Source of the DNA: Paludibacter sp.
GTDB lineage: Bacteria > Bacteroidota > Bacteroidia > Bacteroidales > Paludibacteraceae
Length of the DNA: 47,481 nt
NCBI GenBank assembly: GCA_017882285.1
Contig: JADGPS010000015.1
Location: forward strand, 1-47,481
Direction: 5' to 3'
In this document: piece after piece, positions 1-47,481 of the stretch
How positions within the stretch are numbered: position 1 is the first letter of the stretch
Layout: every line of letters begins with the position of its first letter
Made by a program: the position numbers and the translations under genes
Notes under the pieces: model-generated
The model's database searches: none
Seen by the model: the letters and a program-made list of their open reading frames with translations, nothing else
What the model was told of the DNA's origin: nothing

Positions 1-948
1 GATAATGACAAAAAAAGCTGGCAAGAGTTAGTAAAAAAAACACAAGATACAGGTGCACACGGAATTGAATTAAATTTCGGATGTCCTCACGGAATGGTTG
101 AAAGAGGCATGGGGGCTTCCGTTGGGCAAGATCCTGAAATTGCCAGAATGGTGGTGGAATGGGTGATGGAAGTAGCTCAAATTCCGGTAATCACAAAACT
201 TACTCCCAACGTGCATTCGGTAGTTCCTACTGCTAAAGCAGTGGTAGAAGCCGGTTCGAACGGTTTATCTTTAATCAACACAATCCAGTCGGTTACCGGA
301 ATTGATTTGGATACACTTGTACCAAATCCAAATGTGGGCGGACAGTCAGTTTTTGGTGGATATTGTGGTCCGGCAATTAAGCCTATTGCTTTAAAAATGC
401 TCACATCACTTTCGCAAAATGAAGTTTTTCGCAACACTCCCATTTCCGGAATTGGTGGAATAAGTACCTGGCGTGATGCTGCAGAATTTATTTTATTGGG
501 TGCTCAAAATGTTCAAATTTGCACCGCAGCCATGATAAATGGATTTAAAATTATTACCGATTTGTGTGATGGTTTGAATAATTGGATGGACGAAAAAGGA
601 TTCGCGACAATTGATGATTTCGTTGGATTATCCATTCCAAAAATGACAAAATGGGAAGAGCTGGATATTAATTATCATATTGTGGCAAAAATTAATCAAG
701 ATGCTTGTATTCGTTGCGGTTTGTGCCACATTGCCTGCGAAGATACTTCGCATCAAGCCATTTCAATTGAAAGGGGAAATCCATACAATACTTATACGGT
801 TAAAGAAGAAGAATGCGTAGGCTGTAATTTGTGTAAAATTGTATGCCCTGTTAAAGATTGTATTAGCATGGAGGAAAAACGAAAAGCAGCTGAATATCTC
901 AATTGGACTGAATTTCAACGAAGAGGAATGCCGTTGAACGATCATTGA
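1..948 (+). CDS. preA: NAD-dependent dihydropyrimidine dehydrogenase subunit PreA, 3' part
   Basis: The frame is open from the first base of the window, so the start lies upstream and only the last 315 residues are present. The flavin-binding barrel motif ELNFGCPHGM is near the window edge, followed by TKLTPN and the GIGGISTWRDAAEFILLGA phosphate-binding region. The C-terminus holds two 4Fe-4S motifs, CIRCGLCHIAC and CVGCNLCKIVCP. PreA with its partner PreT reduces uracil and thymine using NADH in the cytoplasm; preT is not in this window, so the partner is not confirmed. The ferredoxin-like tail distinguishes it from a plain dihydroorotate dehydrogenase, the main alternative. The downstream gene is convergent. 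Confidence 0.9.
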   Translation, partial: DNDKKSWQELVKKTQDTGAHGIELNFGCPHGMVERGMGASVGQDPEIARMVVEWVMEVAQIPVITKLTPNVHSVVPTAKAVVEAGSNGLSLINTIQSVTGIDLDTLVPNPNVGGQSVFGGYCGPAIKPIALKMLTSLSQNEVFRNTPISGIGGISTWRDAAEFILLGAQNVQICTAAMINGFKIITDLCDGLNNWMDEKGFATIDDFVGLSIPKMTKWEELDINYHIVAKINQDACIRCGLCHIACEDTSHQAISIERGNPYNTYTVKEEECVGCNLCKIVCPVKDCISMEEKRKAAEYLNWTEFQRRGMPLNDH

Positions 949-1030
949 TTTAGAAAATTGTACTTGCAAAAATCTATGACTTACATGGTGATACAATGCT
1001 GATAATCTAAAATCAGTTTCAACAATAAGT

Positions 1031-1075
1031 AAATCCGGCTGAACCTCTTCATGAGCTTCAAACGGATTTGTTTTG
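1031..1075 (+). terminator. possible terminator between preA and the PBP gene
   Basis: An inverted repeat, AAATCCG (1031-1037) with CGGATTT (1063-1069), is followed by GTTTTG. It lies between two convergent genes, where a terminator is expected. The inner arms pair poorly and the T run is short, so this is weak. Confidence 0.35.
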
Positions 1076-1084
1076 TATTGGATA

Positions 1085-3547
1085 TTATTCTTTCAGTGTT
1101 TCTTCGGTTGGAATAGGAATATCATCAGGAGTATCAGCTTCTTCGAGTGTCGATGAGTCCGAAGCTATTGAATCGGGTGGTAAAACGGTATGACAACCGT
1201 AATTGCGCGATATTTTTTCCTTCGGTTTGGTTGGAAATTTGCCACGATACTGTGTCAACGATTTATCTGCCAGAACTTTTTCCATGAAAAGGGCAAATAT
1301 TGGTAAAGCGGTTCGGCTTCCCTGACCCAATTCACCGGTACGGAAATGGACACTGCGATGTTCGCCGCCAACCCAGGCACCGCCAACTAATTTGGATGTA
1401 ACGCCCACAAACCATGCATCGGAATGGTTGGATGAAGTTCCGGTTTTTCCTCCGAAATCAGTATCGTAATGAAATAAATTCCAACCCCATAGTGCTTGCG
1501 AAGTTCCACCCGGCTCGGTCATACCGCCTTTAAGTAATTCTGTCATCAACCATGCATCTTCGTAAGGAATTGCCCTATGTTGTTCGGTATTGGGTTCATA
1601 AATCACATTCCCATCTTTATCTTCGATGCGGGTAATCAGAATTGGATCATGATTTATCCCTTCGTTAACAACTGTTCCGAACGAATTTACGAGTTCCAAT
1701 AGCGAAACATCTGAAGATCCGAGACAAATTGATGGTTGGTTTTCCAACTTGGTTTTAATCCCTAATAAATAGGCATATTTGATTATATCGGGAATTCCCA
1801 CTTGCTGAGCAATTTGCACAGCTATGGTATTAATGGATTGAGCAAAAGCATTCTTCAATGAAACAGGATAACCTAAAGAATAACCGTTTGCATTGTGTGG
1901 AGTCCAGTTTTTTGTTTGTCCGTTTTCGGTATATTTCCAAGTTACTTGCTTGTCGACCATCATGTCACAAGGCGACATACCATGCATCATGGCAGCTGTA
2001 TAAACAAAAATCTTAAATGTGGAACCCGGTTGGCGTTTGGATTGAGCTACCTTATCGTATTGCCAGAATTTAAAATCAATATCGCCCACCCATGCTTTTA
2101 CATTTCCGGTTTGGGGTTCCATTGCCACGAAACTGCTGTGCATGAAGTGATTCATATAGCGAATAGAGTCCATGATACTCATGGTCACTTCTTTCTCACC
2201 CAAATCATAATCGAAAACTTTGGTGGGATGTGGTAGATTCAGATATTTATTAATTGAATCGGGATTATTGTTGTATCTGGCTGATAAAATGGAATATGCT
2301 TTTGTTTTACGGGCAATATCTTCAACGAAATTGACTATATCTTTATGGTTCTCGTCCTGCCAGGGATTCTGGCCGCGCCAGTGATCCCAAAACTTACGCT
2401 GAATAGCCCGCATTTGTTTATTTACGGCTTCTTCGGCATATTTTTGCATGCGTGAATCGATAGTTACAAAGATTTTCAATCCATCCGAAAAAATATCGTA
2501 TCCGTTTTCATCTTCCCAATCCTGTAAGTATTTTTCAAGATAAGTGCGGAAATAAAGTGCGTCACCATCGTAGGTTTGTTCAACATTGTAATTTAACTGA
2601 ATAGGAATTAGTTTCAACGAATCGCATTCGTGTTGGGTAATTACTTTTTGCTTTACCAGATTATCTAAAACCACATTACGACGTTCCATCGAACGTTTTG
2701 GGTGTGTAATGGGACTATAAGTGGTTGTTGCTTTCAAAAGTCCAACCAAAGTAGCTGATTGTTCGTAATTCAGTTTTGACGGAGCGGTATTGAAAAATGT
2801 TTTGGCAGCAGTATGTATTCCAAAAGCATTACTTCCAAAATCAACTGTATTGAAATACATAGTCAAAATGTCCTTTTTGCTGTAAAAAATTTCAATTTTT
2901 ACCGCCGTAGTCCATTCCTTGGTTTTGCTGATAATCAGTTTCAACCCCGGGATGTAGCCAAATAAGCCCGTAGAATACTGATTACGAGTTTTAAACATAT
3001 TTTTTACCAATTGTTGGGTAATTGTACTTGCGCCACGACTTTTGCCTTTAGCCATATCTTTCAGTGCCGCAAAAACACCCTGAATATCGATGCCGAAATG
3101 TTGGTAAAAGCGTTCGTCCTCTGTCGAAATCAGCGTTTTAATCAGTTTTGGAGAAATCTCATCATATACTACCGGAGTTCTGTTTTCGCGGAAATATTTC
3201 CCCAACACTTTACCGTCGGAGGTGTAAATAATAGAAGCTGTTGATTGATTCGGATTGTTTATACTCTGTAACCCTGGTGATTTACCGAATAACCACAAGA
3301 AATTAATATCAACAATAAATAAATAAAGTAGGAATAAAACAATAGAAGTAATAAAAATATTGGCAATTTTACGATACCAAACAAGCCCACGATATCTCAC
3401 CAGACGTGCTTTTCTCCAATTGATAAATTTTGTCCACCAAACTTTGATAAACTTCCAAACGAAGGGTAGTAGAGTTAGAAACTTCCCCCACCATTTCAAA
3501 ACAAACTCTTTGACAACCTGAAGTTGAATAGTGTTTTTTCTCTGCAT
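1085..3547 (-). CDS. class A penicillin-binding protein (PBP1A-like)
   Basis: Bifunctional peptidoglycan glycosyltransferase/transpeptidase of 820 residues, anchored by one membrane segment (about residues 61-79) behind an aromatic and basic N-terminal tail. The GT51 domain shows STEDERFYQHFGID (catalytic Glu about 143) and GASTITQQL (172-180). The transpeptidase domain shows the three expected motifs: the serine motif STFK (about 509), SIN (in AFAQSINTIA), and KTGTS (about 703). It polymerises and cross-links glycan in the periplasm. The C-terminal tail is acidic and low complexity (PIPTEETLKE). It is a single gene with its own -7 motif at 3570-3577, and it converges on preA. Function is secure; the mrcA/ponA naming is not attempted. 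Confidence 0.93.
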   Translation of the reverse strand: MQRKNTIQLQVVKEFVLKWWGKFLTLLPFVWKFIKVWWTKFINWRKARLVRYRGLVWYRKIANIFITSIVLFLLYLFIVDINFLWLFGKSPGLQSINNPNQSTASIIYTSDGKVLGKYFRENRTPVVYDEISPKLIKTLISTEDERFYQHFGIDIQGVFAALKDMAKGKSRGASTITQQLVKNMFKTRNQYSTGLFGYIPGLKLIISKTKEWTTAVKIEIFYSKKDILTMYFNTVDFGSNAFGIHTAAKTFFNTAPSKLNYEQSATLVGLLKATTTYSPITHPKRSMERRNVVLDNLVKQKVITQHECDSLKLIPIQLNYNVEQTYDGDALYFRTYLEKYLQDWEDENGYDIFSDGLKIFVTIDSRMQKYAEEAVNKQMRAIQRKFWDHWRGQNPWQDENHKDIVNFVEDIARKTKAYSILSARYNNNPDSINKYLNLPHPTKVFDYDLGEKEVTMSIMDSIRYMNHFMHSSFVAMEPQTGNVKAWVGDIDFKFWQYDKVAQSKRQPGSTFKIFVYTAAMMHGMSPCDMMVDKQVTWKYTENGQTKNWTPHNANGYSLGYPVSLKNAFAQSINTIAVQIAQQVGIPDIIKYAYLLGIKTKLENQPSICLGSSDVSLLELVNSFGTVVNEGINHDPILITRIEDKDGNVIYEPNTEQHRAIPYEDAWLMTELLKGGMTEPGGTSQALWGWNLFHYDTDFGGKTGTSSNHSDAWFVGVTSKLVGGAWVGGEHRSVHFRTGELGQGSRTALPIFALFMEKVLADKSLTQYRGKFPTKPKEKISRNYGCHTVLPPDSIASDSSTLEEADTPDDIPIPTEETLKE

Positions 3548-3569
3548 ATTTAATTGTAGAATTTTGGTA

Positions 3570-3577
3570 CAAAGTTA
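3570..3577 (-). promoter_or_regulatory. TAnnTTTG -7 motif for the PBP gene
   Basis: Read on the minus strand this is TAACTTTG, a match to the Bacteroidota sigma-ABfr -7 consensus TAnnTTTG. It lies 23 bases upstream of the PBP start codon at 3547, giving a very short leader. Confidence 0.55.
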
Positions 3578-3827
3578 CAGCAAAAGATGGAATTCCGAAT
3601 ACATTTTGTGGTTTTGCTGTTATATTTGAATATTTTAAAATTTCACGGACAAATTAAGCAATTATGATTGTTGTAAGTTCGGATAAAATAAGTTGACGTT
3701 GATTTTTGGTACTTTCGTAACAAAGATTTGGTTATAAAAGTAGAAAATTCTTTATACGTACTAAATAGCGAACAAAACTTCACACAAATTGTTTTTCATG
3801 TCAAATCAATTAAAAACAATCAACAAT

Positions 3828-4388
3828 ATGAAATTAAATATCGCGACTTTATTCCTTTCTTTTTTCTCCATTTTCACTTCCAACGGACAAGAAAAAATAG
3901 CAGGTCAGAATTTTTACCAATTCAAAGCCAAATCATTACAGGGAAAAGAAATAAAAATGAAGGACTACGAAGGGAAAGTAGTTTTGATAGTAAATGTTGC
4001 CAGCAAATGTGGCTTCACCCCACAATACGAAGGACTGGAAAATCTTTACAAAAAGTTTAACTCAAAGGGGTTGGTAATTCTCGGCTTTCCATGCAATCAG
4101 TTTGCAAGTCAGGAACCCGGTAATGCTCAAGAAATAGCTAAATTTTGCTCATTGACTTATGGCGTAAACTTTCCTATGTTTTCGAAAATTGACGTTAATG
4201 GCGTAAATGCTCATCCGCTTTACAAATACCTCAAAAAGGCGCTTCCCGGAACTCTTACAAACGAAATTAAATGGAATTTTACTAAATTCCTGCTCGACCG
4301 AAAAGGAAATCCGATAAAACGTTTCGCCCCCAACGTGAAACCAGAAGAAATTACCGACGATATAGAAAAACTGCTGGCTGGGAAATAA
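3828..4388 (+). CDS. glutathione peroxidase family protein, exported
   Basis: Thiol peroxidase of the GPx family, 186 residues from the ATG at 3828. An earlier in-frame ATG at 3789 adds 13 residues, but the 3828 start gives a clean signal peptide (MKLNIATLFLSFFSIFTSNG, then Q), so I prefer it. The active-site motif NVASKCGFTPQY has Cys, not selenocysteine. GFPCNQFASQEPG carries the usual Gln and a second Cys, and WNFTKFL carries the Trp and Asn of the catalytic tetrad. Non-selenium members usually take electrons from thioredoxin, so thioredoxin-dependent peroxidase activity in the periplasm is likely (family knowledge plus inference). The gene stands alone and converges on gcvP. Confidence 0.88.
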   Translation: MKLNIATLFLSFFSIFTSNGQEKIAGQNFYQFKAKSLQGKEIKMKDYEGKVVLIVNVASKCGFTPQYEGLENLYKKFNSKGLVILGFPCNQFASQEPGNAQEIAKFCSLTYGVNFPMFSKIDVNGVNAHPLYKYLKKALPGTLTNEIKWNFTKFLLDRKGNPIKRFAPNVKPEEITDDIEKLLAGK

Positions 4389-4426
4389 AAATACTATGTT
4401 TGCTTTATGAGGTGTTGTTAAGTTAA

Positions 4427-4470
4427 AACTCCGTTTTGTCTTTCAACAAAGCGGAGTTCCTTTTATCTTT
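4427..4470 (+). terminator. intrinsic terminator after the GPx gene
   Basis: A 13-base stem (4427-4439 with 4446-4458, one G-T pair) with a 6-base loop is followed by CCTTTTATCTTTT. It lies between convergent genes and the A-rich flank on the other side may let it serve gcvP too. Confidence 0.7.
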
Positions 4471-4487
4471 TATCTTGGCTCTTAGTT

Positions 4488-7322
4488 CTACTCTTGACAC
4501 GTACAAACCAAATTCCGATCACCAAACGCATTATCAACCCGTGCCACGTTTACCCAGAATTTATTTTCAGCTACCCAGGCGGTTGGATAAGCAGCTTTGG
4601 TGCGGCTGTATGGGTGATTCCACTCGTCACCCACGATTGCATATTCAGGGTGAGGCGCATTCAGTAATACATTGTCGGTTTTGTCGGCTGTTCCGTTCTC
4701 GACTTCTTTTATTTCGGCATAAATCTGCAACATCGCGTCGGCAAAACGGTCCAGTTCTGCCAACGATTCACTTTCGGTCGGTTCAATCATCAACGTTCCA
4801 TGTACAGGAAACGATAATGTCGGTGCATGGAAACCATAATCCATCAATCGTTTGGCAATATCGGTTTCCGTAACGCCGGAAGTCGCTTTGAAATTGCGTG
4901 CTTCCAGAATCAATTCATGACCAACCCATCCATTTTCGCCGGTATAAAGCACTCCGTAACTATCTTTCAGGCGTGCAGCCAGATAATTGGCATTTAAAAT
5001 AGCAATTTTCGTGGCACGTGTCAAACCTTCTTCACCCAACATGCGAATATATCCGTACGTAATGGGCAAAATGCTGGCGCTGCCGTAAGGCGCTGCCGAA
5101 ACAGTGTTTTGTCCAAAGGTTTTGCTTGGAAGAAATACTGCCAAATGTGCTGCCACACAAATTGGTCCTACACCCGGACCGCCGCCACCGTGCGGAATGG
5201 CAAAAGTTTTGTGCAAATTCAAGTGACAAACATCGGCACCTATTGTTCCGGGATTGGTCAATCCAACCTGTGCGTTCATGTTGGCACCATCCATATACAC
5301 CTGACCGCCATTTTGGTGAATTGTTTCACACATTTCCTTGATATGTGCTTCAAAAATTCCGTGTGTGGAAGGATAAGTAATCATACAACCGGCTAATTTA
5401 TCTTTGTTCGCTTCGGCTTTTTCGTTCCAGTCGGTCAGGTCGGTGTTTCCACCTTCATCGCATTTCACCACGATAATTTCAAAACCAGCCTGATGTGCCG
5501 AAGCAGGGTTCGTTCCGTGAGCCGAAGCGGGAATCAACAACGTATTTCTGTTTGTTTCGCCTTTCGATTTGAAGTATTCACGAATGGTCATCAATCCGGC
5601 ATATTCACCGGCAGCTCCTGAATTTGGTTGCAAACTGCAAGCCGTAAATCCGGTAATAGCCGTCAGGTATTTTTCCAGTTCCAAAATCAGTTCATTGTAA
5701 CCTTCGGTCTGGTTGGCAGGAGCCAAAGGATGCATTCCACCAAACTCTGCACGACTCAACGGAAGTAATTCCGAAGCGGCGTTCAGTTTCATAGTGCACG
5801 AACCGAGCGAAATCATGGAGTGAGTCAACGAAATATCACGACGTTCCAACTTTTTGATATAACGCATCATTTCCGTTTCGCTGTGGTACTTGCTAAATAC
5901 TTCGTTGGTAAGGAAATCGGTTGTACGTTCCAGACTTTCGTCAAACGATTTCAAACCGTCTAAATCGTCTTCTTCACCGTAAACAGCCGCATTATCGACC
6001 GCCAAAGCCAGGATTTCAATCAGAGTATTCACATCTTCAATATCGGTTGTTTCATCGAAACTGACGCCGAATTCACCTGTTTCGAAGTAATGGAAGTTCA
6101 CTTCAAATTCTAACGCAATTTTTTTGAATTTTTCTACCGAAACTCCTTCGGGTAAACTGATCTTCAATGTGTCGAAGAAGTTTTCATTTTCCTGAGAGAA
6201 ACCGTAAACCGGAAGTATTTCGTTGATATAAGTGGCAATGGCATGAATGCGTTGTGCGATGGATTTAATTCCTTGCGCTCCATGATAAACTGTGTAAAAT
6301 CCGGCCATGGAAGCCAACAATGCTTGTGCAGTACAAATATTCGACGTTGCTTTTTCGCGTTTAATATGCTGTTCGCGTGTTTGCAAAGCCATGCGCAAAG
6401 CAGGTTTGCCATTTGCATCTTTACTAATTCCAATAATTCGTCCGGGCATATCGCGTTTAAATTCGTCGCGCGTGGCAAAATAAGCAGCTGAAGGACCACC
6501 AAATCCCATAGGAATTCCCCAACGTTGGGTGGAACCAAAACAAATATCTGCGCCCCATTCTCCGGGAGGTGTCAGTAATGCCAGACTTAAAATATCGGCA
6601 TCCACAGCCACTTTGCAACCCGCAGCATGAGCTTCGTTTACAAATTCTGCATAATCTTCAATGTTTCCGTTTGCATTCGGATATTGGATAATTGCACCAA
6701 AATGTGAATTTGAAAATTTACATGTGTCATAATTTCCAATTTTCAATTGAATGCCTTGTGCTGCAGCACGTGTTTTAAGAACCGCCAAAATGGAAGGAAA
6801 ACAATTTTGATCGACGAAAAGCACATTCGCATTGTCTTTAACTTGTTCACGACTGCGCAGATTGAACATCATGGTGGCAGCTTCGGCAGCGGCAGTGGCT
6901 TCGTCGAGTAATGAAGCATTGGCAAGCGGCATTCCGGTGAAATCGCAAACAGCAGTTTGAAAATTCAACAAAGCTTCCAATCGTCCTTGCGAAATTTCGG
7001 CTTGATATGGCGTGTAAGACGTGTACCACGATGGGTTTTCGAACACATTTCGTTGAATCACGGCAGGCGTGCAAGTGTCGTACCAACCCTGGCCGATATA
7101 GGAAGTAAAAAGTTTATTTTTAGAGGCAATTTCTGCAATATGTTCGGCATATTGTCGCTCAGTAAGCGCTTCCGGCAGTTCAATTGCTTCGTTTAATCGA
7201 ATAGAGTTTGGGATAGTTTGAGCAATCAACTCATCGAGATTGTTTACACCAACGGTTTGAAGCATAAGTGCTTCGTCTTGTTCTGAAATGCCTATGTGGC
7301 GAGCTTGCAGCAAGTCTTTCAT
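4488..7322 (-). CDS. gcvP: glycine dehydrogenase (decarboxylating), P-protein
   Basis: P-protein of the glycine cleavage system, 944 residues, the full length of the fused (non-subunit) type. It decarboxylates glycine with PLP and passes the aminomethyl group to lipoylated GcvH in the cytoplasm. The PLP lysine is K705 in NLHKTFAIPHGGGGPG. The N-terminal half has FIGQGWYDTCTP-type sequence (here YIGQGWYDTCTPAVIQRNV) and the second half has SLGSCTMKLNAASE and IPASAHGTNPASA. Neighbours are convergent or divergent, so gcvT and gcvH are elsewhere. A -7 motif lies at 7351-7358. No glycine riboswitch is evident in the short leader. Confidence 0.96.
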   Translation of the reverse strand: MKDLLQARHIGISEQDEALMLQTVGVNNLDELIAQTIPNSIRLNEAIELPEALTERQYAEHIAEIASKNKLFTSYIGQGWYDTCTPAVIQRNVFENPSWYTSYTPYQAEISQGRLEALLNFQTAVCDFTGMPLANASLLDEATAAAEAATMMFNLRSREQVKDNANVLFVDQNCFPSILAVLKTRAAAQGIQLKIGNYDTCKFSNSHFGAIIQYPNANGNIEDYAEFVNEAHAAGCKVAVDADILSLALLTPPGEWGADICFGSTQRWGIPMGFGGPSAAYFATRDEFKRDMPGRIIGISKDANGKPALRMALQTREQHIKREKATSNICTAQALLASMAGFYTVYHGAQGIKSIAQRIHAIATYINEILPVYGFSQENENFFDTLKISLPEGVSVEKFKKIALEFEVNFHYFETGEFGVSFDETTDIEDVNTLIEILALAVDNAAVYGEEDDLDGLKSFDESLERTTDFLTNEVFSKYHSETEMMRYIKKLERRDISLTHSMISLGSCTMKLNAASELLPLSRAEFGGMHPLAPANQTEGYNELILELEKYLTAITGFTACSLQPNSGAAGEYAGLMTIREYFKSKGETNRNTLLIPASAHGTNPASAHQAGFEIIVVKCDEGGNTDLTDWNEKAEANKDKLAGCMITYPSTHGIFEAHIKEMCETIHQNGGQVYMDGANMNAQVGLTNPGTIGADVCHLNLHKTFAIPHGGGGPGVGPICVAAHLAVFLPSKTFGQNTVSAAPYGSASILPITYGYIRMLGEEGLTRATKIAILNANYLAARLKDSYGVLYTGENGWVGHELILEARNFKATSGVTETDIAKRLMDYGFHAPTLSFPVHGTLMIEPTESESLAELDRFADAMLQIYAEIKEVENGTADKTDNVLLNAPHPEYAIVGDEWNHPYSRTKAAYPTAWVAENKFWVNVARVDNAFGDRNLVCTCQE

Positions 7323-7350
7323 GATGAAAATAATTTTTAATTTCGTGCCT

Positions 7351-7358
7351 CAAAGGTA
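7351..7358 (-). promoter_or_regulatory. TAnnTTTG -7 motif for gcvP
   Basis: The minus strand reads TACCTTTG, 29 bases upstream of the gcvP ATG. The implied leader is about 20 bases, too short for a riboswitch. Confidence 0.6.
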
Positions 7359-7601
7359 CTTGTTTCTTTTAGAAAACGAATTATAAACAGGAGAAAAAAT
7401 GAGTAAAGAACTAAGCATTTTCGGACAAATTTCAATTCGAAACTTATCGTTGATATTAATCACAAATAGAAACAAAACCGGTCGTTTTTAATATAAAGTC
7501 TAAACATTTAAACCTATTGAAGATAAGATTGTTTTATGCATAAATATTGGTAATACCTCGCCAATTGTGAATTGGAAATTAATAAATTGGAAATTTATAT
7601 T

Positions 7602-8231
7602 ATGCTTCACAACATTCGTAAACAATACATTTTTTCTACTTTGGACGAACAAAATGTTCTTCCAGATCCCTTCGATCAGTTCGATATATGGCTACAAGCG
7701 GCCATTGAAAGCGATCAATTAGAACCAACTGCAATGGTTCTTTCAACGGTTGATGAATTTTACCAACCTCATTCGAGAATAGTTTTACTAAAAGAATTAT
7801 CAGCGAAAGGTTTTGTTTTTTATACCAATTACGAAGGACACAAAGCACAACAAATGGCCCAGAATAACCGGGTTTCTTTGTTGTTTTTTTGGCCTGCTTT
7901 GGAACGACAGGTTCGAGTGACTGGTACTGTTGAAAAAATCAGCGAAACGATCTCAACATCCTATTTTAAGACTCGTCCGGTTGATAACCAACTGGGTGCG
8001 TGGGCTTCGCCACAAAGTCAACTAATTCACTCAACCGATTTTTTGGAAAAACAGTTTCAGTATTATCAACAAAAATTCGGAAATGGAGTGCCGAAACCAC
8101 CACATTGGGGCGGCTATGCAGTGAAACCGAGTTCCATTGAGTTTTGGCAGGGCAGAGTTAACCGGTTGCACGACCGTTTGTTATTCACTAAAGAATCCGG
8201 TGTGTGGAAAATTTTCAGATTGGCACCATAA
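7602..8231 (+). CDS. pdxH: pyridoxine/pyridoxamine 5'-phosphate oxidase
   Basis: FMN oxidase that makes pyridoxal 5'-phosphate from PNP or PMP, 209 residues from the ATG at 7602; the frame is open a further 10 codons upstream but 7602 matches the family N-terminus and length. FMN- and substrate-binding stretches are visible: AMVLSTVDEFYQPHSRIVLLK, YTNYEGHKAQQM, and RVTGTVEKIS. The family signature near the C-terminus is WQGRVNRLHDR and the protein ends in FRLAP, as PdxH proteins do. It lies divergent from gcvP, a PLP enzyme, though that pairing may be chance. Confidence 0.94.
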   Translation: MLHNIRKQYIFSTLDEQNVLPDPFDQFDIWLQAAIESDQLEPTAMVLSTVDEFYQPHSRIVLLKELSAKGFVFYTNYEGHKAQQMAQNNRVSLLFFWPALERQVRVTGTVEKISETISTSYFKTRPVDNQLGAWASPQSQLIHSTDFLEKQFQYYQQKFGNGVPKPPHWGGYAVKPSSIEFWQGRVNRLHDRLLFTKESGVWKIFRLAP

Positions 8232-8297
8232 ACAGTTGATAGTTCATAGTTCATAGTTTACAGTTTATCATTTCTATGTATATTGACGGAATATGAG

Positions 8298-8305
8298 TAC
8301 CTTTG
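8298..8305 (+). promoter_or_regulatory. TAnnTTTG -7 motif for the downstream helicase
   Basis: TACCTTTG, 22 bases upstream of the helicase ATG at 8328. The 5' flank (8237-8264) holds degenerate heptamers of the type TAGTTCA/TAGTTTA. Confidence 0.55.
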
Positions 8306-8327
8306 TGCCGCTTTATACAAAAAATAG

Positions 8328-9659
8328 ATGAACTTTACCGACTTTAATATCAATTCTCCGCTACTCAATGCTCTTACCGATTTAGGAATTTCACAACCAA
8401 CGACTATTCAGGAAAAAGCTTATCCCGTTGTCATGTCCGGTCGCGACATGGTGGGAATAGCACAAACCGGTACCGGAAAAACGATTGCTTATTTGCTTCC
8501 TTGTCTTCGTCAATGGAAATTTACAAAAGAAAAACATCCTCAAATATTGGTGGTTGTTCCGACTCGAGAACTTGTAATTCAGGTGGTTGAACAAGTAGAA
8601 AAATTGACAACTTACATGAACGTTCGGATTGTTGGCGTGTATGGTGGCGTGAATATGATTCGCCAAACTCCTTTGGTGGTGGCAGGTGTTGATGTGTTAG
8701 TGGCAACTCCCGGTCGTTTGTTGGATTTAGCATTAAATGGAAGTTTAAAATTGAAATCAATCAAACGATTTGTGATTGACGAAGTTGATGAAATGCTGAA
8801 TCTCGGTTTTCGGCCGCAATTGGTTCGCATTATCGATTTGTTGCCGGCAAAACGTCAGAATCTGATGTTTTCGGCTACTATTTCAGAAGAATTGAAGGAT
8901 TTGGTTCACGATTTTTTTGTTGAACCGATTGAAATTGAAGCAGCTCCAACCGGAACACCACTTGAAAATATCAAACAAATCGGGTTTCGCGTTCCAAACT
9001 TTTACACCAAGGTAAATATGCTGGAATTCTTGTTGAATAACCATCCGGAGTTTTCAAAAGTATTGGTTTTTACTTCCACCAAAAAACTTGCCGATGCGTT
9101 GTACGACAAAATTGCGCACAAATTTCCGGAACAATTTGGACTGATTCACTCCAATAAGAGCCAGAATAACCGCTTTGAATCCATGAGAGGTTTCAAGGAA
9201 AGTGAATATCGAGTGTTGATTGCTACGGATATTGTGGCTCGTGGACTCGATATTTCGGATGTGTCTCACGTGGTCAACTTCGATGTTCCGGAAGTTCCCG
9301 AGCATTATATGCACCGAATTGGTCGTACAGGTCGTGCTGATAAAAAAGGTGTTGCGCTGACTTTTATCACCAAGGCAGACAAGGAAAATCGCGAAGCAAT
9401 AGAAGCTTTGATGAATCGTAAAATTCCGATGGCTGCTATGCCTGTAGAAGTGGAGGTTTCAAAAGAATTGACAATGGATGAAATGCCGCAAGTGAAAATG
9501 AAAAATGTACTTGTTTCAATGCCAAAGAAAGAAGAAGGTGGTGAGGCATTTCATGAGAAAAAAGGAAAAAACCTGAAAGTAAACATGAAAATAAGACGGA
9601 AGGAATCAATGCGTTTGAAATATAGCAAACCAAAAACCAGAGGACAGAAGAAGAATTAG
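8328..9659 (+). CDS. DEAD-box family ATP-dependent RNA helicase (DEVD variant)
   Basis: RNA helicase of 443 residues with the core motifs in order: Q motif (GISQPTTIQEKAYP), AQTGTGKT (Walker A), PTRELV, TPGRLLDLA, motif II, SAT, and HRIGRTGR. Motif II reads DEVD (residues 151-154) in place of the usual DEAD. The DE pair that binds Mg and water is kept, so ATPase activity is expected. The last 80 residues are rich in Lys and Arg (RRKESMRLKYSKPKTRGQ), typical of an RNA-binding tail in RhlE-like proteins. Likely role in ribosome assembly or mRNA turnover in the cytoplasm. It stands alone with its own promoter motif and a shared terminator. Confidence 0.9.
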   Translation: MNFTDFNINSPLLNALTDLGISQPTTIQEKAYPVVMSGRDMVGIAQTGTGKTIAYLLPCLRQWKFTKEKHPQILVVVPTRELVIQVVEQVEKLTTYMNVRIVGVYGGVNMIRQTPLVVAGVDVLVATPGRLLDLALNGSLKLKSIKRFVIDEVDEMLNLGFRPQLVRIIDLLPAKRQNLMFSATISEELKDLVHDFFVEPIEIEAAPTGTPLENIKQIGFRVPNFYTKVNMLEFLLNNHPEFSKVLVFTSTKKLADALYDKIAHKFPEQFGLIHSNKSQNNRFESMRGFKESEYRVLIATDIVARGLDISDVSHVVNFDVPEVPEHYMHRIGRTGRADKKGVALTFITKADKENREAIEALMNRKIPMAAMPVEVEVSKELTMDEMPQVKMKNVLVSMPKKEEGGEAFHEKKGKNLKVNMKIRRKESMRLKYSKPKTRGQKKN

Positions 9660-9685
9660 TTTTTAATCGGTTGTATATGATATAA

Positions 9686-9725
9686 AAAACAGGCTATCTC
9701 ATTGCGAGATAGCCTGTTTTATTTG
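9686..9725. terminator. bidirectional intrinsic terminator
   Basis: A perfect 15-base stem (9686-9700 with 9706-9720), 5-base loop, with A-tract on the left and T-tract on the right. It lies between the helicase on plus and ppdK on minus and can end both transcripts. Confidence 0.9.
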
Positions 9726-9742
9726 TAAATTGACTCTCGAAT

Positions 9743-12466
9743 TTAGTTTCTCAATGCAGCTTGTGCAGCAGCCAAACGGGCAATAGGTACGCGGAACGGA
9801 GAGCAGCTTACATAGTTCAAACCTACGCGATGGCAGAATTCTACTGATGAAGGTTCGCCTCCATGTTCTCCACAAATACCAACTTTCAGGTCAGGTCGAA
9901 CAGAACGTCCTTTTTCGGTTGCCATTTGTACCAATTGACCAACACCAATTTGGTCAAGTACCTGGAATGGGTCTGCTTTCAAAATTTTCTTTTCAAGATA
10001 AATCGGCAAGAATGAAGCAATATCATCGCGTGAATATCCGAAAGTCATTTGCGTTAAGTCATTGGTTCCAAAAGAGAAGAATTCGGCGGTTACAGCAATT
10101 CGATCAGCTGTTAAGCAAGCACGAGGAATTTCTATCATAGTTCCTACTTTGAACGCGATGCTGTCGCCTCTTTCTTCAAACAGTTTGGCAGCTGTTTCAC
10201 GGATAATTTTATCTTGTTCGTTGAACTCGAACTTGATACCAACCAATGGAACCATTATTTCAGGAAGAACCTTGATTCCTTTTTTCTTGAGAACCAAAGC
10301 AGCCCCAAGAATAGCACGGGTTTGCATTTCAGTGATTTCAGGGAATGTGATTCCTAAACGACAACCACGGTGACCTAACATAGGGTTTTGTTCGTGAAGC
10401 GCATCAACACGTTGTTTGATAACTTTTATGGAAACGCCCATGGCTTCAGCCATTTCCTGTTGACCTTTTTCATCGTGAGGAACAAATTCGTGCAACGGTG
10501 GGTCAATAAGTCGAACAGTAACAGGACAACCTGCCATGGCTTCAAAAATTCCTTCAAAGTCAGTTTCCTGATAAGGAAGAATTTTTGCCAAAGCTATGCG
10601 ACGTCCGGCTTCATCTTCTGCCAAAATCATTTCGCGCATGGCTTTGATTTTTTCTCCTTCGAAGAACATGTGTTCGGTGCGGCAAAGACCAATTCCGGTT
10701 GCACCAAATTTGCGGGCAACCATTGCATCGTGAGGCGTATCGGCATTTGTACGAACTGTCATTCTTGTGTGTTTATCAGCCAAAGTCATAAGTTCTGCAA
10801 AATCGGCATCCAATTCAGCTTCCGTTGTACCCACTTTTCCTAAAAAAATATCACCGGTCGAACCGTTAAGGGAAATATAATCACCTTCTTTTACTGTTAT
10901 GCCGTCAACTTCCATTACTTTGTTTGCATAATCAATTTTCAACGTTCCCGCACCTGAAACACAGCATTTGCCCATACCACGAGCCACAACTGCAGCGTGA
11001 GAAGTCATACCACCACGGGCAGTCAATATTCCCTGTGCAGCAGCCATACCGGCCAAATCTTCGGGCGATGTTTCAACACGAACCATGATTACTTTTTCGC
11101 CACTGGCAGCCCATTCTGCTGCATCATCGGCATTGAAAACGACTCTACCCGAAGCAGCTCCGGGAGAAGCAGCCAATCCTTTAGCAATCAGTTTGGCGTT
11201 TTCGATGGCCGTTTTATCAAAAATGGGGTGAAGTAATTCGTCTAATCTATTTGGATCGATTCGCAAAATGGCTGTTATTTCGTCAATTATACCTTGGTGG
11301 AACATGTCGATGGCAATTTTCACCATGGCAGCACCGGTACGTTTTCCATTGCGAGTTTGCAAGAACCACAATTTACCTTCTTGTACGGTAAATTCCATGT
11401 CTTGCATATCTTTATAGTGATTTTCCAATTTTGTTTGGATAGCATCTAATTCTTTATAAATCGAAGGCATTGCTTCTTCCATCGAAGGATATTTGGCTAA
11501 ACGATTTGCTTCCGATATGCCTGCTAAAACAGCCCAACGTTGTGAACCTTCTTTTGTAATTTGTTGTGGAGTACGAATTCCGGCAACTACGTCTTCACCT
11601 TGTGCATTTATCAAATACTCACCAATGAAAATGTCTTCGCCGGTAGCTGCATCACGGCTGAAACAAACACCGGTGGAAGATGTTTCGCCCATGTTTCCAA
11701 AAACCATCGATTGTACGCTTACGGCTGTTCCCCATTCGGCAGGAATTCCTTCCATTTTGCGATAAAAAATAGCACGGTCGTTCATCCAAGAGTCAAATAC
11801 AGAGCAAATTGCACCCCAAAGTTGTTCGTAAGCCGAATCGGGGAAGTTATGACCTGTTTGTTTCAAAACAGCAGCTTTAAATTTAGTCACCAATTCTTTC
11901 AAATCGTCAACCGAAAGCTGAGTGTCTAATTCTACGCCTCTGGTTTTTTTTACATGTTCTATAATTTCTTCAAAAGGGTCAATATCATTTTTGTTTACTG
12001 GTTTCATTCCTAAAACCACGTCGCCGTACATTTGTACAAAACGGCGGTATGAATCCCAGGCAAAACGAGCATTTCCGGTTTTGCGAATTAAACCTTCAAC
12101 AACTGCATCGTTTAAACCTAAGTTTAAAATGGTGTCCATCATACCCGGCATGGAAGCGCGAGCACCCGAACGTACTGAAACCAACAATGGATTTTCAATA
12201 TCACCGAATTTAGAATTCATCAGTTTTTCAACTCCGGCAATGGCTTTTTCAACTTCAGGTTTCAAAAGCTCTACTACTTTATCTTTTCCCAATGCAAAAT
12301 ACTCAGTACAAACATCAGTGGTGATAGTGAATCCAGGAGGAACCGGCACTCCAATCAAATTCATTTCAGCGAGATTTGCTCCTTTTCCTCCGAGCAAATT
12401 TTTCATGTCTGCTTTTCCTTCAGCTTGTCCATTACCAAAAGTATAGACTCTTTTTGTGTAACTCAT
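9743..12466 (-). CDS. ppdK: pyruvate, phosphate dikinase
   Basis: Interconverts pyruvate + ATP + Pi and PEP + AMP + PPi; 907 residues, usual length. Three domains are visible: an N-terminal ATP-grasp part (LLGGKGANLAEM, VSVRSGARASMPGMMDTILNLG), the swivelling phosphohistidine domain with GGMTSHAAVVARGMGK (catalytic His490), and the C-terminal PEP-binding barrel with GHRGCRLGI, FGTNDLTQM and the end VGICGEHGGEPSS...VSCSPFRVPIARLAAAQ. PPDK rather than PEP synthase is indicated by length and by these motifs. It pairs metabolically with the PPi-dependent phosphofructokinase at 14.9 kb. The -7 motif is at 12518-12525. Confidence 0.96.
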   Translation of the reverse strand: MSYTKRVYTFGNGQAEGKADMKNLLGGKGANLAEMNLIGVPVPPGFTITTDVCTEYFALGKDKVVELLKPEVEKAIAGVEKLMNSKFGDIENPLLVSVRSGARASMPGMMDTILNLGLNDAVVEGLIRKTGNARFAWDSYRRFVQMYGDVVLGMKPVNKNDIDPFEEIIEHVKKTRGVELDTQLSVDDLKELVTKFKAAVLKQTGHNFPDSAYEQLWGAICSVFDSWMNDRAIFYRKMEGIPAEWGTAVSVQSMVFGNMGETSSTGVCFSRDAATGEDIFIGEYLINAQGEDVVAGIRTPQQITKEGSQRWAVLAGISEANRLAKYPSMEEAMPSIYKELDAIQTKLENHYKDMQDMEFTVQEGKLWFLQTRNGKRTGAAMVKIAIDMFHQGIIDEITAILRIDPNRLDELLHPIFDKTAIENAKLIAKGLAASPGAASGRVVFNADDAAEWAASGEKVIMVRVETSPEDLAGMAAAQGILTARGGMTSHAAVVARGMGKCCVSGAGTLKIDYANKVMEVDGITVKEGDYISLNGSTGDIFLGKVGTTEAELDADFAELMTLADKHTRMTVRTNADTPHDAMVARKFGATGIGLCRTEHMFFEGEKIKAMREMILAEDEAGRRIALAKILPYQETDFEGIFEAMAGCPVTVRLIDPPLHEFVPHDEKGQQEMAEAMGVSIKVIKQRVDALHEQNPMLGHRGCRLGITFPEITEMQTRAILGAALVLKKKGIKVLPEIMVPLVGIKFEFNEQDKIIRETAAKLFEERGDSIAFKVGTMIEIPRACLTADRIAVTAEFFSFGTNDLTQMTFGYSRDDIASFLPIYLEKKILKADPFQVLDQIGVGQLVQMATEKGRSVRPDLKVGICGEHGGEPSSVEFCHRVGLNYVSCSPFRVPIARLAAAQAALRN

Positions 12467-12517
12467 ATTAGATTATTAAATTTATAAATAAATTATTTAC
12501 TTCATTTTTTAGAGTTG

Positions 12518-12525
12518 CAAAGTTA
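12518..12525 (-). promoter_or_regulatory. TAnnTTTG -7 motif for ppdK
   Basis: The minus strand reads TAACTTTG, 52 bases upstream of the ppdK ATG. An A/T-rich leader follows. Confidence 0.5.
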
Positions 12526-12597
12526 GTTTTTTTTTGGAAGAAATAAAAATTAAAAATTAAAAAACTAATCTTTTTTTAATGCAAATATAAAAACAAA

Positions 12598-12629
12598 AAA
12601 TCCCGAATGAAATGAATCGTTCGGGATTT
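12598..12629 (-). terminator. intrinsic terminator of the RGG-tailed helicase gene
   Basis: Stem 12598-12607 with 12620-12629 (AAATCCCGAA/TTCGGGATTT) with a 12-base loop. On the minus strand it is followed by TTTTTTGTTTTT, and it begins 10 bases past the helicase stop codon. Confidence 0.85.
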
Positions 12630-12638
12630 CCTTATAAA

Positions 12639-14528
12639 TTAATATCTTTTTTTGTAGCCGCTACTTTTACGGTCACCACCACCTGAGTAAGGACGGCTTC
12701 CTCGATCGCTTGATTCTCGCTTGCGCCATGGTTTTTCTTCGCTTCCGGCACTTCCGGCACTCGCTGCAGGACGAGAACCACGATCACCACCTCTCCAGCT
12801 GCTTCCACCTGAGCGCGGTTCAGAACTGCGTTCGCTGCGTTGGCGATATTCAGGTTTGCGACTTCCACCGCCTTCGAATGTTTTGCTTCCTTTTGCTTCT
12901 GATACAACATAATCTGTTTCACCAGCAAATGCCAAAACTACTTTTTCTACCTGATCGGAAAACACATCGAAAAACGTAAATTTATTGGTTACTTCAATAG
13001 CTCCAATGCTGATGGATTTGTCGCCGGTTACATCATTGATGATTCCCAAAAAGCGTTTTGGATCAATACCTTCTTTTTCTCCGACATTCATTTTCAAACG
13101 AACTTTGTTGCCGGTTCTGCTTCCGCGTTCACCACGTTCTCCTCTTTCCGGACGGTCACCACGTTCCGGTCTGTCGCTTCGTTCGCCACGTTCCCTTACA
13201 TGTTCGTGATAGTTTAGATCTTCGGCATCTTTGTAATAATCAAGGAATCGGTTGAATTCCAACGATACGAATCGTTTCAGAATTTCTTCTTTCGACAATC
13301 CTTCCAATTGTTTCATGATTTGTGGAATGTAAGGTGCAATTTGTTCTTCGCTCACTTCCACATTTTGCATGCGGTCAATCATAAAAAACAATTGCTTTTT
13401 ACACACTTCCAACCCGTTCGGAATTTGTTGTTGTTCAAAAGTTTTGCGAAGCATGCGCTCTATATCTTTGATTTTGAACTTTTCTTTGGAATGGATAATG
13501 GAAACCGAAACCCCTTTTTTATTGACACGACCGGTACGACCGCTACGATGCGTATAGATTTCTATATCATCCGGGAGGTTATAATTGATTATGTGCGTCA
13601 AATCGCTTACGTCCAATCCGCGCGCAGCCACATCGGTTGCCACCAATAATTGAATGTTACGGATACGGAATTTTTGCATGACTGTATCGCGTTGAGCTTG
13701 CGAAAGATCGCCATGAAGTGCATCCGCATTGTAACCGTCGTGCATTAAATGATCAGCCACTTCTTTGGTTTCCTGACGGGTACGGCAGAATACAATCCCA
13801 TAAATGTCGGGATTCAAATCCACGATACGTTTCAATACCAGATAACGTTGTTTTGCTTGTGAAATATAATAGATATGCTCAACATTTTCAGCGCCCGAAT
13901 TTTTAGTTCCAACGGTAATTTCCTCGAAATTCTTCATATACCGACGTGCGATATTGGCAATTTCCTTGGGCATGGTAGCTGAGAAAAGCATCGTACGGCG
14001 TGTAGCCGGAGTGCGCTCCAGAATAGTTTCAATGTCTTCTTTGAAACCCATGTTCAGCATTTCGTCTGCTTCATCAAGTACCAAAAAGTCAATCGCTCCC
14101 AATTCAATTTTACCGCGTTCAATCAGGTCAATCAAACGACCTGGAGTTGCTACAATAATTTGTGGCGGAGTGTCTAACTGGCGCAATTGTGTACGAATAT
14201 CTTCGCCGCCATACACCGGCACAATGCGCATTCCACGCATGTTTTTGGAATATCCTTTCAAATCGTTTGCAATCTGTATACACAATTCGCGTGTTGGTGC
14301 CAGCACAAGTGCCTGAACTTCTTTGCGACTTGCATCGATCATATTCAATACCGGCAACCCGAAGGCTGCAGTTTTCCCGGTTCCTGTTTGAGCTAATGCG
14401 ACTAAATCGGCGGTTTGCTCCAGCATAAACGGGATCACTTTTTCTTGTACGGGCATAGGTTGCTCGTAGCCAAGTTCTTCAATGGCCGATAAAATATCGT
14501 CCTTCAAATTCAATTCTCTAAATGTCAT
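12639..14528 (-). CDS. DEAD-box ATP-dependent RNA helicase, DeaD/CsdA type with RNA-binding and RG-rich tail
   Basis: Helicase of 629 residues from the ATG at 14528 (MTFRELNLKDDIL), the usual N-terminus of the family; the frame stays open to an ATG at 14579 but that extension would be coded inside a leader hairpin. Motifs in order: AQTGTGKTA, PTRELCIQ, TPGRLIDLIE, VLDEADEMLNMGF, SATMP, ATDVAARGLDVSD, HRSGRTGR. After the core come an Asp/Arg/Glu/Gly-rich linker (ERGDRPERGERGERG), a DbpA-type RNA-binding domain (KVRLKMNVGEKEGIDPKRFLGIINDVTG), and a Gly/Arg/Ser-rich tail. DeaD-type proteins help ribosome biogenesis and cold growth. The leader is about 147 bases with a strong hairpin, so post-transcriptional control is plausible. 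Confidence 0.93.
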   Translation of the reverse strand: MTFRELNLKDDILSAIEELGYEQPMPVQEKVIPFMLEQTADLVALAQTGTGKTAAFGLPVLNMIDASRKEVQALVLAPTRELCIQIANDLKGYSKNMRGMRIVPVYGGEDIRTQLRQLDTPPQIIVATPGRLIDLIERGKIELGAIDFLVLDEADEMLNMGFKEDIETILERTPATRRTMLFSATMPKEIANIARRYMKNFEEITVGTKNSGAENVEHIYYISQAKQRYLVLKRIVDLNPDIYGIVFCRTRQETKEVADHLMHDGYNADALHGDLSQAQRDTVMQKFRIRNIQLLVATDVAARGLDVSDLTHIINYNLPDDIEIYTHRSGRTGRVNKKGVSVSIIHSKEKFKIKDIERMLRKTFEQQQIPNGLEVCKKQLFFMIDRMQNVEVSEEQIAPYIPQIMKQLEGLSKEEILKRFVSLEFNRFLDYYKDAEDLNYHEHVRERGERSDRPERGDRPERGERGERGSRTGNKVRLKMNVGEKEGIDPKRFLGIINDVTGDKSISIGAIEVTNKFTFFDVFSDQVEKVVLAFAGETDYVVSEAKGSKTFEGGGSRKPEYRQRSERSSEPRSGGSSWRGGDRGSRPAASAGSAGSEEKPWRKRESSDRGSRPYSGGGDRKSSGYKKRY

Positions 14529-14541
14529 TTGTTTGTTTTTA

Positions 14542-14599
14542 GTACACGTTTTTAAGCATTCATCCGGCGATAATTTCATTCGTTAATGAAAACGTGTAC
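14542..14599 (-). promoter_or_regulatory. stem-loop in the helicase leader, next to the start codon
   Basis: A perfect 11-base inverted repeat, GTACACGTTTT (14542-14552) and AAAACGTGTAC (14589-14599), separated by 36 bases. In the minus-strand mRNA it ends 13 bases before the chosen ATG at 14528 and holds an in-frame ATG (14579) in its loop. It could control translation start. Function is inference. Confidence 0.5.
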
Positions 14600-14681
14600 C
14601 ATTTTGGTAAGCCTACTGCTACTATAATGCAGTGAAATTCGGATATTTACTCCCAACGTATAGTTGTTTTTAAATCGGGTG

Positions 14682-14689
14682 CAAAGGTA
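14682..14689 (-). promoter_or_regulatory. TAnnTTTG -7 motif for the RGG-tailed helicase
   Basis: The minus strand reads TACCTTTG. It implies a leader of roughly 147 bases before the ATG at 14528, unusually long for this window. Confidence 0.55.
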
Positions 14690-14849
14690 GTGAAAATAAT
14701 TGAGAATTTAGTTCATTGTAATAAAAATAAGTTGCAAGGGGTAATTGAGTGGATTAAATTGATTAGAACAACTGATTTGATAGAGTTAAAGGAGTAAAAT
14801 ATCAAATATTCTAGCTTCCATCTGTCTTGTATTATCGATTTTTTTTGAT

Positions 14850-14857
14850 TAATTTTG
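14850..14857 (+). promoter_or_regulatory. TAnnTTTG -7 motif for PPi-PFK
   Basis: TAATTTTG, 56 bases upstream of the ATG at 14914. Confidence 0.55.
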
Positions 14858-14913
14858 CAACCAGTTCTCATATTAATATGTAATTGGAAATCAAACCAAT
14901 AATAATTTCGTTT

Positions 14914-16569
14914 ATGAAATCAATGACTAAAAGTGCTTTAGAAATTGCACGTGCTGCTTATGAACCCAAGTTGCCTGCTGCGCTAAATGGCAATGTAGTA
15001 CTTAAGGAAGGTGCCGAAACCGAATCGATTGCTGACCAGATTGACATTAGAAACTTGTTCCCTAACACCTACGGCATGCCGTTGGTAACTTTCGAAACAG
15101 GTCCAAAAAAAGAATATCCTATTGTAGGTGTAGGCGTTATTCTTTCGGGTGGACAGGCACCGGGCGGACACAATGTGATTTGTGGTTTGTTTGACGGACT
15201 GAAAGCCCTGCATCCTGAAAATAAATTATACGGTTTTTTAGGCGGTCCAAGCGGATTGGTTGATCATCAATATATTCAACTTACGGCAGAAATTGTTGAC
15301 GAATATCGCAATACAGGCGGTTTCGACATTATTGGTTCCGGACGTACCAAACTCGAGGAAGAATGGCAATATGATAAAGGGGCTGAAATTTGCGAAAAAC
15401 TTGAAATAAATGCCATCGTTATTATTGGCGGCGATGATTCCAATACGAATGCCTGCGTTTTGGCTGAATATTATTCCCAACGGAATACCGGAGTTCAAGT
15501 AATCGGTTGTCCAAAAACAATTGATGGCGATTTGAAAAACGAAATGATTGAAACTTCATTCGGATTTGACACCGCTTGTAAAGTGTATTCTGAATTAATT
15601 GGGAATATTCAACGCGATGCTAATTCTGCTAAGAAATACTGGCACTTTATCCGGTTGATGGGCCGTTCGGCTTCGCATATTACGCTGGAGTGTGCTTTCC
15701 AGAGTCAACCTAATATTTGCATTGTTTCCGAAGAAGTGGAGGCAAAAAATATGACGTTGAACGATGTAGTCGAAGAAATTGTAAAAGTAGTTGTATATAG
15801 GGCTAAACATGATTTAAACTTCGGAACAATCCTGATTCCGGAAGGTTTAATCGAGTTCATTCCTGCCATGAAAAAACTGATTGCTGAACTGAACGACTTA
15901 TTGGTTCAGAACGATGATTTTAACGCATTAGTTTCTGATGACGAAAAACGAGAATATGTAAAGGGGATGCTTTCACACGACAGTTGCGAGATCTATCGCA
16001 GTTTACCAAAAGGAATTGCCAAACAATTGACACTCGACCGCGACCCACACGGAAACGTTCAGGTTTCATTAATTGAAACAGAAAAATTGTTAATTGAAAT
16101 GGTGGCAAAACGATTGGCACAACTTAAAGCGGAAGGAAAGTACAAAGGTAAATTTGCATCTATCAACCACTTTTTTGGTTACGAAGGACGTTGTGCTATC
16201 CCATCGAATTTTGATGCTGACTATACTTATTCATTGGGTTATACGGCAGCAATTTTAATTTCCGAAGGGAAAACGGGTTATATGGCTTGTATTCGCAACC
16301 TGATTGCACCTGCAGCAAAATGGATTGCCGGCGGTGTGCCTATTACGATGATGATGAACATGGAACATCGCAACGGGAAAATGAAACCGGTTATACAAAA
16401 AGCGTTGGTAAGGTTGGATGGTGCTCCATTCAAATATTTTGAATCGGTTCGCGAAGACTGGGCTGACGATAAAATCAGCTATATTTATCCCGGACCAATT
16501 CAATATTACGGTCCAACCGAAGTGTGCGACCAACCAACAAAAACGCTGTTGTTGGAACAAGGGAAATAA
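14914..16569 (+). CDS. pfp: diphosphate--fructose-6-phosphate 1-phosphotransferase (PPi-PFK)
   Basis: Phosphorylates fructose 6-phosphate reversibly with pyrophosphate; 551 residues from the ATG at 14914, or 548 from the ATG at 14923 ([18 protein letters not shown]). The later start also fits the family; a TTG at 14884 only extends the open frame. PPi use is indicated by [11 protein letters not shown], where ATP enzymes have GGDGS, and by [11 protein letters not shown], the typical plant/Bacteroidota long-form version of PKTIDND. The sugar-phosphate site sequence [13 protein letters not shown] and the late [12 protein letters not shown] also fit. It acts in cytoplasmic glycolysis and gluconeogenesis. 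Monocistronic with its own promoter motif. Confidence 0.94.
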
Positions 16570-16636
16570 AAACCTTTTGCCTTAAGTGCCTTAGGCGTTA
16601 TTTACTTCCTTTGGTCGTGATATTTGCTTTGCGATA

Positions 16637-17338
16637 TTAAAATTGATTTACAATCGCCACTGTATTACACACCACCACACCGGCAGTTTCGGTCCTTAAC
16701 CGACTATTGCCCAACGAAACCGGAACAAAACCAAGTGAAATTGCTTTCTGAACTTCTTCTTTGCTGAAATCGCCTTCGGGTCCAATCAATATAAGTATAT
16801 CCGACGATTTCTTCATTTCATTTTGAAGTAGTTTTTTGTCTTCTTCGTAACAATGCGCGATAAACTTCTGACTTGCGTGATGTTTCTTCATTAATTCATC
16901 AAACATGCAAAGCGGATTCAGCTTGGGAAAGTAAGCTTTCACAGATTGTTTGGATGCCGAAATAATTATTTTCTCCAAACGTTCTTCTTTTACGTTCTTC
17001 CGTTCGGAAAAACGACTAATGATAGGTGTAATTTCATCAATGCCAATTTCAGTGGCTTTTTCGATAAACCACTCTATTCGTTCTATATTTTTGGTAGGTG
17101 CAATGGCAATATGCAGTTTGTAATCTCGTTTACCAAACCCGGTTTGTGTTTCAATAATTTCAAAATCACAATGTTTCGGGTGCGGATTAGTGATTTGAGC
17201 TTTGTAATAGCCTCCGGCTCCATCTACCACGACAATTTCGTCACCGATCTGCAAACGCAAAACTTTGACTGCATGTTGCGATTCTTCTTCAGGAAGAACG
17301 TTGCCGGAAGCCAGATTTGGAACGTAAAATAAAGCCAT
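16637..17338 (-). CDS. rsmE: 16S rRNA (uracil-1498-N3)-methyltransferase
   Basis: SPOUT-class methyltransferase of 233 residues that methylates U1498 of 16S rRNA in the 30S subunit. Visible features: N-terminal PUA-like part (ESQHAVKVLRLQIGDEIVVVDGAGG), then KNIERIEWFIEKATEIGIDEITPIISRFSERK, and the knotted SAM-binding end with LIGPEGDFSKEEV and SLGNSRLRTETAGVVV. It follows folD on the same strand 97 bases downstream and is probably the last gene of the ffh-folD-rsmE run. A family A repeat ends directly against its start codon and supplies an AGGGG stretch at about Shine-Dalgarno distance. Confidence 0.94.
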   Translation of the reverse strand: MALFYVPNLASGNVLPEEESQHAVKVLRLQIGDEIVVVDGAGGYYKAQITNPHPKHCDFEIIETQTGFGKRDYKLHIAIAPTKNIERIEWFIEKATEIGIDEITPIISRFSERKNVKEERLEKIIISASKQSVKAYFPKLNPLCMFDELMKKHHASQKFIAHCYEEDKKLLQNEMKKSSDILILIGPEGDFSKEEVQKAISLGFVPVSLGNSRLRTETAGVVVCNTVAIVNQF

Positions 17339-17438
17339 GACCCCTAACCCCTAAAGGGGAAATAAGTTAGTATTAACTATAAAAAATCTTAAATCAAAGA
17401 CGAAAGTATTTAAATCCCCCTTTAGGGGTTAGGGGTCA
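17339..17438. repeat. family A inverted pair (REPIN-like) between folD and rsmE
   Basis: Two copies of the family A repeat face each other: GACCCCTAACCCCTAAAGGG-type at 17339-17361 and its reverse complement at 17414-17438, with a 52-base spacer. Each copy is itself partly palindromic (CCCCTAAAGGGG). The pair fills the whole gap from the rsmE start codon into the folD stop codon (TGA, 17436-17438). Confidence 0.85.
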
Positions 17439-18320
17439 ATAAATTTCCCCTTTAGCAGCTAATAAAGTATTTTTTAGCAACGAAACGATCGTCATGGGTC
17501 CTACACCACCCGGAACCGGCGTGATAAATGAACATTTCGGAGCCACTTCATCGAATTTTACATCACCACTCAGCCGGAAACCGCTTTTGGTTCTGTTGGA
17601 CGGAACGCGAGTTGTTCCAACATCGATAACTGTGGCACCTTCTTTTACCATATCGGCAGTGAGGAATTCAGGCTTTCCCAACGCAGCAATAATGATATCA
17701 GCCTGCAGGCAAATTTCTTTCAGATTTTTAGTGCGACTGTTGCAAACGGTAACTGTAGCATCGCCCGGATACCCTTTTTGCATCATCAACGAAGCCACCG
17801 GTTTACCAACGATATTGCTGCGCCCGATGACCACACAGTTTTTACCGGATGTAGGGATTTCATATTGTTTAATTAATTCCATAATTCCCGAAGGCGTAGC
17901 CGAAACAAAACAAGGCAAACCTATTGACATCCGTCCAACATTAACGGGATGAAAACCATCCACATCTTTGCGATAATCAATGGCTTCGATTACTTTTTGT
18001 TCGGAAATATGTTTTGGTAAAGGCAACTGAACGATAAAACCATCCAATCCATTGTCCTTATTAAGATCATCAATTTTAGCAAGTAATTCATTTTCAGTTA
18101 CGTCGTCTTCAAACGTAATTTTGGTAGAGGTAAAACCAACTTGTTCGCACGATTTCACTTTATGAGCCACATACGTTTCGCTACCACCATTATGACCAAC
18201 AATAATGACAGCCAAATGCGGAGCACGCTTTCCGGCTGCCACCATTTGTTTAACTTCTTTGGCAATTTCTGTTTTTATTTGTTCAGAAATGGCTTTACCA
18301 TCAATAAGTTTATAGGACAT
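17436..18320 (-). CDS. folD: bifunctional 5,10-methylenetetrahydrofolate dehydrogenase/cyclohydrolase
   Basis: Interconverts 5,10-methylene-, methenyl- and 10-formyl-tetrahydrofolate with NADP in the cytoplasm; 294 residues, normal length. Key motifs are [16 protein letters not shown] (catalytic Tyr and Lys), [49 protein letters not shown] and the closing [13 protein letters not shown]. It lies 56 bases downstream of ffh on the same strand, with short repeats TTAATTGG in between, so cotranscription is likely. It also connects with GcvP in one-carbon metabolism, though the genes are 10 kb apart. Confidence 0.95.
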
Positions 18321-18376
18321 TTAGTTAATTGGTTAATTAGTTCATCTGTTAATTGGCATATTAGCATATTGACACA

Positions 18377-19696
18377 TTATCTGTGTTTTCCCATTTTCAA
18401 TTTTCCCTGACTCATGGTAGCCATTTTCATCATTTTGCCGGTTTGTTCGAATTGTTTCAGCAAACGATTTACATCCACAATAGTCGTTCCGCTTCCTTTG
18501 GCAATGCGTTGTTTGCGGCTTCCGTTCAACAGGTTTGGATTTTCGCGTTCGCGGGGTGTCATGGAATAAATAATGGCTTCGATTCCTTTAAATGCGTTAT
18601 CGTCAATATCCACATCCTTTAACGCTTTTCCCATGCCGGGTATCATGGCTGCTAAATCTTTGATATTTCCCATTTTTTTGATTTGTTCAATCTGAGAAAT
18701 AAAGTCATTAAAATCAAATTGATTTTTGGCAATTCGTTTTTGAATGCGTCTTGCTTCATCTTCATCGTATTGTTCCTGAGCACGTTCCACCAACGAAACA
18801 ATATCACCCATCCCCAAAATCCGGTCGGCCATACGTTCGGGATAAAATACATCCAACGCATCCATTTTTTCGCCTGTTCCAACAAATTTAATCGGTTTGT
18901 TTACCACCGAGCGAATTGAAAGTGCGGCTCCACCACGTGTATCACCATCGAGTTTGGTCAGGATTACACCATCGAAGTTCAATCTTTCGTTAAATTCTTT
19001 TGCCGTATTGACTGCATCTTGTCCTGTCATGGAATCCACAACAAAGAGAATTTCCTGAGGCTGCAAGGCTTTTTTGATGGCTGCAATTTCGTTCATCATC
19101 ATTTCGTCCACCGCCAAACGACCAGCCGTATCGACAATTACCACATCATTTCCATGCAGTTTGGCATATTTTAAAGCAGCCTCGGCAATCGCTACCGGAT
19201 TTTTACTTTCCAAATCGGAATAAACAGGTACTCCGAGTTGTTCTGCAATCACTTTCAGCTGCTCAATAGCTGCCGGACGATAGACGTCACAAGCCACCAG
19301 CAAAGGATTTTTACCTCGTTTTGTTTTTAGCAAATTAGCCAGCTTACCGGAAAATGTCGTTTTCCCCGAACCTTGCAAACCTGCCATCAAAATTACGGTT
19401 GGAGAACCTTTCAGATTGATATCCACGCTCTGACCACCCATCAACTCGGCTAATTCGTCGTGAACAATTTTTACCATTAACTGATTTGGCTTCAGCGAAG
19501 TAAGCACGTTCTGACCCAGGGCTTTTTCTTTTACTGTTTCGGTAAATGTTTTGGCAATTTTATAATTTACGTCGGCATCCAAAAGGGCTTTACGCACATC
19601 TTTCAACGTTTCCGCCACATTGATTTCGGTAATTCTACCTTCGCCTTTCAGGATTTTAAACGACCGTTCCAGTCTTTCACTAAGAGATTCAAACAT
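18377..19696 (-). CDS. ffh: signal recognition particle GTPase Ffh
   Basis: SRP54 homologue, 439 residues, which binds 4.5S RNA and signal sequences and docks with FtsY at the inner membrane. N domain (residues 1-90), then the G domain with GLQGSGKTTFSGKLA (P loop), VACDVYRPAA, DTAGRL and TKLDGDTRGG, then the M domain with MGDIVSLVERAQEQ, IPGMGKALK and the RRxRIAKGSG-like SRKQRIAKGSGT helix that contacts RNA. The tail GKLKMGKHR is short. First gene of the probable ffh-folD-rsmE unit; its -7 motif is at 19813-19820, beyond a family A repeat pair that forms part of the leader. Confidence 0.96.
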   Translation of the reverse strand: MFESLSERLERSFKILKGEGRITEINVAETLKDVRKALLDADVNYKIAKTFTETVKEKALGQNVLTSLKPNQLMVKIVHDELAELMGGQSVDINLKGSPTVILMAGLQGSGKTTFSGKLANLLKTKRGKNPLLVACDVYRPAAIEQLKVIAEQLGVPVYSDLESKNPVAIAEAALKYAKLHGNDVVIVDTAGRLAVDEMMMNEIAAIKKALQPQEILFVVDSMTGQDAVNTAKEFNERLNFDGVILTKLDGDTRGGAALSIRSVVNKPIKFVGTGEKMDALDVFYPERMADRILGMGDIVSLVERAQEQYDEDEARRIQKRIAKNQFDFNDFISQIEQIKKMGNIKDLAAMIPGMGKALKDVDIDDNAFKGIEAIIYSMTPRERENPNLLNGSRKQRIAKGSGTTIVDVNRLLKQFEQTGKMMKMATMSQGKLKMGKHR

Positions 19697-19713
19697 AAGT
19701 TTCTGATATTTAA

Positions 19714-19796
19714 TTACCCTTAACCCCTAAAGGGGAATAAAAGCTGTTTAATGAAAACTATTGAAAAAACAAATCCCCCTTTAGGGGTTAGGGATC
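19714..19796. repeat. family A inverted pair in the ffh leader
   Basis: Left copy at about 19714-19738 (CCCTTAACCCCTAAAGGGGA) and inverted right copy at about 19772-19796 (ATCCCCCTTTAGGGGTTAGG), with a spacer of roughly 33 bases. It lies between the -7 motif and the ffh start, so it is probably transcribed and can fold as a long hairpin. Confidence 0.8.
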
Positions 19797-19812
19797 TTAT
19801 TTTTTGAGAGCA

Positions 19813-19820
19813 CAAAGGTA
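19813..19820 (-). promoter_or_regulatory. TAnnTTTG -7 motif for ffh
   Basis: The minus strand reads TACCTTTG, 117 bases upstream of the ffh ATG; the family A pair lies between the two. Confidence 0.55.
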
Positions 19821-19874
19821 CAATAAATTCAACTTATATTCAAACCCCGGCCTTCTATCAATGTGATTAGTCGG

Positions 19875-20456
19875 TTAATTTAGCTCCTTTTTTACAAATT
19901 CAATCAAGTCAGGGAAAAATTGGTGAAACCGTTTTTCCAACTCTTCATGATTTTGAATCAGAAAATCAATTGTTTTTTCGGGATTTATGGCTGGCACTTT
20001 ATAAGTTTTCATTATTTCCAGCGAGCTTTTCAGTCCTTCCAGGCTGGCATACTTGCCCAATCGGTTTGTAAAAATAAAATGAAAAATAAAACCTTTTACT
20101 CTGTCAGGCAGATATTTATAATTGATTAGGACTGAAAAATAAAAACGGTAAGCAAATCGGTTCAGCGAAGTTTGCGGAGCATACATTGTGAAGTTATTTG
20201 CAAGGAAATAATCGAAATACACATCGACCAGTATTCCCGAATAACGTCCAAACGCAGGACGAAGCAAAGCAATAGTTACCTGAACTACTTCATGCGAATC
20301 GGTAAAAGTATCAATTGTTCGATGTAACAAGATTCCATTACGAATGGTTACCGGATATGCATCCAACCGATTCCCTTTTACAAAATCACCGATAAAATTC
20401 CCTATTTGAATCCGTGAATCTCTTCCTGACAAAAAAATATGCGCTAAATAATTCAA
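19875..20456 (-). CDS. ACP phosphodiesterase-like protein (AcpH/DUF479 family)
   Basis: 193 residues from a TTG start at 20456, giving the family N-terminus (M)NYLAHIFLSGRDSRIQIGNFIGDFVKGN, very like E. coli AcpH in start and length. The frame is open to an ATG at 20555, but a -7 motif (20478-20485) lies inside that stretch, which argues for the TTG. AcpH removes the phosphopantetheine arm from acyl carrier protein. Metal-binding HD-like residues are present: GDFVKGN, LHRTIDTFTDSHEVV, VDVYFDYFLANNF. Enzyme activity is inferred from the family; many DUF479 members are untested. Divergent from the TetR gene. Confidence 0.8.
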   Translation of the reverse strand: MNYLAHIFLSGRDSRIQIGNFIGDFVKGNRLDAYPVTIRNGILLHRTIDTFTDSHEVVQVTIALLRPAFGRYSGILVDVYFDYFLANNFTMYAPQTSLNRFAYRFYFSVLINYKYLPDRVKGFIFHFIFTNRLGKYASLEGLKSSLEIMKTYKVPAINPEKTIDFLIQNHEELEKRFHQFFPDLIEFVKKELN

Positions 20457-20477
20457 GGTGGTAATTCTATTTTCGAA

Positions 20478-20485
20478 CAAAAGTA
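20478..20485 (-). promoter_or_regulatory. TAnnTTTG -7 motif for the AcpH-like gene
   Basis: The minus strand reads TACTTTTG. It is 21 bases upstream of the TTG at 20456 and downstream of the ATG at 20555, so it decides the start. Confidence 0.5.
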
Positions 20486-20610
20486 AGAAAAAATTGCCGT
20501 TTTGTTTTAAGGAATTTCCGTAACAAATTAGTCGTTCATGATAGTATATAGACACAAACTATTGATTTATTGTTTTTTCAGATTAAAAGTTTAACTAAAA
20601 ATATAGTTTA

Positions 20611-20628
20611 AATGAATGATTGTTCATT
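20611..20628. promoter_or_regulatory. candidate TetR operator 1
   Basis: AATGAATGATTGTTCATT, an inverted repeat directly upstream of the -7 motif of the TetR gene. A similar site stands before the nitroreductase gene (21235-21252). Confidence 0.55.
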
Positions 20629-20636
20629 TATCTTTG
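20629..20636 (+). promoter_or_regulatory. TAnnTTTG -7 motif of the TetR gene
   Basis: TATCTTTG, with only 4 bases between it and the ATG at 20641. The transcript would be leaderless or nearly so, and the operator touches the motif on its upstream side. Confidence 0.6.
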
Positions 20637-20640
20637 CACC

Positions 20641-21213
20641 ATGAGAGTAAAAGATGAAGAAAAAGTGAACCGAATCTACCGGGCTGCTATGAAAGTAGTG
20701 AACAGCGATGGTTTTCAGGGTAGTTCCATGTCGAAAATTGCCAAAGAGGCTGATGTTTCTGCTGCAACCATTTACCTCTATTTTGAGAATAAAGATGATA
20801 TGATCAAAAAGCTGTTTATTCATCTTAAATCCGGAATGGGTAATTCCTATTTTAAAGATACAAATGATTTGACTCCCTCAAAAGGCACTTTCAGAACTAT
20901 CTGGTTAAATCATTATCAGTATATTATGGATAATATGGAAGAATATAATTTTCTGGAAAATTTTTCCAATTGTCCTTTAATTGAACGAATCGAGAAGGAA
21001 TATAAACCCGATTACTGTCCGGTTATCGAATCGCTTTTCGAAAAATCCAAATCGCAAGGACTTTTACTGAACCTGAATAATGATTTACTCTACAGTTTGT
21101 TGTTTTTGCCTGTGAACTATCTGGTTAAGAAATCAAAATCAAATGGGACAACCCTAGGCACGAATGAATTAATCGAAGTGTTTGAGGCTTCCTGGAGGGC
21201 AATCTGCAAATAA
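20641..21213 (+). CDS. TetR/AcrR family transcriptional regulator
   Basis: 190 residues from the ATG at 20641; the frame is open from a TTG at 20622's codon upstream, but that part overlaps the promoter. The N-terminal helix-turn-helix is clear: RIYRAAMKVVNSDGFQGSSM, SKIAKEADVSAATIYLYFENKD (residues about 8-55). The ligand-binding part has no recognisable family features that reveal the ligand. A palindrome before this gene recurs before the nitroreductase 90 bases downstream, so it probably represses itself and the nitroreductase. The inducer may be an electrophile or quinone-like compound, by analogy with similar pairs; this is a guess. Confidence 0.88.
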   Translation: MRVKDEEKVNRIYRAAMKVVNSDGFQGSSMSKIAKEADVSAATIYLYFENKDDMIKKLFIHLKSGMGNSYFKDTNDLTPSKGTFRTIWLNHYQYIMDNMEEYNFLENFSNCPLIERIEKEYKPDYCPVIESLFEKSKSQGLLLNLNNDLLYSLLFLPVNYLVKKSKSNGTTLGTNELIEVFEASWRAICK

Positions 21214-21234
21214 TTATATAATATTTTGACTATA

Positions 21235-21252
21235 AATGAACAGTTGTTTATT
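21235..21252. promoter_or_regulatory. candidate TetR operator 2
   Basis: AATGAACAGTTGTTTATT, 48 bases upstream of the nitroreductase ATG. It shares most positions with operator 1 and is itself a near palindrome around TGAACA/TGTTTA. Confidence 0.55.
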
Positions 21253-21300
21253 TTAATGAGATAACATAAAAATCAATCATACTTACAAAACAATAAATTT

Positions 21301-21927
21301 ATGAACTTAATTGACCAACTTAACTGGCGATATGCCACTAAACGAATGAATGGGGCAAAAGTTCCGCAAGAAAAAGTAGATAGAATCCTGGAAGCAATAC
21401 GGTTAGCACCGACTTCATTTGGATTACAACCGTTTAAAGTAATTGTTGTAGAAGATATTTCATTGCGCGAAAAGATATTCAACGAAGCCTGTCACCAACC
21501 GCAAATGAAAGAAGGTTCACATGTGCTCGTTTTCGCTGCTAACAAAAAAGTGAGTGCCGAACAAATAGATGATTATATGCAGTTAATCGCAGCAACAAGG
21601 GAAATTTCCGTTGATAGTTTAAGCGGTTTTCGTGCTTCATTTGACGGAATCGTTGCCGGGATCGCGGAAAAAAATTATGCCTGGACAGCCCGTCAGGCTT
21701 ATATCGCTTTTGGTGTGGGAATTGCAGCCGCTGCTATGGAAGAGGTTGATGCAACCCCAATGGAAGGATTCAGTGTTGAAGCATTGGACAAAGTTCTCGG
21801 ACTGACTGAACAAAACCTGAGTGCGGTTACTATTCTGGCACTTGGTTATCGCGACGAAGCAAATGACAGGCTTGCAAAAGCAGCAAAAGTGCGTAAAAGC
21901 AAAGAAACCCTACTCGAATTCAGATAA
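21301..21927 (+). CDS. nitroreductase family NAD(P)H-dependent oxidoreductase
   Basis: FMN enzyme of 208 residues in the NfsB-like branch. FMN contacts are visible at RYATKRM (residues 10-16) and APTSFGLQPFKVIVV (about 36-50), plus the late KVLGLTEQNLSAVTILALGYRDE. Likely dimeric and cytoplasmic, reducing quinones or nitro compounds; the true substrate cannot be read from sequence. Lies 87 bases after the TetR gene, with a shared candidate operator, so it is probably the main target of that regulator. Confidence 0.88.
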   Translation: MNLIDQLNWRYATKRMNGAKVPQEKVDRILEAIRLAPTSFGLQPFKVIVVEDISLREKIFNEACHQPQMKEGSHVLVFAANKKVSAEQIDDYMQLIAATREISVDSLSGFRASFDGIVAGIAEKNYAWTARQAYIAFGVGIAAAAMEEVDATPMEGFSVEALDKVLGLTEQNLSAVTILALGYRDEANDRLAKAAKVRKSKETLLEFR

Positions 21928-22087
21928 TTTCAATTCGAAATTACTCTCCCATAAGGAGCAATATAAGCCCGTATAGATGAAGAAAGTCGTATGAAAAGAA
22001 TGCAACGAGATTCAATATACGGGTTTAATATTTAGTTTACACCACTCTAAATTTTTAATGAATAACTTGCAATACAGATTATTTCTC

Positions 22088-22095
22088 TAATTTTG
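22088..22095 (+). promoter_or_regulatory. TAnnTTTG -7 motif before murB
   Basis: TAATTTTG, 252 bases upstream of the murB ATG. Either murB has a long leader or this drives a separate small RNA. Confidence 0.45.
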
Positions 22096-22111
22096 TCCGT
22101 CCAAATACAGG

Positions 22112-22222
22112 GTTTATTGTGTTATTCGGTTGGATTTTTCGTATTTAGAAGCAAATAAACGGCTGTATCAGAACTTTTGTCCCGGTTTCGAATTCCAAAC
22201 GCTACAACCCGTTTTTCTGTTA
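22112..22222 (+). ncRNA. candidate small structured RNA (unidentified)
   Basis: Starts about 17 bases after a TAnnTTTG motif. GGGTTT (about 22113) can pair with AACCCG before a GTTTTTCTG tail (about 22207-22217), closing a 100-base domain with an inner stem GTTTATT/AATAAAC. I do not recognise a known RNA family, and the pairing is modest; this may only be leader sequence. Confidence 0.25.
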
Positions 22223-22347
22223 TTCAAATTCTGATAAATTAGTATACAGATATTCAAATGAAATTGATTATTAGTTAATTACAATTCTTGGCAAGCCGAG
22301 TGGGAAATTGTGTAATTGATAATTAGGAATTATATAATGCTCTGATC

Positions 22348-23358
22348 ATGATTATACACCAAAACGCGTCACTTCTTCCATTTAATACCTTTGGCATTGA
22401 TGCTAAAGCTGATTATATAATTGAATATAACTCAGTACCAGAGTTGCAAGAGGCGTTGCATACTGAAATGGTGAAATCAAATCGATTGTTACACGTTGGC
22501 AGTGGAAGTAATTTGCTGTTTATGCATGATTTTAAAGGTGTGGTGCTTCATTCTCTTATCAAATCCATTGAAAGAATTCAGGAAGATGCCGATGCCGTTT
22601 ATCTGAAAGTGGGTTCGGGAGTAGTGTGGGACGATTTTGTGGCGTATTGTGTCGAAAGCGATTGGGGAGGAGTGGAGAATCTTTCGCTGATTCCGGGTGA
22701 AGTGGGAGCCTCAGCCGTACAGAATATAGGTGCGTATGGAGTGGAAGTGCAGGATGTGATTGTGGAAGTGAATACAGTGGAAATTGAGAATGCTACAGTT
22801 CGTACATTTTCCAAAGAAGAATGTCACTTCAGTTATCGCCAAAGTATTTTTAAAAACGAATTGAAAGGCAAATATATCGTTACCTCAGTTGTTTTCAGGT
22901 TAAATAAACGACCCGTTTTTAAAATCAATTATCAGCATTTGGAAGCGGAAGTCCTGAAAAACGGAAGCATCGATTTACTTTCTATCCGCAAAATCATTAT
23001 CGCCATTCGCGAAAGCAAATTGCCTCATCCAAAAGTGTACGGCAATGCCGGTAGTTTTTTTATGAATCCGGTAATATCAAAACAATCTTTCTTTAATTTA
23101 CAAGCCCGGTATCCTCAGATTCCGCATTACTTTGTCTCCGAAAAGGAAGAAAAACTCCCTGCAGGATGGCTGATAGAACAGTGTGGTTGGAAGGGAAAAC
23201 AAATCGGGAATGCAGCCGTTCACGACAAACAAGCGTTGGTTTTGGTCAATCGGGGTGGTGCTACCGGAGCCGAAATAATTTTTCTGGCCGAACAAATCCA
23301 AGCTTCTGTAAAAGAAAAATTTGGAATAGAGTTGAAGCCGGAAGTGAATTATATTTGA
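22348..23358 (+). CDS. murB: UDP-N-acetylenolpyruvoylglucosamine reductase
   Basis: FAD/NADPH enzyme making UDP-MurNAc in the cytoplasm; 336 residues, the E. coli-like type I length. FAD-binding stretch LLHVGSGSNLLFMHDFKGVV; ENLSLIPGEVGASAVQNIGAYGVEV; catalytic-site Tyr/Arg in CHFSYRQSIFK; the proton-donor Ser in YGNAGSFFMNPV; late Glu in LKPEVNYI. The start at 22348 gives the normal N-terminus (HQNASLLPFNTFGI). It converges on mltG with only a family A repeat between the two stop codons. Confidence 0.95.
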   Translation: MIIHQNASLLPFNTFGIDAKADYIIEYNSVPELQEALHTEMVKSNRLLHVGSGSNLLFMHDFKGVVLHSLIKSIERIQEDADAVYLKVGSGVVWDDFVAYCVESDWGGVENLSLIPGEVGASAVQNIGAYGVEVQDVIVEVNTVEIENATVRTFSKEECHFSYRQSIFKNELKGKYIVTSVVFRLNKRPVFKINYQHLEAEVLKNGSIDLLSIRKIIIAIRESKLPHPKVYGNAGSFFMNPVISKQSFFNLQARYPQIPHYFVSEKEEKLPAGWLIEQCGWKGKQIGNAAVHDKQALVLVNRGGATGAEIIFLAEQIQASVKEKFGIELKPEVNYI

Positions 23359-23359
23359 A

Positions 23360-23387
23360 GAATCCCTTTAGAGGTTAGGGGTCATTA
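23360..23387. repeat. single family A repeat between murB and mltG
   Basis: AATCCCTTTAGAGGTTAGGG followed by GTCATTA fills the 26 bases between the murB stop and the mltG stop. It is a degenerate copy and has no inverted partner nearby; it may serve as a shared terminator. Confidence 0.7.
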
Positions 23388-24434
23388 TTTGAATATCTTC
23401 AGTTCATTCAGTTTTTGCTGATATTTTTTTGCATTTGCTTGATGTTCAGCCCAGTTGGAAGCAAACTTGTGCTCTCCGTTAAGCGTTTCCGAAGCACACA
23501 TATAAATATAATTGTGATGAGCGTAATTTAATACAGCATCAATTCCGCTTTCTGTTGCAACACGAATTGGTCCGGGTGGTAAGCCGTGATTCCGATAGGT
23601 GTTATACGGCGAAATAAACAGAATCTGCTTAATTCCAATGCGTTTCAGACTGAAATCGCCCACAGCAAATTTCAACGTTGGATCAGCCTGAAGCGGCATA
23701 CCTTTTTTCAAGCGGTTTATGTACAATCCGGCTACTTTCGGGCGATCGGTTTTATTATTCGTTTCTTCCTCCACAATCGACGCCAATGTGCTTACTTCAG
23801 CCGGCGTGAGGGGAATGGCAGCAGCTTTTGCTTTGCGATCGTCTGTCCAGAATTTGGTATATTCCCTGTTCATTCGCTCGAAGAGTGCTTTGGCATTCGT
23901 GTTCCAAAAAACCTCATACGTATTCGGGATGAAAAGCGAAATGGAAGTTGCCGGATTCAAGTGGTAGGTTGCTAAGAAAGCCGTATCGTTGAGCAATTTC
24001 AGGATGCTCGTTGAATCAGCCATTAATTCCGAACCCAGCCGTGCAGCAAGTTGCTGCTTGGTGCGCATGTTGTTGAACGTGAGTCGAACCGGAGTTTGTC
24101 GTCCGCTTCGTAAAATCCGGACCAATTGAAAGTTATTCATGCCTCTTTTGAGTTCATACCTTCCGGAGCGGATTTTCTCATCATAATGAAGGATGCCGGC
24201 AACCTGTTTAAAAGAGAATACTGTGAGTACATTCGCATCCTTTTTAAGTAAGCGGGTCACATCGTTGAACGTACTGCTATCGGGTATACACAGAAAGGCT
24301 TTCTCCTCTGATTTAGGGAAAATATTAGGGGCAAACAGGATATAGGCAAAATACAGAAAAACCGCTACTACGCCGTAGCCAATCCATTTACTGATTTTAG
24401 TAGTTTGCTTTTTTTGTTTCATTTTAGTTGTCAT
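23385..24434 (-). CDS. mltG: endolytic peptidoglycan transglycosylase MltG (YceG-like)
   Basis: 349 residues with one N-terminal membrane anchor (about residues 17-38, WIGYGVVAVFLYFAYILF) and a periplasmic YceG-like domain. It cleaves nascent glycan strands and probably ends their elongation. The catalytic motif ASIVEEETNNKTDRPKVAGLY holds the Glu; LQADPTLKFAV, YNTYRNHGLPPGPI and the late AHHNYIYMCAS also match the family. The ATG at 24434 or the next at 24422 could start it. It lies near murB and the PBP gene but on a separate transcript; -7 motif at 24469-24476. Confidence 0.93.
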   Translation of the reverse strand: MTTKMKQKKQTTKISKWIGYGVVAVFLYFAYILFAPNIFPKSEEKAFLCIPDSSTFNDVTRLLKKDANVLTVFSFKQVAGILHYDEKIRSGRYELKRGMNNFQLVRILRSGRQTPVRLTFNNMRTKQQLAARLGSELMADSTSILKLLNDTAFLATYHLNPATSISLFIPNTYEVFWNTNAKALFERMNREYTKFWTDDRKAKAAAIPLTPAEVSTLASIVEEETNNKTDRPKVAGLYINRLKKGMPLQADPTLKFAVGDFSLKRIGIKQILFISPYNTYRNHGLPPGPIRVATESGIDAVLNYAHHNYIYMCASETLNGEHKFASNWAEHQANAKKYQQKLNELKIFK

Positions 24435-24468
24435 AGTTCCGGTATATTGTTAGGTTCAATTGATGCCA

Positions 24469-24476
24469 CAAAAATA
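24469..24476 (-). promoter_or_regulatory. TAnnTTTG -7 motif for mltG
   Basis: The minus strand reads TATTTTTG, 34 bases upstream of the mltG ATG. Confidence 0.45.
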
Positions 24477-24583
24477 CGGATTTGTTTTGAGATAAATAAA
24501 AAGTAATCAAAAATCAGCATGTTTAATTTCATTTTTCATTTCTAACTGACAGATTGTCAACTAATAAAATGGTAAATGGTAAA

Positions 24584-24603
24584 CCAGCCTGCCGGCTGGC
24601 AGG
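24584..24603. repeat. GC-rich palindrome CCTGCC/GGCAGG, copy 1
   Basis: Overlapping inverted repeats CCAGCC/GGCTGG and CCTGCC/GGCAGG in AT-rich DNA upstream of the tRNA. A related palindrome stands at 37198-37216, so this is probably a third dispersed repeat family. Confidence 0.5.
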
Positions 24604-24656
24604 TGGATAAACGATCAATTTCGAACGATCGGTTTTGATAATCAAAAACTCTTTTC

Positions 24657-24664
24657 TATCTTTG
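24657..24664 (+). promoter_or_regulatory. TAnnTTTG -7 motif for tRNA-Ser
   Basis: TATCTTTG, 21 bases before the tRNA 5' end, placing the start of transcription in the short precursor leader. Confidence 0.65.
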
Positions 24665-24685
24665 CACCCGCAAAAGCGAAGTTTT

Positions 24686-24775
24686 GGAAGTTTGGGTGAG
24701 TGGCTGAAACCACCAGTTTGCTAAACTGACGTACGGGCAACCGTACCGCGAGTTCGAATCTCGCAGCTTCCGCCA
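24686..24775 (+). tRNA. tRNA-Ser(GCT)
   Basis: 90 bases including an encoded CCA end (24773-24775). Acceptor stem GGAAGTT pairs with AGCTTCC (one G-T pair), discriminator G. The anticodon loop TTGCTAA puts GCT at 24720-24722. The long variable arm (ACGTACGGGCAACCGTACC region) and the GTTCGAATC T loop fit tRNA-Ser. It reads AGC and AGU codons. Confidence 0.95.
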
Positions 24776-24777
24776 TA

Positions 24778-24813
24778 AACGCCGGATACTGAAAAGTGTC
24801 CGGCGTTTTTTTT
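24778..24813 (+). terminator. intrinsic terminator of tRNA-Ser
   Basis: An 11-base stem, AACGCCGGATA (24778-24788) with TGTCCGGCGTT (24797-24807), 8-base loop, then a run of eight T (24806-24813). It directly follows the CCA end and is directly followed by the first family B repeat. Confidence 0.9.
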
Positions 24814-25063
24814 GGGACGACGGAGTTCCGACTCCTTTTGGGACGCCGGAATTCCGATTCCGGCTTTCTCATGGTCGGATTCGGAAATCCGACCTCTCGG
24901 TTTATTCGGGACGACGGAGTTCCAACTCCGTCACTTTCTTATGTCGGAATCGGAATTATTCCCTTCGGTCATGACCGTTGGTTCCGACGTCCCGGGGAAA
25001 ATCCGACGTCCCGGATACCTCCGTCAATATTCTTATGGTCGGAGTCGGAACTCCGACCTCCCG
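24814..25063. repeat. family B palindromic repeat array, about three units
   Basis: Tandem imperfect units of 60-90 bases. Each has a left arm like CGGGACGACGGAGTTCCGAC, a middle CACTTTCTTATG or CAATATTCTTATG, and a right arm like GTCGGAACTCCGACGTCCCG. Arms are palindromic on their own and complementary to each other. Units run about 24814-24900, 24908-24999 and 25001-25063. The last right arm overlaps the RAYT reading frame. Open frames in this stretch are repeat-derived and not genes. Confidence 0.85.
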
Positions 25064-25770
25064 AATAATTTCGTTCCTTTCCATTCCCACCAGTTTTCTA
25101 CCAATCCGGCTGAAACGGGATTTTCGAGCGTATAATTGATGGCATTATGAAGGTGCAGCGTGTCGCGTATGGTAGTATCAAAGCTTTCCGATTGCCAGAT
25201 TGTTCCTTTTGTGTTTTCGAGTATGTTCAGTTGGTTGGATGTGTATCGTTTGACCGATTGCATGATGTCCTGCAACCACACAGGATGGCCGTTTTCGACT
25301 TTTTCAAATAACCTTACTACCCAATGAACATGATTCGGCATGACACAAATTGCATAGTTTTCAATGCGTTTTCCTTCCCAGTAACAAAGGGCATTTAGTA
25401 CTGCCTGTGTGTTTTGGTCTTTCGATAAATCGACACTGAACTTCGTTTGAAGATGGAGCAAATCGTCAAATGCTTTCATGTATTTTTTGCGAACCCTGAC
25501 CTGCCCCCCAACCCCCTAAAGGGGGAGTTAAAACGGGACGACGGAACCAACGGTCACGACGAAAGGAAGTAAATTCAGACCTCCCGATTCATCTCGCAAA
25601 CCGCTTTTTTATTCCCCCTTCAGGGGGTTAGGGGGCAGTTTTTTGGTCGGAGTATAACTTTCTAAAGCCTTGGGTGGTACAGCATCTTTTATACACCAGG
25701 TTACGAAATACGCCTGACCCGATTGCTGAAAATGAGGGAGATGCTTACGATAAAATTCTTTCTTTTCCAT
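25033..25770 (-). pseudogene. REP-associated tyrosine transposase (RAYT, Y1/IS200-like), disrupted
   Basis: Two parts in the same frame. The N-terminal part (25770-25612, 53 codons: MEKKEFYRKHLPHFQQSGQA, then YFVTWCIKDAVPPKALESYT) runs into a stop at 25609-25611. The C-terminal part is open from 25515 and begins in RKKYMKAFDDLLHLQTK; it has the HUH-type motif VMPNHVHWVV, SVKRYTSNQLN, GTIWQSESFDTTIRD and the tyrosine region INYTLENPVSAGLV. The two in-frame stops both lie in family A repeats that flank a degenerate family B unit, so a 130-140 base repeat cassette has replaced the linker, probably some 30 residues. The frame ends inside a family B arm (GRSEFRLRP). RAYTs are single-strand transposases thought to mobilise REP sequences. 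As it stands it would not make a full-length protein; a truncated C-terminal product from the ATG at 25479 (148 residues, keeping the HUH and Tyr motifs) is possible. Confidence 0.85.
25502..25638. repeat. family A inverted pair with a family B unit inside, inserted in the RAYT gene
   Basis: Left A copy at 25502-25530 (CCCCCAACCCCCTAAAGGGG), right inverted copy at 25609-25638 (CCCCCTTCAGGGGGTTAGGG), and a degenerate B unit between them (25534-25586, CGGGACGACGGA ... CAGACCTCCCG). It resembles a REPIN carrying a second repeat. Confidence 0.8.
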
Positions 25771-26297
25771 AACAGATTGATTTAGTTTGTTCTTTTTTTA
25801 TGCGAAGATAAATATTTTTTACTGATTCGGGATGACGGAGCTCCGATTGGGACGACGGAGTTCCGACTCCGTCACTTTCTTTTGTCGGAATCGGAATTCC
25901 AACCTCCCGGGAAAAATTCCGACGTCCCGGACAACTCCGTCAATATTTTTTTGGTCAGAGTCGGAACTCTGACCTCCCGGTTATTTGGGATGACGGAATT
26001 CCAAACGGGACGACAGAGTTCCAACTCTGTCACTTTCTTATGTCGGATTCGGAAATCCGACGTCCCGTGACCATCTCCTCACTTTATTTAACTTGTTTTA
26101 TAACTTTTTTTGTGCTTTTAATTGTGGTTTATAAAAACTTTCTTATCTTTATACAATAACTATCAACAAATTTTAACATTATTGGGCGTTTTCTGTGTAT
26201 TTAAAGCCAATTTTTATACAGAAAGACTCCGTTCTATCTCCATTTAAAACGAGAATAAAGGAAAATATCAAAAATAACTAACTAAAAAATTCACAAC
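25771..26297. other. 527-base region between the RAYT gene and the T9SS gene
   Basis: Holds the second family B array (25828-26067) and then about 230 bases of AT-rich leader of the secreted-protein gene. A weak -7-like TATCTTTA lies near 26144. No gene is seen. Confidence 0.6.
25828..26067. repeat. family B palindromic repeat array, about three units
   Basis: Units at about 25828-25911, 25914-25980 and 25987-26067, with the same arms and the CACTTTCTTATG-like middle as the array at 24814. Two units carry an extra left half-arm (GGGATGACGGAGCTCCGATT). The array lies upstream of the T9SS gene. Confidence 0.85.
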
Positions 26298-29200
26298 ATG
26301 AAAAAAATTACTTTTATTAAAACAATGCTTCTCGCTATTTTGATTGCGACTGCAAGTGGAAGTACTTTTGCACAAATTACTTCTGCTGCTGATGGAAATT
26401 GGTCTAACCCTGCTACTTGGACTGGTGGCGTTGTTCCTACATCAACGAATGACGTTAGTATTACACACTGCATAACAGTTTCAGCAGCGACAACAGTTGA
26501 ATGCAATAATTTGATAGTTACTAATACCAATCAAAGAGTAATATTAGCAGGTGCAAATTCCATTTTAAATATTTATGGAACGCTGAATGCTTCAGTGGCA
26601 CCAACAGTTGAAACAATAATTGATTGCACATTAGATGCAACAGCTAAGGTTGTATTTAAAAGAACAACAAATGGTCCAATATTTGGAGCAACATGGGCAC
26701 CATCTGGTACGGGACTTAGATTTGAAGTTAATTTACCCTCTGATATAACTGGAACAGCTTCTACCTCTGTAAAGGCACGAGAAATTACTATTACTTCAGG
26801 TACTTTTGATCTTGCTACTAATGAGTTACGTCCAGACAATGGAGCAAATGCTGGAATATTAACTATACAGGATGCTGCGGTTTTAAAATGTTTTCGTTTA
26901 TCGCGAATTGGTACATCCAACACTTCGTTTGGCACTATGACAATGAATGGAACAGCAAAATTTCAACCAAACTCTTCTACAGCAAGCTCAAAAGATTATC
27001 TTCCAGTAGTGTCAGGTGGTTTTCCAGTTTATATTTTTAGTTCAAGCTCAACTATAGAGTATGTAGGTAGTAGTTCAGGAACAATCTCTGTTATTCCTTA
27101 CCAAAACCTTGCCGTAACGTTGAATGCATCCACAAGTTCCAGAAGTTTTGGTGCTGCTAATACTATTGCAGGAAACTTAACAATTGGAACAGCAACTGTA
27201 ACAAACAGTGCAATAGGCACTACAGTTGGTGGAAATATTACACTCAACAACGATGGAGTGCTAGCTTCAGGTACGGGCAGTTCAACCATTAATGCAAATA
27301 CAGGCGCAAATATTTTAACAATTAACAATGGGGGTGTTCTGCAGATAGTAAACAGAAATTCCTCAGCCACTCCGCCGGCAGCAGGCACAACCACGCCGTT
27401 CTCAACACAATACCCAGGTTTTGAAACAATTACACTTAATACAGGTTCAACCGTTGAATACAGGGTTCCCGGCGCTACAGCTATGGGAACTCAGGATGTA
27501 CAAACAAGCTATGGTGCTTTGCCATTAAATTATCAAAACTTAACGGTAAGCATGACTTCCTCAGTATTAAACAATAATGCTACTCAATATATTCCGGAAG
27601 GTGTTTCAGTTGCAGGAAAATTAAAAATAACTACTTCAACAGCAGCCTTTGCTTGTACTCAAGATGTAATTTTTAATAATACAAATCCTTTGACAGTTGG
27701 TTCACTTGAAATTTCAAGAACCGGTGCCAGTTCTACTGCTGTACAAAATGTAAAACTTGCAGGTCAAACGTACAATATAACAGGTGCTACAGCACTTCAG
27801 AATAGTGGACCAATATTTCAATCGAGTTCTACAATTTTAAATTTCAACCAAGCAGTAACCACATCTGGAACTCTGACTAATCAAGGAATTCTGAGATTTA
27901 ATAATTTTCAACCTACAATTAATTTTAACCAAAATTTGACAGATGGAGCATCAGCTACTACATTTAGCCCGACTGGCACTGAGGTTCCTATTATCAATTT
28001 CAATAATGGAACTTCGGGAACACCAATGACTACAACAGCAGCCAATCTAAAAGGAGCTGTAACTGTGAATGGTTATCGTACGGTTTCGGCAAACGGTTTC
28101 CGTACAAGCAATTCTACAACCGCTGCCTATTCAATGAACATTGCAGGCACTCTTGATCTTGGTGCATATACATCAGTAGCAACAAATACCGGTGGTGGTA
28201 CGAATACATTGAATGGAACAGGTACTATTAAATTTACAGGCTCATACGCAACCCAGATATCAGGATATTCTACAAATAATTTTCAGGGAACAGGTATTCT
28301 TGATTTCGCAGGTGCGTCATTACAAACTATTCCAGCGGGTACTTATGCTAACGTAATTGTTGAAAATGCAGGTGGAGTAACTCTTGGTGGAAATGCATCT
28401 CTTACAGGTGCTTTAACGCTAACCAACGGAACACTTGCTACCGGAGCTAACACATTAACACTGAATGGTACGACATCGGGTACAGGATTAATTAATACAG
28501 GAGGTACTGGAACACTTGCTTTTGGCGGTACAGCAGTACAAACACTTGCAAGTTCTAACCTTACAAGCGGCGCAGTATACAACCTGATCGTAAATGCCGG
28601 TTCTAAACTTACAAGTTCCGGAACAATTGCTGCGACTAACTTCACAATCAACAGTGATGTAACAAATGGCACAGGAACACTATTGGATGGTGGATTGCTT
28701 ACTGCAACAACATCAAATGTAAATCAGTACCTGAGTTCAGCCCGTAATTGGTATATCTCATCGCCTATGAGCAATGCCAATGCACCAACCGGATTTACTT
28801 ATTATAAATATGATGAAACAGGTAGCAATATAGGTTATGTAGCTCCGGCTACAGATTATTGGGTAAGTGTTACAACAGGAAGTCCTTTAAATAAAGGAGT
28901 AGGATACATAGCTTTACCCGGTTCGCCAGGAAGTACACTGATATTTACGACACAACCCGGAGGCACATTAAATACCGGAAATGTGGATATAACACTTACC
29001 AGATCGGGAGCAATCAAAACCGGTTTTAATCTGATTGGCAATCCATATCCTGCTCACTTAACATGGACACAAACATTTGTCGACCATAATTCAGCACTTA
29101 TTGAACCAACTATCTGGTATCGCACGAATGCAGGGACTGTTAATAACAGTGGTCTATGGTCGTTTAAAACAATTAATGCCAGTACAGGTGAAGCTTCTCC

Positions 29201-30023
29201 GCTGGGCACTACCGCCATTATTCCGCCAATGCAGGCATTCTGGGTAAGAGCGGTTACCGCAGGAACAACTACTTTGATATTGAATAGTGATTTGACACTT
29301 TCACATCAAGCATCCAATCCATTAAAAGCACCAGCTGTTAAAAACTCAGACCGTCAACGTCTTCGTTTGCAAGTAAACAACGGAACTTCAACCGATGAAA
29401 CCTTGATTTATTTCGATGCCAATGCTTCAAACGGTTACGACCGCTACGATTCACCGAAATTTGAAGATGCAACTACGGTTACGCAAATTTATACTACGGC
29501 CGGAACAGAAAAATTAGTTATTAATGGAATGAACAGCATCCCACTCGACACCGAAATCGGTCTGGGATTTGTTCCGGGCAGTGCAACTTCATTCAGTATC
29601 AAAGCCAACGAAATAAGCAACCTGCCATCGGATTTAAAAGTGATTTTGAAGGACAATGTAACGCTGGCTGAAACCGACCTTACAAATGGAGTAAACACTT
29701 ACGAATTCAGTCCTGCAACAACTACTACCGACCGTTTCAGTGTCATTTTCCGTTCGGCAGGAGCCGTAACCGGAATTCCAACGGCAGGTAACGATCAGAA
29801 CCTGTTGGTGTACCGCAATGCAAATAATCAAATTGCAGTTCAGATCAAAGGACAACTAAACGATTCCTATTCGTTGGATGTTTATAATTCGGTGGGACAA
29901 AGACTGGCAAGCAAACAAGCTACTACAGGAATTACAATTATGGATGCCCCACAATCGGGTGTATATTTTGTGACCATTAAAGGAAATGGAAACAACACGA
30001 CTAAAAAAGTAGTTATCAATTAA
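26298..30023 (+). CDS. large secreted protein with T9SS C-terminal sorting domain
   Basis: 1241 residues. A Sec signal peptide ends at about residue 25 (ASGSTFAQ). The body is rich in Thr, Ser, Gly, Asn and Ala with repeated short beta-type stretches (NLTI, TLTLNGT, GNITLNN, VIVENAGG), which suggests a beta-helix or beta-sandwich repeat fold. After about residue 810 comes a non-repetitive part (YLSSARNWYISSPMSNANAP, GFNLIGNPYPAHLTW). The last 75 residues form a T9SS type A sorting domain (SLDVYNSVGQRLASKQ, GVYFVTIKGNGNNTTKKVVIN), which directs export across the outer membrane and surface attachment or release. No catalytic motif is recognised; surface adhesin or matrix protein is a guess. Family B arrays lie on both sides, and a 59-residue ORF follows 35 bases downstream. 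Confidence 0.88.
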   Translation: MKKITFIKTMLLAILIATASGSTFAQITSAADGNWSNPATWTGGVVPTSTNDVSITHCITVSAATTVECNNLIVTNTNQRVILAGANSILNIYGTLNASVAPTVETIIDCTLDATAKVVFKRTTNGPIFGATWAPSGTGLRFEVNLPSDITGTASTSVKAREITITSGTFDLATNELRPDNGANAGILTIQDAAVLKCFRLSRIGTSNTSFGTMTMNGTAKFQPNSSTASSKDYLPVVSGGFPVYIFSSSSTIEYVGSSSGTISVIPYQNLAVTLNASTSSRSFGAANTIAGNLTIGTATVTNSAIGTTVGGNITLNNDGVLASGTGSSTINANTGANILTINNGGVLQIVNRNSSATPPAAGTTTPFSTQYPGFETITLNTGSTVEYRVPGATAMGTQDVQTSYGALPLNYQNLTVSMTSSVLNNNATQYIPEGVSVAGKLKITTSTAAFACTQDVIFNNTNPLTVGSLEISRTGASSTAVQNVKLAGQTYNITGATALQNSGPIFQSSSTILNFNQAVTTSGTLTNQGILRFNNFQPTINFNQNLTDGASATTFSPTGTEVPIINFNNGTSGTPMTTTAANLKGAVTVNGYRTVSANGFRTSNSTTAAYSMNIAGTLDLGAYTSVATNTGGGTNTLNGTGTIKFTGSYATQISGYSTNNFQGTGILDFAGASLQTIPAGTYANVIVENAGGVTLGGNASLTGALTLTNGTLATGANTLTLNGTTSGTGLINTGGTGTLAFGGTAVQTLASSNLTSGAVYNLIVNAGSKLTSSGTIAATNFTINSDVTNGTGTLLDGGLLTATTSNVNQYLSSARNWYISSPMSNANAPTGFTYYKYDETGSNIGYVAPATDYWVSVTTGSPLNKGVGYIALPGSPGSTLIFTTQPGGTLNTGNVDITLTRSGAIKTGFNLIGNPYPAHLTWTQTFVDHNSALIEPTIWYRTNAGTVNNSGLWSFKTINASTGEASPLGTTAIIPPMQAFWVRAVTAGTTTLILNSDLTLSHQASNPLKAPAVKNSDRQRLRLQVNNGTSTDETLIYFDANASNGYDRYDSPKFEDATTVTQIYTTAGTEKLVINGMNSIPLDTEIGLGFVPGSATSFSIKANEISNLPSDLKVILKDNVTLAETDLTNGVNTYEFSPATTTTDRFSVIFRSAGAVTGIPTAGNDQNLLVYRNANNQIAVQIKGQLNDSYSLDVYNSVGQRLASKQATTGITIMDAPQSGVYFVTIKGNGNNTTKKVVIN

Positions 30024-30058
30024 CTAATTTGTAAAACAACTAAACAAAAATAAAAGTC

Positions 30059-30238
30059 ATGCATACACTTGAAAATAAAACAGCAAAACGTTCCTATACA
30101 GTTCCAAAAGTTGAACGAATTAAACTTGATAACGAAATATCATTGGTACTTGCATCGGATGGACCGGTAGGTCCGGATGAATCAAACAATTTAAATGCAC
30201 CGGAGTATTTCAACAACGATCCGTTTAAGATGGCGTAG
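30059..30238 (+). CDS. small hypothetical protein, 59 residues
   Basis: A short open frame from the ATG at 30059 to TAG, 35 bases after the T9SS gene on the same strand, so probably cotranscribed. It reads MHTLENKTAKRSYTVPKVER, then a segment IKLDNEISLVLASDGPVGPD, and ends APEYFNNDPFKMA. No signal peptide and no membrane segment; the first third is basic and the rest acidic with Pro and Gly. I can give it no function. A sequence this ordered, with a terminator 34 bases downstream (30272-30300), is unlikely to be chance. Possible roles are a peptide product or an accessory peptide for the secreted neighbour; both are guesses. Its stop codon touches a family A repeat. Confidence 0.6.
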   Translation: MHTLENKTAKRSYTVPKVERIKLDNEISLVLASDGPVGPDESNNLNAPEYFNNDPFKMA

Positions 30239-30239
30239 A

Positions 30240-30269
30240 GGCCCCCTAACCCCCTAAAGGGGGAATAAA
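30240..30269. repeat. single family A repeat
   Basis: CCCCCTAACCCCCTAAAGGG followed by GGAATAAA, directly after the stop codon of the 59-residue ORF. No inverted partner nearby. Confidence 0.8.
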
Positions 30270-30271
30270 AG

Positions 30272-30300
30272 AAAATCCCTGAGAAATCGGGGATTTTTTT
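30272..30300 (+). terminator. intrinsic terminator after the T9SS unit
   Basis: AAAATCCC (30272-30279) pairs with GGGATTTT (30290-30297), 10-base loop, and the T run continues to 30300. Confidence 0.75.
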
Positions 30301-30323
30301 GTTCTGGATGATGGAGTAAAGTT

Positions 30324-30516
30324 CGGGACGACAGAGTTCCGACTTCGTCACTTTCTTTTGTCGGAGTCGGAACTCCGACGTCCCGGTTACTTCCGCCAAT
30401 ATTCCTTTGTCGGAATCGGAATTCCGACGTTCCGGGTGTCTCTGTCAATATTCGGGATGACGGAGTTCCAACTCCGTCAATATTCTCGTGGTCGGAGTCG
30501 GAACTCCGACGTCCCG
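30324..30516. repeat. family B palindromic repeat array, two to three units
   Basis: Units at about 30324-30385 and 30450-30516 with a partial unit between. The clearest unit reads CGGGACGACAGAGTTCCGAC, then CACTTTCTTTTG, then a right arm ending CCGACGTCCCG. Confidence 0.85.
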
Positions 30517-30590
30517 TCGAGTGGTTTTTCTTTTTGTGTTAAACATTAAAAAAACGACTTAATTAGATGCTATACAATATAATAAACACA

Positions 30591-30598
30591 TATATTTG
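30591..30598 (+). promoter_or_regulatory. TAnnTTTG -7 motif for the 7-PAS kinase
   Basis: TATATTTG, 144 bases upstream of the ATG at 30743. Confidence 0.45.
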
Positions 30599-30742
30599 TA
30601 AAAAATTTTCAATTATATGGTTACAACTATCCAATTTGACACTCGATTAGGTTATAAGCTTTATTGTTTTCAATTAGAAACTATTGGCTAAGCAATAGAA
30701 ATTTTATTCCCATTTTCCCATTTTAATATCAAATTAGATTTC

Positions 30743-33700
30743 ATGAACAATTCAAGCAAACAATCAAAGACTACAAACCTGCTCCAAAAAGCGGAAACGC
30801 TTCTGAAAATAAATTCATCAGAAACCGGTTCGCCTCTTTCCGAAATAGAAACACTGAAACTCGTACACGAACTGGAGGTACACCAGATTGAACTGGAATT
30901 GATAAATGAAGAACTTATGCTGGCAAGTTCCGCTGCACAGAATGCTACCGAAAAATACACAGAATTATTCGATTTTGCTCCATTGGATTATTTTACACTT
31001 TCCAAAGAGGGAAAAATCATTGAGCTAAACCTCAGCGGAGCGCAACTGCTTAGCAAAGTACGTACGCACCTAAGAGACAGCCTGTTTGGTTCTTTTGTTT
31101 CCGACGATACAAAACCAATCTTCAATCTTTTTTTAGAAAAAGCATTTAGTAGCAAAGTCAAAGAAACCTGTGAGGTGATCCTGTCAGTTAATGACAACTT
31201 ACCAATGTATGTTCAACTTACCGGCATTGCTACCAAAAATGGAGAACAATGCCTTGTAACCGTAATTGAAATCATCGAGCGTAAGCTGTCCGAAATCGAA
31301 CTCCGCGAGAAAGAAGTTCAGTATCAGAATCTTGCTAACTCCGGTTTAGCACTTATATGGGCTGCAGACACCAATAAATCATGTAATTATTTTAACGAAC
31401 CTTGGTTGAAGTTTACAGGGCGTACGCTTGATCAAGAACTGGGAAACGGATGGGCGGAAGGAGTTCACCCTGATGATTTGGACCGCTGTCTCGAAACTTA
31501 TGCGACTGCTTTTGATAAACGCGAAGAATTTAACATGGAATACAGGTTGCGTCATATAAGCGGTGAATATAGGTGGATATGGGATATGGGCACTCCAAAT
31601 TACAACAGCAGCGGAGAATTCATTGGCTACATTGGGAATTGCCTCGACATCACCGAGCGCAAACAGACGGAATTTGCACACAATGAAAGTGAAAAACGAT
31701 TCCAATTATTATTTAATAATGCACCGCTTGGTTACCAATCACTCGATATCAATGGTAATTTTCTTGAAGTAAATCAGCAGTGGTTGGATACACTTGGCTA
31801 TAAGCGTGAAGAAGTGATAGGAAAATGGTTTGGCGATTTTCTTACGCCAATGTATCAAGATGGTTTTCGCAAGCGTTTCCCTATTTTCAAAGCACAAGGT
31901 CATATTCACAGCGAATTTGAAATGCTGCACAAAAATGGTTCCATTTTATTTATCGCTTTCGAAGGTAGAATCGGAAAAGATTTGGAAGGAAATTTCAAGC
32001 AAACTCATTGCATTTTGCAGGATATTACCGAGAGCAAACGGGCGAATGAAGCATTAATAAAAAGCCATGAAGATTTTATGGATTTATTTGATAATGCTCC
32101 AATTGGTTACCACGAAATTGATGCCGAGGGTCGTATTGTCAGAATGAATCAGACGGAGTTGAATATGCTGGGCTATACTTTCGGTGAGTTAGTTGGAAAG
32201 CACTTCTGGTCAATAATTACCGAAGAAAAAGTGTCACGCAAAGCTATAGAAGCAAAACTTTCGGGAGAGTATGTTCCACTCGATTTTTTCGAACGGGAAT
32301 TTCGAAAAAAGGATGGAACTACGTTGTCGGTTCTTCTTAAAGGCAAGATATTTAAGGATAAAGATGGTCGCATTACCGGAATTAGAACCACCGTACAGGA
32401 TATAACCGAACGAAAAAAGGCTGAATCGGTATTGCTGGAGAGCGAAAAGGAATATCGTACCCTGTTGGATATGTCGCCGGTGGCAAAATGTATTCTTCGC
32501 GATTGGGCATTGATATATGTTAATCACTCGGCTATCAAATTATTCGGAGCAAAGTCATCGAAAGATCTTGTAAATAAACCCATCCTCGAATTGATTCATC
32601 CCGACTTTCATAAACTTACACATGAAAATGCGAAACTGTTAGCCAAAAAGGGTTTCGTACCAAAACAGGAGCAGCGTTTTGTACGAATCGACGGTAATGT
32701 TTTGGAAGTTGAAACCCAGTCGAAATCAATTATCTTCAATGGAAAACAAGCAACTTTGGTTGATATAAGTGATATAACCGAGCGTAAACAGTCAGAAGAA
32801 AAAATCATTAAACTTAGCAGAGTCAATCTGGTTTTAAGTAATGTAAATCAATCAATTGTTCATATAAGAGATAAACAGGAACTTTTCAACCAGGTTTGCA
32901 AAATTGCTATTGAAGATGGTAAACTTCGAATGGCATGGATTGGAATAATTAATCCTCAAACAAATAAAGTAGATGTAGTTGCTTCGTATGGAATTGTAAA
33001 CGGATACCTGGACTCTGTAGATATTGATTTGAATTATCCTGTCAGGAGTAACGGTCCAACAGGAAAATCAATTAATACTGCTCAACATTATTATTCCAAT
33101 AGTATTAAAACAGATGAAGCTATGTTACCCTGGCGTGAAAATGCCGTAAGTCGGGGTTATAATTCTGCCATTTCATTACCATTATTTTTAGCAGGAAAGG
33201 TAATTGGCAATTTTACACTTTATTCCGAAGAGGAAAATTATTTTAATCCGGAGGAAATAGAACTGCTTGATAAATTAGCCATGAATATTTCCTTTACAAT
33301 GGATTACCTGGAAAATGAATCTGAACGTAAAAATGCAGAAGATGCCTTACGGGAAAGCAAATCGAAATTGGATGCCGCCCTGGCAAGTACCACCGATGCT
33401 ATATTTATAACCGATGCCGAAGGTAATTATATTGAATACAATGATGCTTTTGTAAAATACCTACGATTTAGTAGTAAAGATGAACTTCTTGCGAATTTTA
33501 ATGATTTCTCGGATATTATTCAGGTCAATTATTCAAATGGAGAAATAGCCCCTCCAGAAATGTGGGCTGTACCAAGGGCTTTAAGAGGTGAAACTGCCAC
33601 AAATGTTGAATATAAACTCCTGCGAAAGGATACAGGTGAAAGTTGGGTTGGGAGTTACAGTTTCAGCCCGATGCGCGACGACAAAGGGGAAATTGTTGGT

Positions 33701-34885
33701 TCAGTGATTGTAGCAAGGGATGTAACGGAGTTAAAACAAGCAGAAAATGACTTGCGCGAAAGTGAACAAAAACTAAGCACTCTTTTCGCCTCCATGACCG
33801 AAATGGTTGCCATGCACGAATTGGTGTTTAATGAAAAGGGCGAAGCAGTAAATTATCGTATAACTGATTGTAACGATGCATTTTGCCGAAATATTGGAAT
33901 TAGAAAGGAAAATATAATTGGGAGACTGGCTAATGAGGTTTATCAAACCGAAAAAGCACCATTTCTGGAAACATACACTCGGGTAGCTATTACTGGCAAA
34001 TCGTTTGAACACAATATCTACTATCCGCCGATGGACAAACACTTTTTAATTTCGGCGGTTTCGCCCGGTAAAAATATGTTTTCAACCATCACCAACGATA
34101 TTACAGTAATTCAAAAAGCGCATGAAGAAATAGACCAAAAAAACAAGGAATTGGAGAATTATATTTATGTGGCTTCGCACGATTTGCGGTCGCCGCTGGT
34201 TAACATTCAAGGTTTTAGTCAGCGATTGCAAAAACAAACGGAAGAAATTAAGCACGTTTTGACTGCCAATGAACCGGATAATGAAACGAAGGACAGTTTA
34301 GCCAAAATTACCAATGAAACGTTGCCCAAAACGCTCAACTTTATTTTGACGAATGTAAAAAAAATGGACACGCTTATTAACGGGCTTTTGCAGGTATCCC
34401 GAACGGGTCGAATTACAATGGTGATTACAAAAATTGATATGAACCATTTAATCAACACGATACTGTCGCATTACAGTTTTCAAATCACAGAAATGAAGGC
34501 CGAAGTAAGTATCACAGATTTACCCGATTGTTATGGCGATGAAAATCAGCTAAACCAACTTTTTTCGAATATTATTGGCAATGCGCTCAAGTACAGAGAC
34601 AAAAACCGACCGTTGGAACTGAAAATTGCTGCTAAAACACACTACAACAAGGTTATTTACAGCATTTCCGATACAGGAATTGGTATTCATCAGCGTGATA
34701 TTGAAAAAATCTGGAATGTGTTTTACCGGGTCGATTCAACAGTTAGCGAAGCAGGAGATGGTATCGGGTTGAGTTTAGTGAAACGAATTGCCGATAAGCA
34801 CAAAGGCAAAATCTGGGTCGAATCGGAAGAAGGAAAAGGAAGCACTTTTTATGTCGAATTACAAAAAAATGAGTTTGTGGAATAA
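30743..34885 (+). CDS. cytoplasmic multi-PAS/GAF sensor histidine kinase
   Basis: 1380 residues, no membrane segment. Approximate order: PAS1 70-185, PAS2 192-310 (with YFNEPWLKFTGR, a PAC-rich type), PAS3 317-435, PAS4 442-560, PAS5 569-685, GAF 691-860, PAS6 872-1000, PAS7 1008-1125, HisKA with NYIYVASHDLRSPLVN (phosphoacceptor His1146), and HATPase_c with NQLFSNIIGNALKY, DTGIGI and GDGIGLSLVKRI. DITERK joints mark most PAS boundaries. It should autophosphorylate in response to cytosolic cues; ligands are unknown. It is of the HisKA/HPK1 type, unlike the two HisKA_3 kinases downstream, so its partner is more likely the Rcp1-like receiver at 35363. The gene that follows is 477 bases away. 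Confidence 0.92.
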   Translation: MNNSSKQSKTTNLLQKAETLLKINSSETGSPLSEIETLKLVHELEVHQIELELINEELMLASSAAQNATEKYTELFDFAPLDYFTLSKEGKIIELNLSGAQLLSKVRTHLRDSLFGSFVSDDTKPIFNLFLEKAFSSKVKETCEVILSVNDNLPMYVQLTGIATKNGEQCLVTVIEIIERKLSEIELREKEVQYQNLANSGLALIWAADTNKSCNYFNEPWLKFTGRTLDQELGNGWAEGVHPDDLDRCLETYATAFDKREEFNMEYRLRHISGEYRWIWDMGTPNYNSSGEFIGYIGNCLDITERKQTEFAHNESEKRFQLLFNNAPLGYQSLDINGNFLEVNQQWLDTLGYKREEVIGKWFGDFLTPMYQDGFRKRFPIFKAQGHIHSEFEMLHKNGSILFIAFEGRIGKDLEGNFKQTHCILQDITESKRANEALIKSHEDFMDLFDNAPIGYHEIDAEGRIVRMNQTELNMLGYTFGELVGKHFWSIITEEKVSRKAIEAKLSGEYVPLDFFEREFRKKDGTTLSVLLKGKIFKDKDGRITGIRTTVQDITERKKAESVLLESEKEYRTLLDMSPVAKCILRDWALIYVNHSAIKLFGAKSSKDLVNKPILELIHPDFHKLTHENAKLLAKKGFVPKQEQRFVRIDGNVLEVETQSKSIIFNGKQATLVDISDITERKQSEEKIIKLSRVNLVLSNVNQSIVHIRDKQELFNQVCKIAIEDGKLRMAWIGIINPQTNKVDVVASYGIVNGYLDSVDIDLNYPVRSNGPTGKSINTAQHYYSNSIKTDEAMLPWRENAVSRGYNSAISLPLFLAGKVIGNFTLYSEEENYFNPEEIELLDKLAMNISFTMDYLENESERKNAEDALRESKSKLDAALASTTDAIFITDAEGNYIEYNDAFVKYLRFSSKDELLANFNDFSDIIQVNYSNGEIAPPEMWAVPRALRGETATNVEYKLLRKDTGESWVGSYSFSPMRDDKGEIVGSVIVARDVTELKQAENDLRESEQKLSTLFASMTEMVAMHELVFNEKGEAVNYRITDCNDAFCRNIGIRKENIIGRLANEVYQTEKAPFLETYTRVAITGKSFEHNIYYPPMDKHFLISAVSPGKNMFSTITNDITVIQKAHEEIDQKNKELENYIYVASHDLRSPLVNIQGFSQRLQKQTEEIKHVLTANEPDNETKDSLAKITNETLPKTLNFILTNVKKMDTLINGLLQVSRTGRITMVITKIDMNHLINTILSHYSFQITEMKAEVSITDLPDCYGDENQLNQLFSNIIGNALKYRDKNRPLELKIAAKTHYNKVIYSISDTGIGIHQRDIEKIWNVFYRVDSTVSEAGDGIGLSLVKRIADKHKGKIWVESEEGKGSTFYVELQKNEFVE

Positions 34886-34890
34886 TGAAT

Positions 34891-34976
34891 AGTCGGTAGT
34901 TTTTAGTTTTTAGTTTTTAGTTGGTAGTTGGTAGTCGGTAGTTGGTAGTCGGTAGTTGGTAGTCGGTAGTAAGTAG
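34891..34976. repeat. heptamer tandem repeat
   Basis: About a dozen imperfect copies of a 7-base unit (GTAGTCG, GTAGTTG, TTTAGTT) directly after the kinase stop codon. A shorter version with TAGTTCA units follows pdxH at about 8237-8264. Confidence 0.8.
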
Positions 34977-35000
34977 TTTGTCTTTTCCAAAATTTCTTCT

Positions 35001-35008
35001 TACTTTTG
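35001..35008 (+). promoter_or_regulatory. TAnnTTTG motif upstream of the receiver genes
   Basis: TACTTTTG. It is 354 bases before the receiver ATG, so either the leader is long (and includes the family A pair) or the true promoter is elsewhere. Confidence 0.3.
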
Positions 35009-35175
35009 AAAAATTTGATGAAAAATACAAGATAGATGGATCATTCATTTGCATTGATTGATCCTGAAACAAAGAGGTTATTTAATTAATAAACAATAGA
35101 CATTATATAAGTTGAAATCCTGATAATTTCAAATATAGTAATAGTTAGAATAATGTTATGATAAATTTTAGTTCT

Positions 35176-35285
35176 GACCCCCAAACCCCCAAATGGGGGC
35201 TTAATAGTGGTTCTAAGAGAAATATATCATTAAAGAAGATATTAGATACTTCGTCTTAAAGCCCCCATTTGGGGGTTTGGGGGTC
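35176..35285. repeat. family A inverted pair, CCCAAATGGG variant
   Basis: Left copy 35176-35204 (GACCCCCAAACCCCCAAATG) and right inverted copy 35256-35285 (CCCCCATTTGGGGGTTTGGG), with a 51-base spacer. The arms are almost fully complementary. The sequence differs from the TAA type but keeps the plan. Confidence 0.85.
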
Positions 35286-35362
35286 AAAAAATGAATAACC
35301 TACATAAACTCTAATGTATTAAACCGAACAGAAGAATTTGGTTGGACGCAATTAAAACAAAA

Positions 35363-35794
35363 ATGAAAAATTACAAAGAACTAATCATTCTCATTGCCGA
35401 AGATGATGATGGACATGCCGAATTAATTCAAACCGGATTACGGGAATCGGGCGTTTGTAATAAAATAATCCGGTTCACAAATGGAGAAGCTGCCTGGCTT
35501 TTTTTATCGGGCACCGGCGATAAAAATGTCCGCGATGCAACCAAAGCTTATTTGTTGCTGCTCGATATCAATATGCCCAAAATGGGCGGGGAGGAAGTAT
35601 TGAGAAGAATAAAATCTGACAAAGATTTAAAAGAAATACCGATTTTGATGCTTACTACCACCGACGATCCGCGCGAAGTGGAAGCTTGTTATAAACTGGG
35701 ATGTAATATGTATATCACAAAACCCGTCGATTTTAATAAATTCGCAGAAACCTTGAAGCGAATGGGTTTATTTATTCAAATAGTAAAGTTTTAA
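35363..35794 (+). CDS. single-domain response regulator (Rcp1/CheY-like)
   Basis: 143 residues from the ATG at 35363 (MKNYKELIILIAEDDDGHAE); an upstream TTG only extends the frame. It is a receiver domain alone: acidic patch EDDD, phosphoacceptor Asp68 in LLLLDINMPKMGG, Thr in LMLTTTDDP and the conserved Lys in MYITKPVDF. The longer loop before the Asp (GTGDKNVRDATKA) is typical of Rcp1-type receivers that pair with phytochrome-like or PAS kinases. It would relay phosphate or act allosterically; no output domain. It lies 12 bases before the receiver-PAS-PAS gene and is probably cotranscribed. Confidence 0.9.
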   Translation: MKNYKELIILIAEDDDGHAELIQTGLRESGVCNKIIRFTNGEAAWLFLSGTGDKNVRDATKAYLLLLDINMPKMGGEEVLRRIKSDKDLKEIPILMLTTTDDPREVEACYKLGCNMYITKPVDFNKFAETLKRMGLFIQIVKF

Positions 35795-35806
35795 AACAAC
35801 AATTTT

Positions 35807-37108
35807 ATGAAAGTAAGAACGAACACAATTCTAATTGTAGAAGATGATGCTGGAATTTTGGAATTGCTTAGCGAAAAAGTTGAAGAAAGCGGTTATTCCA
35901 CTGCCTGTGTACAAACCGGTGCCGACGCTCTTTATTGGTTGAAAATGAATACGCCTTTTTTGATTGTATTGGATTATGGTCTTCCCGACATGAACGGTAA
36001 AGAGCTTTTGACTGAACTTTTAACAGATTCAATTTCCCTGCCTCCCTTTATTGTCTCAACGGGGCAGGGCGATGAGCGCATAGCTGTTGACATGATGAAA
36101 CTTGGTGCCAGAGACTATATTGCTAAGGATATTCACTTTCTTGAAATGATACCCTTGATTGTTCGTAAGGTTTGTACTGAGATTGAAAATGATAATAGAC
36201 TAAAAAGCACTGAACAAGAACTGGCTGAATCGAATCAATATATCAACCAAATTATCCAAAGTGCTCAAGAAGGGATTATTGTGTACGACCACAACTTGAA
36301 ATACCAGGTTTGGAATCCATTTATGGAGAAATTGGTCGGACTGCAGGCTTCGGAAGTTTTGGGCAAGTATTCACCTGAGCTTTTCCCATTTTTAGAAGAT
36401 GCGGGAATGATCAAAATAATTAAAAATGCGCTTTATGATGGAATTTCCCAGCAAATTGATTTCCAGTTCCAAAATTCTGAAACCGGAAAATGGGGTTGGG
36501 CTTCTGATACCACTGCTCCTTTAAGAAATGCCGCAGGGCAAATTGTAGGCGCAATTACGACTGTGCGTGATATAACCGAACAGAAAAATGCTGAAGAGAC
36601 ATTGCAAGTAAGTGAAAAAAGATACCGTACGTTTATCAATTCCACGCCGGATTTAGTTTTTTTAAAAGATGAACAGTTCAAACACGTTGTTGTCAATAAA
36701 GCTTTATGCGAATTTTATAATAAAACAGAAAAGGAAATAATCGGAAAAACAGACTTTGACCTCATGCCCGAACATTTTGCTGCTAACTGTCAGGCATCTG
36801 ATAAAGAAGCGGTAGAAGAAAATAAAATTGTGGTTACGGAAGAAAATGTAAATGATTTGTATTTTGAAACAGTGAAATTCCCAATTGAGTTTCAAAAAGG
36901 ACAAATTGGAGTTGGTGCTATTATACGGAATATTACCGACCGCAAACAGGCGGAGCAAGTTTTGAAAGACAAAATGGAAGAAATGAACCGTTTCCACCGC
37001 ATGGTTGTTGGTCGCGAACTGACTATGGTAGAATTGAAAAAAGAAATTAATGAATTGCTCGAAAAAGCCGGACAAGAAAAAAAATATAAAATAGCCGGCG
37101 AATCGTAA
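35807..37108 (+). CDS. receiver-PAS-PAS protein without output domain
   Basis: 433 residues. Receiver at 5-120 with VEDDAG, Asp56 in LIVLDYGLPDMNG, and a ARDYIAKD Lys. PAS A at about 145-260, PAS B at about 265-385, then a C-terminal charged helix (GRELTMVELKKEINELLEKA) typical of proteins that continue to other PAS/kinase modules, but here the protein ends. No HisKA, HATPase, GGDEF, EAL or HTH is present. It may act as a scaffold or modulator for the neighbouring kinases. It is tightly linked to the receiver gene upstream; the next gene is 218 bases downstream. Confidence 0.88.
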   Translation: MKVRTNTILIVEDDAGILELLSEKVEESGYSTACVQTGADALYWLKMNTPFLIVLDYGLPDMNGKELLTELLTDSISLPPFIVSTGQGDERIAVDMMKLGARDYIAKDIHFLEMIPLIVRKVCTEIENDNRLKSTEQELAESNQYINQIIQSAQEGIIVYDHNLKYQVWNPFMEKLVGLQASEVLGKYSPELFPFLEDAGMIKIIKNALYDGISQQIDFQFQNSETGKWGWASDTTAPLRNAAGQIVGAITTVRDITEQKNAEETLQVSEKRYRTFINSTPDLVFLKDEQFKHVVVNKALCEFYNKTEKEIIGKTDFDLMPEHFAANCQASDKEAVEENKIVVTEENVNDLYFETVKFPIEFQKGQIGVGAIIRNITDRKQAEQVLKDKMEEMNRFHRMVVGRELTMVELKKEINELLEKAGQEKKYKIAGES

Positions 37109-37160
37109 GTAGGACAAACAGAATGTCGTATTTATATCGTTTAGATAATCCTTTCTGGAT

Positions 37161-37269
37161 TTTGTGTTTACTTAGTGAAACTTAGTGTTTTTGTGGCCCT
37201 GCCTGCGGCAGGCAGGTTAGTGGCTATTTTTCTTGCCACAAAGGCCCTAAGGCTCAAAGAAACACAAAG
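37161..37269. repeat. inverted pair of CACAAAG-type repeats around a GC-rich palindrome
   Basis: Left arm 37161-37197 (TTTGTGTTTACTTAGTGAAA ... TTTGTGGC) and an inverted related arm 37235-37269 (GCCACAAAGGCCCTAAGGCT ... CACAAAG). Between them lies the palindrome CCTGCCTGC/GGCAGGCAGG (37198-37216). This is a different repeat family from A and B, with the same inverted-pair plan. Confidence 0.65.
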
Positions 37270-37326
37270 AATTATACGACATTATTTAGTTCCACATACT
37301 TAAATACTCAAACAAATTCCAATTTT

Positions 37327-40300
37327 ATGGAAAATAGAAAAATCAAAATTCTGGCTATCGATGACAATCCAGATAATCTTATTACGATTAAGGCATTGAT
37401 TAAGGAAGCGTTCCCAAACGTCTCGATTTTAAGTGCTCTAAACGGTAAAAAAGGCATTGAAATTGCCTCCAGCGATGATCCCGATGTCATTCTGCTCGAC
37501 ATAGTTATGTCCGAAATGGATGGTTTTGAGGTTTGCGAAAAGTTGAAGTCCGGCGAAAAGACAAGCGAAATTCCGGTTATTTTTATTACTGCCATAAAAG
37601 GCGATAAAGATAGTAGAATACGAGCATTGGAAGTAGGTGCAGAAGCATTTTTGGCAAAACCAATTGACGAAAGTGAACTTGCCGCACAGATTCAGGCCAT
37701 GATAAAAATTAGAATAGCCGTTTTGGAAAAGAAGAACGAAAACCTTCGACTTGCCGAATTGGTGGAAGAACGTACACGAGAAATTAATGCCAACTACATT
37801 GCATCGGTCAACTTGTTCGAAGACTTGGAAAAAGAGAATGCCAGAAGAAAGCAAACTGAAAAAGCCCTCTCTGAAAGTCAGGAAAGATACCGCACACTTA
37901 TTGAAAATGCAAGTGAAGCAATTTACGTAATTCAATCCGGCAATATAGTTTTTGCAAATAATGCCTGTTCTCAAATTGCAGGAGTTCCTGCTTCTGAACT
38001 TTTGGGAAAATCTATGTCCGATTTTGTTGATAAGGATCAAAGAGAGAGAGTTTTAAATCAACATATTGATTTGTCCGAAGGGAAAGTACAAACTAATAGC
38101 GGTATTTATTCAATTATAAAACCAGGAGGTGATAGAATCTGGTTATCTATAAATTCTGTACGAATAACATGGAATGACAATCCAGCTTCGCTCAATTTTG
38201 CTACCGACATAACCGAACGGAAACAAGCCGAAGATGCCTTGAAAGAAAGTGAGGAAAAATTCCGTGAAATGACAGATTTATTACCTCAAATTGTTTTCGA
38301 AACAGATGAAATAAACAACGTAACTTATTTAAATAAAAAGGCTTATGAAATAACCGGTTATACTGAGAGTGATTTATTAAAAGGTACAGCTCTACATGGA
38401 TTTGTTATTCCTGAAGATTATGAAAGACTTTTTAAAAATTTCAGAATCAAATTAGCCGGTAAAGCAACTAATGATAGAGAATATACTCTGCTCTGTAAAG
38501 ATGGATCAACTGTACCCGTTTTGATTTATTCTAATGTGATTATTAGAGATGGAAAAGCATCAGGTATAAGAGGGGTTGTTGTCGATATTAGTGAACGGAA
38601 ACAAGCCGAAAAGCAAATTCGCGAAAGTGAAGAAAAATACCGGTTGTTATTTGCTAATAATCCGCAACCCATGTGGATTTACGATTTGGAAACGCTCGCT
38701 TTTATGGAAGTAAACCAATCGGCTATAACCCATTATGGATATTCGAGAGAGGAATTTTTATCGATGACTATAAAAGATATCCGACCTGCCGAAGATATTC
38801 CCAACCTACTCAAAAATGTAGATAATATCAGACATGAAATAACTAATCCAATTAGTGTATGGCGGCATTTAAAGAAAAACGGAGAAATTATATTTGTCGA
38901 GTTAACATCTGTTTCCGTAACTTCGAATGGAAGAAAAGCATGCCATATTTTAATTAATGACATTACCGAACGGAAACAAGCCGAAGATGCCTTGAAAGAA
39001 AGCGAGGAAAAATTTAGAGAAATGGCGAATTTGCTGCCACAAATTGTATTCGAAATAGACTTAAATGGAGTAATGACTTATGTAAACGACCAAAGTTTCG
39101 CAGTTCTTGGATATAAGAATACTGAGTTGGTTGGACAAAAATCAGTTATGGTTCATATACCGGAAGAAAGAGACAGAGTAGTTGATTTACTCCAACGAAA
39201 ACCAAGTTGGAATGAAATTGTTGACAGGGAATTTACCATGTTGCGGAAAGATGGAACCGTGTTTACAGCATTAATTTATACAAATGGAATACTAAAAGAC
39301 AACAATTTAGTCGGTTTAAGAGGTATTATTGTAGATATTACCGAACGAAAATTGGCCGAAGAAAAACTTCAGATAAACGAATTGTTTTTAAAAGAAACAC
39401 AGAAAATTGCTCGATTGGGTTCTTATACGTTCAATTTTATTGACAATAACTGGACAAGTTCTGAAGTTTTAAATGAAATTTCTGGAATTCCGGATGATTT
39501 TGATAAATCATTTGAAAGTTGGGAGTCTTTTATTCATCCCGATTGGCAAAAAATAGTATCAGATTATTTCGAACAGGAAGTAATTGCCAAAAAATCAAAG
39601 TTTGATAAAATATATCAGATCATCCGGCAAACTGATCAAACTCCACTATGGGTACATGATATTGCTGAATTACAGTTTGATAAAGATAATCAACTTATAG
39701 GGATGATAGGTTCTGTTCAGGATATTACAGATATTAAAATGGCGGAAGAAGCACTGCAAAAAAGTGAAATGTTTCTGCGTACTTTTATTGAAAATTCACC
39801 TTTTGAGATTTGGGCTCGCGATGTAAATAACATCGGAATTATTGAAAATAAGAAAATGATTGATCGCTTTGGATCCATTTTAGGAAAAACATCAGAAGAA
39901 TTTTCTGCAAAAAATCCAAAAATTGTGGAATTATGGAATAAAAACAGCAAGCGCGTATATGCGGGTGAAACTGTTGACGATGTAGTTGAATATGAGTCTG
40001 ATAATACTAGTTTGTTTTTTCATCAGATCATCTTTCCTATCAAAAATAAAGAAGAAATTATTGGGATTGCCGGTTTTAATATCGACATAACCGAACGGAA
40101 ACGGATAGAAAGCGAATTAATGGAAACGCAGTCACTTTATCTCTCCTTTATTGAACAATTACCCAATGCCGTTTTCCGAAAAGACCTTGAAGGTCGTTAT
40201 ATTTTAGTTAATTCACATTTTTGTAAATTAAAGGGTGTGTCGAAGGAAGAATTTATGGGTGCCACGGCAAATGAAGTTGCTGCCAAGGAAAAACTTATTC

Positions 40301-41229
40301 AGGGAGAAGATGGACATGCCGTAAAATATGCGCAATCAGGCGAAGATGTTCATAAACAGATTATAAAAACCGGAAAGTCATTTGAGTCGGAAGAAGAATA
40401 TCCAACTCCCGATGGCAAAGTAATTTACTTGCATGTGCTTAAAATGCCGGTTATTGATTCCAACGGTGCGATTATTGGTACACAAGGAATTATGTTCGAT
40501 ATTACAGAACGTAAATTGATAGAGTTAGCTTTGAATGAGTCGGAAGAGCAACTGAAAAAATTTGCTTCGCACCTCCAAAATGTTCGGGAAGAAGAAAAAA
40601 TAGCATTAGCCCGCGAAATACATGATGACTTGGGGCAAATTCTGGTAGCACTAAAAATTGATATGGGCTTACTGAAACAAAAAGTTATTAAAAGTAATGT
40701 TTTCGCCGGTTCGAAAGATATTTTGGCTAAATTTGATAATATGGTAATCTTAATTGACGACACCATTAAAACGGCGAGAAGGATTATGAATGGTCTAAGA
40801 CCGGAACAAATTGAATTGCTGGGCTTTGTGGAAGCTACAAAAACGTATCTTCTCGATTTTGAGGAAAGACATCATATAAGTTGTCAGTTTAACCATGCCA
40901 TTTTGGAACTTGAGATGAGTACTCCACAAGCTGTGGCATTATTCCGAATTGTGCAGGAAGCGCTAAATAATATTGTCAAACACGCCAAGGCTACAGTAAT
41001 AATAATTAATTTGACCAATCCTGCCGGCAAATTAATGCTCGAAATTATTGATAATGGAGTTGGGTTTGATACGAATAAGATCGGTCGACAAGATTCGTAT
41101 GGCTTGATTGGTATGAAAGAAAGGGTCTTTCTGTTGGAGGGCGAATTGAATATTACAAGTAAAATTGGTGAAGGTACCACCGTGAAAGTTGAAATGCCAT
41201 ACGGAAATAATCAGAAAAGCCTTAAATAA
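37327..41229 (+). CDS. receiver-7PAS-HisKA_3 hybrid histidine kinase
   Basis: 1300 residues, cytoplasmic. Receiver at 5-125 (IDDNPDN, Asp58 in VILLDIVMSEMDG, AKPI Lys), a coiled coil (about 130-180), then seven PAS domains starting near 186, 310, 436, 561, 687, 814 and 936, most ended by DITERK. The transmitter is the NarX/DesK type: HisKA_3 with REEEKIALAREIHDDLGQIL (His1099) and HATPase_c with FRIVQEALNNIVKHAK and DNGVGFD. Such kinases normally pair with LuxR-type regulators, and one is at 46548. The receiver at the N-terminus may feed phosphate or control from elsewhere. PAS2 and PAS4 share nearly identical DNA at their starts (38212 and 38965). Confidence 0.92.
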   Translation: MENRKIKILAIDDNPDNLITIKALIKEAFPNVSILSALNGKKGIEIASSDDPDVILLDIVMSEMDGFEVCEKLKSGEKTSEIPVIFITAIKGDKDSRIRALEVGAEAFLAKPIDESELAAQIQAMIKIRIAVLEKKNENLRLAELVEERTREINANYIASVNLFEDLEKENARRKQTEKALSESQERYRTLIENASEAIYVIQSGNIVFANNACSQIAGVPASELLGKSMSDFVDKDQRERVLNQHIDLSEGKVQTNSGIYSIIKPGGDRIWLSINSVRITWNDNPASLNFATDITERKQAEDALKESEEKFREMTDLLPQIVFETDEINNVTYLNKKAYEITGYTESDLLKGTALHGFVIPEDYERLFKNFRIKLAGKATNDREYTLLCKDGSTVPVLIYSNVIIRDGKASGIRGVVVDISERKQAEKQIRESEEKYRLLFANNPQPMWIYDLETLAFMEVNQSAITHYGYSREEFLSMTIKDIRPAEDIPNLLKNVDNIRHEITNPISVWRHLKKNGEIIFVELTSVSVTSNGRKACHILINDITERKQAEDALKESEEKFREMANLLPQIVFEIDLNGVMTYVNDQSFAVLGYKNTELVGQKSVMVHIPEERDRVVDLLQRKPSWNEIVDREFTMLRKDGTVFTALIYTNGILKDNNLVGLRGIIVDITERKLAEEKLQINELFLKETQKIARLGSYTFNFIDNNWTSSEVLNEISGIPDDFDKSFESWESFIHPDWQKIVSDYFEQEVIAKKSKFDKIYQIIRQTDQTPLWVHDIAELQFDKDNQLIGMIGSVQDITDIKMAEEALQKSEMFLRTFIENSPFEIWARDVNNIGIIENKKMIDRFGSILGKTSEEFSAKNPKIVELWNKNSKRVYAGETVDDVVEYESDNTSLFFHQIIFPIKNKEEIIGIAGFNIDITERKRIESELMETQSLYLSFIEQLPNAVFRKDLEGRYILVNSHFCKLKGVSKEEFMGATANEVAAKEKLIQGEDGHAVKYAQSGEDVHKQIIKTGKSFESEEEYPTPDGKVIYLHVLKMPVIDSNGAIIGTQGIMFDITERKLIELALNESEEQLKKFASHLQNVREEEKIALAREIHDDLGQILVALKIDMGLLKQKVIKSNVFAGSKDILAKFDNMVILIDDTIKTARRIMNGLRPEQIELLGFVEATKTYLLDFEERHHISCQFNHAILELEMSTPQAVALFRIVQEALNNIVKHAKATVIIINLTNPAGKLMLEIIDNGVGFDTNKIGRQDSYGLIGMKERVFLLEGELNITSKIGEGTTVKVEMPYGNNQKSLK

Positions 41230-41388
41230 TTTTCGGAACAAAGGTGGAAATACCTGATATTTTGCGAACAATATCGAGTTGTTTTTAATCGTTGAGCGTT
41301 GGTAAAAACGTCCAGGCGTTCATACATAGTTAATAATGTAAAAAAATTAGAATTCGGTTTAAAAAACTTTTTAAATCTAACCAATATC

Positions 41389-44300
41389 ATGGCTTACTAC
41401 TTACAAAACACGTGGAAATCCATTCAAAGAACTAAAAATGAATGGTTTAAACTTTTGTTGATGATACTTTTGCTCACGAGCTCGATTTCAGCGATAAGTC
41501 AACAATCCGAGCCTCTAAAACACCATTACAAAGTGGCTTATAGGCCGCAATTTGAGCCGTATGAATTTTCTAGCAATCAGGACAAACCGACCGGGTTTAT
41601 GCCTAATTTATTGGTAGAAATTGGGAAATCAGCTGATATAACTTTTGAGTTTGTTGCCATGACTGCCAGAGAAGAAAGCAATGCAATTGAAAAAAGGGAA
41701 GTAGATTTGATTAGCATTATTTACTCGCCCGAACGAGATAAAAATTACGGATACTCCAATCCATGCTGTCAAATCTCCGACGCCATTTTTCAAAAGGTTG
41801 GAAATAAAAACGTTGTTACTCTTAATTCCCTTACCGGTCATACGATTGGTTTTGTTGAAAATGACAGACTTCTTGACACTTTCGCCATTCGTACAGATTT
41901 TACAAAACACATCGTAACCTCAAAATTAGATGGTTTTTTGCATTTAAGGAACGGCAAAATTGATGCAATGATCTGTGGTGAGATGACCGGAATGGACGTT
42001 ATATCGGAATACGAACTTCAGGATATCAAGATGGTCTCTGGAAATCTTTTTCCTCGACAATATGTTTTTGCAACCCGCAAAAGCAATGAACAATTGATTC
42101 TGCTGCTTAACAAACAAATTGCTAACTTACAAACTTCCGGAAAACTTCTGAAATTGACTGATAAATGGCTTTCCGGAAAAATCAGTACCCCAAGTTGGAT
42201 AAAAAAACATCAAACGCTTTTGGTTTCAATACTCGCTATATTTGCAGGTATAGTTATTATTCTGCTATTTTGGAATTGGATGTTGCGTCGTTCGGTGAAT
42301 GAAAAAACGAAATCGATTAAAGAAAGCGAGTCAAGATATAGTACATTCTTCGAAAACATGGGCGAAGGAGTTGGGATTTTAGATAAAGATGAAGTATTTG
42401 TTTTTGTTAATCCAACTGCCGAAAAGATATTTGGAGTTGGTAATGGAGAATTATTGGGGACGAGTTTGAATAATTTTCTGCACGGCGATAGTATTGAAAA
42501 AAATAAGAACGAAACCCGGAAACGTAGTGAGGGCAAAAGCAGTGTCTACGAACAAGAAATAGTGCTGCGTGACGGAAGTAAAAAAGTCATTCTTATTACA
42601 GCAACTCCGAATTTTTCAGACACAAAATTCGTTGGAACTTTTGGTATTTTTCGGGATGTTACCGAGCGTAAAAAGGATGAAGCCGCACTGCGTGAAAGTG
42701 AGGCGCTTTACCGCAATTTGTTGGAAGTATTGCCCGATGGTGTGTATAAAAGCACCCACGAAGGAAAATTTGTCGATGTCAACCCCGCTATGATAAAGAT
42801 GTTGGGTTACGCCAGTAAAGAAGAACTGATGGCTATTGATATTAAGACGCAGTTATATTTTGAGCCAGCCGACCGAGAAAGTTTGGCATTGGAGGAAAAG
42901 TTCATGGAAATGGGGATTTTTCGCCTAAAAAAGAAAGATGGTTCCGAAATTTGGCTCGAAGATCATGGATGGTATAATCTTGATAACAATGGGAATATTC
43001 TTTTTCATGAAGGAATCATGCGGGACATTACCGACCGAAAAAAGACGGAAGAGGTTTTACGAGAAAGCGAGGAACGATTCCGCACTGTAACACAATCGGC
43101 TAACGATGCTATTATTACTACAAATAGCAAAGGAATTATATTAGATTGGAACCGAGGTGCCGAAAAGATATTTGGTTATACAGCAGAAGAAATAACCGGA
43201 AAATATCTGGCAGAAATAATGCCGCAACGATACATTGAACCCCACAATAATGGCTTCATACGCATAGAACAAGGCGGAACTCATCATATTGTTGGAAAAA
43301 CAGTTGAACTACACGGATTACATAAAAACGGGAATGAGTTTCCGATAGAATTTTCATTGGCAAATTGGGAAACTGCCTCCGGAAAATTTTTTACGGGAAT
43401 TATCCGTGATATCACTGATCGCAAGCTGGCTGAAGAAAAACTCCAAAAAAGCTACGATTTGTTAAACAAACTGGCTGCTCAGGTTCCCGGTGTGGTTTAT
43501 CAGTATCGGTTATATCCCGACGGACACTCTGCTTTTCCGTATTCAAGCCAGGGAATGTACGACATTTACGAGGTCACATCCGAAGAAGTACGCGAAGATG
43601 CTTCACCCTTCTTTACCCGGATTCACCCCGACGATTACAATTTCATTGTAGAATCCATCACTGAATCAGCGCGTAACCAAACTACTTATCACAGCGAGTT
43701 TCGTGTTATATTGCCTAAACAAGGACTGCGCTGGAGAATGTGCGATGCCAAACCTGAACTATTGGAAGATGGAAGCACATTGTGGTACGGAATTATTAGT
43801 GATATTACCGACAGAAAGCAAGCCGAAGAGGCACTGAAAGATAGCGAATTAAAATACCGCGAGTTGGTTGATAATTCTCCCGATGCCATAGTCATTTACG
43901 TGGATGGAATAATATCATTTGTGAATAACGAATGTATGCAATTGATGCATGCAGAAACTGCGAATGACTTGATTGGTAAAAATGTGATAGAATTTGTTCA
44001 TCCCGATTATCGTGCATTAGTCATTGAGCGAATGAAAAAAGCAGCTGCCGAAGGAGTTATTTTACCGCTCGCTGAAGAAAAATTTATACGACTGGATGGT
44101 ATCGAAATTGATGTAGAAGTAAAGTCAATGTCAGTTCAGTTTGAAAATGAATCGGCCGTTCAATCGATTATCCGTAATATCACCGAACGCAAACTAGCAG
44201 CAGATACGATACAGAATGAACGCTTATTACTTCGAACAGTCATTGAAAATATTCCGTATACAATTTATGCAAAAGACTTAGCCGGCCGTAAGACGCTTAC

Positions 44301-46419
44301 CAATAAAGCTGAAGCCAATTTTCTAGGTGCAAAATCAGAGGATGAAGTCTTAGGTAAGGATGATTTTGATTTTTACCCAAAAGAAATTGCAGAAAAGTTT
44401 CTGGCTGATGATCAATTGATGATTCAAACCGGATTGCCCGATATAAACAAGGAAAGTTCTGAATTTGATGCAAATGGAAATAAGTACTGGTTGCTCTCGT
44501 CTAAACTACCATTATACAACAAAGATAATCAGATTATTGGTTTAGTTGGTATTACTCATGATATTACCTATCGTAAACATGCTGAGGAAATTCTCCAAAA
44601 CGAGCGATTATTGCTCCGTACGGTCATTGATAATATTCCTAATACAATTTATGCAAAAGACTTAGCCGGCCGTAAGACACTTGCCAATAAGGCTGAACTC
44701 AATTTTCTAAACGCAAAATCAGAGGATGAAGTCTTAGGTAAGGATGATTTTGAGTTTTACCCAAAAGAAATTGCTGAAAGGTTTTTGAAAGACGACCAAT
44801 TGATGATTCAAACCGGATTGCCCGAAATAGACAATGAACGTTTTGAATTTGATGTTAAAGGAAAGGAGCACTGGTTGCTCTCGTCTAAACTACCATTATA
44901 CAACAAAGATAATCAGATTATTGGTTTAGTTGGTATTACTCATGATATTACCCAGCATAAACAAGCAGAAGAAAGTCTTGAAAATGAACGCTTACTACTT
45001 CGTACAGTTATTGACAACATTCCCGATACAATTTTTGCAAATGATTTGTCGGGTCGGAAAACGCTTGCCAACGCTGCCGAAGTGAATACTTTAGGTTTTA
45101 AATCTGAATCAGACTTGTTAGGAAAAGATGATTCTGATTTTTATCCACCAAAATTAGCTGAAAAATTCAAACTCGACGATCAAAAACTGCTCGAAACAGG
45201 TGAGCCTGAATTCGACAGAGAAGGTTTTATAACTGACGGGAAAGGTGAAAAGCGTTGGGTTTTATCTTCAAAACTTCCTTTGCGTGACAAGAATAACCAG
45301 ATTATAGGTTTAGTCTGCATCGGACGAAATATTACTGCCCGAAAAAAAATGGAAGAGTTTTTGCGCCAAAGTGAAGAACATTACCGCACGTTGGTGGAAC
45401 GTATGCCTGACGGTGTGTATAAAAGCACCCACGATGGAAAATTTATCAGTGTCAATTCGGCAATGGTGATGATGCTTGGTTATGAATCAGTAGAAGAACT
45501 GATGGCTATTGATATAAAGACGCAGCTGTATTTTATACCGGAAGACCGCGCAAGTTTAGTATTGGATAATGAATTGAAGGAGATGGCTATTTATCGGATG
45601 AAAAAGAAAGATGGTTCCGAAATTTGGATAGAAGATCATGGCTGGTACATTCTCGATGAAAAAGGTGAAGTGCTTTTTCACGAAGGCGTTATGAGGGACG
45701 TTACTAACAGGCTGCAATCTGAGCAAGCTTTGAGCGAATCGAGGGAAGAATTAAAAAAATTTGCCGCGCATCTGCAAAATGTTCGTGAAGAAGAAAGGTT
45801 GCTGTTGGCCAATGAAATACACGATGAACTTGGCCAGATTTTGATTGCAATCAAAATAGATATGGGAATTTTGAAACAAAAAACGTTAAAAATCATCGAT
45901 AAAGATAAATCTAAAGATATTTTGCCTAAATTTGACAATATTTTCGGTTTGATTGATAATACAATCAATACGACTCGAAAGATTATGGCTGATAACCGGC
46001 ATGAAGAGCTGCATTTACTTGGATTTATTGAATCGGCTAAATTACATACAAGTAATTTTCAGGATAAATATCAAATAAAGTGCCAGTTTGAACATGCGAT
46101 TTCCAAACTTGAAATTAACTCGCAACAAGCAATCGCCTTGTTCCGGATACTTCAAGAAGCACTCAACAATGTTGCCGAACACGCCAAAGCTACCGCTGTA
46201 CAGGTTCAACTTTATGCAAAAGACGACAAACTGATATTAGACATTAAAGATAATGGAGTAGGATTTACCGAAAAACAAGAAATTAAAAAAGACGCTTATG
46301 GGCTTATTGGTATGAAGGAGCGAGCCTATTTGTTGGACGGCGAATTGAAAATTACCAGTCAATCAGGCAAAGGTACGAGCGTGAGAGTGGAAATGCCGTA
46401 TCAGGTTATCAGTGAATAG
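41389..46419 (+). CDS. transmembrane solute-binding-domain/9-PAS/HisKA_3 histidine kinase
   Basis: 1676 residues from the ATG at 41389; the frame is open 30 codons further up. N-terminal signal or anchor (about 19-37), a periplasmic bacterial extracellular solute-binding domain 3 (about 48-263, KVAYRPQFEPYEFSS to LTDKWLSG), a membrane segment (about 278-300), then nine PAS domains starting near 314, 439, 562, 688, 821, 944, 1072, 1200 and 1330. Transmitter: HisKA_3 with REEERLLLANEIHDELGQIL (His1478) and HATPase_c with FRILQEALNNVAEHAK and DNGVGF. It probably senses a small periplasmic solute (amino acid-like for this domain family) as in BvgS-type sensors. PAS6-8 are a 384-base-period triplication. 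The NarL regulator 128 bases downstream is the likely partner. Confidence 0.93.
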   Translation: MAYYLQNTWKSIQRTKNEWFKLLLMILLLTSSISAISQQSEPLKHHYKVAYRPQFEPYEFSSNQDKPTGFMPNLLVEIGKSADITFEFVAMTAREESNAIEKREVDLISIIYSPERDKNYGYSNPCCQISDAIFQKVGNKNVVTLNSLTGHTIGFVENDRLLDTFAIRTDFTKHIVTSKLDGFLHLRNGKIDAMICGEMTGMDVISEYELQDIKMVSGNLFPRQYVFATRKSNEQLILLLNKQIANLQTSGKLLKLTDKWLSGKISTPSWIKKHQTLLVSILAIFAGIVIILLFWNWMLRRSVNEKTKSIKESESRYSTFFENMGEGVGILDKDEVFVFVNPTAEKIFGVGNGELLGTSLNNFLHGDSIEKNKNETRKRSEGKSSVYEQEIVLRDGSKKVILITATPNFSDTKFVGTFGIFRDVTERKKDEAALRESEALYRNLLEVLPDGVYKSTHEGKFVDVNPAMIKMLGYASKEELMAIDIKTQLYFEPADRESLALEEKFMEMGIFRLKKKDGSEIWLEDHGWYNLDNNGNILFHEGIMRDITDRKKTEEVLRESEERFRTVTQSANDAIITTNSKGIILDWNRGAEKIFGYTAEEITGKYLAEIMPQRYIEPHNNGFIRIEQGGTHHIVGKTVELHGLHKNGNEFPIEFSLANWETASGKFFTGIIRDITDRKLAEEKLQKSYDLLNKLAAQVPGVVYQYRLYPDGHSAFPYSSQGMYDIYEVTSEEVREDASPFFTRIHPDDYNFIVESITESARNQTTYHSEFRVILPKQGLRWRMCDAKPELLEDGSTLWYGIISDITDRKQAEEALKDSELKYRELVDNSPDAIVIYVDGIISFVNNECMQLMHAETANDLIGKNVIEFVHPDYRALVIERMKKAAAEGVILPLAEEKFIRLDGIEIDVEVKSMSVQFENESAVQSIIRNITERKLAADTIQNERLLLRTVIENIPYTIYAKDLAGRKTLTNKAEANFLGAKSEDEVLGKDDFDFYPKEIAEKFLADDQLMIQTGLPDINKESSEFDANGNKYWLLSSKLPLYNKDNQIIGLVGITHDITYRKHAEEILQNERLLLRTVIDNIPNTIYAKDLAGRKTLANKAELNFLNAKSEDEVLGKDDFEFYPKEIAERFLKDDQLMIQTGLPEIDNERFEFDVKGKEHWLLSSKLPLYNKDNQIIGLVGITHDITQHKQAEESLENERLLLRTVIDNIPDTIFANDLSGRKTLANAAEVNTLGFKSESDLLGKDDSDFYPPKLAEKFKLDDQKLLETGEPEFDREGFITDGKGEKRWVLSSKLPLRDKNNQIIGLVCIGRNITARKKMEEFLRQSEEHYRTLVERMPDGVYKSTHDGKFISVNSAMVMMLGYESVEELMAIDIKTQLYFIPEDRASLVLDNELKEMAIYRMKKKDGSEIWIEDHGWYILDEKGEVLFHEGVMRDVTNRLQSEQALSESREELKKFAAHLQNVREEERLLLANEIHDELGQILIAIKIDMGILKQKTLKIIDKDKSKDILPKFDNIFGLIDNTINTTRKIMADNRHEELHLLGFIESAKLHTSNFQDKYQIKCQFEHAISKLEINSQQAIALFRILQEALNNVAEHAKATAVQVQLYAKDDKLILDIKDNGVGFTEKQEIKKDAYGLIGMKERAYLLDGELKITSQSGKGTSVRVEMPYQVISE
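44218..45369 (+). repeat. in-frame triplication of a PAS domain, period 384 bases
   Basis: The ERLLLRTVI units begin at 44218, 44602 and 44986, each exactly 384 bases (128 residues) apart. Units 1 and 2 share an identical run of 83 bases (44487-44569 and 44871-44953). Unit 3 is more diverged. Confidence 0.9.
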
Positions 46420-46547
46420 TTAGCGGCAAATAATTGTTAATTTGTCAATTAAAGATTCAATCGTTTTTGGCTATATTAAAATCAACTTTCTATCCAACAA
46501 TATCACGTTAAGCTAGTAATAAATTAAATCACTTAAAAAATAAGGTT

Positions 46548-47186
46548 ATGATAAAAGTATTTATTGTTGACGATCATGCAATTATTCGTGAAGGATTAAA
46601 AAAGATTCTGAAAGAAGAGTCTGACATAATTGTAGTAGGTGAAGCACAGAATGGAGTCGAATTGCTCGAAAAAATACAAAAGCCTGATTTCGAATGCGAT
46701 GTCATGCTGTTGGATATGAATATGCCTGGCAGAAGCGGGATTGATTTACTTTGCGACCTGAAAATCATGAAGCCGGAACTCCGTATTTTGGTGTTGAGCA
46801 TACACCCCGAAGATAGATTTGCATTACGCACCTTAAAAGCCGGTGCGGGAGGTTACCTTTGCAAAGATACGGCACTGGATGAGTTGGTTGTTGCTATCAG
46901 AAAAATCAGTACAAAAGGAAGGTATCTGAGCATTGCGCTGGCCGAACATATGGCTTTTGATGTTATTCCCGAAAAGGATACTTTACCACACGAACAATTG
47001 TCGAACCGTGAACTCGAAATCATGTTTATGCTTGCCGAAGGCAAAAAAGTGAAAGATATTGCTACTGAACTGGTATTGAGTATCAGTACCGTGTTTACAT
47101 ACAGGGTTCGAATCTTTGAAAAATTGAAAATTAAAAGTAATGTAGAACTCACCCATTATGCCATGATCAATATGCTTATTGAGTAA
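46548..47186 (+). CDS. NarL/FixJ-type DNA-binding response regulator
   Basis: 212 residues. Receiver with VDDHAIIREG, Asp56 in VMLLDMNMPGRSG, VLSIHPEDRFALRTLKAGAGGYLCKD (Lys), then a LuxR-type helix-turn-helix (about 151-210: LSNRELEIMFMLAEGKKVKD, IATELVLSISTVFTYRVRIF). It binds DNA as a dimer when phosphorylated. HTH residues follow the usual pattern except that TYRVRIFEKL replaces the more common HRxxIxxKL. It follows the solute-sensing HisKA_3 kinase by 128 bases in the same direction, and is the only regulator with a DNA-binding domain in the cluster. Target genes are not visible. Confidence 0.95.
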   Translation: MIKVFIVDDHAIIREGLKKILKEESDIIVVGEAQNGVELLEKIQKPDFECDVMLLDMNMPGRSGIDLLCDLKIMKPELRILVLSIHPEDRFALRTLKAGAGGYLCKDTALDELVVAIRKISTKGRYLSIALAEHMAFDVIPEKDTLPHEQLSNRELEIMFMLAEGKKVKDIATELVLSISTVFTYRVRIFEKLKIKSNVELTHYAMINMLIE

Positions 47187-47481
47187 AACAACTGAGGTTG
47201 CTGCTTCATGTGGCAACTGTGTTCGGTTCGGTGAAGTATAGAGACATTCGCCGAAACCAACGCCAACAACCTACACACTACGCTTATCAGGGCATTATAC
47301 TAATTTGCCAATATTTTCCTACTAACCGTTATCAGGGTTCTCAACCCTGGCAGCGGTTTTTTTTTACTCTTTTCTTTGCTTCTTATACCAACTGTACATA
47401 TAAAACATACCAATATGTTCTATATGTCTACTGTTGTTAATGCCGATGACTACAAACAAATAGGACAATAAGACGAAGTCG
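47187..47481. other. 295 bases at the window end without a recognised gene
   Basis: Contains the terminator-like hairpin at 47327-47365. The open frame across it is not supported: its residues are low-complexity and it spans the hairpin. Confidence 0.5.
47327..47365 (+). terminator. intrinsic terminator of the NarL-type regulator gene
   Basis: CAGGGTT (47333-47339) pairs with AACCCTG (47343-47349) around a 3-base loop, extended by CCG/CGG at the base, then nine T (47357-47365). It is 140 bases past the stop codon. Confidence 0.65.

Follow-up and report, generated by a model that had tools for sequence, protein, structure and literature searches.

The cut-and-rejoin chemistry of the HUH motif and tyrosine is known for TnpAREP of Escherichia coli, and the REPtron of this enzyme (Quentin subclass 2.2, PDB 4er8), in which REP hairpins lie in inverted pairs beside the gene, offers the closest solved fold to the proteins described below. 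The foot that serves as guide there is GTAG, and the residues reported to contact it are W94, Q95, E100, H101 and R104 (PMC6006769).

In the classification given by the same source, subclass 2.4 (Cyanobacteria, Bacteroidetes) has the motif YIxNNP, a GT[AG]G foot and in-frame REPs inside the RAYT gene, these inserts lying generally between HUH and Y; subclass 2.6, mostly from Bacteroidetes, has YIH[QN]NP and weak structures; and class 3 has a Y....Q motif and the foot CnGA, REP-like structures without GT[AG]G being in this way already on record (PMC6006769). The automatic search for RAYT-cognate REPs described there was keyed on GT[AG]G, and other feet were found only by hand (PMC6006769). The RAYTs of subclass 2.1 (TIRYTs) possess a C-terminal HTH domain, and their TIRtrons are described as having long terminal inverted repeats, some of which share GGGGWSAS (PMC3733652). 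Finally, the REPINs of Pseudomonas are inverted REP doublets in hundreds of copies (PMC3116915), and the CGTC REPs, as presented in PMC3733652, are short tagged palindromes, also of Bacteroidetes, with a CGTC tag and no dedicated transposase.

The locus presented here, from a Paludibacter genome, is in our judgment quite probably a dead REPtron, belonging to a Bacteroidales lineage of RAYTs whose guide tag has changed, and whose mobility we infer.

The Broken RAYT Gene and Its Surroundings

The window, by which we mean the whole stretch of 47,481 nucleotides analysed, contains two repeat families, A and B, and a broken RAYT gene that is bounded, together with its arrays, by a tRNA-Ser gene and a gene of 1241 aa:

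24686-24775, forward strand: tRNA-Ser (GCT); the left B array starts 38 nt beyond it
24814-25062: B array downstream of RAYT, with REPs at 24814(+), 24840(+), 24874(-), 24908(+) and 25038(-)
25033-25515, reverse strand: RAYT C-terminal part, an open frame with the HUH motif NHVH, WQSESFDTTIR and the catalytic Tyr in YTLENP
25503-25636: family A inverted pair (arms 25503-25532 and 25607-25636) in the RAYT N-terminal linker, supplying stop codons
25535-25588: family-B-like sequence in degenerate form (CGGGACGACGGA...GACCTCCCG), enclosed by the two A arms; a motif similar to CCAACGGTC occupies its centre
25636-25770, reverse strand: RAYT N-terminal part (MEKKEFYRKHLPHFQQSGQAYFVTWCIKDAVPPKALESY..; MEKKEFYRKHLPHFQQ...ALESYTPTKKL), in the same frame as the C-terminal part
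25829-26066: B array upstream of RAYT, with REPs at 25829(+), 25849(+), 25884(-), 25954(-), 25987(+), 26007(+) and 26042(-)
25849-25908: complete B REPIN of 60 nt, GGGACGACGGAGTTCCGACTCCGTC plus a 10-nt spacer plus an inverted copy, tags outwards
26298-30023: 1241-aa gene with a sub-threshold match to a Por-secretion tail
30325-30515: second B cluster, 4.3 kb away, with REPs at 30325(+), 30360(-), 30409(-), 30454(+) and 30491(-)

The original prediction had read this region as the remnant of a Y1/IS200-like RAYT with HVHW inside REP-like arrays, with family B palindromes on both sides of it and family A inverted pairs at several loci, in a Bacteroidota genome. All of this is borne out, and the coordinates that it gave match the cluster on the RAYT side exactly: the RAYT, which runs from NHVHW to YTLENP on the reverse strand, lies broken within 24814-26066; five B sites are found downstream and seven upstream; three inverted pairs of family A are present in the window (17338/17417, 25503/25607 and 35172/35259, with single arms elsewhere); and the host lineage is that of the Bacteroidales.

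MPNHVHWVV, WQSESFDTTIR and YTLENPVSAGLV are readable in the translation of the C-terminal part, and the N-terminal part aligns by tblastn with the N-terminus of nine RAYTs of the same genus, the two parts sharing one frame and being separated by stop codons. The HUH motif, the W and the Y...NP of class 2 TnpAY1 are all present in the fragment (NHVH, WQ, YTLENP), and likewise in its kin. NCBIfam NF047646 (REP_Tyr_transpos) matches the C-terminal part at E 2e-19 with 69.8 bits, below its cut-off of 80, which the open homologue of genome G002 exceeds with 82.6 bits, and Pfam Y1_Tnp gives 22 bits (cut-off 23). An IS200/IS605 insertion sequence, expected in several near-identical whole-element copies, was rejected, since the window RAYT has a single match in its own genome. 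The B-like stretch between the A arms was called by eye and by its inverted repeat with 24956-24994, the B patterns giving no match in it. Rfam found only the tRNA, and no other known RNA, in 24400-30800, and the PADLOC defence models had no match.

The fragment is 79% identical to the RAYT of genome G221 (locus L217), and between the two, over 130 codons, dN is 0.13 and dS 1.12, so that the C-terminal domain has been subject to constraint during the greater part of its history; the death of the window gene, as far as can be read from its sequence, was probably recent.

Family B as a REPIN

The unit of family B, GGGACGACGGAGTTCCGACTCCGTC, consists of a foot GGGA(C), an 8-bp stem and a 4-nt loop, and the family has the architecture of a REPIN, that is, inverted REPs of 25 nt at a spacing of 9-12 nt with the GGGA tags facing outwards. 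With a degenerate pattern allowing up to 5 mismatches, 12 B sites were located around the RAYT (5 at 24814-25062 and 7 at 25829-26066) and 5 more at 30325-30515, and five inverted (+-) doublets in the window have spacers of 9-12 nt and outward feet. One REP, at 25038(-), reaches into the RAYT frame at its 3′ end. The assignment of family B to the CGTC REPs was rejected, because its 5′ foot is GGGA, without CGTC, and a RAYT is present.

The checks that had been proposed were a count of the repeats over the genome, the finding of an intact RAYT paralogue and a comparison of related strains at each repeat locus. At up to 3 mismatches there are 23 B sites in the genome, on four contigs (14 on C109, which is that of the window, 6 on C121, 2 on C6 and 1 on C127), with 0 in the reversed control, and 14 of the 23 lie less than 5 kb from the RAYT. 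Open RAYTs with repeats of their own exist in other genomes, and in G221 there are 58 B sites, with related units spread over several contigs. As for presence and absence, one B REPIN could be followed: isolated B doublets occur beside an RM-like gene (C127) and inside menD (C6), and the latter is in frame, making the protein about 17 residues longer than in G212. A menD match was found in 26 genomes (own included); 14 same-genus genes were compared, partial or distant matches being excluded, and a similar insert is present only in G199, the other 13 being without it. The menD of G212, 87% identical to our own, has no insert, and that of G199, 73% identical (partial), has one; loss, transfer or parallel insertion is therefore needed, and the menD REPIN does not fit one straightforward gain along the species tree. 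The flanks of the empty site are too diverged for exact ends or a target-site duplication to be obtained from it.

The Lineage and the GGG Tag

In a sample of 198 genomes of the order (own included), homologues at E<=0.001 are present in 30, and the two closest from other families are those of G002 (59% identity, open) and G176 (53%, broken). Both are flanked by hairpins of their own type, in G002 by doublets with the stem GGGA-CAAGCGACA.. and in G176 by GGGTG-CAGCGGAT.., which have 11 and 13 matches respectively in their own genomes and 0 in the four other genomes tested and in the control. Within the genus, a RAYT with 55% identity or more is present in 10 of 40 genomes (own included), and all ten have GGG-tagged hairpins near it; 5 more have weak matches to other Y1 genes only. 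Among GTDB genomes, scanning turned up 56 loci, of which 51 (L209-L259, 39-100% identity to the query) were taken as the lineage, ten of these being in genomes already known before the scan; the records are titled Paludibacter, Mariniphaga, Sunxiuqinia, Draconibacterium, Mangrovibacterium, Marinilabilia, Tangfeifania and others. A search for close RAYTs on plasmids found two records only, of 31% and 35% identity.

In the tree the split between the lineage and five outgroup rows has a support of only 88/90, a weak base that counts against the reading given here. The window RAYT forms with L217, L209, L210 and L212 a clade of support 97/97, and all five members are flanked by B-type stems (GAC[AG]GA.TTCC[GA]A.TC.GTC-type). 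L220, from another family, and L243, from Paludibacter, are paired at 100/100 and have the common stem AAGCGACA, which suggests, at the level of sequence, a horizontal transfer.

Among the hairpins situated at most 450 nt from a lineage RAYT, or inside it, 200 of 256 have a GGG that is separated from the stem by 0-3 nt, compared with 15 of 96 among far hairpins (>1200 nt), and such tagged hairpins are present at 49 of the 51 loci, the two without being L227 and L255; hairpins with GC <0.35 or lying 450-1200 nt from the RAYT were excluded from these counts. The tag had first been noticed on ten of the 51 loci, before the scan, and the 41 new loci alone give 163 of 208 near hairpins, 11 of 80 far ones, and 39 of 41 loci. 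The difference is also found with hairpins of GC>=0.5 (150/182 near, 11/36 far) and with a single flanking hairpin for each locus (37/45 near, 5/22 far). In an open count of 3-mers GGG was the commonest; CCC occupies the tag position in 5 of the 256 near hairpins, and a GT[AG]G foot is found in 8 of them and in 3 of the 96 far ones. Taken to four bases, the foot is GGGW in 188 of 199 REPs, and in 147 of 199 the next base is C or G (GGGWS). At a greater distance, the RAYTs L260 and L261 (identity 34 and 32%) bear GTAG on 4/4 and 6/6 hairpins, and L067 and L070, other RAYTs of Bacteroidota, have GTA-type feet.

Guide Residues and Fold of the Enzyme

At the positions that contact the guide in E. 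coli, the lineage has W94 in 49/49, Q95 in 38/49 and R104 in 47/48, with D instead of E100 in 46/48, as in the other RAYTs compared. In addition it has T at 101 (45/48), at 102 (48/48) and immediately after the catalytic Tyr (46/48, E. coli numbering), a T found at these positions in none of 13 other RAYTs, nor in E. coli; rows with gaps, 2 or 3 of the 51, were left out of each count. These three residues, being shared by one clade, are one evolutionary event and not a statistical series. T101 as the sole cause of the GGG foot was rejected, because L066 (judged by eye) and L072 have GGG-like feet despite R101 and the lack of the lineage residues.

The AlphaFold model of the L217 protein (pLDDT 89) has a helical hairpin (37-55, 60-87) ahead of the HUH domain and ends about 25 residues past the catalytic Tyr; in the G002 homologue (L060) no further Pfam domain was found, and so no C-terminal HTH. 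The top PDB match of this model in Foldseek is 4er8 (E 6e-7, probability 1.00), the structure of TnpAREP with a REP hairpin, with a loose superposition over the whole chain (TMq 0.45, rmsd 8.7). By sequence, phmmer with one RAYT against the PDB gave nothing at E 0.01, and a RAYT profile found 4er8 at E 0.0025.

REPs Inside the RAYT Gene

GGG-tagged REPs are found inside the RAYT gene itself at 17 of the 51 loci, and in 17/17 they precede the HUH codons; at 12 loci the REP is read through in an intact frame, as in L235 (SDSPDFKKRGSETAPP), and at 5 the gene is broken. The count omits L212, where ordinary coding sequence happens to be palindromic, and L227 appears among such loci only when the GC filter is removed. 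In the model of L235, residues 60-65 and 69-77, with pLDDT <50, lie in the loop between the helices 33-55 and 82-110. The family A pair that interrupts the window RAYT lies in the same place as the internal REPs of the lineage.

The Probable Movement of Family B

The distances between RAYTs and those between their REPs are correlated over 46 of the 51 loci (Mantel r 0.40, 0 of 2000 permutations; L236, L249 and L253 were left out, as were L227 and L255, which lack GGG-tagged hairpins), and in 28 of the 46 the REP of the nearest RAYT ranks among the five nearest REPs, where 5.1 are expected. Common ancestry of the flanking sequence could account for part of the correlation. It is because of this co-divergence, and because of the location of the repeats, that we would hold the RAYT to have moved family B, and its putative guide would be GGGW. 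The enzyme and its target appear, from their sequences, to have changed together.

Co-divergence and location support the original prediction that this RAYT family moves B; the presence and absence of B across genomes do not. A simple co-occurrence over the genus was not found: B has at least one site in 10 of the 30 genomes where no window-type RAYT was found, and in 4 of the 10 that have one (p 0.54). Repeats occurring equally in relatives with no RAYT had been named as the observation that would count against the association, and this is what is seen for family A (27 of 30 genomes without the window-type RAYT) and, in part, for B. Two of the genomes without it are rich in B, G199 with 28 sites and G210 with 31, neither having a RAYT match, and of the regions fetched around their B sites, 19 in G199 and 16 in G210, none contained a RAYT. 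Losses of the RAYT, or assembly gaps at the repeats (the assemblies are 97% complete for G199 and 87% for G210), might explain these cases, and loss is made plausible by the fact that the G199-type REP (GGGATGACAGAGTTCCGACTCTGTC) flanks the RAYT in L209.

An alternative explanation is that the B arrays are tandem or segmental duplicates, generated by palindrome slippage and recombination, and that the RAYT merely sits where they are dense. The clustering of 14 of the 23 sites close to the RAYT agrees with this, as does the situation in two named isolates, where nearly all the cognate REPs are at the RAYT locus: 5 of 6 matches on the complete chromosome of Draconibacterium orientale and 5 of 5 in Sunxiuqinia elliptica. 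However, such duplication would leave unexplained the lone REPINs in menD and beside the RM-like gene, both on contigs other than that of the RAYT, the related units on several contigs of G221, the presence of tagged hairpins at 49 of 51 lineage loci compared with 15 of 96 far hairpins, and the fact that the REPs follow the phylogeny of the RAYTs; we consider it unlikely.

An equally small probability is given to the idea that some other RAYT or transposase moves B and that the lineage RAYTs are mere hosts of REP insertions. The B of genomes without the window-type RAYT, at high copy in two of them, and the insertion of REPs into the RAYT genes themselves speak for it. Against it, the loci of the other four Y1 genes of the genome are without A or B (<=4 mismatches, up to 1.5 kb on each side, less at contig ends), the stems track the phylogeny of the lineage RAYTs, and a genome with two RAYTs (L209, L211) has two different REPs, one for each.

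Returning to the reading of a REPtron that has died in the window, its history could have been as follows. A working RAYT, such as sister genomes still have in open form, would bind a REP hairpin folded from a single strand, with its 5′ foot GGGW, often GGGWS, and would then cut and rejoin the REP strand by means of the HUH and tyrosine residues. REPIN doublets would be copied in this way, mostly beside their own RAYT gene and sometimes elsewhere. The window copy would have died when a family A element, which either held the B-like stretch or received it later, landed in the linker, that is, where the lineage seems to tolerate REPs.

A wider reading, which we put forward tentatively and as slightly less than an even chance, is that a guide switch from GTAG to GGGW(S) went along with the appearance of T at 101, at 102 and after the tyrosine, and that the gene itself became a target, REPINs settling in frame at the tip of the helical hairpin that precedes HUH; this would be a natural retargeting of an HUH transposase.

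Relation to the Described Systems

By its protein the window gene is a RAYT, and its repeat departs from GT[AG]G, from CGTC and from the CnGA of class 3 as these are characterized in the sources cited. With the E. coli REPtron the lineage shares the HUH motif and tyrosine, Y...NP, W94, Q95, R104 and the inverted pairs of hairpins beside the gene. It differs from it in the foot (GGGW, not GTAG), in the residues H101, A102 and the I after the tyrosine, all of which are T here, in the additional helical hairpin before HUH that the model predicts, and in REPs that are local and low in copy.

With subclass 2.4 it has in common the Bacteroidota hosts and the in-frame REPs inside the RAYT gene, but membership as described in PMC6006769 was rejected, given YTxNNP (T after the tyrosine in 46/48), the GGGW tag, and inserts before HUH in 17/17. 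Subclass 2.6 was also rejected, the window RAYT having YTLENP and not YIH[QN]NP, and in contrast to what PMC6006769 gives for this subclass and for class 3, the lineage combines YTxNNP with clear stems of 7-9 bp and GGGW. The GGGGWSAS of some TIRs (PMC3733652) is close to the lineage foot GGGWS, which is not, therefore, without precedent; the lineage nevertheless has tagged REP hairpins in place of long TIRs, and is without the C-terminal HTH. The doublet unit is that of the Pseudomonas REPINs (PMC3116915), with copies in tens rather than hundreds and with a GGGA foot. What we did not encounter among the published REP types examined is the GGGW foot with a RAYT lacking HTH, and REPs before HUH. 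Our literature search, thin on subscription papers, found none on Bacteroidales REPs or on a GGGT foot.

With GGGW as the foot of a whole lineage, REPtrons of Bacteroidota have probably been missed by searches keyed on GT[AG]G. The lineage provides a natural series, one enzyme family with many stems and related feet, in which guide recognition, the choice of cleavage site and the co-evolution of enzyme and repeat become measurable, and offers in addition in-frame REPs within the enzyme's own gene. According to the rule in PMC8266576, CT is chosen by A3G4, CA by T2G4, and GT and GA with GTAC; from the last two bases, a GGTG foot would lead to CA and a GGAC foot to GT, and under the tentative reading of a switched guide the lineage should therefore cut dinucleotides other than CT.

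Family A

Family A is a separate element family, unrelated to the RAYT. There are 131 matches in the genome (control 0), some arms being counted twice in overlapping registers, and they are often in inverted pairs; the extracted pairs enclose middles of 49-128 nt that are mostly unrelated, one subfamily (ACCCCCAAACCCCCAAATGGGGG) retaining its middle. Over the genus, A is found in 37 of 40 genomes (own included), with 0-460 matches each. That the RAYT moves family A, as had been supposed, is contradicted by this wide presence and by a number of matches independent of the RAYT (medians 21.5 with the window-type RAYT and 27.5 without; p 0.95).

A single RAYT moving both A and B, an idea to which the interleaving of the two at the RAYT and at 30.2-30.5 kb would lend itself, is very improbable, given the presence of A in 27 of 30 genomes without the window-type RAYT, the independence of its match number, the variable middles, and the lack of a GGGW foot ahead of any A stem. 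The RAYT on contig C11, which has the motif YIHQNP and is subclass 2.6-like, was also considered as the driver of A and rejected, its 3.2-kb locus having no A at up to 4 mismatches.

On the contig of this C11 gene, one A site is situated 12 kb away from it.

RAYT types and their feet

GGGTT/GGGTG-like feet also accompany the RAYTs of three fetched loci (L065, L066 and L072), which are of a different type (WMPE/WMPD, R101 in the E. coli TnpAREP numbering, and YI, the catalytic Tyr with Ile), and thus the GGG feet may have more than one origin within Bacteroidota. A further non-GTAG foot is found at L067, where the RAYT (frame 1471-2064) is surrounded, within ~180 nt, by a dense array of hairpins alternating GTAAC and GTATC feet (ACGAACC.., ACAATCC..).

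The RAYT homologue of G176, a genome of another family, has a second break near its first strand (L061:980-1130), made by a stretch of ~100-130 nt that does not resemble REPs. Four further Y1 transposase-like genes are carried by the window's own genome (G000), on contigs C11 (L004), C142 (L001), C61 (L002) and C10 (L003), that of C11 being an open frame, subclass 2.6-like, with the motif YIHQNP.

Repeats in the window and beyond

24956-24994: third palindromic motif, CCAACGGTCATGACCGAAGG-like
25535-25572: third palindromic motif, CCAACGGTCATGACCGAAGG-like
34890-34987: 14-nt tandem repeat, TAGTCGGTAGTTGG-like

The third palindrome is held by some family B REPs as a larger loop, is seen again in units of the same-genus genome G221 (L189), and is resembled by a stretch at 16600-16629. 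The tandem repeat is directly preceded by a PAS/GAF histidine kinase gene (30743-34885).

An in-frame family B REPIN occurs in menD of G000 (L010:687-2423, C6) and of the same-genus G199 (L126, L294; C93), and is missing from 13 other compared menD genes of the genus. Another (L028:1400-1625, G000 contig C127) directly follows a restriction-methylase-like gene, called by eye, and is flanked by two similar copies of this gene's C-terminal segment (DFGLSEDEYASLMIE / EFGLSEVEYENILI).

Family A, common across the genus, forms inverted pairs at 17338-17438, where the pair wholly occupies the intergenic gap from start codon to stop codon, at 35172-35289 and throughout G000, many with the outer ends TGCCCCC...GGGGGCA.
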